Assembly: GCF_015665295.1 (NCBI RefSeq)
Contig: NZ_JADFAJ010000002.1
Location: 1 to 41,515, forward strand
DNA: 41,515 nt
Direction of reading: 5' to 3'
DNA from: Maricaulis sp.
GTDB lineage: Bacteria; Pseudomonadota; Alphaproteobacteria; Caulobacterales; Maricaulaceae
Below, piece after piece: positions 1 to 41,515 of the stretch. Under the pieces are notes generated by a model. The model saw nothing but the letters and a program-made list of their open reading frames with translations. It was not told the origin of the DNA and made no database searches. The translations under genes and the position numbers were made by a program. The first letter of the stretch is position 1; every line of letters begins with the position of its first letter.

Positions 1-229
1 ATTATGTGCTGATCGCCGCCATGCTGGCGGTCGTCGTCATTGGCGGCGCGCAATGGGCTCGCGGGCCCGGCGTTTACGGAGACGGCGCTGGCCGGGTGCC
101 AACCGGGGCCACACCCATTCCCGAAAGGCCGGAGGTTTCGGATTCCTCCATTGCGGTCCTGCCCTTTGCCGACCTGTCACCGGAGGGCAACCAGGCCTAT
201 TTTGGCGACGGCATTGCCGAGGAAATCCT
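1..229 (+). repeat. Near-identical direct repeat, copy 1
   Basis: This stretch matches 1857-2085 at an offset of 1856 with only three mismatches (positions 128, 179 and 189). The first 127 bases are identical. It encodes the third membrane segment, linker and first part of the TolB-like domain. The match probably continues upstream of the window and stops abruptly at base 230. Confidence 0.9.
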
Positions 230-1586
230 CAACGTGCTGACCCGCGTGGACGGGCTGCATGTCGCCTCCCGCACCTCGGCCTTCCAGTTCCGCGGCGACG
301 AGCTGGGCATACCGGCCATCGCACAGGCGCTGAATGTCCGGCATGTTGTCGAGGGCTCGGTGCGCAAGGCTGGGAGCACGCTGCGCATTACCGCCCAGCT
401 GATCGATTCCGAGACCGACCAGCACCTCTGGTCGGAGACGTTCGACCGGCCACTGACAGCGGAAAACATCTTTGCCATTCAGGACGAGATTGCATCGGAG
501 ATTGTCCGCGCGCTCAGCGAAACGCTGGGTATGGAACCGCCCGATGTCTCCGTGAGTAGCGACACGGAAAATCTGGATGCTTATGAGCTCTTTCTGCGCG
601 GCCAGGATATTTTCCACCGGCGGAACAATGACAACATTCCGGACGGCATCGCCTATTTCGAACAGGCCGTCGACGCCGACCCGGACTTTGCCCGTGGCTG
701 GGCCGGGCTAGCCGCTATCTATGGCATCGCCGAAAGCTGGATTGGTGGCGGCGAGGCCGATCAGGATTTCGACGCGCTGGCGCTTGAAGCCGCCGACCGG
801 GCTACGGCTCTGGATGCCAGTCTCAGCCTACCGTACTCTGTCCGCGGCAATGTCGCGCGTCGACGCTTCGAGTGGTCCGAAGCACTCAACCAGACCAATG
901 CTGCCGTCGAGCGCGACCCGACGAGTGCCAATGCGTGGTATTTCCGGGGCTCGATCTGGCTGGATGCCGGTTTCTTTGATCAGGCGGCCACCGATTTTGA
1001 AGCATGCCTCGAACGCGATCCGAACTATGAGATCTGCCGCCGTTTCCTCGCTTTTGCCGAACTCTATCGCGGGCATACGGACCTGGCACTTGAGCTTTTT
1101 GAAGCCGGCATCCTGGCGGGACAGGAATCCTATCCCCATATCATGGCCCCGGTCTATTTCGCCACCGGAGACGCCGCGACAGCCCTATATTTCCTCGCTT
1201 ACTTGGCTGAGGACCGTAGAACCGACGCCTATCTCGAAGCCCGTTACCGGTATTATAGCGACCATAGCCTGACGAACGCAGAATTCGAGCGAATGCTCAG
1301 GGCTATTTATCTGCGCGAAAACGGCTCTCTCGAGGGCTTCGAGCCACCTTCCTTCGCATACAACGAAGACTTTCCGATTGATGACTTCGATATTCGCTGG
1401 AACCCCCTCCAGATTGACCGGTTCCGGCCGGAAGTCCGTGACGCCTTTATCGCGGCGCGCCACAGGGCCATGGAGGCCGCCAGCCTTCCCGATTTCTGGC
1501 GTGAACGCGGCTTCCCGCCACAATGCCACCCCGCTGGAGAAAATTATTTCGAATGCGGCTGGTATGACGGGGAGGCGGACGGATGA
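1..1586 (+). CDS. TolB-like/TPR membrane protein, 5' end outside window
   Basis: The window opens inside this gene. Bases 1-2 are the end of an Asp codon and the frame is open from base 3, with no start needed at the GTG at base 6. Alignment with the next gene implies about 92 missing residues holding two membrane segments. What remains starts with a third hydrophobic segment (about 18 residues), then a Gly/Pro linker, a TolB-N/FlgO-like domain (IAVLPFADLSPEG through the AQLID and LWSETFDR motifs), TPR-like helices and a tail with GFPPQC and a second Cys. The family (COG5616-type) is often annotated as adenylate-cyclase-like or TPR protein, but no cyclase domain is present. With three N-terminal membrane segments the TolB and TPR parts would be periplasmic (inferred). 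The stop overlaps the next start as ATGA, so the two are probably translationally coupled. The precise role is unknown. Confidence 0.75.
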   Translation, partial: YVLIAAMLAVVVIGGAQWARGPGVYGDGAGRVPTGATPIPERPEVSDSSIAVLPFADLSPEGNQAYFGDGIAEEILNVLTRVDGLHVASRTSAFQFRGDELGIPAIAQALNVRHVVEGSVRKAGSTLRITAQLIDSETDQHLWSETFDRPLTAENIFAIQDEIASEIVRALSETLGMEPPDVSVSSDTENLDAYELFLRGQDIFHRRNNDNIPDGIAYFEQAVDADPDFARGWAGLAAIYGIAESWIGGGEADQDFDALALEAADRATALDASLSLPYSVRGNVARRRFEWSEALNQTNAAVERDPTSANAWYFRGSIWLDAGFFDQAATDFEACLERDPNYEICRRFLAFAELYRGHTDLALELFEAGILAGQESYPHIMAPVYFATGDAATALYFLAYLAEDRRTDAYLEARYRYYSDHSLTNAEFERMLRAIYLRENGSLEGFEPPSFAYNEDFPIDDFDIRWNPLQIDRFRPEVRDAFIAARHRAMEAASLPDFWRERGFPPQCHPAGENYFECGWYDGEADG

Positions 1587-3418
1587 ACCATTTCCTCGCC
1601 GAGCTGCGCCGCCGCAACGTCTTCCGTGTGGCCGCCGCCTATCTGGTCGCGGGCTGGCTGGTGATGCAGGTCGTGGCGACCATCGGAGCCGCCGCCGGAC
1701 TGCCCGACTGGGCCGACAGCCTGGTGCTTGTCCTCCTGATCGGGGCCTTCCCGATTGTCCTGTTTATCGCCTGGGCGTTCGAACTGACGCCCGAGGGCAC
1801 GAAGAAGACCGAGGCCGCAGACGCGCCCACAGGGTTCAAACCGCTCGGCCCCAGCGATTATGTGCTGATCGCCGCCATGCTGGCGGTCGTCGTCATTGGC
1901 GGCGCGCAATGGGCTCGCGGGCCCGGCGTTTACGGAGACGGCGCTGGCCGGGTGCCAACCGGGGCCACACCCATTCCCGAAAGTCCGGAGGTTTCGGATT
2001 CCTCCATTGCGGTCCTGCCCTTTGCCGACCTGTCGCCGGAGGGCGACCAGGCCTATTTTGGCGACGGCATTGCCGAGGAAATCCTGAACGTCCTTGTACG
2101 GATTGATGGGCTGGACGTCGCCTCGCGCACGTCTGCCTTCCAGTATCGGGGCGAAGCCTATTCCATCCCGGAAATCGCAGAAGGTCTGAATGTCCGGCAC
2201 GTTCTGGAAGGCTCGGTGCGTACCGATAGCGCCACGGTACGCATTACCGCCCAGCTGATCGATGCGCGTGATGACCGGCACTTGTGGTCAGACACGTTTG
2301 ACCGGCCGCTGACAGCCGGTGCCATTTTCGCCGTGCAGGACGAGATTGCCACGGCCATCGTCGAGGCGCTGCGCGGCTTCCTGGATGAGTCCGTTCCCGA
2401 ACCGGTCGTCGCCGTCGCGGCCGTGACGGATGATGTCGATGCCTACACCCTCTATCTTCAGGCGCGGTCCCTGTATCTCGGCCGCCGCGATCTTGGCCAG
2501 GTGATGGACCTGCTGGATCAGGCAATCGCCCGGGACCCCGGTTTCGCGCAGGCCTATGCCATCCGCGCCGGCGCAACGCTCCTGCTGGTAGAGTACAGCG
2601 AAACCAGCCGTCCCCTGGAGGATTTGCATGCCGAAGCGGCCCGGTTTGCGCGCCATGCCCTGGACATCGATCCAGAGAATGCGACAGCCATGGCCGTGCT
2701 TGCCAATTCACAGGCATTCCAATCGCGCCTGCTGGGCCGGTGGGCGGATTATTCAGACATCATTGCCCAATTCACACGCGCGCTGGACTTCGATCCCCAT
2801 GACGGATCGGCGCGCAACTGGCGCGGGCTGGTCTATCTGGACATGGGCTATCTCGACCTCGCGCTGAATGATTTTCAGGTGTGCATGGCGCAGGAGCCCC
2901 GTTATGCGCCCCGTGTCGAAAATACCTACGATACACTCTATGCCATGGGGCGCGCCGAGGACGGATTCGCGACGTACAGAAATGCCCTGAACGCGGGCCT
3001 CGTTACCGGTGAATGGCTGAATTTCGGGATGCTGGCCCATTTCCGAGAAGACATTGCCTTTACCCAGGCAGTCAATCTGGCGTCAGTCTTGCCGCGCTAT
3101 CCGCGCGCCGGCGAGATCTACGAAGCCTTTCTGAACCTGGACGAAAATCATTCCGAGCTAGGGGCCGATGCATGGCGGTATGCCGAAAGCATTGGCAATA
3201 CCGGGGAATACATGGTCGCGATCCTGCTGCTTCCGCTCGACCCGAGCAATTCAAGTCAAAACCCCTTCATCTACTGGCAGTCGGAACTGCACGCCTGGCG
3301 TCAGCTGGACCGGTTCAAGGACCGGATGCGCCAGACCGGCATACTCGACCACTGGCGTGAGCACGGCTTTCCGCCGCAATGCCGCGCCGGCGAAGACGAC
3401 GATTTTGATTGCGACTAG
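1583..3418 (+). CDS. TolB-like/TPR membrane protein, paralog 2
   Basis: This is a complete 611-residue member of the array. The N-terminus (ELRRRNVFRVAAAYLVAGW) gives a hydrophobic helix at about residues 15-35, a second at 45-65 ending in the family motif AWAFELTPEG, and a third at 93-110. A TolB-N/FlgO-like domain follows at about 140-265 (SIAVLPFADLSPEG, LNVRHVLEGSVR, ITAQLID, HLWSDTFD). Degenerate TPR helices run from about 285 to 560. The tail is WREHGFPPQC plus a final Cys pair region (DDDFDCD). The start overlaps the stop of the preceding paralog by four bases. The topology suggests an inner-membrane anchor with periplasmic TPRs. No enzymatic motif was seen, so a scaffold or sensor role is only a guess. 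Confidence 0.78.
   Translation: MNHFLAELRRRNVFRVAAAYLVAGWLVMQVVATIGAAAGLPDWADSLVLVLLIGAFPIVLFIAWAFELTPEGTKKTEAADAPTGFKPLGPSDYVLIAAMLAVVVIGGAQWARGPGVYGDGAGRVPTGATPIPESPEVSDSSIAVLPFADLSPEGDQAYFGDGIAEEILNVLVRIDGLDVASRTSAFQYRGEAYSIPEIAEGLNVRHVLEGSVRTDSATVRITAQLIDARDDRHLWSDTFDRPLTAGAIFAVQDEIATAIVEALRGFLDESVPEPVVAVAAVTDDVDAYTLYLQARSLYLGRRDLGQVMDLLDQAIARDPGFAQAYAIRAGATLLLVEYSETSRPLEDLHAEAARFARHALDIDPENATAMAVLANSQAFQSRLLGRWADYSDIIAQFTRALDFDPHDGSARNWRGLVYLDMGYLDLALNDFQVCMAQEPRYAPRVENTYDTLYAMGRAEDGFATYRNALNAGLVTGEWLNFGMLAHFREDIAFTQAVNLASVLPRYPRAGEIYEAFLNLDENHSELGADAWRYAESIGNTGEYMVAILLLPLDPSNSSQNPFIYWQSELHAWRQLDRFKDRMRQTGILDHWREHGFPPQCRAGEDDDFDCD
1857..2085 (+). repeat. Near-identical direct repeat, copy 2
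   Basis: This is the second copy of the tract at 1-229, inside the second TPR paralog, with three substitutions over 229 bases. Sequence on the 3' side diverges to ordinary paralog-level similarity. That pattern fits gene conversion or a recent partial duplication better than uniform descent. Confidence 0.9.
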
Positions 3419-3427
3419 GATGACCGG

Positions 3428-5281
3428 ATGAACCGCCTGCTCTCCGAACTGCGCCGCCGCAACGTGTTCCGGGTCGCGACCGCCTATCTGGTGGTCGGCT
3501 GGGTGCTGATCCAGGTCGTCTCGCTGATCGCCGAACCGTTGGGCCTTCCGGATTGGACCGATACATTCTTCATCGTGCTGCTGGGGGTGGGCTTTCCCAT
3601 TGCCCTACTGCTGGCTTGGGCGTTCGAGATGACGCCCGAGGGCATGAAGCTGACGGTTGCCGTGCCCGCAGACGACGGCATTGCCACACAAACCGCCCGC
3701 AAGCTGGATTATGCTATCGTCGCCGGGCTGGTCGTGCTTGTCGGCGTCATCGTCTGGCAGCAATTGGCGAGCCCGCAAGCGGCAACCGCTCCGGAGCTCG
3801 CGGCGCGGGCGGAGGCCGGCGAAGGGGCATCCGTCGCGGTGCTTCCCTTTGCAGACATGAGCCCCGATAGCGATCAGGCCTATTTCGCCGATGGGATTTC
3901 GGAAGAGATCCTCAATGTCCTCGTTCGTATTCCTGACCTCCAGGTCGCGGGCCGCACCTCCAGTTTTGCCTATCGGGGTCAGGACCAGGATTTGCGTGAG
4001 ATCGGCAGTGCGCTGAATGTCAGCCATGTTCTGGAGGGTAGCGTGCGCCGCAGCGGGACGCGGCTTCGGATCACCGCCCAGTTGATCCGTTCCGAGGACG
4101 GTTTTCATCTCTGGTCGGAAACCTATGACCGGGAACTGACCGATATTTTCGATATCCAGGACGAGATCGCGGGGGCGGTTGCCGATGAACTCGCCACTTC
4201 CCTGGGACTCGAGACGGGGGCGATCAGCGTTGCGCGCACCTCCGATCTGGGCGCCTACGAATCCTTCCTTCATGCCCGACAACTCTTTCGCGAGCGCGGT
4301 CAGGCCAATCTCGAACTCGCCGCTGCCATGCTGACCGAAACGCTGGCGCGCGACCCCGAATACGGGCCCGGATGGACACAGTTATCTGGTGTTTATTGGG
4401 TGATGCACTATTACCGTCAGGGCAACAGCGCGCCTGCGCCTGAGCTTGCGGTGAGGTGGAATGCCCTGGCCGTAGAGACCGCGCGCCGGGCGATTGTGAT
4501 CAATCCGGCCGACGCCCAGGCCCATGCCTTTCTTGGAGCGGCGCTTACCGAGAACTGGAACTGGATCGAGGGGCTGGACATGCTGGACCGGGCCGTAGCC
4601 CTTGCTCCCAATGACCCCGACGTCCTCGACACGGCCGCTCAGATACTCGGAAAAGTGGGGTATGTGACGGAAGCGTTGGCGCTTTCCGAACATGCGGTGG
4701 CGCTGGATCCGCAGGGGGCGATTTTCCGCAACACGTTGGGAAACCTGCTCGCCTATCAAGGCCGGTTCGAAGAATCCAACGCTCAATTCCGTGCCTCAAT
4801 CGACATCGACCCGAGCTTGCGCTTCCCGTATGCCAACCTGATGTGGGGCCTTGCGAGGGCCGGTGACATGGCCGGAACCCAGTCCGCGCTCATCGCCATG
4901 CGCGACCGCGGCCACCTGGTTCGTGGAGATGAGGATTTGATCGAGCCCTTCGTCGCTGCGCAAAGCCTGACAGACATGCAACCGCTTGCCGTGGAAAGCC
5001 GGGGCTTTGTCCGTTCCCTGTATGCCTTGCTGGCGTCCGACATCGAGTATTATTTCTCCCGAGCCCCGATCCGTGACATCGACGAGCTGCCCAGCAATTG
5101 GGCTAACTACAACCCGTTCTGGCAATCTTTCAGAGGCGAAATTTTCGCCGATCCGCGATGGAAGTTCTGGGTCCGCCGTGGGGACCTGGTGGATCTCTGG
5201 AGGGCGCGCGGCTTCCCGTCCCAATGCCGACCCGTGGGCGAGGAGGACTTTGAGTGCCTTCCGCCGAGCGAAATGGATTAA
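3428..5281 (+). CDS. TolB-like/TPR membrane protein, paralog 3
   Basis: This 617-residue protein has the same layout as its two upstream neighbours. It has an ELRRRNVFRVATAYLVVGW N-terminus, membrane helices near residues 15-35, 45-65 and 94-111, and the AWAFEMTPEG motif. A TolB-like domain sits at about 132-265 (VAVLPFADMSPDS, HVLEGSVRRSG, HLWSETYD), then TPR-like helices with clear A-x-x-x-DP repeats (for example LDRAVALAPNDPDVLDTAAQ). The tail is WRARGFPSQC followed by EEDFEC. It starts nine bases after the previous stop, and TAGGA serves as a weak ribosome site. It is clearly more diverged from paralogs 1 and 2 than those are from each other. The function is unknown beyond the family resemblance. 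Confidence 0.77.
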   Translation: MNRLLSELRRRNVFRVATAYLVVGWVLIQVVSLIAEPLGLPDWTDTFFIVLLGVGFPIALLLAWAFEMTPEGMKLTVAVPADDGIATQTARKLDYAIVAGLVVLVGVIVWQQLASPQAATAPELAARAEAGEGASVAVLPFADMSPDSDQAYFADGISEEILNVLVRIPDLQVAGRTSSFAYRGQDQDLREIGSALNVSHVLEGSVRRSGTRLRITAQLIRSEDGFHLWSETYDRELTDIFDIQDEIAGAVADELATSLGLETGAISVARTSDLGAYESFLHARQLFRERGQANLELAAAMLTETLARDPEYGPGWTQLSGVYWVMHYYRQGNSAPAPELAVRWNALAVETARRAIVINPADAQAHAFLGAALTENWNWIEGLDMLDRAVALAPNDPDVLDTAAQILGKVGYVTEALALSEHAVALDPQGAIFRNTLGNLLAYQGRFEESNAQFRASIDIDPSLRFPYANLMWGLARAGDMAGTQSALIAMRDRGHLVRGDEDLIEPFVAAQSLTDMQPLAVESRGFVRSLYALLASDIEYYFSRAPIRDIDELPSNWANYNPFWQSFRGEIFADPRWKFWVRRGDLVDLWRARGFPSQCRPVGEEDFECLPPSEMD

Positions 5282-5393
5282 CAACACTGTGGCGCGCGGC
5301 TGGTGCAAAGGGAAGCCGAGGCAGACCCGGCGATAGGCACGCGGGGGATTTGCTTTGCGTCTGTCTCCGGGACGCGCGCTCAATCTTTCCCTT

Positions 5394-5436
5394 TTGTAAT
5401 TCTTCCCGCCCCTGCTAGCGTCGTTGTCAGGAGAGG
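5394..5436 (+). promoter_or_regulatory. Possible promoter and ribosome site before the five-gene array
   Basis: The 164-bp gap after the TPR genes holds the only non-coding DNA upstream of the five-gene array. TTGTAA at 5394-5399 lies 16 bases before TAGCGT at 5416-5421, a weak -35/-10 pair. AGGAGAGG at 5429-5436 lies nine bases before the ATG at 5446 and is a convincing Shine-Dalgarno sequence. No convincing terminator for the TPR genes was seen in this gap. Confidence 0.35.
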
Positions 5437-5445
5437 AAAAAGAGG

Positions 5446-6210
5446 ATGATTCTTCAAAGGATTAGCAAGGCCGTCCGCGAACAGAACTGGCTCGCTGTGG
5501 CGATCGAATTCGTCATCGTCATCGCCGGCGTGGTGATCGGTTTCCAGATCACGGCGTGGAATGCCGCCCGCCAGGAGCGCATCGACGAACGCGACACATT
5601 GATCCGGCTCTATGATGACATTGCGGCCAGCCGGACTGCGCAAATCCGGGATATTGCCTTTCTCGAACAGCAGATATCGGATCAAGCCGTCATAATTGGG
5701 TCGCTATCGCGCTGCTCTGTCGCGCCGGAAGACGACACGATGTTCCAGCGCGGAATCTCGACGCTCGGATGGATCAACCCGCCGCGGCTCAATCGCCGCA
5801 CCATCGATGAAATGCTTGCTTCGGGGCGTACCATTGTCATCCGCAACCGGGCTATTCTCGACCAACTGGCCAACATCGTTTCTATCGTCGAGTGGCGGGC
5901 GGCGGCCTTCGATGACACGATGAACAGCATGCTGCAAAATCGCCAGCGCATTGAACCGCAATTGCGGTTTGGCCTCGATCAGGTCATCGACAATCCCTTC
6001 GTTCCCGAACACCGGGTCCGGATCAGCTACGACATAACGGCGATCTGCCAGGACAGTCTGCTGACCAATTCGATCTCATCGGTCAGCTATCTGACCCATG
6101 AGCGCATGGACGCTTACCGGCCGCTCATCGGGATCTACGGAGCGCTTCTTGTCCAGATCGCCGATGAACTTGAATTGCGTTGGGATATCGATCCGGAGGC
6201 CATTGAATGA
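5446..6210 (+). CDS. Small single-pass membrane protein, array member 1 (DUF6090-like)
   Basis: This 254-residue protein is the first of five tandem paralogs. Residues 1-39 form the shared block: a short amphipathic lead with REQNW (11-15), a membrane helix (about 18-37) with E21-F22 and a G28-x3-G32 pair, and a closing AWN (37-39). A charged helical region follows (about 40-85). The central motif at about 120-140 (DEMLASGRTIVIRNRAILDQL) is the least canonical of the five. The C-terminal half has no match I recognise. The anchor plus the S-G-x-x-x-x-I-R motif recall Bacteroidetes DUF6090 proteins; this link is from memory of that family, not a search. The strong ribosome site lies nine bases upstream. 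No catalytic motif was seen. Confidence 0.6.
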   Translation: MILQRISKAVREQNWLAVAIEFVIVIAGVVIGFQITAWNAARQERIDERDTLIRLYDDIAASRTAQIRDIAFLEQQISDQAVIIGSLSRCSVAPEDDTMFQRGISTLGWINPPRLNRRTIDEMLASGRTIVIRNRAILDQLANIVSIVEWRAAAFDDTMNSMLQNRQRIEPQLRFGLDQVIDNPFVPEHRVRISYDITAICQDSLLTNSISSVSYLTHERMDAYRPLIGIYGALLVQIADELELRWDIDPEAIE

Positions 6211-6911
6211 TCCTCGCCCGTCTCTCCTCTGCGATCAAGGAACAGAACTGGTTCGCCGTCGTCCTTGAATTCATCATCGTCATCGCGGGTGTCGTGATCG
6301 GTTTCCAGATCACGGCATGGAATAGCGAGCGGGCCGAGGACGCTCGCGCATCAATGCTGATAGAGCGCATTGAAGAAGAATTTCGAGTTCTTGAGACGAG
6401 TTTGTCCGACTACGAGCGTTTACTGGCCAGTTATGAAGCCGCCAGTGAAAATGTGATCGCGGCGATCCGGAATGATACCGTGTCCACAACGGATCCGGCG
6501 CTGATGAGGGACTGGCTGGGCCTGACCCGCCATGTCGGTCGACCGCCTGCACGTTCCGCCATCTTTGCCGAGATGATTGCGTCCGGCGAGCTGTCGCTTC
6601 TTCCTGAGGCATTGAGGACGGCTTTAGCGGAGTTTGATCAGGAAATTCAGCGCAACGCCTATCTGTGGCCAGAAGCGGCCAGTCATCTGACAGGTTCGAC
6701 TGCCCTGTTCGATGCCGTAGAATACAACTCGTTGTCGGCGGATCACGACGTAACCTCCTTCGATCCCAATTTGCTGCCTCTGGCAGAATCCGATCTGGAA
6801 GCTCTGGTGATTTATCAAGGCGCGCTCAGAATAACCTATGAGCGAATACTGGGAAGCGCTCGCGAGGTTCTTGCCGCGATTGAACCAGACCAAGGGGGAG
6901 CGATGCCATGA
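6207..6911 (+). CDS. Small single-pass membrane protein, array member 2 (DUF6090-like)
   Basis: This 234-residue protein starts within the stop of member 1 (ATGA overlap). It has the shared N-terminal block: KEQNW at 11-15, EF at 21-22, GVVIG at 28-32 and FQITAWN at 33-39. An acidic, probably coiled helix covers about 40-80 (RIEEEFRVLETSLSDYE). The central motif at 121-146 reads AEMIASGELSLLPEALRTAL followed by AEFDQ. The topology is most simply a short cytoplasmic N-terminus, one helix and a soluble domain of about 195 residues outside, but this is inferred. No enzyme signature was seen. Confidence 0.6.
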   Translation: MILARLSSAIKEQNWFAVVLEFIIVIAGVVIGFQITAWNSERAEDARASMLIERIEEEFRVLETSLSDYERLLASYEAASENVIAAIRNDTVSTTDPALMRDWLGLTRHVGRPPARSAIFAEMIASGELSLLPEALRTALAEFDQEIQRNAYLWPEAASHLTGSTALFDAVEYNSLSADHDVTSFDPNLLPLAESDLEALVIYQGALRITYERILGSAREVLAAIEPDQGGAMP

Positions 6912-7645
6912 TCCTCGCCCGCATCAGCCGCGCTATCCGCGAACAGAACTGGCTCGCCGTGGCGATCGAGTTCGTGATTGTCGTGGCCGGCGTCATGCTG
7001 GCCTTCCAGTTCACCGCCTGGAATGAGCAAAGCCAAAATGCGGTCCGGGTCGAACAGGCGCTCGCGCGGCTGCAACTGGAGACCGAGGAGAATATCGGCG
7101 CCCTGCGACAGCGCATCGACGCCAATGCCCGGCGTGGAGCCGACCAGCAGGTCATGATTGCCGTGGCGATGCGCGGGCATCTCGAGGACGGCGAAGCCGA
7201 GGCCTTCGAGCGCGGCGTGGCGCAACTGATGTATTTTTCGCGCCATCCGGTCCGGCGGAGCATCTATCAGGCGCTCGAACAGTCCGGTGACCTGGCGCTC
7301 ATCGCCGACCGGGACCTGGTGATCGCGCTGAACCGCTACCAGGCCAGTCTGGCCTGGATCGACAATCAGCACGCCAGCTTCCGACGCGGGCTCACCACCT
7401 TCACCGACACGCTGGCGGAATTTTCCTTCCACGAACCGACGGATGATCCGACCATCACCCGCGTCCGTGTCGACCTGGAACGCCTTGCGGCCGAGCCACG
7501 GCGGACCAGCGCGCTGGTCCAGATGGCCCGAATGCACGCGATTTTCGGCTACTATGTCATCCAGCTGGAGGCCGAAACGGTTGAACTCTGCCACCGCCTG
7601 GCCGATGCCACCGGCCGCCCCTGCGCTGAGGAGAGAACGCCATGA
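6908..7645 (+). CDS. Small single-pass membrane protein, array member 3 (DUF6090-like)
   Basis: This 245-residue paralog overlaps members 2 and 4 by ATGA at both ends. The anchor block is present, with REQNW at 11-15 and EFVIVVAGV at 21-29. The second glycine of the helix pair is alanine here (GVMLA) and the block ends FQFTAWN. A helical region rich in Glu, Gln and Arg follows (residues 43-75). The central motif at 121-145 is QALEQSGDLALIADRDLVIA. The C-terminus ends with a Cys-containing segment (VELCHRLADATGRPC). The function is unknown. Confidence 0.6.
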   Translation: MILARISRAIREQNWLAVAIEFVIVVAGVMLAFQFTAWNEQSQNAVRVEQALARLQLETEENIGALRQRIDANARRGADQQVMIAVAMRGHLEDGEAEAFERGVAQLMYFSRHPVRRSIYQALEQSGDLALIADRDLVIALNRYQASLAWIDNQHASFRRGLTTFTDTLAEFSFHEPTDDPTITRVRVDLERLAAEPRRTSALVQMARMHAIFGYYVIQLEAETVELCHRLADATGRPCAEERTP

Positions 7646-8385
7646 TCCTCGCTCGCATCACCAGGGCGCTGCGCGAACAGAACTGGTTCGCGGTCAGCCT
7701 CGAATTCGTGATCGTGATCCTCGGCGTCGTGATCGGTTTCCAGATCACGGCCTGGAATGAGGCGCGCACCGCGGTCGCACTCGAGCAGATCTATCTGGAA
7801 AGGCTGCATGACGACATGGCGCGCTCGCGCGCCGTGCTCGAGGCCGAAATCGCCAATTCGAGGGAATGGCACGAAGATGGGGACGCGATACGCATAGCCC
7901 TTCTGACCGGTGATCGTGAAACCGCGGGCACGGGATGGCAGCTCAATGCCGCGACCCGGCTCGTCGTGGGTTCGCCGCAAATGGGCACGCTGAACGAACT
8001 GATCAGCGGCGGCCAGATGAATCTGATCCGCGATCCCGATCTGCGCCGTCGCATCGCGCAGACAGACGCCCAATTGCGCAGCTATGCCGATTACATCGCG
8101 CTGATGAGCAATACCGCACCGCCCTTCATGTACACCATCCAGTCTCGCCTTGAGACCGGGACAGGCGGTGCCGAGGACGTGCATTTCGATTTCGACGCGC
8201 TTGCCGCTGACGAGGAATTCCTCAATGCGTTCGGCCACATGCTCCGTCTGAGTTCGGTCAATCGCTACTGGCTCGAGGGCATGCTGACCGAGGTGAATGA
8301 GCTGGAAGCCATCCTCACCGACACGCTGGATATCGAGGCCGCCATCGCACCGGCCGACGCGCCGGAAGAAATGGTCGCCGAATGA
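7642..8385 (+). CDS. Small single-pass membrane protein, array member 4 (DUF6090-like)
   Basis: This 247-residue paralog starts inside the stop of member 3. It has the full anchor block (REQNW, EFVIVILGVVIGF, QITAWNEAR) and then a helical stretch (EQIYLERLHDDMARSRAVLE). The central motif at 117-140 is close to the DUF6090 pattern: LNELISGGQMNLIRDPDLRR. The C-terminus is acidic (IAPADAPEEMVAE). The function is unknown; the position and coupling suggest it is made in fixed proportion with its neighbours. Confidence 0.6.
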   Translation: MILARITRALREQNWFAVSLEFVIVILGVVIGFQITAWNEARTAVALEQIYLERLHDDMARSRAVLEAEIANSREWHEDGDAIRIALLTGDRETAGTGWQLNAATRLVVGSPQMGTLNELISGGQMNLIRDPDLRRRIAQTDAQLRSYADYIALMSNTAPPFMYTIQSRLETGTGGAEDVHFDFDALAADEEFLNAFGHMLRLSSVNRYWLEGMLTEVNELEAILTDTLDIEAAIAPADAPEEMVAE

Positions 8386-9095
8386 TCCTGACCTCGATCA
8401 CCAAGGCCCTGAAGACCCAGAACTGGCTCGCCGTCGCAGTCGAATTCATCATCGTGCTGGCCGGCGTGGTGATCGGCTTCCAGATTTCCGCCTGGAACGA
8501 GACCCGGATCGAGCATCAGCGCGAAGCCCTGATCCTGGACCGCCTGCACGCGGACTTCGTCGAGATCGAGGCCCGTACGGCGACCATGGTCGCCCAGCTC
8601 GAGACACGGATCGAGGCGGGCACGTCCTTCGAGACTCTCCTGCTGCGTGACCAGACCTTCGTCAGCGATGCTGACTTCTTCGAAGCCCTGCAGAACGCCA
8701 TCGGCACGCCCGTGCCCAATGGTCGCTCGGCGACCTATGCCGAACTGGTGGCCTCCGGCGAGATGCGGCTGATCCGCTCGGAAGCCCTGCGCGAGGCGCT
8801 GGTGGAGTTTGACGAGCAGGTGCGTCGCCAGGAGCTGGCCTATGCCTCCCTCGCCCGGCTGATCACCGACAATGCTGGCCTCCTGCTGGAAGTCCAGGGC
8901 TATGCGGTGGAAGACCCCGAGGCGCTGCGCCCCGATCTCTATCGAGGTCTCGCCGAGATACGCCAGTCACCCGAGATCTTCACCGCCGCCCGCCTGACCA
9001 CCCGCGCCAACCAGGTCAACCGGATATGGCATGAAGGCACGCTGGAACGGGCACAGGCCGTGTTGGCGGCGATGGAAACCGGCGACACCCCCTAG
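8382..9095 (+). CDS. Small single-pass membrane protein, array member 5 (DUF6090-like)
   Basis: This 237-residue protein is the last member. Its anchor block is slightly diverged at the start (MILTSITKALKTQNW) but keeps QNW, EF, GVVIG and AWNE. Helical residues 43-80 (REALILDRLHADFVEIEAR) follow. The central motif at 120-145 is the clearest of the five: AELVASGEMRLIRSEALREA, then LVEFDEQVRR. The TAG stop at 9093-9095 overlaps the minus-strand stop of the SRAP gene, so there is no room for a terminator between the convergent genes. The function is unknown. Confidence 0.6.
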   Translation: MILTSITKALKTQNWLAVAVEFIIVLAGVVIGFQISAWNETRIEHQREALILDRLHADFVEIEARTATMVAQLETRIEAGTSFETLLLRDQTFVSDADFFEALQNAIGTPVPNGRSATYAELVASGEMRLIRSEALREALVEFDEQVRRQELAYASLARLITDNAGLLLEVQGYAVEDPEALRPDLYRGLAEIRQSPEIFTAARLTTRANQVNRIWHEGTLERAQAVLAAMETGDTP

Positions 9096-9781
9096 AGCAG
9101 GCCCACCCGCTGCGGGCCGTCGCCCGGCTCGGTCAACCATTCCTCGTCGACGCGGACATTGCCGACGGCCTTGTTGGCCTCGCGGATATCCATCGCCTCG
9201 GAGGGCAGGCCTTTCAGCAAAGGCTCGATGTCGTGATTGTCGGCATCGGTCCAGGCTTCGAAATCCTCCGGACCGAGAATGACCGGCATGCGGGTGTGGA
9301 TGGCGGCCATGGCCTCATTGGGCGCGGTGGTGAGGATGGTGAAACTGTCGATTGTCTCGCCCTCGACCTCGGCCCGGTCCCACAGGCCGGCAAAACCGAA
9401 CCAGTCCTGATCCTTCACGGTGATGAAATGCGGCTGTTTGGCGCCTTTCGGACCGGTCCACTCGTAAAAGCCCACCGCCGGGATGATGCAGCGCCGCTTC
9501 TGGAAGGGCATGCGGAAGCTGGGCGCCGAGGCGGCCGTCTCCGACTTGGCGTTGAAGGTGGAGAATTTCATCTCCTTGAGCGGTTTCTGCCAGAAATAGG
9601 GCACCAGCCCCCAGCGCGCCATCACCGCTTCCGTACGGCCGTCCTCGCGACGGATGATCGGCGCTCTCTGGGTCGGGGCGATATTCCAGCGCGGCTCGAG
9701 ATTGAGCGCGCCCTGCTGGAGCTTGAATGTCTCCTGCAGAATCCACCACTGAAGCTTTCCAAGGGCATAGCGACCACACAT
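9092..9781 (-). CDS. SOS response-associated peptidase (SRAP/YedK/HMCES family)
   Basis: The SRAP family covalently traps abasic sites in single-stranded DNA through the N-terminal Cys2, giving a stable thiazolidine crosslink. I chose the ATG at 9781 because it gives the required MCGRY start; a longer frame to 9877 would bury the cysteine. The 229-residue protein has the active-site set in family spacing: Cys2, Asn77 (FNAKSE), Glu107 (VGFYEW) and His162 (AIHTRMPVIL). These lie close to Cys2/Asn75/Glu105/His160 of E. coli YedK. No clear ribosome site was seen. The gene diverges from imuA, and the LexA box 77 bp upstream suggests shared SOS control. The name 'peptidase' refers to removal of its own initiator Met. 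Confidence 0.93.
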   Translation of the reverse strand: MCGRYALGKLQWWILQETFKLQQGALNLEPRWNIAPTQRAPIIRREDGRTEAVMARWGLVPYFWQKPLKEMKFSTFNAKSETAASAPSFRMPFQKRRCIIPAVGFYEWTGPKGAKQPHFITVKDQDWFGFAGLWDRAEVEGETIDSFTILTTAPNEAMAAIHTRMPVILGPEDFEAWTDADNHDIEPLLKGLPSEAMDIREANKAVGNVRVDEEWLTEPGDGPQRVGLL

Positions 9782-9835
9782 GCCGGGCAGACTAGCCCGA
9801 TTGGCGGGGCGTGCGAAAGCGCCCGGATTCGTCGC

Positions 9836-9866
9836 TTGACTCTGCCGCGCCAGATGAGAACATAAG
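9836..9866 (+). promoter_or_regulatory. Probable imuA promoter
   Basis: TTGACT at 9836-9841 is a near-consensus -35. The weak -10 candidates ACATAA (9860-9865, spacer 18) or CATAAG (9861-9866, spacer 19) lie inside the LexA box, so bound LexA would cover the -10. The start is about 22-30 bases upstream of the imuA ATG. Confidence 0.45.
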
Positions 9867-9872
9867 AAGAAC
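9858..9872. promoter_or_regulatory. LexA box (SOS operator)
   Basis: GAAC-ATAAGAA-GAAC at 9858-9872 is an exact match to the alphaproteobacterial LexA operator, GTTC-N7-GTTC read on the other strand. It lies 22 bp before imuA and 77 bp before the divergent SRAP start, and overlaps the candidate imuA -10. It would put imuA, imuB and probably dnaE2 under SOS control, and possibly the SRAP gene too. No other exact box was noticed in the gaps I read. Confidence 0.88.
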
Positions 9873-9893
9873 ATCAAGCGAGAGCCAAATCTG

Positions 9894-10790
9894 ATGACTG
9901 TGCCGTCACACCCTGACCGGCGGCAGCAGCTTGCCGAGCTGCGCCGTCAGATACGGGCCCTGGACCTGGGGGAGACAGACCCCGCCGCATCGCCCGCCGA
10001 ACCCGCGGAGGCCGTGCCCCCGTGCGATGCAGCACGGATCGGTGCCGACCCGTTGCAGCTGGCGCCGGGCCTGCACGAGATCTGCCCGGCCGGCTATCTC
10101 GACACGCCGGCGGCGCTGGCCGTGCAGGCCGGGCTGATGGCCACTCATCTGGCGGCGGCAGGCCGGGAACGCCCCGTGCTCTGGGTCCGGCGGTCCATGG
10201 GCACCGGCCAGGATTTCGGTCGCCCCTACCCGCCAGCCCTGGCGCAATGGGGGCTCGATCCGGCCCGGCTCATCCTGGTCGAGACGGGCTGCGAGAGCGA
10301 CACGCTGTGGACGCTGGAAGAGGGGCTGAAGACCGGCGCCGTGGTGATCGGCGAGACCGGTCCCTCGGCCCGCTATGACCTGACCGCCACGCGCCGGCTC
10401 GACCAGGCGGCGCGGCGGGCCGGAGCCCTGGCTCTGGTCCTGCGGCCGCATGAAGGCCTGGCACCGAGCGCCGCGCTCAGTCGCTGGCGTATCGCCGCCC
10501 GCCCGTCCCCGGCACGGGCCTGGATCGGCGCAAGAGGGCTGCCGGGATTGGGAGAACCGCGGTTTCACGCCGCACTGGAACGGGTCAGGGGCGGCCCGCC
10601 ACAGGAATACGAGATCGAGTGGAAACATGCGTCGTTTCATGTCCTTGAGCCTGCCCCGCTGGCCGACCGACCGGCACCGCCAGAGCGCAATACCGAGCGC
10701 AAGACCGGACCCGACACCCGCCCCGCCAGCCCGGCCGCGTCCCGCTTCGGCCCGGCCCTGGCCGGTCAGCTTATCCGCCTCACCGGATAA
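9894..10790 (+). CDS. imuA: ImuA, mutasome accessory protein
   Basis: ImuA is a RecA-like accessory factor that works with ImuB and DnaE2 in SOS-induced translesion synthesis. The 298-residue protein has the family pattern RRQQLAELRRQIRALD near the start and the core segments LHEICPAGYLDTPAALA and RPVLWVRR. The C-terminal RFHAALERVRGG and YEIEWKHASFHVLEP region is typical. No Walker A motif was seen, as is usual for this family. The last 164 bases overlap imuB in another frame, and the conserved EWKHASFHV segment is encoded by the same bases as the ImuB start. It is transcribed from the LexA-box promoter. The ribosome site is weak (GAGAG about ten bases upstream). Confidence 0.88.
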   Translation: MTVPSHPDRRQQLAELRRQIRALDLGETDPAASPAEPAEAVPPCDAARIGADPLQLAPGLHEICPAGYLDTPAALAVQAGLMATHLAAAGRERPVLWVRRSMGTGQDFGRPYPPALAQWGLDPARLILVETGCESDTLWTLEEGLKTGAVVIGETGPSARYDLTATRRLDQAARRAGALALVLRPHEGLAPSAALSRWRIAARPSPARAWIGARGLPGLGEPRFHAALERVRGGPPQEYEIEWKHASFHVLEPAPLADRPAPPERNTERKTGPDTRPASPAASRFGPALAGQLIRLTG

Positions 10791-12348
10791 GCCGGCCCCG
10801 TCAGACAAGCTGGCGACGGACGCCCGGCCGGCGCCCTTCGCCCTGGTCCACACCACGACGGGGGGCGAGCGCCTCTATGCGCTCGATGCCGAGGCCGCAC
10901 GGCGCGGTCTGCAGCCCGGCCAAGCGGTCTCCGATGCCAAGGCACTGGAGCCGACCCTGCAGCTGCGTCCGGCCGACCCGGCCGGTGATGTCCGGCGCCT
11001 GGCCGCGCTGGCGCGGGGCTGTGGCCGCTGGTCGCCCTGGACCGCACCCGACCCCGGCCTGCCCGGCGAGGATGGCATCCTGCTGGAAATCACCGGCTGC
11101 GCCCATCTGTTCAGCGGTGAAGAGGCCCTGCTGCACGACGCCCTGACCGCCCTGCGCCGCCAGGGGCATGAGGCCCGTGGCGCCATCGCCCCGACGATCG
11201 GTCTCGCCTGGGGCCTGGCCCGTCATGCTGCGCCCGGCGCGCCGGGCGGGCAGGTCATCGTCAAGGACATATCCGCCGCCCTCAACCCGCTGCCGGTCGC
11301 CGCCCTGCGCATTGGCGAAACCGCCGCCACCCTGCGTCGTTTCGGGCTCAAACGGGTTGGCGATATCGCCAGCCTGCCACGCGCCAGCCTGGTCCGGCGC
11401 TTCGGGCGCGCCCTGGTCGACCGGCTTGACCAGGCGACCGGCCGGACCCGCGAAGTCCTCAATCCGCTACAACCGGTCACGCCCTTTCGCGCCCGCACCC
11501 GCTATGTCGATGCGCTGCTCCTGCTCGATGGCCTGAAACAGGGGGTTAAGGACACGGCAGAAGGCCTGTGCGGGGCGCTGGAAACGGCCGGACGCGGCGT
11601 CACCCGGCTCGACCTCCACCTCTTCCGGGTCGACGGCAAGACCCATCTCCTCACCCTGGGCACCGCGGCACCGGCCCGCGAGGCCGGTCATCTCGCGCGC
11701 CTGTTCAACGAGAAGCTGGACCGGGCCGAGATCGATATCGGTTTCGGCATCGCGATGATCGAGCTGACCGCCCGCGCCACCCAGCGCCTCGGCGAACGCC
11801 AGGACGGGCTGGTCGATGACGGCCGGGTCGACGAGACCGATCTGGCCCGCCTGACCGATCGCCTCGTCGTGCGGCTGGGCGAGGACAAGGTCCAGCGCGC
11901 CGCCCGCCGGGCCAGCCACCAGCCCGATCGCGCCGCGCTCTGGCGTCCGGCACTGGCCAGTCCGCCAGCCCCTGCTGCCGCGCGCCGCGCCCCCATGCTG
12001 GCGGTCGCCGAATCCGAGCCGCAATCAACGCTCCTGCCACCACCCCGGCGCCCCCTGCTCATCCTCGCCCGGCCGGAACCGGCCGAGGCCGTCGCCGAGA
12101 TTCCCGATGGCCCGCCACGCAGCTTTGTCTGGCGCCGCGTCCGCCACCAGGTCGACCGGGCCGAGGGCCCTGAACGTCTCGCTCCGGACTGGTGGCGCGA
12201 GGGCATCTGGCAAACCGACCGCCCGGCCCGCACCCGCGATTACTTCCGCGTCGAAACCCGTGAAGGCCGCCGTTTCTGGCTCTATCGCGACGGCCTCTAC
12301 GGCCTCGAGACCACCCGACCCCAATGGTTCGTCCATGGCGCGTCGTGA
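10627..12348 (+). CDS. imuB: ImuB, catalytically inactive Y-family polymerase homolog
   Basis: ImuB is thought to act as the hub of the ImuA-ImuB-DnaE2 mutasome, linking the polymerase to the beta clamp. I chose the ATG at 10627 because it gives the family start MRRFMSLSLPRWPTDR; the frame is open further back, but that part is only the antisense-of-frame reading of imuA. The protein is 573 residues. A Pro/Ala/Arg-rich linker (about residues 18-65) falls in the overlap with imuA. The polymerase-like core follows (PFALVHTT, LYALDAEAARRGLQPGQAVSDAKAL, GCAHLFSGEEALL, RFGLKRVGDIASLPRASL). The C-terminus keeps RDYFRVETREGRRFWLYRDG. The acidic palm residues of active Y-family enzymes are absent, as expected. 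Confidence 0.92.
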   Translation: MRRFMSLSLPRWPTDRHRQSAIPSARPDPTPAPPARPRPASARPWPVSLSASPDKPAPSDKLATDARPAPFALVHTTTGGERLYALDAEAARRGLQPGQAVSDAKALEPTLQLRPADPAGDVRRLAALARGCGRWSPWTAPDPGLPGEDGILLEITGCAHLFSGEEALLHDALTALRRQGHEARGAIAPTIGLAWGLARHAAPGAPGGQVIVKDISAALNPLPVAALRIGETAATLRRFGLKRVGDIASLPRASLVRRFGRALVDRLDQATGRTREVLNPLQPVTPFRARTRYVDALLLLDGLKQGVKDTAEGLCGALETAGRGVTRLDLHLFRVDGKTHLLTLGTAAPAREAGHLARLFNEKLDRAEIDIGFGIAMIELTARATQRLGERQDGLVDDGRVDETDLARLTDRLVVRLGEDKVQRAARRASHQPDRAALWRPALASPPAPAAARRAPMLAVAESEPQSTLLPPPRRPLLILARPEPAEAVAEIPDGPPRSFVWRRVRHQVDRAEGPERLAPDWWREGIWQTDRPARTRDYFRVETREGRRFWLYRDGLYGLETTRPQWFVHGAS

Positions 12349-12360
12349 GAAGAAGGAAAT

Positions 12361-12503
12361 GAAGGAAAGGCTTTCGCCTTTCCTTCCCGGCGCAGCGGCG
12401 GGGGTGCCCGGCCATGCCGGGCGGAGGGGTCAGGCGCAAGCCGGAAAAAAACCCATCGACCTGCCGCAAAGCGGCAGCCCACTTCCCCCGCAAGCGGGAG
12501 AAG
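12361..12503. repeat. Cluster of four hairpins between imuB and dnaE2
   Basis: The 219-bp gap contains no gene but four palindromes. They are 12361-12386 (11-bp perfect stem, TTTC loop, 12 bases after the imuB stop), 12406-12422 (7-bp stem, CAT loop), 12461-12477 (7-bp stem, AAA loop) and 12482-12503 (stem with one mismatch, AA loop). None is followed by a T-tract, so they look more like REP-type repeats or RNA structures than intrinsic terminators. A short CCGC-CAT-GCGG palindrome also adjoins the dnaE2 ribosome site GGAGG. Confidence 0.75.
12479..12503. repeat. REP-like hairpin, copy A
   Basis: This repeat shares a 20-base identical core with 40957-40976, centred on CCCGCAAGCGGG and followed in both by a purine-rich tail (GAAGAA-like). 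The two copies lie about 28 kb apart in unrelated gaps, which marks a dispersed intergenic repeat. Confidence 0.7.
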
Positions 12504-12567
12504 AAAAAGGAACATCGACCCGTCGCTGTGCTCCGGCCCACATCCCCCGCCATGCGGAGGAAAAACT

Positions 12568-15500
12568 ATGAGCCGCGACTTTGCCGAACTGCTCACGGCC
12601 AGCAATTTCACCTTCCTGACCGGTGCCTCGCATCCCGACGAGATGGTGGCGCAGGCGAAGGCGCTGGGCCTGGCCGGGATCGGGCTGGCCGACCGCAACA
12701 GCTTTGCCGGCATGGTGCGCGCCCATCTGGCCGCGAAGGAGGCCGGCATCCCGCTCCTGGTCGGCACCCGCCTGGTCACGCGCTGCGGGCTGGAGATCGC
12801 GGCCTATCCGACCGATCTGGCCGCTTATGCCCGTTTGACCCGCCTGCTGACCGACGCCAATTTCGCCACCACGAAGGGCAATTGCGACCTGCACGCCGAC
12901 GACCTCGCAAACGCCTCGGCCGGACAGATCCTGCTGCTCATCCCGCCGCACGAGCCGGACCAGGCCTGGCAGGACCGGGTCAGCGCCCTATTGCCGACCC
13001 TCAGGGGCGAGACCCATCTCGTCCTGACCCGCTGGTTTGACGGCCGCGATGGCGAACGCCTGCACCGCCTCTCGCAGCTGGCCAATGACTGGAGCCTGAC
13101 GACAATCGCCAGCACGGATGCCCGCTATCACGCGCCAGGCCGCAAGCCGCTGGCCGATGTCGTGACCTGTATCCGCGAGCATGTCCGCATTACCGAGGCC
13201 GGCTTCCACCTCGCCGCCAATGCCGAACGCCATCTCAAGCCGGTGGCCGAGATCTACCGCCTGTTCCACGGCTATGAGGAGGCTGTTGCGCGCTCGGTCG
13301 GGATCGCCCGCCGCCTGACCTTCTCGCTGGACGAACTGGTCTATCATTACCCCGACGAGGTGATCGGCGAGAATGAAACGCCGAACGAAACCCTGCGACG
13401 CCTCGCAGCGGAGGGTCTGCAAACCCGCTATCCCGCCGGCGTGCCGGACAAGATTGCCCGCGCCGTCGCCACCGAACTCGACCTCATCGAAGGGCTCGAC
13501 TACCCGTCCTATTTCCTCACCGTCCAAGACGTGATCCGCTTTGCCCGTTCGCGCGGAATCCTGTGTCAGGGACGCGGATCGGCGGCCAATTCGGCGGTCT
13601 GTTTTGCGATCGGCATCACCGAGGTCGACCCGAACCGGATCGATCTCCTCTTCGAGCGTTTCGTCTCGGCCGAGCGCGGCGAGCCGCCTGACATCGACGT
13701 CGATTTCGAGCACAACCGGCGCGAGGAGGTGATCCAGTACGTCTATGAGAAGTACGGGCGTCGCCGCGCCGCCATGACGGCGACCGTGAATTGCTATCGT
13801 CCGCGCGGCGCCATCCGCGAGGTCGGCAAGGTGTTCGGCCTGTCCGGCGATGTCATCTCGGCCCTGTCGAAAAGCCTGTGGGGCTGGTCCAGCGACGATC
13901 TCCAGGAGAGCCGCATCCGCGACGAGCTCGGCCTCGATCCGGACAGTCCGGCGCTCGCCATGACGCTGCGCTATGCCCGCGAGCTGATGGGCTTCCCGCG
14001 TCATCTCGCCCAGCATCCCGGCGGTTTCGTGATGACCCGCGCCCGGCTCGACGAGATCGTGCCGCTGCACAATGCCGCCATGCCCGAACGCACCATGCTG
14101 GAATGGGACAAGGAGGATATCGACGCACTCGGCCTGATGAAGGTCGATGTGCTGGGCCTGGGCATGCTGACCTGTGTCGCCCGCGCCTTCGAGCTGCTGG
14201 CCACGCACCATGGCCGCCATCTGACCATGGCCAGCATCCCGGCCGAGGATCCGCGCGTCTATGACATGATCTGCAAGGCCGACACGGTCGGCGTCTTCCA
14301 GATCGAGAGCCGGGCCCAGATGACCATGTTGCCGCGCCTGAGGCCGCGCAATTTCTACGATCTGGTGATCGAGGTGGCCATCGTCCGGCCCGGCCCGATC
14401 CAGGGCGATATGGTCCATCCCTATCTGCGCCGGCGACGTGGCGAAGAGATCGTGGAATTTCCCTCGAAAGAACTCGAAGAGGTACTGGGCAAGACGCTCG
14501 GCGTGCCGCTCTTCCAGGAGCAGGCCATGCGGATTGCCATTGTCGCCGCCGGCTTCACCCCGGCCGAGGCTGACCGGCTGCGCCGCTCCATGGCCGCCTT
14601 CCGGCGCTCGGGCACGATTTACGAAATGGGCCAGAAACTGATGAATGGCATGATCGCCAATGGCTATGAGCCGGACTTCGCCGAGCGCTGTTTCAGGCAG
14701 CTCGAGGGCTTCGGCGAATACGGCTTTCCCGAAAGTCATGCCGCCAGCTTCGCGCTCATCGTCTATGTCTCCTGCTGGCTGAAGCATTATTATCCCGACG
14801 TCTTCCTCGCCGCCCTGCTGAACAGCCAGCCCATGGGATTCTATGCTCCCGCCCAGCTGGTCCGCGATGCCCGCGAGCATGGCGTTGATGTTCGCCCGCC
14901 CGACATCAATCACTCCGACTGGGATGCCACGCTGGAGGAGACCGATATCCCGCGCCGCGACGGCACCGGCATGCGCTTTGCCGTGCGCCTCGGCCTGCGC
15001 CAGATCAAGGGCATGAAGGAACCGGCCGCCGCCCGCCTCGTTGCCGCCCGCCAGGCCGAGGGGCCTTTTGAAAGCCTGGCCGATCTCGCCCGCCGGGCCC
15101 GGCTCGACAAGGGCTCGCTGGATCGGCTGGCCAATGCCGATGCCGCCGGCTCCCTGGCCATGGACCGGCGCAAGGCGAGCTGGACCGCCTTGGCCGAGGC
15201 CGGCAGGCCGCTGCCTCTCTTCCAGCACGCCGACAGCTGGGGGCATGAGCATCCCGTCGCCCTGCCCGAACTGACCGGTGGCGAACAGGTCGCCCAGGAT
15301 TACGCCACCCTGCGCCTCTCCCTGAAGGCCCATCCGCTGAGTTTCTTTCGCGGCGAGCTGGCCGAGACCGGCCATGCCACCTGCTCGGCTCTCAATGAGA
15401 TGCGTGACGGGCGCTGGGTCACCCTGGCCGGCCTGGTCCTGGTGCGCCAGCGCCCCGGCTCGGCCTCGGGCGTCATCTTCGCCACGCTGGAAGACGAGAC

Positions 15501-15816
15501 CGGCATCGCCAATGTCATCGTCTGGCCGAGCTGTTTCGAACGCCATCGCCGCATCGTCATGTCATCCAAGCTTCTGGGTGTGACCGGCCGGGTTCAACGC
15601 GAAGGCCCGGTCATCCATGTCGTCGCCAATCGCCTCACCGACCAGTCCTGGCGCCTCGCCGCACTGGCTGATGGAGCCGATTTCGCCGAGGCCGTCGCCC
15701 ATGCCGACGAAATCACCCGCCCCAATGCCGACCCCAGAACCGTCGCCCTCTACCGCCGCGTCATGCAGGGCGAGCGACTGGAGGACATATTGCCAAAGAG
15801 CCGGGATTTTCATTGA
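12568..15816 (+). CDS. dnaE2: Error-prone DNA polymerase III alpha subunit DnaE2 (ImuC)
   Basis: DnaE2 is the catalytic polymerase of the ImuABC mutasome. The 1082-residue protein has a PHP domain from the start (ASNFTFLTGASHPDEM, GLADRNSFAGMVRAH). The C-family palm carries PPDIDVDFEHNRREEV, with Asp375, Asp377 and Asp379, and LMKVDVLGLG with Asp527. It also has QGRGSAANSAVCF, HPGGFVMTR and the QIESRAQMTMLPRLRP and ESHAASFALIVYVSCWLK segments. An OB-fold lies near residues 945-995. The length and motifs fit DnaE2 rather than the longer replicative DnaE1. The ribosome site GGAGG lies seven to eight bases before the ATG. It is separated from imuB by the hairpin cluster, so SOS read-through from the imuA promoter is likely but not certain. 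Confidence 0.95.
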   Translation: MSRDFAELLTASNFTFLTGASHPDEMVAQAKALGLAGIGLADRNSFAGMVRAHLAAKEAGIPLLVGTRLVTRCGLEIAAYPTDLAAYARLTRLLTDANFATTKGNCDLHADDLANASAGQILLLIPPHEPDQAWQDRVSALLPTLRGETHLVLTRWFDGRDGERLHRLSQLANDWSLTTIASTDARYHAPGRKPLADVVTCIREHVRITEAGFHLAANAERHLKPVAEIYRLFHGYEEAVARSVGIARRLTFSLDELVYHYPDEVIGENETPNETLRRLAAEGLQTRYPAGVPDKIARAVATELDLIEGLDYPSYFLTVQDVIRFARSRGILCQGRGSAANSAVCFAIGITEVDPNRIDLLFERFVSAERGEPPDIDVDFEHNRREEVIQYVYEKYGRRRAAMTATVNCYRPRGAIREVGKVFGLSGDVISALSKSLWGWSSDDLQESRIRDELGLDPDSPALAMTLRYARELMGFPRHLAQHPGGFVMTRARLDEIVPLHNAAMPERTMLEWDKEDIDALGLMKVDVLGLGMLTCVARAFELLATHHGRHLTMASIPAEDPRVYDMICKADTVGVFQIESRAQMTMLPRLRPRNFYDLVIEVAIVRPGPIQGDMVHPYLRRRRGEEIVEFPSKELEEVLGKTLGVPLFQEQAMRIAIVAAGFTPAEADRLRRSMAAFRRSGTIYEMGQKLMNGMIANGYEPDFAERCFRQLEGFGEYGFPESHAASFALIVYVSCWLKHYYPDVFLAALLNSQPMGFYAPAQLVRDAREHGVDVRPPDINHSDWDATLEETDIPRRDGTGMRFAVRLGLRQIKGMKEPAAARLVAARQAEGPFESLADLARRARLDKGSLDRLANADAAGSLAMDRRKASWTALAEAGRPLPLFQHADSWGHEHPVALPELTGGEQVAQDYATLRLSLKAHPLSFFRGELAETGHATCSALNEMRDGRWVTLAGLVLVRQRPGSASGVIFATLEDETGIANVIVWPSCFERHRRIVMSSKLLGVTGRVQREGPVIHVVANRLTDQSWRLAALADGADFAEAVAHADEITRPNADPRTVALYRRVMQGERLEDILPKSRDFH

Positions 15817-15851
15817 GGGCGGAGGCTCGAAGGGCGGCGAGTGTCTGCCTG

Positions 15852-15901
15852 TGGGTCCCGGATCTGCGCCCCGCCTGCGCGGGGCCTCCGTCCGGGATGA
15901 C
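15852..15901. repeat. REP-type intergenic hairpin
   Basis: Outer arms TCCCGGA (15856-15862) and TCCGGGA (15891-15897) enclose an inner GCCCCGC-CTGC-GCGGGGC hairpin (15868-15885). Read on the minus strand it begins GTCATCCCGGA, a form widespread in alphaproteobacterial intergenic repeats as I recall them. It lies 36 bases after dnaE2. Confidence 0.7.
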
Positions 15902-15950
15902 AAATGGGTTCCCCCGCGAAAGAGGGGCTCCAGCGCACACCCCGCCATGA

Positions 15951-16069
15951 ATCACTTGCCGGGAGAAAGCCGTATCGGGTTCTCGAGCTCAAGGGGCCTG
16001 CCCGCGAAGCGGCGCCTGCGGCGCCCTTGACCTCGAGAACCCGATACGGCCCGCTGGCTGACAAGTGAT
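15951..16069. repeat. 119-bp nested palindrome between convergent genes
   Basis: Three nested levels are visible. The outermost arms are ATCACTTG (15951-15958) and CAAGTGAT (16062-16069). Inside are 19-bp perfect arms at 15969-15987 and 16032-16050 (core CGTATCGGGTTCTCGAG), which continue after one mismatch for seven more pairs. A GC-rich centre holds GGCGCC repeats. It sits between dnaE2 (+) and the DUF1295 gene (-). It may stop transcription from both sides, but the size and layering look more like a MITE or mosaic repeat than a simple terminator. Confidence 0.8.
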
Positions 16070-16111
16070 GTATGGACAGCTCCACGCGGAGCGCGTCCAA
16101 TTGCGCAACCT

Positions 16112-16882
16112 TCACCCCCGCTTCGGCCACCAGGGCACGAAACCCGGCGTCCGGGCGACATAGTCCGCATAACTAGGCCGGCTTTCGTGAAGACCTTCCT
16201 CCAGCATTTTGGCGCCGGTCCAGCGGGTCAGGGTGAAGGTGAGGAAGAGCGGGCCGATGATTGTCCACCAGCCGTCTCCGTCGGCGACCGTGATCAGCCA
16301 GAGGCCCCAGAAGAGGACGGCATTGCCGAAATAATTCGGATGACGGGTATAGCGCCAGAGCCCCCGGTCCATGACCTGGCCCTTGTTCGCAGGATCTGCC
16401 TTGAAGGCGGCCAGCTGACGGTCGCCGATCACTTCAAAGGCGAGGCCGATGGCAAAGAGGGCCATGCCCGCGATTGCGGCCGGGGCGGTGTAGCGGGCGC
16501 CCTCCATCACGGCATGCTGGACCGGCAGGGCGGTCACCCACAGGAGCACGCCCTGCAGGAGGAAGACAGCGACCAGCATGAAGATGGCCTCCTTGCCCGG
16601 CGGTGAGCGTTCGAGGAGCTTCTGGTAGCGCTTGTCCGCCCCCTCATGCTGCCAGCGCGTGAAGAGATGATGGCCCAGGCGCAGGGCCCAGATCGCCACC
16701 AGCGCGACATACCAGGTCGCGCCCTCCGCCCCGGCGAACAGGAGCGAGGACAGGGCCAGGACCAGAAAACCCAGCGGCCAGATACTGTCGATATAGGAGG
16801 GATCCTTGCGCGGGACGCTGAAGGGCCAGGCCAGCATCATGACGCCGAGCATGAGGGCGAGATTGAGAAGATAGGGGATCAT
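16112..16882 (-). CDS. DUF1295 membrane protein (steroid 5-alpha-reductase/ICMT-like fold)
   Basis: This 256-residue polytopic membrane protein has about six to seven hydrophobic helices. Family motifs include DPSYIDSIWPLGF near residue 28, WALRLGHHLFTRW, GLWRYTRHPNYFGN near 185, and the closing SYADYVARTPGFVPWWP. The RHPNYFG motif is shared with isoprenylcysteine methyltransferase and steroid reductase relatives (COG3752), where it helps bind the cofactor. The substrate of this branch is not known. It begins nine bases after the symporter stop, with AGAGG as ribosome site, and is probably the last gene of that operon. Confidence 0.85.
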   Translation of the reverse strand: MIPYLLNLALMLGVMMLAWPFSVPRKDPSYIDSIWPLGFLVLALSSLLFAGAEGATWYVALVAIWALRLGHHLFTRWQHEGADKRYQKLLERSPPGKEAIFMLVAVFLLQGVLLWVTALPVQHAVMEGARYTAPAAIAGMALFAIGLAFEVIGDRQLAAFKADPANKGQVMDRGLWRYTRHPNYFGNAVLFWGLWLITVADGDGWWTIIGPLFLTFTLTRWTGAKMLEEGLHESRPSYADYVARTPGFVPWWPKRG

Positions 16883-16891
16883 GCCTCTAAC

Positions 16892-18592
16892 CTAGGGTGC
16901 CCGGATCCGTTCGACCAGTTCGCGGACCTCGGCCGGCGGGGCCGGTGTCATGAGCGAGACCGTCACGGAAATCACAAAGCTGATCACCATGCCGATCGTG
17001 CCAAAGCCTTCCGGCGAGACGCCGAGGATCCAGTACTCGGCATCATTGGGGATCCAGCCGAAGATCTTGTAGGTGAGGATATAGGCGCCGGTCACACCCA
17101 GGCCGGTGACCATGCCGGCAATCGCGCCTTCCTTGCTCATGCGTTGCCAGAAAATGCCCAGCAGGATGGCCGGGAAGAAGCTGGCCGCCGCGAGCCCGAA
17201 GGCCAGCGCCACGACCGAGGCGACAAAGCCCGGCGGGTAGATGCCGGCGAGGATGGCGATCAGCACGGCCCCGGTCGCCGACAGTCGGGCGATCAGGAGT
17301 TCCTGCTTGTCGGTCATGGATTTGAACAACACCTTGCGACACAGGTCGTGCGAGATCGAGGACGAGATCACCAGCAGGAGACCGGCTGCCGTCGACAGGG
17401 CCGCCGCGATCCCGCCCGAGACCACGAGGCCGATCACCCAGGCGGGCAGGTTCGCAATCTCCGGATTGGCGAGCACGAAGATATCACGATTGAGTGTGGT
17501 GACTTCGTTGGTCGCCGGGTCGGCGCGGTACTGGATGCGACCATCGCCATTGCGGTCCTCGAAGCCAAGAAGACCGGTCGTCTCCCAGCGGTGGAACCAG
17601 TCCGGCGTCGCGCTTTCACCCTCGGCCAGCGTCGTGGTTTCGGGCTCATAGACACTCTCATTCACCGTCTCGATGAAATTGGTCCGGGCGAAGACGGCGA
17701 CCGCCGGGGCGGTGACGTAGAGAATGCCGATGAAGAGGAGCGCCCAGCCGGCCGATTTGCGCGCATCCGCGGCCTTGGGCACGGTGAAGAAGCGCACGAT
17801 CACATGGGGAAGGCCGGCGGTCCCCGCCATCAGCGCCAGGGTGATTGCGAAGACATCGAAGGTCGATTTGGAGCCGTCGGTATAGGGGGCAAAGCCGAGC
17901 TCGGTGAGCATGCCGTCCAGCTTCATCAGGAGCGGCGTGCCATCACTGGCATTGCCGATGAAGCCCAGCTGCGGCACCGGCGAACCGGTCAGCTGCAGCG
18001 AGATGAAGATGGCCGGGGTCATGAAGGCGAAGATCAGCACGCAATACTGCGCCACCTGAGTATAGGTGATCCCCTTCATGCCGCCGAGTGTGGCGTACAT
18101 CAAAACGACCAGTCCGCCGATCACCACACCGGCCTCAATGGGAATTTCCAGGAAGCGCGAGAAGGCAATGCCGACGCCCTGCATCTGGCCGGCGATATAG
18201 GTAAAGGAGACAAAGATCGCGCACACGACGGCAACAACGCGGGCGGTGTTGGAGTAATATCGGTCGCCGATGAAGTCCGGCACCGTGAACTTGCCGAAAC
18301 GCCTGAGATAGGGCGCCAGAAGGAGTGCGAGCAGCACGTAGCCGCCGGTCCAGCCCATCAGGAAGACCGAGCCGTCATATCCGGAAAAGGCGATCAGGCC
18401 GGCCATGGAGAGGAAGGAGGCCGCGCTCATCCAGTCGGCGGCGGTGGCCATGCCGTTGAAGACCGGCGGGACGTGATGGCCGGCGACGTAGAATTCATCG
18501 GTCGAGCCGACCCGCGACGCGATCGCGATCCCGATATAGAGCGCGAAGGATGTAATGACGAAAAAACCGGTCCAGAACAGGGTCGGGGTCAT
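16892..18592 (-). CDS. Sodium:solute symporter, large subunit (SSS family, VC_2705-like)
   Basis: This 566-residue transporter of the sodium:solute symporter family has about 13 membrane helices. It starts DEFYVAGHHVPPVFNGMATAADWMSAASF, the usual ActP-like N-terminal pattern, and has GGMKGITYTQVAQY near 170. The subfamily that pairs with DUF4212 is usually predicted to move acetate, pyruvate or another small organic acid; the substrate here is not set by sequence. A non-membrane loop at about 305-370 contains DRNGDG (346-351), an EF-hand-like calcium loop lacking the final Glu. The start overlaps the small-subunit stop by four bases. Confidence 0.88.
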   Translation of the reverse strand: MTPTLFWTGFFVITSFALYIGIAIASRVGSTDEFYVAGHHVPPVFNGMATAADWMSAASFLSMAGLIAFSGYDGSVFLMGWTGGYVLLALLLAPYLRRFGKFTVPDFIGDRYYSNTARVVAVVCAIFVSFTYIAGQMQGVGIAFSRFLEIPIEAGVVIGGLVVLMYATLGGMKGITYTQVAQYCVLIFAFMTPAIFISLQLTGSPVPQLGFIGNASDGTPLLMKLDGMLTELGFAPYTDGSKSTFDVFAITLALMAGTAGLPHVIVRFFTVPKAADARKSAGWALLFIGILYVTAPAVAVFARTNFIETVNESVYEPETTTLAEGESATPDWFHRWETTGLLGFEDRNGDGRIQYRADPATNEVTTLNRDIFVLANPEIANLPAWVIGLVVSGGIAAALSTAAGLLLVISSSISHDLCRKVLFKSMTDKQELLIARLSATGAVLIAILAGIYPPGFVASVVALAFGLAAASFFPAILLGIFWQRMSKEGAIAGMVTGLGVTGAYILTYKIFGWIPNDAEYWILGVSPEGFGTIGMVISFVISVTVSLMTPAPPAEVRELVERIRAP

Positions 18593-18912
18593 GACGCATC
18601 CTCCGGGTCGGGAGCGTCCGCCGGCGTTACCGGTGTCATGTCACCGCTGCCGAGCCGGTTGGCAAAGCGTGCCTCCAGCCGGTTCATCGCCCAGGCATAA
18701 TAGAAGATCAGCACAATGAAGGTGAGGATGGAGCCCTGCTGGGCGAACCAGAACCCCAGCGGCGCGCCGCCCAGCGAGACCTGGTCCAGCCAGGGACGCA
18801 AAAGGATGCCGAATCCGAAGGATACGGTGAACCAGACCGCCAGCAATATGCCCATGAGGCCCAGATTGGCGCGCCAATAGGCCTTGCGCGCGGATGACTT
18901 GTCTTGCGCCAT
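18589..18912 (-). CDS. Symporter small subunit (DUF4212)
   Basis: This 107-residue protein has two membrane helices (about 20-42 and 55-77). It has the DUF4212 features ARKAYWRANLGLMGILLAVWF and GFWFAQQGSILTFIVLIFYYAW. DUF4212 proteins are encoded directly before the SSS partner and are thought to be its accessory subunit. The two genes overlap by ATGA. A good ribosome site (GGGGGAG) lies five bases before the ATG. The C-terminal 25 residues are acidic and Pro-rich. Confidence 0.9.
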   Translation of the reverse strand: MAQDKSSARKAYWRANLGLMGILLAVWFTVSFGFGILLRPWLDQVSLGGAPLGFWFAQQGSILTFIVLIFYYAWAMNRLEARFANRLGSGDMTPVTPADAPDPEDAS

Positions 18913-19037
18913 TTGCTCCCCCAGACTGATCGCATGACAGTGATGACGATCGGCGGCGCGAGCTTTGCAAACAAATCCTTAACACACCAGACCTGTTGCG
19001 TTTCAGGTCAGGAACGAGATGTGGAAGGATGACTGAG

Positions 19038-19403
19038 ATGAGCCAGAGCGACCGCCTTACCGAAGACGAAAACGCCACCATGCGCATCCTGTGGGATCGT
19101 GGCGGCGCCTCGGTCAGCGAGCTGGCCATCGCCACCCGCCAGCCGGCGACGACCACACTCAACCTGCTGCACGGGCTGCGCCGCAAGGGCGCGGTCGAGC
19201 GCCAGCAGGCCGGGCGCGACATCGTCTACCGGCCGCGCCTGAACCGCGAAACCGCCCGCAGCCACGCGCTCGGCCGTCTGCTGTGTGGTGACAGCACCAC
19301 CCCTGACAATGGCCTGGGCGTGGTCGTGCTGCGCGAGAGCGATATCGACCCGAAGGACTGGGCCGACCTGCAGGCCGAGATCGCCCAGCGCCGCAAGGCC
19401 TGA
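19038..19403 (+). CDS. BlaI/MecI/CopY-family transcriptional repressor
   Basis: This winged-helix protein of 121 residues has the family pattern LTEDENATMRILWDRGGASVSEL followed by recognition-helix-like ATTTLNLLHGLRRKGAV and the wing AGRDIVYRPRL. I chose the ATG at 19038 because GGAAGG (19023-19028) lies nine bases upstream; an ATG at 19029 directly abuts that site, and the frame extends to a TTG at 18996. No BlaR1/MecR1-type sensor protease is nearby, so it cannot be a beta-lactam system on this evidence. It diverges from the symporter operon and may regulate it. No clear dyad operator was found in the 125-bp gap. Confidence 0.82.
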   Translation: MSQSDRLTEDENATMRILWDRGGASVSELAIATRQPATTTLNLLHGLRRKGAVERQQAGRDIVYRPRLNRETARSHALGRLLCGDSTTPDNGLGVVVLRESDIDPKDWADLQAEIAQRRKA

Positions 19404-19405
19404 CC

Positions 19406-20368
19406 TCATCCTGCCGACAGGAAAGCCCGCAGGTCAGCCAGCGTTTGCCCTGGCGCTTCCTCGTGCACCACATGCCCCAGACCGGGATAGGTGACCAGGC
19501 GGGCTTCCGGGATGGCCGCGACAAATTGCGGACCATGCGCCGGCGGCACGATGACATCGGCCTCGCCCCACATCACCAGGGTCGGCACGGCAATGCGGGC
19601 CAGATCGGCGCTTGGTTCCGGCAGGGTGAAAACGCGCAGGCGCTCGACCATGGCCTGGCCGACACCCTCACCGCGCATCATCGCATGGACGCGTTCCGGC
19701 GTTCCGTCCGGCATGGCGGACGCGTCACCATAGAGCATTTGTGTCGCCGCGGTGATAACCGGCTGCGGCGCCTGGGTGAGATAGAATTGCACGCCCATGG
19801 GGACCGGAACGGGATTCTCGGTGACGCCATTGATGGAAAACCCGCCGGGCGCCAGCAACACCAGGCGCTCAACTTTTTCGGGATGATCCGCAGCCTGGCG
19901 CCAGGTCACCAGGCCGCCGAGTGAATTGCCGATCAGCGTTGCCCGCTCGATCGCAAGTTCCGACATCAGCCGATCCAGAAACGCAACCGTTTCGGGCACC
20001 GAGTAGCGGGCCTGCGGATCGCGGCCGGTCAGGCCGTGGCCGGGCAGGTCCATGCGCACGACACGATAATCGGCGGACAGGTCGGCAGCCCAGGCGTCCC
20101 AGCTTTCCAGTGAATGGGAAAAGCCGTGCACAAGAACAAGCACCGGCGCCTCGTCCGGCCCCTCGATGCGAACTCGCGTCTGCACGCCGTCCACATCGAC
20201 CAGCCGGTCGGCTTCACGCCACCAGGGTGAATCAATGGAGGCAGCAAGCCCGGCCTCGTCGATGGCCCCACCTGCCGGATTCGACTGGTTGGCTGAGCGG
20301 GTGAACAGGAAAACGGCGACCCCGGCGATGAGCAGCAGGCCAAGAAGCAGAGAAATCAGGAAACGCAT
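19406..20368 (-). CDS. Membrane-anchored alpha/beta hydrolase
   Basis: This 320-residue alpha/beta hydrolase carries an N-terminal hydrophobic anchor or signal (MRFLISLLLGLLLIAGVAVF), so it probably acts in the periplasm. The catalytic set is visible: oxyanion HGF, nucleophile in GNSLGG, acid in WGEADVIVPP and His in GLGHVVHEE. I prefer the ATG at 20368 over 20380 because GAGG lies six bases before it. Its stop is two bases from the convergent BlaI-like gene. It follows the TonB receptor on the same strand, but hairpins in the gap suggest separate or reduced transcription. The substrate is unknown; an ester or lactone is likely for the family. Confidence 0.85.
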   Translation of the reverse strand: MRFLISLLLGLLLIAGVAVFLFTRSANQSNPAGGAIDEAGLAASIDSPWWREADRLVDVDGVQTRVRIEGPDEAPVLVLVHGFSHSLESWDAWAADLSADYRVVRMDLPGHGLTGRDPQARYSVPETVAFLDRLMSELAIERATLIGNSLGGLVTWRQAADHPEKVERLVLLAPGGFSINGVTENPVPVPMGVQFYLTQAPQPVITAATQMLYGDASAMPDGTPERVHAMMRGEGVGQAMVERLRVFTLPEPSADLARIAVPTLVMWGEADVIVPPAHGPQFVAAIPEARLVTYPGLGHVVHEEAPGQTLADLRAFLSAG

Positions 20369-20390
20369 GGCAGACCTCATGGCGCGACAT

Positions 20391-20423
20391 GAAAGAACGG
20401 CGGCACCCCGAAGGGCGCCGCCG
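20391..20423 (-). terminator. Intrinsic terminator after the TonB receptor
   Basis: Read on the minus strand, GGCGGC and GCCGCC (20417-20422 and 20399-20404) form an extended stem with a TTCG-type loop. It is followed by GTTCTTTC. It lies about 55 bases after the receptor stop. Confidence 0.65.
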
Positions 20424-20440
20424 CAGGATAGTCCGGACCG

Positions 20441-20467
20441 GGCGGACGGGGGAGGTTCCCGTCCGCC
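20441..20467. terminator. Perfect 10-bp hairpin just after the TonB receptor stop
   Basis: GGCGGACGGG (20441-20450) and CCCGTCCGCC (20458-20467) form a perfect stem with a 7-base loop, 11 bases beyond the receptor stop. There is no T-tract, so it may stabilise the 3' end or assist the next hairpin. Confidence 0.5.
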
Positions 20468-20478
20468 GGCTGGTCGAC

Positions 20479-22776
20479 CTAGTAGCGCCAGGTGATGGTC
20501 GCCGTGAAGGTCCGCGGCGGGCCGTAATAGCCAACCAGCGTGCCCTCAAGGCCCAGCTCCGGAGCCAGGGTCGTGTTGTTGACGAAGTCATAGCCGGAGA
20601 CCCGGTATTCTTCGTCGGTCAGGTTGCGGCCATGCAGGCCGAACTGCCAGTGACCCTCATCACCTTCCCAGACAGCCGACGCGTTCCACAGCGTGTAGGC
20701 GCGCTGGTCGAGCAGTGCGAAGGGGAATTCGAACTGGCTGGAATCGCCGCGATGGCTGAGCGTGTTGATGATCGACAGGTCGCCACCATTCATCGGCGCG
20801 ATATAGGTCAGCGTCGCCGAGATCGTGGTGTCCGGCGTGTTCTGGATCACGACCTGATCGGACACATCGACGCCGAAAGCGTTGATGAACTGATCATACT
20901 CGCCATCCAGCAGGCCGACAGCCCAGCCGAGGGTCATGATATCGCCCTGGTTGAGGACATCGGAGGCAAGGTCCAGCGAGCCCTCATACTCGATACCGCG
21001 AATGGTCGCGGCGCCGGCATTGGTGGTCACACCGGTGAAGGTGTCGTTGACGCCGTCATTGTCGGTATCAATGCCGACCGAGCCCGGCACCTGGATGTCG
21101 GTATAGTCCATGTTGAAGACGGCAAGGCTGTGGCTGTAACGATTGCCCTGGTACTTCCAGCCGATCTCGATGCTGTCGACCGTTTCCGGATCGAAGCTCA
21201 TGAACTCATAGATCTCGTCTGCCTCAACCGTGCCGTTCTGATCGAAGTCCGGTGCGCCGGTCGTCTGGGCCCGCGGGTCGAAACCGCCGCCCTTGAAGCC
21301 TTGGGAATAGGTCAGGTAGAAATTGTTCGAGGCATTGGGCTGCCAGGCCAGCGAGGCGGTCGGCGAGAAATCATCCCAGGAATTGGTGCCGGTAAAGTCC
21401 GACGTCGTGGCGATCGGGAAGCCGGCACCGCCGAAGAATTCGGAGAAACCGCCGAGATAGGTCCGGCGCAAAACCGTCGAAGTCCGCTCGTCCTCGGTGT
21501 AACGGCCACCCAGGGTCAGCGAGAACTCGTCGGTCAGATCATAGGTGAAGTTGGCGAAGACCGACCAGGTCTTGGTGTCCACTTCGCCGAAGGTCTGGGC
21601 GTTGAGACCGGCCAGGACATTGTCCAGCAGCACGTCAAACACCGTCATCGCGCTGGCGTCGAGATAGTAGTAGCCGACCAGGCCGTTGAGGCGCTCGCCG
21701 GAATAGAGCAGCTGGAATTCCTCGGAGAACTGCTCGTTCTCGTAGATCGCCGGAACATCGAGATCGCCGGACGGCAGGTTGTCGAAATCGATCGGGGTGA
21801 CCGAAGTGTCGGACCGGTCGGCAAGGATGTTGCGGACGGTCCAGTTGTCGTTGATCTGCCATTCGGCGGTCAGCGCGAGGCCATCGCCTTCGACTTCCTG
21901 GTCGACCACATTCAGGCCGGCCCGGGTGTCATGGACATTCGACAGGATCGGAGCGCCGGACAGCGCGCCGACGGTCAGACGGTGACCGCCGCGGGCGTTC
22001 GAGGTGTCCGAGACATTGTCATAGGCCAGACGGACGAAGAAATTGTCGGTCGGCTCCCACTCGGCAGATACGCGATAGCCGAAGACATTCTTGTCGTAAT
22101 TGTCCTCGCCGGTCGTCAGGTTCTCGCCGAACCCGTCGCGCGTGAAGCGGCCCATCGAGCCACCGACACGGATAGTGTCGGTCAGCGGTGCGCTGCCGGA
22201 CAGAACGGTGTCGAGCTGGCCATAGCTGCCAAACCCGACGCGGGCCGTCATGGTCGGCTCGTCGGCATCGATGCGACGGGTGACGTATTTGACGGCGCCA
22301 CCGATCGTGTTGCGGCCGTAGAGCGTGCCCTGCGGACCGCGCAGGACTTCGATCCGGTCGACATCATAGATATCGAGGACCGCGCCCTGCGGGCGATTGA
22401 GATAAACGTCGTCAACATAAATGCCGACGCCGGCTTCGAAACCGGCGACCGGGTCTTGCTGGCCGACGCCGCGGATGAAGGCCGACAGGGTCGAATTGGT
22501 GCCGCGCGAGACTTCCAGCGTGATGTTCGGCGTGGTGTCGGCAATGGCGACAATGTCCAGCGCGCCCATTCGCTCGAGGTCTTCACCGCTCATGGCGCTG
22601 ACGGACAGCGGCACGTCCTGCAGTGTTTCCTCGCGGCGGCGAGCCGTGACGGTGATGACGTCGCGGCCTTGCGATGCACCATTGTCCTGGGCGACGGCGG
22701 GCGCCGCGACCAGGGCTGAAGCGGCAACCGTGCTCAATAGCAGCGCGGTGCCCGTCAGGGTCTTGAAGTGTTTCAT
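20479..22776 (-). CDS. TonB-dependent outer-membrane receptor
   Basis: This 765-residue TonB-dependent receptor has a signal peptide (MKHFKTLTGTALLLSTVAASA, cleavage likely after AVA at 27-29). A TonB-box-like DVITVTARRREE (39-50) and a plug domain follow (LQDVPLSVSAMSGEDL, AFIRGVGQQDP, VYLNRPQGAVLDIYDVDRIEVLRGPQGTLYGRNTIGGAV). The barrel ends in an aromatic strand (ATITWRY). Two calcium-type loops lie in predicted external loops: D510-E521, a full EF-hand pattern, and DTDNDGVND at 570-578. No siderophore-specific feature was seen. The plug resembles the large receptor group used for organic substrates in aquatic alphaproteobacteria. It overlaps the upstream hydrolase by ATGA, which suggests coupled uptake and hydrolysis. 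Confidence 0.93.
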   Translation of the reverse strand: MKHFKTLTGTALLLSTVAASALVAAPAVAQDNGASQGRDVITVTARRREETLQDVPLSVSAMSGEDLERMGALDIVAIADTTPNITLEVSRGTNSTLSAFIRGVGQQDPVAGFEAGVGIYVDDVYLNRPQGAVLDIYDVDRIEVLRGPQGTLYGRNTIGGAVKYVTRRIDADEPTMTARVGFGSYGQLDTVLSGSAPLTDTIRVGGSMGRFTRDGFGENLTTGEDNYDKNVFGYRVSAEWEPTDNFFVRLAYDNVSDTSNARGGHRLTVGALSGAPILSNVHDTRAGLNVVDQEVEGDGLALTAEWQINDNWTVRNILADRSDTSVTPIDFDNLPSGDLDVPAIYENEQFSEEFQLLYSGERLNGLVGYYYLDASAMTVFDVLLDNVLAGLNAQTFGEVDTKTWSVFANFTYDLTDEFSLTLGGRYTEDERTSTVLRRTYLGGFSEFFGGAGFPIATTSDFTGTNSWDDFSPTASLAWQPNASNNFYLTYSQGFKGGGFDPRAQTTGAPDFDQNGTVEADEIYEFMSFDPETVDSIEIGWKYQGNRYSHSLAVFNMDYTDIQVPGSVGIDTDNDGVNDTFTGVTTNAGAATIRGIEYEGSLDLASDVLNQGDIMTLGWAVGLLDGEYDQFINAFGVDVSDQVVIQNTPDTTISATLTYIAPMNGGDLSIINTLSHRGDSSQFEFPFALLDQRAYTLWNASAVWEGDEGHWQFGLHGRNLTDEEYRVSGYDFVNNTTLAPELGLEGTLVGYYGPPRTFTATITWRY

Positions 22777-23684
22777 GAGATACTCCCCTCGATGGTCTGT
22801 TTTGATGTCGCCTGCGCCAGGGCCTGGCGGGCGAAGGTTTTAACCGCGTCGACAAATTCTTCCGGTTGTTCGAGATGCGGTGCATGCCCGGAGTGGGCGA
22901 ACCCATGCGCCTGTGCGGCGGGCAGGGTTTCGACGAGATAGCGGCTCGTCTCCGGGCCATAGGCATCGCTGCGTTCGCCAAAGGCGATCAGCGCCGGGAT
23001 GGCCATTCCCGAAAGTCTTGGGCGCAGGTCCTGCTGCGCCATGGATGCCCACAAATCCGCCATGGCATCGGCATTGCGGGCTCTCAGCAAGGTCAGGGCG
23101 TCGGCCACGATCTGGGGCTCGCGGGCCGCCCGGTCACGGGCGAACATGCGCGGTGCGAACGCGGCGGCATAGGCGGGCCAGTCAGCCCGCATGGCGGCGG
23201 TGGCGCGGATGGAGGCTGCCACATCCATGCCACTCGACATGCCCAGCGCCCAGCTTTCGTCATTGAGAATGCGCGGGCTCATATCCTCGATCACCATGCC
23301 GGCGAGCCGGTCATATCCGTGCCGCTCGATCATCGACCACAACACGGTGGCCCCCATCGACCAGCCCAGCATGACGACATCGGTCAGCCCCAGCGTGGCG
23401 AGAAATTCGTGCATGTCGTCGGCAAGGTCGGCGATCGAGGTCGGGCCGGGTCCGGCCGGTGTCAGCCCGTGACCGCGCAGATCGGGCACCAGGATGCGAA
23501 ACTCGTCAGCCAGCAGACCGGCGACCGTGTCGAAGAATTCGCCGGAGGCAGCCCAGCCGTGGACGAGGAGCAACGCCGGTCCGTCGCCGAGATCGCGATA
23601 GGCCATGACCGTGCCGTCGCGCAGCGTCAGGCGCTGCGTCGGGCGCGCGCCTTCTTCCGGTCTGTGCGGCTGCGCATCGGCCAC
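22773..23684 (-). CDS. Alpha/beta hydrolase (cytoplasmic)
   Basis: This 303-residue alpha/beta hydrolase has the oxyanion motif LLVHGWAASGEFF, a DLRGHGLT segment, nucleophile Ser in GWSMGATV, acid Asp in FGERSDAYGPE and His in HSGHAPHLEQPEEF. It has no signal peptide. I chose the GTG at 23684 because AGGGGAG lies nine bases upstream; the longer frame to 23891 would cross the divergent TetR gene and has no coding character. It is the first gene of a two-gene operon with the TonB receptor. The substrate is unknown; esterase, lactonase or C-C hydrolase are all possible in this fold. Confidence 0.82.
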   Translation of the reverse strand: MADAQPHRPEEGARPTQRLTLRDGTVMAYRDLGDGPALLLVHGWAASGEFFDTVAGLLADEFRILVPDLRGHGLTPAGPGPTSIADLADDMHEFLATLGLTDVVMLGWSMGATVLWSMIERHGYDRLAGMVIEDMSPRILNDESWALGMSSGMDVAASIRATAAMRADWPAYAAAFAPRMFARDRAAREPQIVADALTLLRARNADAMADLWASMAQQDLRPRLSGMAIPALIAFGERSDAYGPETSRYLVETLPAAQAHGFAHSGHAPHLEQPEEFVDAVKTFARQALAQATSKQTIEGSIS

Positions 23685-23767
23685 GTTTCTCAACTCCCCT
23701 TGACCGTCCAATTTTCTCTGGATCGTGCCATATTGATCTTGGAGCCATTTTGTGAAAACTGAATCAT
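23685..23767. promoter_or_regulatory. Divergent control region, hydrolase/TonB operon and TetR operon
   Basis: This AT-richer 83-bp gap must carry both promoters and probably the TetR operator. TTGACC at 23700-23705 could be a -35 for the plus strand, but no well-spaced -10 follows. I could not pick out a convincing operator dyad by eye. Confidence 0.4.
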
Positions 23768-24376
23768 ATGTCAACTTCTGAAACGAGCACGGTCGACAAA
23801 CGACCGAAAACCGCCCGCGGCCAACGCACCCGGAACAAGCTTCTGGAGGCCGCCGAGGGCGCCTTTGGAGAGAATGGTTTCCACGCCACATCGATCGGCG
23901 ACATCACGCGCCGGGCCTCGGTGGCACTGGGAACCTTCTATGTTTATTTCGATTCCAAGGACGAGATATTCCGCGCCCTTGTCGCCCACATGGGCGAGAT
24001 GACGCGCGGCTGGATTGCCGAACGTGTAAAAGGTGCACCGGACCGCCTCGAAACAGAGCATCGCGGCCTGGTCGCCTATATCGAATTCGCCCGGGCGCAT
24101 CCGAATCTCTACCGCATCATCGAGGAAAGCCAGTTCGTCGCTCCGGACGCCTACAAGGCCCACTACGACGTTTTCATGGAGCGCTATCAGCGCAATCTGG
24201 AAGAGGCGGAGGCGCGCGGCGAAGTGCGGGCCGGAGACCAGGGCAAGCGCGCCTGGGCCCTGATCGGAATGAGTGTGTTCATGGGGTTGCGCTTTGGCAT
24301 CTGGGAACGCGACCGCAACCCCGAGGACATCGCGCGCGTGGTCTCCGACCTGATCGCCAACGGTCTCAAACCATGA
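23768..24376 (+). CDS. TetR/AcrR-family transcriptional regulator
   Basis: This 202-residue regulator has an N-terminal TetR DNA-binding domain: RTRNKLLEAAEGAFGENGFHATSIGDITRRASVALGTFYVYFDSKDEIF covers the HTH and the YVYF signature. The C-terminal ligand domain is predicted all-helical (HPNLYRIIEESQFV, WALIGMSVFMGLRFGIW). It is the first gene of an acyl-CoA operon and overlaps the crotonase gene by ATGA. It faces the hydrolase/TonB operon, so an autoregulatory repressor sensing a pathway acyl-CoA is likely (inferred from context). Confidence 0.9.
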   Translation: MSTSETSTVDKRPKTARGQRTRNKLLEAAEGAFGENGFHATSIGDITRRASVALGTFYVYFDSKDEIFRALVAHMGEMTRGWIAERVKGAPDRLETEHRGLVAYIEFARAHPNLYRIIEESQFVAPDAYKAHYDVFMERYQRNLEEAEARGEVRAGDQGKRAWALIGMSVFMGLRFGIWERDRNPEDIARVVSDLIANGLKP

Positions 24377-25167
24377 CAGAAACAACCACATCCTCACCGC
24401 TTCTTGTCGACCGCGACGACGCGTGCATGCGGATCCGGCTGAACCGGCCCGGGCGCGGCAATGCGCTGACGCCGGAGCTTCTGGATGCGCTGGTTGACGC
24501 ACTCTCGACCTGTGACGAAACGCGGGTTGTTGTCCTAACCGGCGAGGGCCGCGCCTTCTCCTCGGGCGGCGATATCAGCGAGTTTCACGCCCGTGCCGAA
24601 GACCCGCAAACGCTGCAGGCCTATGGCGATCGCGTCGTCAGCGCGCTCAACCAGGTCATACTCGCCCTGCGCGACCTGCCCTGCCCCAGCGTGGCAGCGG
24701 TCAATGGTCCGGTGACCGGTGGCGCGATCGGATTGATGCTGGCCTGTGACACCATCGTGATGAACCGCGACGCCTTCATCCAGCCTTACTATGCCAGGAT
24801 GGGCTTCGCCCCGGATGGCGGCTGGACCGCGCTGATGCCTGATCGGATCGGGTCAGCCCGCACCGGGTCCTGGCTGACCCTCGACAATCGCGTCAGCGCC
24901 GTTGCGGCCTTCGAAATGGGTCTCGCTGACCGGCTCGCTGATACCGAGAGCTTCGAAACCGTGCTGACGGATACGGTCGCTGAACTGGCCGGCCATGATC
25001 CGTGCGTCGCCACAATCAGCCGCCGCCTGCTTGATGCGCGCCGCTCCGGCGATCCGCTCAGCGCCAGGCTCGAGCGTGAGCGCACCGCCTTCTGCGCGCT
25101 TCTGGTGCGCCCCGAAACACGCGCCCGCATGGCCGCCTTCCTCGCACCCCGCGCGGAGGCCCGCTGA
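24373..25167 (+). CDS. Enoyl-CoA hydratase/isomerase family protein (crotonase), isomerase-like
   Basis: This 264-residue crotonase-fold protein has the oxyanion-hole segments GRAFSSGGDISEF (59-71) and NGPVTGGAIGLMLACD (111-126). The two glutamates of classical enoyl-CoA hydratase are not present: Gly120 and Tyr140 stand at the aligned places. GFAPDGG (144-150) puts an Asp where PaaG-like and other delta-isomerases have one. It may therefore shift a double bond rather than hydrate it; this is a hand alignment. It sits between TetR and an acyl-CoA ligase with overlaps at both ends. Confidence 0.82.
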   Translation: MTETTTSSPLLVDRDDACMRIRLNRPGRGNALTPELLDALVDALSTCDETRVVVLTGEGRAFSSGGDISEFHARAEDPQTLQAYGDRVVSALNQVILALRDLPCPSVAAVNGPVTGGAIGLMLACDTIVMNRDAFIQPYYARMGFAPDGGWTALMPDRIGSARTGSWLTLDNRVSAVAAFEMGLADRLADTESFETVLTDTVAELAGHDPCVATISRRLLDARRSGDPLSARLERERTAFCALLVRPETRARMAAFLAPRAEAR

Positions 25168-26669
25168 TGGATGTGATCACCGACATCACCGCCCGCCGCG
25201 CCGCCCTCACGCCGGACCGCCCCGCCTTTCACGTCGTCGCGACAGGCGAGATTGTGAGCTTCGCGGCGCTCGAGGACCGCAGCGCCCGCGCCGCCCGCGT
25301 GCTCGCCGACCGCGGCGTTGGCGCCGGCGACCGGGTCGCCATCCTGTGCCGCAACCGGGTGGAGTTTTTCGAGGCCCTGTTTGCCTGCGCCAAGCTGGGC
25401 GCCATCTTCGCCCCCCTCAACTGGCGCATGCCGGCCCGCGAACTCGCCGACCTTCTCGATGATTGTGCGCCCGTCCTGCTGCTTACCGGTGCCGAAGATG
25501 CCGCAACGGCAACCGGAGCTGCGCAGCTGCGCGGGATTGCGGTCATGGATCTCGAACAGGACTGGCAAGCTGCGCGCGATGCGGCCGAGCCCCATCCGGG
25601 GCGCGTGTCCTGGCCGGGCGACGAGCCGTGGTATCTGATCTACACCTCGGGAACGACCGGACGACCCAAGGGCGTGATCCAGACCTACCGCATGGCGCTG
25701 GTGAATTACGTCAACATCTCCCAGGCGATCGGCCTGCGCGATGGTGATGCGACGGTGAACTTCCTGCCGCTTTTTCATACCGCCGGGATCAACCTGCACA
25801 CCCTGCCGGTCCTGATGGCCGGAGGTCTCAACCATGTCCTGCCCGGCTTCGACGCCGCGACCGTGCTGGCACTGATTGAGGCCGGTCGCCTCGACGTCAT
25901 GCTGTGCGTACCGGCGGTCTATCGCGAGCTGTCACTGCACCCCGCTTTCGAGACCACCGACCTGACCCGGCTGCGGCACTGGGCCTGCGGCGGCGCGCCG
26001 ATGCCCGACGTGCTGATTGAGCAATATGCGGCACGCGGCGCCGTCGTGTGCAACGGGTTCGGCATGACCGAGACCGGGCCGACCGCCTTCCTGATGGATC
26101 GCGAGCATGCGCTCGACAAGATCGGATCGGTCGGCAAGCCGCAGCTGCTCATTGAAGCCCGAATTGCCACGCCCGATGGCACGCCCCTTCCGGTCGGCGA
26201 GACGGGTGAGGTGCAGTTCTTCGGGCCGGGCCTGACGCCGGGCTATTGGCAGCGCGAGGCCGAAACGCGGCAACTCTTCACCGCCGATGGCTGGCTCAAG
26301 AGCGGTGATCTCGGTCGCTTCGACAGCGACGGCTACTGCTATATCGCGGGCCGGATCAAGGAGATGTACATCTCCGGCGGGGAAAACGTCTATCCGGCAG
26401 AAGTCGAGAACGTGCTCGACGAACATCCCGCGATTCTCGAAGCCGCAGTGACCGGCGTCGACGACGAGAAGTGGGGCGAGGTCGGCTGTGCCCATCTCAT
26501 CCTGCGCGCGGGCCAGTCGGTGACAGATGAGGCGCTGCGATCCTGGTGCCGCGAGCGCCTGGCCGGCTACAAGGTGCCGCGTCATTTCCTGCGCGCCGAC
26601 GATTTTCCGCGCACGGCCGCCGGCAAGGTCCAGAAACACCTCCTGCCGAGGCCGGAGGGCGTTGAATGA
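25167..26669 (+). CDS. Acyl-CoA ligase (AMP-forming)
   Basis: This enzyme of 500 residues belongs to the ANL superfamily and activates a carboxylic acid to its CoA thioester with ATP. Motifs in order: IYTSGTTGRPKGV (about 158-170), NGFGMTETGPTAF (about 292-304), GWLKSGDLGRFDSDGYCYI then GRIKEMYISGGENVYPAEVE (about 395-414), and PRTAAGKVQKHLL with the catalytic Lys near the end. It resembles the long/medium-chain or aryl acyl-CoA ligases; the substrate cannot be read from the sequence. The start shares one base with the crotonase stop (TGATG), and the stop overlaps the MaoC gene by ATGA. Confidence 0.9.
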   Translation: MDVITDITARRAALTPDRPAFHVVATGEIVSFAALEDRSARAARVLADRGVGAGDRVAILCRNRVEFFEALFACAKLGAIFAPLNWRMPARELADLLDDCAPVLLLTGAEDAATATGAAQLRGIAVMDLEQDWQAARDAAEPHPGRVSWPGDEPWYLIYTSGTTGRPKGVIQTYRMALVNYVNISQAIGLRDGDATVNFLPLFHTAGINLHTLPVLMAGGLNHVLPGFDAATVLALIEAGRLDVMLCVPAVYRELSLHPAFETTDLTRLRHWACGGAPMPDVLIEQYAARGAVVCNGFGMTETGPTAFLMDREHALDKIGSVGKPQLLIEARIATPDGTPLPVGETGEVQFFGPGLTPGYWQREAETRQLFTADGWLKSGDLGRFDSDGYCYIAGRIKEMYISGGENVYPAEVENVLDEHPAILEAAVTGVDDEKWGEVGCAHLILRAGQSVTDEALRSWCRERLAGYKVPRHFLRADDFPRTAAGKVQKHLLPRPEGVE

Positions 26670-27061
26670 CCGCCCTCAAACCCCGCCCGGCCCAGGATCG
26701 TGCAAAGCTGGACAAGACATTCAGCCAGGCCGATTTCGACGCCTTTGCGCGCCTGTCCGGCGATGACAACCCGATCCATGTCGACCCGGAGTTCTCGGCC
26801 AGGACCCGGTTCGGCAAGACCGTCGCCCATGGCGCGCTCCTGTGCTCGGTCCTGCGCGGCCTTGTCGAAACGATCATGCCCGGCGGCCGTCAGCTCACCC
26901 AGAACACACAATACCCGGCCCCCAGCCTGGCCGGCGAGGTTCTCCGTTTCGAAGCCGAAACGGTTGGCGCCACCGAGCTGGGTATCCTGATCGCGCTGAA
27001 GGTCACCCGCCTGTCCGATGGCGTGGTCACCTGCCTCGGCCAGACCGAGGTGACGGCATGA
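26666..27061 (+). CDS. MaoC-like (R)-specific enoyl-CoA hydratase subunit
   Basis: This 131-residue hot-dog protein carries the hydratase-2 motif SGDDNPIHVDPEF at 31-43, with catalytic Asp33 and His38, followed by FGKTVAHGALL. It should hydrate a trans-2-enoyl-CoA to the (R)-3-hydroxyacyl-CoA. The next gene encodes a second hot-dog protein without the motif, so a heteromeric enzyme is possible. It overlaps its neighbours by ATGA on both sides. Confidence 0.86.
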   Translation: MTALKPRPAQDRAKLDKTFSQADFDAFARLSGDDNPIHVDPEFSARTRFGKTVAHGALLCSVLRGLVETIMPGGRQLTQNTQYPAPSLAGEVLRFEAETVGATELGILIALKVTRLSDGVVTCLGQTEVTA

Positions 27062-27447
27062 GCGGGCCGCTCAAACGTGGTCAGAGCGCGACCACAGAGC
27101 GAAGCTTTTCGCCGCAGGATGCCGCCGATCTGCATGCCCTGACCGGTGCGCCACTGTCCGGCGATGTCGTCCCGGAAGCCCTGATCAACAGCCTCTTCTC
27201 CTACCTGCTCGGCGTCGATTTGCCGGGCGAAGGCACGAATTATCTCAAACAGGAAACCCGCTTCCTCGGCCAGGCTCCGCTGGGCGAGCCGCTGACCGCG
27301 CGGGTCGAGATCACACGCCTGCGTCCGAACAAGCACCTGGTCGATCTGGCCACGACCTGCGTCACGGCGAGCGGCCGGACCATTGCCGAAGGGCGTGCCC
27401 TGGTGCTTGCCAGGGACGTCGCCAGCGCCTTTGGCAGCAAGGAATAG
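27058..27447 (+). CDS. Hot-dog fold protein, MaoC-like without catalytic motif
   Basis: This 129-residue protein keeps the back half of the MaoC fold: GVDLPGEGTNYLKQETRF, LGEPLTARVEITRLRP and TIAEGRALVL. The region that should hold G-D-x-N-P-x-H is replaced by TGAPLSGDVVPEALINSLFS, so the catalytic Asp/His pair is missing. It starts in the stop of the active MaoC gene. Pairs of one active and one degenerate hot-dog subunit are known (HadAB/HadBC, ChsH1-ChsH2), which suggests a structural or substrate-binding partner. The ATG at 27058 is supported by the overlap. Confidence 0.72.
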   Translation: MSGPLKRGQSATTERSFSPQDAADLHALTGAPLSGDVVPEALINSLFSYLLGVDLPGEGTNYLKQETRFLGQAPLGEPLTARVEITRLRPNKHLVDLATTCVTASGRTIAEGRALVLARDVASAFGSKE

Positions 27448-27517
27448 GCGACACTCTGCCGGCACAACCTTCACGCTGCATTGCGTTTTTTACTGTTCGC
27501 AGCCAATCTCCGGCGCC

Positions 27518-29164
27518 ATGAACGCCCTCAAGAAAGTCAACCACACACCCGCCGGCAGCGCCCGTCCCGACAGCGACATCATCATCGTCGGCGGTGGCCA
27601 TAACGGCCTGGTTTGCGCCGCCTATCTCGCCAGGGCCGGACTCAAGGTCACCGTGCTGGAACGCCGCGATGTCGTCGGTGGTGCCGCCGTGACCGAGGAA
27701 TTCCACCCCGGTTTCCGCAATTCGGTGGCCAGCTACACGGTCTCGCTGCTCAATCCGAAAATCATCACCGATCTCGACCTGCACGGCCATGGTCTTGAGA
27801 TTGTCGAGCGCAAGATCGGCAATTTCCTTCCGCTCGAGGATGGCCAATACCTGCTCGCCGGTGACGGGCTGACGCGTGACGAGCTTGCCAAATTCTCGGC
27901 CCGCGATGCCGAGCGACTGGATGAATACAGCGCCCGGCTTGAAGTGGTCGCCGACACGCTGCGCTCGCTGGTGCTCGAAACCCCGCCCAACCTGTCCGAA
28001 GGCAGCTGGCTGGGCGCGCTGCCGGAAATGATGAAGGCCGCCAATCTGGGTGGCCGGCTCGGCGGCATGTCGATGACGGCACGGCGCGACCTGCTCGACC
28101 TGTTCTCCAAATCGGCCGGCGACTGGCTCGATGGCTGGTTCGAGAGCGACGCCATCAAGGCGCTGTTCGGCTTTGACAGCATTGTCGGCAATTTCGCCAG
28201 CCCCTATACGCCGGGCAGTGCCTATGTGCTGCTGCATCACCTGTTCGGCGAGGTGAATGGCAAGAAGGGCGCCTGGGGCCATGCAATCGGCGGCATGGGG
28301 GCGATCACCCAGGCCATGGCCCGCTGCTGCGAGGCGCGTGGGGTCGAGATCCGCACCGGCTGTGCGGTCCGCGAAGTCCTCGTTGAAGACGGCGGTGCCG
28401 GGACGGTGGTGCTCGACAGTGGCGAGCGCCTGGCTGCCCGCGCGGTGGTCTCCAACCTCAACCCGAAACTCCTGTTCGGCTCCCTGATCGATCCGGCCGC
28501 CCTGCCCGCCGATTTCAGCGAACGTATCCGCCATTATCGCTGCGGCTCCGGCACCTTCCGGATGAATGTCGCGCTGGACCGACTGCCCAGCTTCACCGCC
28601 CTGCCCGGCGACGGCGATCATCTGACCGCCGGCATCATCATGGCGCCCTCGCTGGCCTATATGGAGCAGGCCTATGTCGACGCCCGCCGCCAGGGCTGGT
28701 CGAACGCGCCGATCATCGAAATGCTCATCCCCTCGACCCTCGATCCGACCCTCGCGCCGGAAGGCAAGCATGTCGCCAGCTTGTTCTGCCAGCATGTTCA
28801 ACCGGACCTGTCCGGCGGTCGCGACTGGGATGATCATCGCGACACGGTGGCCCAGGTCATGCTCGACACGGTCGAGCGCTGGGCGCCCGGCTTCCGGGAC
28901 AGCGTTCTGGGCTATCAGGCCCTGACACCGAAGGATCTCGAGCGGACATTCGGCCTCATCGGCGGCGACATCTTCCATGGCGCCTTGAGCCTCGACCAGC
29001 TGTTCTCGGCCCGCCCGGTGCTCGGCCATGCCGACCATCGCAGCCCGATCAAACGCCTCTACCAGTGCGGCGCCGGCACCCATCCCGGCGGCGGCGTCAC
29101 CGGCGCTCCCGGCCACAATGCCGCCCGCGAAATCCTGAAGGATTTCGGCAAGCGGATGGGCTAG
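27518..29164 (+). CDS. FAD-dependent oxidoreductase, PYROXD2/phytoene-desaturase-like
   Basis: This 548-residue flavoprotein has an N-terminal dinucleotide-binding motif (DIIIVGGGHNGLVCAAYLARAG, with the Glu of VTVLERR) and GGAAVTEE. The C-terminal CGAGTHPGGGVTGAPGHNAARE is typical of the phytoene-dehydrogenase-like/PYROXD2 group (COG1233). The reaction is not known for this branch; no carotenoid genes are nearby. I chose the ATG at 27518 because the conserved N-terminus begins just after it, although no strong ribosome site is visible. It lies 70 bases after the hot-dog gene, so it may have its own promoter. Confidence 0.82.
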   Translation: MNALKKVNHTPAGSARPDSDIIIVGGGHNGLVCAAYLARAGLKVTVLERRDVVGGAAVTEEFHPGFRNSVASYTVSLLNPKIITDLDLHGHGLEIVERKIGNFLPLEDGQYLLAGDGLTRDELAKFSARDAERLDEYSARLEVVADTLRSLVLETPPNLSEGSWLGALPEMMKAANLGGRLGGMSMTARRDLLDLFSKSAGDWLDGWFESDAIKALFGFDSIVGNFASPYTPGSAYVLLHHLFGEVNGKKGAWGHAIGGMGAITQAMARCCEARGVEIRTGCAVREVLVEDGGAGTVVLDSGERLAARAVVSNLNPKLLFGSLIDPAALPADFSERIRHYRCGSGTFRMNVALDRLPSFTALPGDGDHLTAGIIMAPSLAYMEQAYVDARRQGWSNAPIIEMLIPSTLDPTLAPEGKHVASLFCQHVQPDLSGGRDWDDHRDTVAQVMLDTVERWAPGFRDSVLGYQALTPKDLERTFGLIGGDIFHGALSLDQLFSARPVLGHADHRSPIKRLYQCGAGTHPGGGVTGAPGHNAAREILKDFGKRMG

Positions 29165-29171
29165 GGCTGTC

Positions 29172-29236
29172 GGGGACAGGTATAATTAACGCGCCAGACC
29201 GTGGATCTGGCGCGTTAATTATACCTGTCCCCTTTT
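29172..29236 (+). terminator. 61-bp perfect palindrome with T-tract
   Basis: Arms of 27 bases (29172-29198 and 29206-29232) pair without a mismatch around a 7-base loop, CCGTGGA. TTTT follows at 29233-29236. It starts eight bases after the oxidoreductase stop and lies between convergent genes. The AT-rich stem centre (TATAATTAA) is unlike the surrounding GC-rich DNA. It is a plausible terminator for the plus strand, and its start GGGGACAGGTATAAT looks like a RAYT/REP-type mobile repeat. Confidence 0.85.
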
Positions 29237-29245
29237 GGCGGAAGC

Positions 29246-29773
29246 TCAGCCCTTGACGCGTTCCAGCGATTCCGCGATCAGCTCGCGCGCCTTGGCGGCG
29301 TCGCCCCAGCCAATGACCTTGACCCATTTATTGGGCTCGAGATCCTTGTAGTGCTCGAAGAAATGCTTGATGCGCATCAGCTGGGCTTCCGGGATGTCGT
29401 CCGGCTCGTTGACCTTGCCATAGAGCGGCGACAGCTTGGCGTGCGGGACGGCGAGGATCTTCTCGTCCATGCCGCTCTCGTCTTCCATCAAGAGGACGCC
29501 GATCGGACGGGCGCGCACGACGCAGCCCGGCACCAGCGTGGTGTGGCCGACGATCATCACATCGATCGGATCGCCATCTTCCGACAGGGTGTGCGGCATG
29601 AAGCCGTAATTGCACGGATAGCTCATCGGCGTGTGCAGGTAGCGATCGACAAACAGCGTGCCCGCTTCCTTGTCCATCTCGTATTTGACCGGCTGGCCAC
29701 CGACCGGGACCTCGATGATGACATTGATGTCTTCAGGCGGATTTTCGCCCGCGGAGATTTTGTCGATCCGCAT
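29246..29773 (-). CDS. ppa: Inorganic pyrophosphatase (family I)
   Basis: This 175-residue soluble pyrophosphatase hydrolyses pyrophosphate to phosphate and so drives biosynthetic reactions. The family I signature is [10 protein letters not shown], with metal-binding Asp residues, preceded by [19 protein letters not shown] and [11 protein letters not shown]. The closing [15 protein letters not shown] is also typical. Two ATGs are adjacent; the second (29773) is preferred because AAGGAG (29780-29785) lies six bases before it. It follows gltB on the same strand across a 110-base gap. Confidence 0.95.
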
Positions 29774-29883
29774 CATGGACTCCTTGCGGCTGGTCCGGAC
29801 GTTGTCTTACGCCCGATTTCTGGCGCGACCAATGCCCGTGTTGCGCCGCAATATCAATTCTCAAGGGCATAAAAACTGGCGGG

Positions 29884-32800
29884 TCAGGCCGATTGGCTGT
29901 CATTCGCCGCTGCCAGGGCCGCGCGCTCGCGCTTGACCACTTCCTCGCCGCGCAGATGGACAAAATGCGCCCGCTCCGTTGTCCAGCCTGCAAGCAAACG
30001 TTTCGCGATCCGCGATCCGGTCTCCGCCGCATGCGCCTCGATCATCGCCAGGCAGCGCTGTTCGCTCTCTCCTTCGAGGTCGAAGGCGAGCACCGTCTCG
30101 CGATTGAGGCGGGCATCGAGACGACGGTCCGGATCATGAACGAAGACATCGCCCCCGGTCATGCCGGCGGCAAAATTGTCGCCGACCGGGCCGAGGATGA
30201 CGGCAGTGCCACCGGTCATGTATTCACAGCCATTCGTGCCACAGCCTTCGATCACCGCATCGGCCCCGGAATTGCGGACGCCGAAGCGCTGGCCGGCCCG
30301 CCCTGCCGCCATCAGGCGGCCGGTGGTGGCGCCGTAAAGACAGGTATTGCCTATGATGGCGTGTTCCTCATTGGCCTCGGTCGCGCCGCCATAGGGTCGC
30401 ACGATGATCGAGGCACCCGACAGGCCCTTGCCGACATAGTCATTGGCATCGCCATCAAGCTCGATCCGCAAACCCTTGGCTGCGAAGGCGCCGAGCGACT
30501 GACCGGCCGAACCGCGCAGACGCAGGGTGAGATGGTCCGTGCCGAGCCCGTCCGGACCGAAACGGGCGACAATCTCCGAAGAGGTTCGTGTGCCGACAGC
30601 GCGATCGGTATTCTTGACGCCATAATCGAGCTGCATCTTCTCGCCGCGATCGAAGGCGGGCGCCGCGTCCTCGATGATCTGCTCGTCGAGCGCCGGGGCG
30701 ACAGGGTTGCGCAGGCTGCGGGTCGAACGCGCCGGACGCTCCACGGCATCGGCGCGCGACATGATCGCCGAGAGGTCAAGATCGTCGAGCGATTCCGAGC
30801 CGCGCGAGACCTGGTCGAGCAGGTCAGCCCGGCCGATCACATCTTCCAGCGAGGTGGCGCCGAGGCCGGCGAGTATCTCGCGCACATCCTGTGCGAGGAA
30901 GGTCATCAGGTTGACGACATGGTCCGGGAAGCCGCCAAAGCGGGCGCGCAGATCATCATCCTGGGTACAGATCCCGACCGGGCAGGTATTGGAATGGCAC
31001 TGGCGCACCATCAGACAGCCCAGCGCGATGAGCGAGGCGGTCCCGACACCGAATTCCTCGGCGCCCAGCATGGCGGCAATGACAATGTCGCGCCCGGTGC
31101 GGATCCCGCCATCGGCGCGCAGGGTGACACGCTCGCGCAGGCCGTTCAGCGACAGCATCTGGTGCGCCTCGGCGAGGCCGAGTTCCAGCGGACCGCCAGC
31201 AAACTTGATCGAGGACAGGGCTGCCGCGCCGGTGCCGCCGACCGAGCCGGATATATTGATGATATCAGCATTGGCCTTGGCGACGCCGGCAGCGACGGCA
31301 CCGACCCCGGCGGCCGCAACCAGCTTCACCCCGACCCGGGCCGTCGGATTGATCTGCTTGAGGTCATAGATCAGCTGCGCCAGGTCCTCGATCGAATAGA
31401 TATCATGGTGGGGCGGCGGCGAGATCAGGCTGACGCCCGGCGTCGCCAGGCGCATGCGGGCGATGAATTCGGTGACCTTGAAGCCGGGCAGCTGGCCACC
31501 TTCACCGGGCTTGGCACCCTGTGCCACCTTGATTTCCATCTCGCGGCACTGGCCGAGATATTCCGCCGTCACACCGAACCGGCCGGAGGCGATCTGCTTG
31601 ACCGCGGAGTTCATGTTGTCGCCATTTGGCAGCGGCTTGTAGCGGGCCGGATCCTCGCCGCCCTCGCCGGAGACCGATTTGGCACCGATCCGGTTCATCG
31701 CCACATTCAGCGCGCCATGCGCTTCGGGTGACAGGGCACCCAGCGACATACCCGGCGTGACGAAACGGCGCCGGATGCCGTTGATCGATTCGACCCGGTC
31801 GAGGCCGACCGCCGGACCGATGGAGCGCATGTCCATGAGGTCGCGAAGCTGGATCGGTCCCTGGTCGCGGATCGCCGAGCGGTAGGATTTCCACGCCTTC
31901 GCATCATTGCCGCGAACGGCCGCCTGCAAGGCGCTGATCACCGGTGCGTTGAGCGCATGGCGGTCACCGCTGGAGCGCTGGCGATAGAAACCACCGACCG
32001 GCAGGCGCGCCTCATCGCCGCGCCAGGACTTGCGGTGAAGTTCCACGGTGCGCACTTCCAGACCGGGAAGACCGATCCCGGAGATCCGGCTCACAACGCC
32101 CGGCAGATAGGCTTCCACCAGGGCGCGCGACAGGCCGAGCACCTCGAAATTGCAGCCGCCGCGATAAGAGGAAATGATCGAAATTCCCATCTTGGAGAGG
32201 ATTTTGAGCAGGCCGCCATCAAGCGCCGCTTTCAGGCGGCCGGCGCGGGCGCGGGCCCAGCTCTCGCCGCCCACGCTTTCGCGTCCCGCCGTGACCGTGT
32301 CGAAGGCGAGATAAGGGTTTACCGTGGTCGCGCCGAGGCCGATCAGCACAGCCGCATAATGGGCGTCGAAACACTCACCCGCCCGCACATTGAGCGAACA
32401 GAAATTGCGCAGGCCCTCACGGGTCAGGGTGGAGTGGACAGCCCCGGCGACCAGGATCATCGGCAGGGCGGCATTTTCGGCATCCTGGCGGTGATCAGTC
32501 AGGACGAGATGGGCAGCGCCGTCGCGGACGGCGGCGACACATTCGCGGATGACATCATCAATCGCCTGGCGCAGGACCTGACCATCGCCTGTGGCCTTCA
32601 CGACCGGCAGCAGGCAATCGATCTCCTTGACCGCGCAGCCCATATGGCCGCGCCAGCGCTCATAACCGCCATTGGTCAGGATCGGGCTGTCGAGCACGAG
32701 CACGCTGGCCCGCGCCTCACCCTGTCCCAGGATATTCCCGAGATTACGGAAACGGGTCTTCAGACCCATCACCCGGCCTTCGCGCAACGGGTCGATCGGC

Positions 32801-34416
32801 GGATTGGTGACCTGGGAAAAATTCTGCCGGAAGAAATGCGCGAGCGGGCGATAGTTTTCCGACAGGACGGCCAGTGGCGCATCATCACCCATCGAGCCAA
32901 CGGCTTCCTTGCCATCTTCGGCCATCGCCTTGATGACCAGCTCGATATTCTCGAAGGTAAAGCCCGCCGCCGCCTGACGCCGCGTGCGATCATCATCGCT
33001 GAAGACCTGGTCCTCCGAGCCCGGTCCGACGACGGATTCAAGATCCTCCATCTCGCCAAGCCAGCGCGTATAGGGATGTTGTTCGGACAGCTCGTTGAGG
33101 ATGTCCTGCTCGCGGTAGAACTTGCCCTCGACGATGTCGAGCGCGATCAGGCGACCGGGCGTGATCGAGCCGCGCTCGGTCACGGTCACCGGATCGACCG
33201 GCGCCATGCCGGTTTCCGATCCGGCGACGAAAATATCGTCGCGGGTCAGCGCGTAACGCATCGGGCGCAGACCGTTGCGGTCGAGCCCGGCAATTGCCCA
33301 GCGCCCGTCAAAGGCGGCAATCGCAGCCGGCCCGTCCCAGGGCTCCATGACCGCATTGCAATACTCATACATGCGACTCCAGCCCTCGGGCATGACATCA
33401 GCCCGTTTCGACCAGGCTTCCGGGATCAGCAGCGTCTTGGTCATTGGCGCCGAGCGACCGGCGCGGACCAGGATTTCAAAGGTCTGGTCGAGCGCGGCAC
33501 TGTCCGACGCGCCCGGCTGGATCACCGGTTTCACATCGCCGATGACATCGGCAAAGGCGGTCTCGGCGATGTGGACCTCATGGCTCCGCATCCAGTTGAT
33601 ATTGCCGCGGATCGTGTTGATCTCGCCATTGTGGGCCAGCATGCGGAAGGGCTGGGCCAGCCGCCATTCCGGGAAGGTGTTGGTCGAATAGCGCTGGTGG
33701 AAGATGGCGAAGGGCGAGACGAAGTCCGGCGATTGCAGGTCGCGGTAGAAAGCGTCGATATCCTGGGCGCGGAACAGGCCCTTGTAGATGATGTCGCGCG
33801 AGGACAGCGAGCAGACATAGAGGTCGCGCAGGTTTTCCTCGCGGGCCCGGCGCTCGATGCGGCGGCGGACGATGTAGAGCACACGCTCGACCGCCTCGCT
33901 GTCGCGTTCGCGCGGATCGCGGAACAGGACCTGTTCGATCTCCGGCAGGGTGGCGCGGGCCTTGTCGCCCAGCACCGAGGTGTCGATCGGCGGCTGGCGC
34001 CAGCCGTAAAAGGCGAAGCCCTCGCGCAGGATTTCCGCCTCGATGATGGCGCGGGCCCGTTCGCGGGCGGCGAAATCCGTGCGCGGCAGGAAGACCATGC
34101 CGACAATCACATCGCCGCGCTCGGGCTCGTGCCCGGTGCGCGCCACGGCCGCCTTGAAGAAGTCCTGCGGCACGCCAACGCGCAAACCTGCCCCGTCACC
34201 GGTGAGACCGTCAGCATCGACGGCGCCGCGGTGCCAGACTGCCTTCAAGGCATCAATCGCCAGTTCGACAATATCGCGGCGGGCGCGGCCCTTCATGTCG
34301 GCGATGAGGCCGACACCACAGGCATCGCGCTCGTCGCGCGGATCGATCAGGCCGGCGCGGGTAAGGGTTTCCAGCCCCTGGCGGTGGGCGGCTTCGGACC
34401 AGGTCTTGTTCGTCAT
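29884..34416 (-). CDS. gltB: Glutamate synthase (NADPH), large subunit
   Basis: The large subunit makes glutamate from 2-oxoglutarate and glutamine. The 1510-residue protein has a class II amidotransferase domain whose nucleophile Cys33 (DACGVGLI) follows a 32-residue propeptide. A central domain and the FMN domain follow (PPPHHDIYSIEDLAQL, GGTGAAALSSIKFAG). The 3Fe-4S cysteines are in CLMVRQCHSNTCPVGIC (about 1130-1146), and a C-terminal beta-helix domain contains repeated glycine motifs. It overlaps gltD by ATGA, and gltD comes first. This is the core ammonia-assimilation enzyme with GltD. Confidence 0.97.
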   Translation of the reverse strand: MTNKTWSEAAHRQGLETLTRAGLIDPRDERDACGVGLIADMKGRARRDIVELAIDALKAVWHRGAVDADGLTGDGAGLRVGVPQDFFKAAVARTGHEPERGDVIVGMVFLPRTDFAARERARAIIEAEILREGFAFYGWRQPPIDTSVLGDKARATLPEIEQVLFRDPRERDSEAVERVLYIVRRRIERRAREENLRDLYVCSLSSRDIIYKGLFRAQDIDAFYRDLQSPDFVSPFAIFHQRYSTNTFPEWRLAQPFRMLAHNGEINTIRGNINWMRSHEVHIAETAFADVIGDVKPVIQPGASDSAALDQTFEILVRAGRSAPMTKTLLIPEAWSKRADVMPEGWSRMYEYCNAVMEPWDGPAAIAAFDGRWAIAGLDRNGLRPMRYALTRDDIFVAGSETGMAPVDPVTVTERGSITPGRLIALDIVEGKFYREQDILNELSEQHPYTRWLGEMEDLESVVGPGSEDQVFSDDDRTRRQAAAGFTFENIELVIKAMAEDGKEAVGSMGDDAPLAVLSENYRPLAHFFRQNFSQVTNPPIDPLREGRVMGLKTRFRNLGNILGQGEARASVLVLDSPILTNGGYERWRGHMGCAVKEIDCLLPVVKATGDGQVLRQAIDDVIRECVAAVRDGAAHLVLTDHRQDAENAALPMILVAGAVHSTLTREGLRNFCSLNVRAGECFDAHYAAVLIGLGATTVNPYLAFDTVTAGRESVGGESWARARAGRLKAALDGGLLKILSKMGISIISSYRGGCNFEVLGLSRALVEAYLPGVVSRISGIGLPGLEVRTVELHRKSWRGDEARLPVGGFYRQRSSGDRHALNAPVISALQAAVRGNDAKAWKSYRSAIRDQGPIQLRDLMDMRSIGPAVGLDRVESINGIRRRFVTPGMSLGALSPEAHGALNVAMNRIGAKSVSGEGGEDPARYKPLPNGDNMNSAVKQIASGRFGVTAEYLGQCREMEIKVAQGAKPGEGGQLPGFKVTEFIARMRLATPGVSLISPPPHHDIYSIEDLAQLIYDLKQINPTARVGVKLVAAAGVGAVAAGVAKANADIINISGSVGGTGAAALSSIKFAGGPLELGLAEAHQMLSLNGLRERVTLRADGGIRTGRDIVIAAMLGAEEFGVGTASLIALGCLMVRQCHSNTCPVGICTQDDDLRARFGGFPDHVVNLMTFLAQDVREILAGLGATSLEDVIGRADLLDQVSRGSESLDDLDLSAIMSRADAVERPARSTRSLRNPVAPALDEQIIEDAAPAFDRGEKMQLDYGVKNTDRAVGTRTSSEIVARFGPDGLGTDHLTLRLRGSAGQSLGAFAAKGLRIELDGDANDYVGKGLSGASIIVRPYGGATEANEEHAIIGNTCLYGATTGRLMAAGRAGQRFGVRNSGADAVIEGCGTNGCEYMTGGTAVILGPVGDNFAAGMTGGDVFVHDPDRRLDARLNRETVLAFDLEGESEQRCLAMIEAHAAETGSRIAKRLLAGWTTERAHFVHLRGEEVVKRERAALAAANDSQSA

Positions 34417-35834
34417 TCGGCCGCTCCCAGCACACGCATGCGATTATCGAGATAGGATTCGATCGAGCGCGCGGCATCGAGCCCGTCCTTGATCGCCCAC
34501 ACTACGAGCGACGCGCCGCGATGCAGGTCGCCGGCGACGAAAACGCCGTCGAGGCTGGCCATGCGCGTGTCGCGATCCGCCTCGACGCGGCCATCACGAT
34601 GCACGGAGAGGTCCGGCGCATCGAACAGGACGGGCAGGTCCTCCGGCGTGAAGCCGAGCGCCGAGATCACCATGTCGGCGCCGATATCCCAGGTCTTGCC
34701 CGGTTCCGGCTCCGGTGCCCGGCGACCCGACGCGTCCGGAGCGCCCAGCCGCATGCCCTGGACACGCACCGCCGTTATGGCGTCGCCCCTGGTCAGCACG
34801 GCAAGCGGGGCGGAGAGCCATTCGAACACGACCCCCTCCTCCTCGGCATGTTCCACCTCGCGGGCCGAGCCGGGCATGTTGGCACGGTCACGGCGATACA
34901 GGCAGGTCACCGACCGGGCACCCTGGCGAATGGCCGTGCGGACACAGTCCATGGCGGTATCCCCACCACCAACCACGACGACATCCTTTTCATGGGCATC
35001 CAGCACGCTGTCATTGGCGGCCGGATCGCCCAGATCATTGCGATTGGCGCGGGTCAGATAATCCAGCGCCGCCAGCACGCCATCGCCGGACCCCGGACAG
35101 GTCAGCTGGCGGGCATTATAGACACCGGTCGCAAGCAGGACGGCGTGATGCTCGGCCCGGATACCGGCCAGCGTCGCGTCGCGTCCGACCTCGACATTCA
35201 TCCTGAAGACGACGCCACCCTTGACCAGCCGGTCGATGCGGCGCTGGACCACGGTCTTTTCCAGCTTGAAGCCGGGAATGCCGTACATCAAAAGGCCGCC
35301 GGCGCGGTCGGCACGCTCATAGACCGTGACGGCAAACCCGCCCTCGCGCAGGCGCTCCGCCGCCGCCAGACCGGCAGGTCCGGACCCGATGATGGCGACG
35401 CTCTGGCCGCGCTCGGGACCCGGCTTGAGCGGCTCGACCCAGCCTTCCTTCCAGGCGGTATCGGTGATGTATTGCTCGACCGCGCCGATGGTGACAGCGC
35501 CGTGTTTGGACTTCTCGACCACACAAGAGCCTTCGCACAGACGGTCCTGCGGGCAGATGCGGCCACAGATTTCCGGCATGGTCGAGGTCGCGGCGGAGGC
35601 CTCATAGGCCTCGCGCAGCCGGTCCTCGCCGGCCAGCATCAGCCAGTCGGGAATATTGTTCTGCAAAGGACAGCCGGACTGGCAGAAGGGAACACCGCAC
35701 TGCGAGCAGCGCGAAGCCTGCCGGGCCGCGGCTTCGGTCGAGTAACCGCGGTAGATCTCGTTGAAATCATTACGCCGTTCGCTCTCCGAGCGCTTCTCCG
35801 GATAGGCCTGGTCGATGTCCACAAATCTGAGCAA
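34413..35834 (-). CDS. gltD: Glutamate synthase (NADPH), small subunit
   Basis: The small subunit passes electrons from NADPH through FAD and two 4Fe-4S clusters to GltB. Cluster cysteines are Cys43, Cys46, Cys51 and Cys55 (CSQCGVPFCQSGC) and Cys90, Cys94, Cys100 and Cys104. The FAD motif is IIGSGPAGLAAAERL, and the NADPH motif is VVVGGGDTAMDCVRTA followed by RRDRANMPG. No ATG fits: the conserved start RFVDIDQAYPEKR is preceded by a TTG at 35834, giving 473 residues. A GTG at 35822 is the alternative; the frame stays open to 36152 without family similarity. GGGGGCAGGA immediately precedes the TTG. Confidence 0.93.
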   Translation of the reverse strand: MLRFVDIDQAYPEKRSESERRNDFNEIYRGYSTEAAARQASRCSQCGVPFCQSGCPLQNNIPDWLMLAGEDRLREAYEASAATSTMPEICGRICPQDRLCEGSCVVEKSKHGAVTIGAVEQYITDTAWKEGWVEPLKPGPERGQSVAIIGSGPAGLAAAERLREGGFAVTVYERADRAGGLLMYGIPGFKLEKTVVQRRIDRLVKGGVVFRMNVEVGRDATLAGIRAEHHAVLLATGVYNARQLTCPGSGDGVLAALDYLTRANRNDLGDPAANDSVLDAHEKDVVVVGGGDTAMDCVRTAIRQGARSVTCLYRRDRANMPGSAREVEHAEEEGVVFEWLSAPLAVLTRGDAITAVRVQGMRLGAPDASGRRAPEPEPGKTWDIGADMVISALGFTPEDLPVLFDAPDLSVHRDGRVEADRDTRMASLDGVFVAGDLHRGASLVVWAIKDGLDAARSIESYLDNRMRVLGAAE

Positions 35835-36233
35835 TCCTGCCCCCGTCAAATTGCCGAAAGTTCGCCAATGCAGCACAGACTTCGCAGGCGCACAAGTCGG
35901 AGGCCGTTCGGCAAGTTGGCAATTTATGCCCTGAAAGCGATATTTGTGGCATGAACTTCCAAGAATTATGACCCGTAAACCGCTTGCCGGCAAATACATG
36001 GCAATTGCGCGAGCTTGTGACGAACCCCGTCGCGCAAGAATGATGCAGGCATGCTCGCGAATGCGGCAGGATGAACAACTCATCCCGCCGCGGCCGGGCC
36101 AGACGTGCGGCCACGGCGTCGAATGCGGGATCAGCCGCCGATCTGGGCACACGCGCGGTCACGATTGCGTGGTGTCGGCTCCGATCGGTCAAAGCGCCTT
36201 GCCCTGCCTCGCCATCCCCCCCAAATTCGGGTG
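35835..36233. promoter_or_regulatory. Divergent gltD-moaA intergenic region
   Basis: This gap of about 400 bp must hold promoters for the gltDB and moa operons. The AT-richest part is near 35920-36000. I saw no convincing -24/-12, NtrC or Moco-riboswitch pattern by eye. A spaced inverted repeat at 36005-36037 is the only clear structure. Several open frames cross it, but none has recognisable coding character. Confidence 0.4.
36005..36037. promoter_or_regulatory. Spaced inverted repeat, possible operator
   Basis: TTGCGCGA (36005-36012) and TCGCGCAA (36030-36037) are perfect inverted 8-mers 17 bases apart, in the gltD-moaA gap. They could be an operator or a small hairpin; chance is not excluded. 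Confidence 0.3.
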
Positions 36234-37259
36234 ATGACACTGCCCCATCCGACAACGCCCCTTATCGACAGTTTCGGTCGCCAGATCCGCTATCTGCGGC
36301 TTTCGGTGACGGATCGCTGCGATTTGCGCTGCGTTTACTGCATGAAGGCGCAGCCCGATTTCCTGCCCAAATCCGAACTGCTGACCCTTGAGGAGCTGGA
36401 GCAGGTCGCCAGCGCCTTCATCGCGCGCGGCGTCACCAAGGTCCGCATCACCGGCGGCGAACCGCTGGTGCGGCGCGATGTGGTCAGCCTGATCGAACGC
36501 CTCGGCACCCGGCTGGGCAAGGCTGGTAGCCCCAAAGGCGCGCTCGAGGAGCTGACCCTGACCACCAATGCCACCCAGCTGCCGCGTTTCGCGGCGCGGC
36601 TGGTCGCGGCTGGCATGCGGCGCATCAATGTCTCGCTCGACACGCTGGACCCGGAGCGCTTCGCGCGCCTCACGCGCGGCGGCCGCCTCGCCGATACGCT
36701 GACCGGGATCGCGGCCGCCAAGGCCGCCGGGTTATCAGTCAAGATCAACGCCGTCGCCATGAAGGGCGAAAATGAGGACGAATTGCCCGACCTCATCGCC
36801 TGGGCGCATGGCCAGGGCCATGACATCACCCTGATCGAGGTCATGCCGATCGGCGATGTCGGCACCGACCGCTCGATCCAGTTCTTGCCACTGACCGCCG
36901 TGCGCGAACGTCTCGAACAGCGCTGGACGCTGACCCCGCTCAGCGACAGCACCGGCGGTCCGGCGCGCTATCATCATGTCGCCGAGACCGGTGGCAGGCT
37001 CGGCCTGATCACGCCGCTGACGGGAAATTTCTGCGCCAGCTGCAACCGCGTCCGCCTGACCTGTACCGGCCAGCTGCATTCCTGCCTGGGACGCGAGGGT
37101 GAGGTCGACCTGCGCGGCGCCCTGCGCGAGCACGGCGTCGACGGTCTGCACGCGGCGCTGGAGGCAGCCATCGCCAACAAGCCGGAAGCGCATGATTTCG
37201 ACGTCAGCCCGGGCGCCAAACCCTCGGTGAAGCGGCACATGGCCATCACGGGAGGCTGA
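36234..37259 (+). CDS. moaA: GTP 3',8-cyclase MoaA
   Basis: MoaA is the radical-SAM enzyme that turns GTP into the first molybdopterin intermediate. The 341-residue protein has the N-terminal cluster Cys29, Cys33 and Cys36 ([12 protein letters not shown]), ITGGEPLVR for SAM binding, and a C-terminal cluster Cys267, Cys270 and Cys284 ([11 protein letters not shown] then C). It ends in the conserved Gly-Gly (MAITGG). I chose the ATG at 36234 because the family N-terminus ([20 protein letters not shown]) starts just after it; a GTG at 36231 is adjacent. The ribosome site is weak. It is the first gene of a six-gene Moco operon. Confidence 0.96.
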
Positions 37260-37263
37260 TCCG

Positions 37264-37515
37264 ATGCACGTCCATATCCGCTACATGGCCGCCCTGCGCG
37301 ACCGGCTCGGCGAAGGCGAGACCACGCTCGACCTGCCGCCGGATGTCTCGGACAGCGAAACCCTGATCGCCCATCTCACCGCAAGCGATGCGGCCGCCGC
37401 CGCCCTTGCCGCACCGGAAATTCGCCTGATCCGCAATGACCGCATCGTCACCCGCCCCAGCGCGCTTGAGGATGGCGACCGGCTCGCCTTCTGCCCGCCC
37501 TTCACCGGAGGCTGA
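37264..37515 (+). CDS. moaD: Molybdopterin synthase sulfur-carrier subunit MoaD
   Basis: MoaD carries the thiocarboxylate sulfur used by MoaE. The 83-residue protein is a small ubiquitin-like protein ending in Gly-Gly (CPPFTGG), as required for adenylation and sulfur loading. Family segments include MAALRDRLGEGETTLDLP and ALEDGDRLAFCPP. GGGAGG at the end of moaA provides the ribosome site seven bases upstream. No MoeB-type activating enzyme is encoded in the window, so it must lie elsewhere. Confidence 0.93.
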   Translation: MHVHIRYMAALRDRLGEGETTLDLPPDVSDSETLIAHLTASDAAAAALAAPEIRLIRNDRIVTRPSALEDGDRLAFCPPFTGG

Positions 37516-37518
37516 GCC

Positions 37519-37989
37519 ATGATGCCGAAGATTCTGGTCACAGCCGATCCGCTCGACCCGCCCGCCCTTGTTGCCGCCCTCACGGGAACCGATCCCGATG
37601 ACGGGGCCGTCGCGAGTTTTGTTGGCCAGGTCCGTGCCGAACCGGGTCTCCAGACGCTGGAACTCGAGCACTATCCCGGCGTCACCGAAACCGCGCTGGC
37701 AGAACTGCGCGAGCTGGCGATGTCGCGCTGGTCGCTGAGCCAGGCGATCATCCATCACCGGGTCGGCCGCATGGCGGTCGGCGAGACCATTGTCGTCGTC
37801 GCCGCCAGCGCCCCGCACCGCCGCGCCGCGCTGGAAGCGGTCGGCTTCCTGATCGACCGGCTCAAGACCGAAGCGCCGTTCTGGAAGCGCGTCCACACGG
37901 CGGGCGGCAGTCACTGGGTTACCGCCCGTGACAGCGACGCGGCGGCGTCGCAATACTGGCGCGACCAGATCGCGCAGGAGGATGCCTGA
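37519..37989 (+). CDS. moaE: Molybdopterin synthase catalytic subunit MoaE
   Basis: MoaE converts cPMP to molybdopterin using sulfur from MoaD. The 156-residue protein has SFVGQVRAEPG, LELEHYPGVTETAL, HHRVGRMAVGETIVVVA, SAPHRRAALEAVGFLID and the active-site Lys segment LKTEAPFWKRV. GGAGG (37507-37511) lies seven bases before the first ATG at 37519. The stop shares a base with the moaB start. Confidence 0.95.
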   Translation: MMPKILVTADPLDPPALVAALTGTDPDDGAVASFVGQVRAEPGLQTLELEHYPGVTETALAELRELAMSRWSLSQAIIHHRVGRMAVGETIVVVAASAPHRRAALEAVGFLIDRLKTEAPFWKRVHTAGGSHWVTARDSDAAASQYWRDQIAQEDA

Positions 37990-38500
37990 TGAGCGACGAG
38001 CACCGGCTCGGCTTTGCCGTGATGACGATTTCTGACACGCGCGATGCGGCCAGCGACAAGACCGGCCCCTGGCTGCGCGAGCAGATCGCCGGCGCCGGTC
38101 ACACGGTCATCGACCACGCCATCGTGCCCGACACGATCGAGACCATCCGCGCTCGCCTGCAGGCCTGGCTCGATGATCCGGCTATCCATGCGGTGATCAC
38201 GACCGGCGGGACGGGCCTGACCGGGCGCGATGTCACCCCGGAGGCGATCCGGCCAATGCTGGACAAGGAGATCGACGGTTTCTCGGTCGTGTTCCACCAG
38301 ATCTCCTTCCAGTCGGTCGGCGTCTCGACCCTGCAATCGCGCGCCCTCGCGGGCATCGCCAAGGCGACCTATGTCTTTGCCATTCCCGGCTCGATGGGCG
38401 CCTGCAAGGATGCCTGGAACGGGATTTTGCGGCATGAGTTCGATGCCGCGCACACGCCGTGCAACCTCGTTGAAATCCTGCCCCGGCTGGGAGAAAGCTG

Positions 38501-38501
<1 letters not shown>
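37989..38501 (+). CDS. moaB: Molybdopterin adenylyltransferase-family protein MoaB
   Basis: MoaB belongs to the MogA/MoaB fold that adenylylates molybdopterin before metal insertion. The 170-residue protein has [37 protein letters not shown], the [14 protein letters not shown] segment and the closing [17 protein letters not shown]. It matches the longer MoaB form rather than MogA. No separate mogA is present, so this protein may provide the adenylylation step here (inferred). It has one-base TGATG overlaps on both sides. Confidence 0.92.
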
Positions 38502-38985
<484 letters not shown>

Positions 38986-38989
<4 letters not shown>

Positions 38990-40170
38990 TCCCGCTCAGT
39001 GAGGCCATCGCCCGTGTTCGCAGCGACCTCACGCCAATGGAGGCCGAGACAGTCAGCCTCGGCGAGGCGGCCGGGCGGGTGCTGGCAAAAGCCGTCACCG
39101 CCCGCCTGACACAGCCGCCCTTCCACGCCGCGGCGATGGATGGTTATGCGGTGCGCTCCAGCGATCTCGGCGACCATCCCGTCACCCTGCCGCTTGACGG
39201 CGAATCCGCCGCCGGCCATGCGCTCCATCGTCCGATCCGGCACGGTACCGCAGTGCGCATCTCGACCGGAGCCGCCCTGCCCGATGGGGCTGACCAAGTC
39301 GTGATCCAGGAAAACACGACGCGCACCGGCGACCGGATCACCCTGCAGGATCCGCCCCAGCGCCTGCGCCATGTCCGCGCCATGGGCGAGGACTTCGCGA
39401 GCGGCGAGACCTTGCTGGAAGCCGGACTGCGCCTCACCGCACCGCGCCTGGCGCTGGCCGCGGCGGGCGGAGCCTCGTCACTGCTGGTCAGCCGCCAGCC
39501 GCGCATCGGCGTTCTGGCCTCGGGCGACGAGCTGGTGACTGCCGGCGCCCCGCCCGGTCCCGGCCAGATCATCAATTCCAACGCCCCGGCCCTGATCGCC
39601 CTGCTGACCGCCTGCGGCGCCGTCCCGATCGATCTCGGCATTGCCCGCGACACGCCGGACGCTGTCCGCAAGGCTCTTGAACGGGCCAGCGATTTCGACC
39701 TCCTGGTCACGATCGGCGGCGCATCCGTGGGCGATCATGATCATCTGCGCCGGGTCTTTGCCGAGATGGGCGGTGAGCTCGCCTTCGACAAGATCGCGCT
39801 GAAACCCGGCAAGCCGACCTGGTTCGGCCAGCTGCCGGACGTGCCGGTGCTAGGCCTGCCGGGCAATCCGGTCTCCGCCCTGGTGGTCGCCGAACTTGTC
39901 CTGCGCCCGGCCGTCGAGCGCCTGCTGGGCGAAACGCAGCGCCCGCGCCTGCGCCCGGCACGGCTGATGGCCGACCTGCCCGGCAACGGGCCGCGCGAGA
40001 CCTGGATTCGCGGTCGTTTCGATCCCGAAACAGGCCGTGTCCGCCCCTCCGGCAGCCAGGACAGCGGCATGATCTCGGCGCTGGCCCGGGCCGAGCTTCT
40101 CATCCCGCGCGCCATCAATGCACCGCCGGCAGGAGCCGACCAGATGATCGACGTCCTGCTGCTCGACTGA
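38986..40170 (+). CDS. moeA: Molybdopterin molybdotransferase MoeA
   Basis: MoeA inserts molybdate into adenylylated molybdopterin. The 394-residue protein has the N-terminal ALIGN-type segment ([12 protein letters not shown]), [11 protein letters not shown], the MoCF core with VLASGDELV and [13 protein letters not shown] (242-254), [20 protein letters not shown], and a C-terminal beta domain. It is the last Moco gene. The operon contains neither mobA nor moeB. Confidence 0.95.
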
Positions 40171-40259
40171 GCCCCGGGACCGCCCGCCGGTCTGCCGGCA
40201 TGACAGTCGCCGCGCACCTGCCTACTCTGCCCCGTCGCCAATCATCCGGGAGCGCCCCC

Positions 40260-40937
40260 GTGCCGGGCACCGATAGCAGATTTTCCGACCCCATCACGTC
40301 CACATCAGTGGTCGACCAGCTGGCCGCGCGCATTCGCGCCCGCATTCTGGCCAATGAATTCAAGCCCGGCGAAGCCCTGCGTCAGGAGACATTGGCCGAC
40401 GCCTACAAGGTGTCGCGCATGCCGGTCCGCGAAGCGCTTCGGCGTCTCGAGGTGGAGGGCCTGGTGGTCTTCCAGCCCAATCGCGGCGTCACTGTCTCGC
40501 CCGTCTCGGCCGCGGACATGGCCGAACTCTTCGACATCCGCCTGCAGCTGGAACCCGGCCTCTTCGCCCGCGCCATCGAGCGCGCCAGTGCCGCCGACAT
40601 CGCCGCCGTCGAGACCATCCGCGCCCGCGAGACTGCCGCCCTGGCCGAGGGCGACACCGCCCGTTTCGGCGCCCTCAACCGCGACTTCCACGCAGCCCTG
40701 CACGCCCCGGCAGACCGTCCGCGCACATGGGCCATCGTGCAATCGCTCAACCGGCACATCGACCGTTATGTCCGCCTCCAGCTCTCCCTCACCCCCGACG
40801 CCCGCACGACCGCCAATGCCGAACATGACGGCCTGCTCGACGCCATGAAGTCCGGTGATCCGGTTGTCGGCGAACAGCGCATGGCCCAGCACATTGTCAC
40901 GGCGCGGACGGCGCTGGTTAAGGCGTTTGAGGGCTGA
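40260..40937 (+). CDS. GntR-family transcriptional regulator (FadR/FCD subfamily)
   Basis: The predicted protein has an N-terminal GntR winged helix (LAARIRARILANEFKPGEALRQETLADAYKVSRMPVREALRRLEVEGLVV) and an all-helical FCD effector domain (FDIRLQLEPGLFARAIERAS, LNRDFHAALHAPADRP, EHDGLLDAMKSGD). I prefer the GTG at 40260 (225 residues) because GGGAG (40248-40252) precedes it by seven bases and the longer N-terminus from the ATG at 40200 has no ribosome site. It follows moeA by 89 bases on the same strand, but nothing in it points to Moco control. The target is unknown. Confidence 0.85.
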   Translation: MPGTDSRFSDPITSTSVVDQLAARIRARILANEFKPGEALRQETLADAYKVSRMPVREALRRLEVEGLVVFQPNRGVTVSPVSAADMAELFDIRLQLEPGLFARAIERASAADIAAVETIRARETAALAEGDTARFGALNRDFHAALHAPADRPRTWAIVQSLNRHIDRYVRLQLSLTPDARTTANAEHDGLLDAMKSGDPVVGEQRMAQHIVTARTALVKAFEG

Positions 40938-40956
40938 TTACCCTCGCGGCGCCAGG

Positions 40957-40980
40957 CCACTTCCCCCGCAAGCGGGGAAG
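40957..40980. repeat. REP-like hairpin, copy B
   Basis: This is the second copy of the repeat at 12479-12503. The first 20 bases (40957-40976) match copy A exactly, with stem CCCCGC-AA-GCGGGG and flanking CTT/AAG pairs. It lies between the GntR gene (+) and the methyltransferase end (-), and may also act as a barrier between the convergent genes. Confidence 0.7.
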
Positions 40981-40994
40981 AAGAACGCGCCCCT

Positions 40995-41515
40995 TCACCC
41001 CGCCACGAAATACCGCCCCTCGGCGTCCATCTCCGCCTGTCCGAGCGCTTCCATGACGTCGAGCATGTCGGCGACGCGGGTGAGTTTGGCTTTGGTATTC
41101 TTGCCGGCAAACTGGCGCGCCAGGCCCTCGACCGAGACCGGGCCGGTCGCCGCCTCCAGCAATTCGCGGACGATGCGGGCCTGGGCCTTGCGGTCCTTCG
41201 CCGGGAAGGGTGGCAGCTTGGCACCGGCCTCGACCGCCTCTGCCTCGCCCAGATCGAGATCGTCCTGCCGGGACTTCGCCGACTTGGGCGCAAAGCGCGG
41301 GATCTGGAAGTCGGGCCGCGGCCAGCGGACCTGGCCGCGCTGTTCCTCCTCATGACGCTCCAGATTGAGCGCGACCAGCCGTTCCAGGATCGCCTCGTCA
41401 TCCAGATCCGCCGGCCAGCCATAGGCCTCGAACACGGCGGCATCGATATCGTCATGAATGGATTTCAGCGTCCCGACCAGCCCGGCGTCGTAAATGTCCC
41501 GCTCGGCGTCGGTGA
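40995..41515 (-). CDS. Probable DNA methyltransferase, C-terminal end (type IIL-like), cut by window
   Basis: Only the last 173 residues are in the window; the frame is open to the edge at 41515. DIDAAVFEAYGWPADLDDEAILERLVALN followed by RWPRPDF resembles the C-terminal target-recognition end of class I SAM-dependent DNA methyltransferases such as the MmeI-like type IIL group. That resemblance is from memory. The final 65 residues look like a winged helix (RIVRELLEAATGPVSVEGLARQF, ADMLDVMEALGQAE). The catalytic motifs would lie outside the window. A solitary methyltransferase or a fused restriction enzyme are both possible. Confidence 0.55.
   Translation of the reverse strand, partial: TDAERDIYDAGLVGTLKSIHDDIDAAVFEAYGWPADLDDEAILERLVALNLERHEEEQRGQVRWPRPDFQIPRFAPKSAKSRQDDLDLGEAEAVEAGAKLPPFPAKDRKAQARIVRELLEAATGPVSVEGLARQFAGKNTKAKLTRVADMLDVMEALGQAEMDAEGRYFVAG

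What the first reader, a model, noticed from the sequence alone, without database searches (positions are those of the whole stretch)
5446..9095. Five tandem, translationally coupled membrane paralogs of unknown function
Five genes of 234-254 residues follow each other with ATGA overlaps at every junction. All five keep M1-I2-L3, Q13-N14-W15, A17-V18, E21-F22, I24-V25, G28-V29, F33-Q34 and A37-W38-N39, but differ over most of the rest. Five coupled copies suggest subunits of one hetero-oligomer made in fixed proportion, or a diversifying set with one shared membrane partner. The helix carries a G28-x3-G32 pair (Ala32 in member 3), a common helix-packing motif. No catalytic motif was seen.
Basis: partly seen in the sequence, partly recalled or inferred. 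Interest (0 to 1): 0.78.

Follow-up and report, generated by a model that had tools for sequence, protein, structure and literature searches.

The report
Shuffled tandem array of membrane-anchored proteins
Five back-to-back genes make membrane-anchored proteins with one shared anchor and very different outer parts, and related marine bacteria carry the same kind of gene row with the outer parts mixed, swapped and exchanged between species, which looks like a repertoire of recognition or protection proteins rather than one fixed machine.

Summary
Confirmed: five full-length genes (234-254 aa), four exact ATGA overlaps, shared first ~39 residues, bodies about 20% identical. They are a divergent branch of the uncharacterised DUF6090 group. 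Two body types are confidently predicted to have the same layout: interfacial helix, one transmembrane helix with an invariant acidic residue (Glu/Asp21, 124 of 124), then a helical bundle. Charge bias and paired cysteines (0 or 2 in 120 of 124) put the body in the periplasm.

The array is not an accident and not a fixed complex. Of 19 genomes of the genus 16 carry members with the anchor; uninterrupted runs reach 12 genes in relatives. Related species carry different subsets of about 20 shared body types, mostly in different order. Bodies can be 99% identical between species while the 117-nt anchor-coding segment in front is 78% identical; six shared cassettes have dS 0.03-0.22 where gyrB has 1.05. 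Cassettes are exchanged horizontally, with crossovers in the anchor segment. Best functional reading (inferred): a repertoire of periplasmic protection or recognition proteins, like a homogeneous polyimmunity locus. No toxin, ligand or partner was found. A fixed hetero-oligomer is not supported; a diversified set sharing one anchor is.

The parts
5446..6210 (+). member 1 (254 aa), Cys90/Cys201, body type K = 10
   Evidence: AlphaFold2 model pLDDT 92.1
6207..6911 (+). member 2 (234 aa), body without a close ortholog among the loci compared (best 34% over 72%)
6908..7645 (+). member 3 (245 aa), Ala32, Cys228/Cys239, body type E = 02
7642..8385 (+). member 4 (247 aa), body type A = 15; body 86% identical to a member in G046, a genome of the Hyphobacterium genus label
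8382..9095 (+). member 5 (237 aa), body type B = 03, last gene of the array as in G001, G005 and G017
   Evidence: AlphaFold2 model pLDDT 91.1
5446..5562 (+). anchor-coding segment (N-module, codons 1-39) of member 1
6207..6323 (+). N-module of member 2, ATGA junction at 6207-6210
6908..7024 (+). N-module of member 3, ATGA junction at 6908-6911
7642..7758 (+). N-module of member 4, ATGA junction at 7642-7645
8382..8498 (+). N-module of member 5, ATGA junction at 8382-8385
5394..5445 (+). possible promoter and ribosome site of the array (TTGTAA..TGCTAGCGTC..GGAGAGG); similar TAGCGTC..GGGGAG leaders precede arrays in L061, L077, L080 and L090; inferred from sequence, the sigma-70 consensus scan did not call it
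   Evidence: scan negative here
1583..5281 (+). two TPR proteins with an N-terminal membrane segment upstream, gap 164 nt; a gene with a similar C-terminus ends 106-165 nt before arrays in L038, L061, L077, L078, L090; neighbour and possible partner, not shown to belong
9092..9877 (-). SRAP gene, right border of the array, shared with L059, L061, L062, L063

Best explanation
SHOWN by comparison: the locus is a recombinationally shuffled, operon-like array of single-span membrane proteins. Each unit is a conserved 117-nt anchor segment (N-module) plus a divergent body, and the next unit starts inside the stop codon of the last. Because each body has an N-module on both sides, homologous recombination between N-modules can delete, insert or replace a body and keep both frame and coupling. 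Arrays of related species are different samples of a shared pool of body types, some exchanged horizontally. PREDICTED: N-in/C-out topology, body an extracytoplasmic helical bundle with a disulfide in about half of the types. INFERRED: all members are made at once, sit in the inner membrane through the same anchor (acidic residue in the membrane, GxxxG/A), and act as a repertoire of periplasmic binders that protect the cell against diverse threats reaching the periplasm or inner membrane (toxins of competitors most likely), the logic of a homogeneous polyimmunity locus. I hold the array and shuffling part at about 0.9 and the protection function at about 0.4.
For: Junctions: 145 of 166 exactly -4, 13 at -1. 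Close relatives differ by whole coupled genes: body types 11 -- 03 07 in G002 against 01 08 11 03 07 in G003, both ending in the same stub; -- 16 04 02 03 in G001 against 04 09 06 16 12 04 02 -- 03 in G005. Crossover inside the module: gene 11 of G002/G003 (57M/58M) is 79% identical over its first 39 nt and 100% over the next 78; L078-1294 and L076-7987 have bodies 99% but N-modules 78% identical (Fisher p 9e-16; body dS 0.03, N-module dS 0.97). Of 43 cross-genome ortholog pairs, 8 have N-modules significantly less alike than bodies. In G042 and G045 the flanks are 78-87% identical while shared cassettes are 91-94.5% identical and reordered; six shared bodies have dS 0.03-0.22 against gyrB 1.05. 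Same codon given same amino acid: 0.63-0.67 in N-modules, 0.41-0.42 in bodies, for pairs with bodies under 30% identical; random expectation 0.45; in the window 0.62 against 0.36. GGT at G28/G32 61-66% against 14% in membrane-like stretches of other ORFs. Topology: residues 1-14 more positive than residues 39-60 in 124 of 124; Cys count 0 or 2 in 120 of 124; modal 0 or 2 in 58 of 59 body groups, at several different pairs of positions. Fold: two models pLDDT 91-92, same order of helices. Purifying selection. Tandem same-strand paralogs that differ in number and type between strains are published features of polyimmunity loci (PMC3482391 section 39).
Against: No toxin, effector or ligand was found linked to an array; sampled genes next to or inside arrays are DUF3500, TPR, APH-type kinase, alpha/beta hydrolase and unassigned proteins. 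The five match no Imm family, PADLOC or PHROG model. Nothing in plasmids, phages (one member as query) or viral contigs. Flanks were not searched for recombinases. Nine of the 43 ortholog pairs have N-modules significantly MORE alike than bodies, so N-module conservation is partly protein-level selection. Some pairs keep order: G003/G017 share a run of four, G042/G047 agree in 19 of 21 order pairs. dS is not lower than gyrB throughout: window members 5 and 3 against G017 have 0.63 and 0.80 where gyrB has 0.37, and the last gene of G042/G047 has 1.39 where gyrB has 0.27; replacement by distant alleles would explain that, but it shows that low dS is only part of the picture. Foldseek gives no significant relative. 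Expression was not measured.
Confidence: 0.45

Rival explanations
1. Sensor/receptor repertoire: each body senses a different periplasmic cue and all signal through the same transmembrane anchor to one shared partner, the invariant acidic residue forming the membrane contact.
For: Acidic residue 21 in 124 of 124 and G28 in 123 of 124; body helix continuous with the membrane helix; weak Foldseek ranks include the TorS sensor domain and a Vc1313 ligand domain, not significant; TPR membrane proteins end 106-165 nt before arrays in Maricaulis and Hyphobacterium-type genomes, a possible partner.
Against: No cytoplasmic signalling domain (about 14 residues inside) and no second membrane helix by sequence; in other arrays the nearest upstream gene is different, and the 144-aa multi-span gene was found only in L017, L057, L058, L061 and L066.
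Confidence: 0.22
2. Phage-exclusion repertoire: members sit in the inner membrane and block DNA entry of different phages.
For: Membrane anchor, variable periplasmic body, horizontal cassette exchange and turnover; decayed members in several genomes.
Against: No PADLOC or PHROG match; no copy in phages or viral contigs, where exclusion genes are often carried (recalled).
Confidence: 0.15
3. Neutral birth and death: tandem duplication at a recombination-prone repeat, with members redundant and copy number drifting.
For: Matches 0-12 in the genus, one genome of 19 without any and two with only the divergent paralog; broken members and stubs.
Against: Bodies under purifying selection, median dN/dS 0.16 over 48 pairs; body types persist across genera; array-mates in the window are about 20% identical in the body, not recent duplicates; near-uniform coupling.
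Confidence: 0.12
4. Fixed hetero-oligomer: five different subunits of one complex in set proportion.
For: Translational coupling, common anchor with GxxxG/A.
Against: Genomes with 0 to 25 matches and different composition in close relatives; single-member loci exist.
Confidence: 0.05
5. Silent-cassette antigenic variation, one expressed copy fed by unexpressed donors.
For: Conserved 5' segment and variable bodies resemble cassette systems.
Against: Full members keep their own start codons and nearly all are coupled to the gene before; no lone expression copy was seen. Expression was not measured.
Confidence: 0.03

Closest known systems
DUF6090 (Pfam PF19578), function unknown
   Same: Membrane helix with the acidic residue, then body; 34 of 124 aligned family members match at E<=0.01, and 3 of 10 sampled relatives exceed Pfam's threshold.
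   Different: The five window proteins fall below the threshold (best 16.8 bits against 23.5). No paper in the searched library names DUF6090.
Homogeneous polyimmunity loci (Zhang et al. 2012, PMC3482391, section 39 read)
   Same: Tandem, distantly related paralogs in one orientation with tiny gaps, number and type differ between close relatives, lineage-limited; no toxin seen inside.
   Different: No immunity-family match and no cognate toxin found; one membrane-anchored fold; ATGA coupling and recombination within a shared anchor segment. Adjacent recombinases, a feature of some such loci, were not searched for here.
Staphylococcus aureus lpl tandem lipoprotein cluster (PMC4470592, passages read)
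   Same: Tandem paralogs anchored to the membrane; a conserved intragenic segment is thought to allow shuffling; copy number varies between strains.
   Different: Lipid anchor, Gram-positive, conserved core flanked by variable ends, and members far more alike (>80% similarity within groups, about 60% between); here the conserved segment is the 5' anchor and bodies are about 20% identical.
Polymorphic toxin cassettes (same review PMC3482391, abstract and passages)
   Same: Constant N-terminal part with exchangeable C-terminal parts by recombination.
   Different: Here the cassettes are full genes in an operon-like row and no toxin domain is seen.

Membership tests
DUF6090 (PF19578) | score above Pfam's gathering cut-off | tested here: not met
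   Window members 4 and 5 give 13.8 and 16.8 bits, members 1-3 are not listed, cut-off 23.5; own genome 0 matches over the cut-off.
DUF6090 (PF19578) | homology through intermediate members | tested here: met
   34 of 124 aligned members match at E<=0.01, best 1.6e-15; L033:4762, L033:999 and L025:3064 exceed 23.5 bits.
Homogeneous polyimmunity locus | tandem same-strand paralogs with small gaps, no toxin gene between | tested here: met
   the embedded or coupled genes that were sampled match no toxin family, four of the 8 match nothing.
Homogeneous polyimmunity locus | number and type differ between close relatives | tested here: met
Homogeneous polyimmunity locus | members belong to an immunity family or sit next to a toxin in some genomes | tested here: not met
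   No Imm or toxin model for the five members or for 8 sampled linked genes; toxins elsewhere in the genomes were not searched.
Homogeneous polyimmunity locus | adjacent recombinase (in several published cases) | not tested
   Flanks were not scanned for recombinases.
Homogeneous polyimmunity locus | neutralises toxins | not testable with these tools
   Needs experiment.
lpl-type tandem lipoprotein array | lipobox Cys in the signal | tested here: not met
   Of the five, members 1 and 3 have Cys at 90/201 and 228/239, the others none.
Four-helix-bundle sensor domain (4HB type) | significant structural match and a second membrane helix | tested here: not met
   Foldseek best E 0.12 and 0.073, none <=1e-3; last helix of the models is not hydrophobic enough for a span, by reading the sequence.
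Known anti-phage defence gene | PADLOC model match | tested here: not met
   0 families at E<=0.1 for the 5 window members and 3 relatives.

The most novel reading that the evidence does not exclude
An integrase-free cassette system: bacteria build and trade repertoires of membrane-anchored periplasmic recognition proteins by homologous recombination through the anchor-coding segment, which serves at once as membrane anchor, docking part for a common partner, and recombination arm, with the ATGA overlap making each body plus the next anchor an exactly exchangeable unit. The repertoire would be an innate, many-specificity shield of the inner membrane.
Probability: 0.35. Interest if true: 0.85.

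Novelty: new variant of a known kind. Interest (0 to 1): 0.66.

Why it matters
Large coupled arrays (up to 12 uninterrupted genes, 25 matches in one genome) of one uncharacterised family, with modular exchange between species and apparently genera, are a natural record of selection for diversity. If the repertoire reading is right, DUF6090-type proteins gain a function that can be tested directly (protection or recognition in the periplasm), and the anchor-as-recombination-arm design shows how a bacterium could swap domains in an operon without a dedicated recombinase and without losing frame or coupling. The pairs named here (G002/G003, G001/G005, G042/G045) make the mechanism testable.

Tried and rejected
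Direct family assignment: Pfam, NCBIfam, PADLOC, PHROGs gave only sub-threshold matches or none for the five. Profile search of PDB sequences: best E 0.035, not meaningful. Foldseek on PDB (two models) and on viral models (one model): nothing at E<=1e-3. Mobile vehicle: no match in plasmids or phages (member 5 alone as query) or viral contigs (profile). Shared partner gene: the 144-aa multi-span gene upstream is found only in L017, L024/L057, L058, L061 and L047/L066 (paired ids are the same place fetched twice), so not general; the TPR genes upstream are commoner but have no tested link. Function from a divergent single-copy paralog: neighbours in the two loci read gave no clue. Short N-module stubs with repeat-like stretches behind them were examined as possible recombination sites and left unexplained. 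rpoB comparison with G046 was dropped because the script picked a wrong frame, and gyrB of G046 was not recovered. A motif likeness of the anchor (W-x5-acidic-F) to MotB was considered from memory and not pursued. Papers: eight searches listed no description of these arrays; most subscription journals are not held.

Limits: loci were chosen because they match, so array-size tallies are biased. In the genus search two of the 18 genomes with a match have only a divergent single-copy paralog that lacks the first 18 anchor positions. Relatedness makes the codon p-values too small; the matched comparison is safer; there, members under 200 aa and those without Gln13 in register were dropped (122 kept). 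Body-type letters (38% identity) and numbers (50%) are different clusterings; the two 'I' bodies of L056/L060 are only distantly alike. dS near 1 (NG86) is close to saturation.
Full report
What is there. The window holds five complete, same-strand genes at 5446-9095; each of the four junctions is an ATGA overlap and each start has a purine-rich stretch before it. The first 39 codons are shared (mean nucleotide identity 0.74), the bodies are about 20% identical. The same genome has four more members on contig C1, coupled in the same way, a lone one on C5 and a short remnant.

What family. Pfam gives DUF6090 below its cut-off for members 4 and 5. The wider family connects: 34 of 124 aligned members match at E<=0.01, and three of ten sampled relatives exceed the cut-off. 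So this is a divergent branch of an uncharacterised group; the five themselves do not pass the formal test. No defence or phage family matches.

Shape and place in the cell. AlphaFold2 with family alignments gives confident models for member 5 (pLDDT 91.1, 124 rows) and member 1 (92.1, 101 of the 124 rows), with the same order of parts: helix 2-11, a long helix from 15 to 88/89 that contains the membrane span, then the remaining helices of a bundle. Residue 21, inside the span, is Glu in 103 and Asp in 21 of 124; Gly28 in 123 of 124. Net charge of residues 1-14 exceeds that of residues 39-60 in 124 of 124, so N-in/C-out. Cysteine counts are 0 (48), 1 (3), 2 (72), 3 (1); by body group the mode is 0 in 25, 1 in 1 and 2 in 33 of 59, where a Poisson model expects 21.5 groups with one. 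Paired cysteines at different positions in different bodies point to disulfides and hence to the periplasm. Foldseek found no significant relative.

How common. In the genus, 18 of 19 genomes have a match at E<=0.001, 0 to 12 per genome; 16 have members with the full anchor, two only a divergent single-copy paralog, and the counts include stubs and that paralog. In the family 74 of 137 genomes match (12 of 19 genera); at E<=1e-6, 83 of 200 genomes of the order and 7 of 299 of the phylum sample, the own genome included. One relative has 25 matches. In 54 fetched loci 166 junctions could be scored: 145 are -4, 13 are -1, 8 others; the longest uninterrupted runs have 12 full genes; 37 of 72 groups have two or more full members, 28 have one, 7 none (loci were picked by hits).

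One region, many contents. A left flank with HPPD and glyoxalase genes (Pfam) is shared by L017, L056, L057, L059-L063 and L069; a right flank starting with SRAP is shared by the window, L059, L061, L062 and L063, and other right flanks are shared in pairs (L056/L060, L057/L058). In G017 both halves are on one contig (L061), which suggests that in the window genome contig C1 leads into the window; this join is inferred. A DNA polymerase III alpha-type gene lies further right; I read it and its neighbours as the imuAB-dnaE2 mutagenesis cassette from memory only. With bodies clustered at 50% identity, 102 members from 11 genomes (7 Maricaulis, 4 of the Hyphobacterium genus label) fall into 20 shared types and 23 singletons. 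The window genome reads 07 -- 01 05 | 10 -- 02 15 03, and G017 reads 02 12 13 06 05 04 01 08 11 03. Order is mostly not kept, with exceptions: G003 and G017 share a run of four; G042 and G047 agree in 19 of 21 order pairs; G001/G005, G002/G003 and G045/G046 agree in 3 of 3. The last gene tends to be one type: 01 in all four Hyphobacterium-type arrays, 03 in G000, G001, G005 and G017.

How the contents change. Close comparisons show whole-body exchange with breakpoints in the N-module. G002 (11 -- 03 07) against G003 (01 08 11 03 07), both ending in the same stub, and G001 against G005 differ by whole coupled genes. Gene 11 of G002 and G003 is 79% identical in its first 39 nt, then 100% for 78 nt and 95% in the body. 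Between G042 and G045, flanking DNA is 78-87% identical while shared cassettes are 91-94.5% identical in blocks that run from one N-module into the next, in a different order. Over 43 cross-genome ortholog pairs with bodies at least 75% identical, 20 have N-modules less alike than bodies, 8 of them at Fisher p<0.05; 9 are significantly more alike. The clearest case has body dS 0.03 and N-module dS 0.97.

Horizontal exchange. Six shared G042/G045 bodies have dS 0.03-0.22 where gyrB has 1.05; the last gene, also a shared type, is more diverged and did not reach the 72% identity cut. Two cassettes of the window genome have dS 0.40 and 0.56 to G046, against gyrB 0.99-1.2 between this genome and three other genomes of that genus; gyrB of G046 itself was not recovered. 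The reverse also occurs: window members 5 and 3 against G017 have dS 0.63 and 0.80 where gyrB has 0.37, and the last gene of G042 against G047 has 1.39 where gyrB has 0.27. Values both far below and far above the genome background fit exchange of alleles from near and distant donors; I take them so, but only the low values are strong evidence.

DNA-level trace in the anchor. Given the same amino acid, members with bodies under 30% identical use the same codon in 0.67 of N-module positions (same genome) or 0.63 (different genomes), but 0.41-0.42 in bodies; random expectation 0.45 (122 members, 20 genomes). Glycine codon GGT is 61% and 66% at codons 28 and 32 but 14% in membrane-like stretches of 95 other coding-like ORFs, so this is not a general habit of membrane segments. 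Either repeated exchange keeps the DNA alike or the DNA itself is constrained; the tests here do not separate these.

Selection. Median dN/dS of bodies is 0.16 (48 of 49 pairs usable, range 0.05-0.37): bodies are functional and not evolving fast by point changes. Broken members and stubs exist, so turnover includes decay.

What it most likely does. A set whose members are coupled, kept by selection, freely added and dropped, and traded between species is not a fixed machine. The published pattern nearest to this is the homogeneous polyimmunity locus: tandem distantly related paralogs, close together in one orientation, never interrupted by toxin genes, different in number and type even between strains (PMC3482391, section 39 read). 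The S. aureus lpl cluster is a second parallel: tandem anchored paralogs with a conserved segment thought to allow gene shuffling (PMC4470592, passages). I therefore propose a co-expressed repertoire of periplasmic binders held by one anchor, most likely protective. The function is inference: no toxin was found linked (8 genes sampled), no partner was identified (TPR genes upstream are a candidate), and sensing or phage exclusion remain open.

Verdict. Observation confirmed. The fixed hetero-oligomer is not supported; a diversified set with a common anchor is. Eight searches of the paper library listed no account of these arrays. It is a new variant of a known kind (shuffled tandem paralog arrays), in an uncharacterised family, with an unusually clear exchange mechanism.

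Noticed in passing
L018:4854-5225 and L018:5244-5996: Near the lone family member on contig C5 lie a TIR-like gene (PADLOC ThsB E 2.4e-6) and a caspase-like gene (PADLOC caspase E 1.9e-18), adjacent and in one direction: a possible TIR-caspase defence pair.
   Followed up: partly
L025 4535 and 5451, L057 11064, L058 rc 11440, L094 6776/7779/8224, L095 rc 884: Short N-module stubs that break off at about codon 18-23 in different lineages; in L025, L094 and L095 a repeat-like stretch follows, and in several cases then a new N-module. Why the break is near the same codon is unexplained.
   Followed up: partly
L017:11492-12613, L061, L076, L078: A DUF3500 gene (Pfam for the L017 copy) sits between array halves in two genera; in L017, L076 and L078 its stop codon overlaps the next N-module as ATGA.
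   Followed up: partly
L027:4627-5238 and relatives in L037, L078, L079, L080: An unassigned, apparently multi-span membrane protein embedded in or beside Hyphobacterium-type and Oceanicaulis arrays, 80-96% identical to each other, no Pfam match.
   Followed up: partly
window 6-5281: Three tandem TPR proteins; the first is cut by the contig start. The same start recurs at the end of contig C1, so the assembly probably breaks in this repeat.
   Followed up: partly
L082, L037 and L088, genes ending at an N-module: Other short proteins with an N-terminal hydrophobic segment are ATGA-coupled to N-modules; the two scanned have no Pfam match. Foreign genes may be captured as cassettes.
   Followed up: no
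L085, gaps between members: Two 157-nt spacers with nearly the same palindromic sequence and a TGGATCCCGGATC motif separate members where other arrays have ATGA.
   Followed up: no
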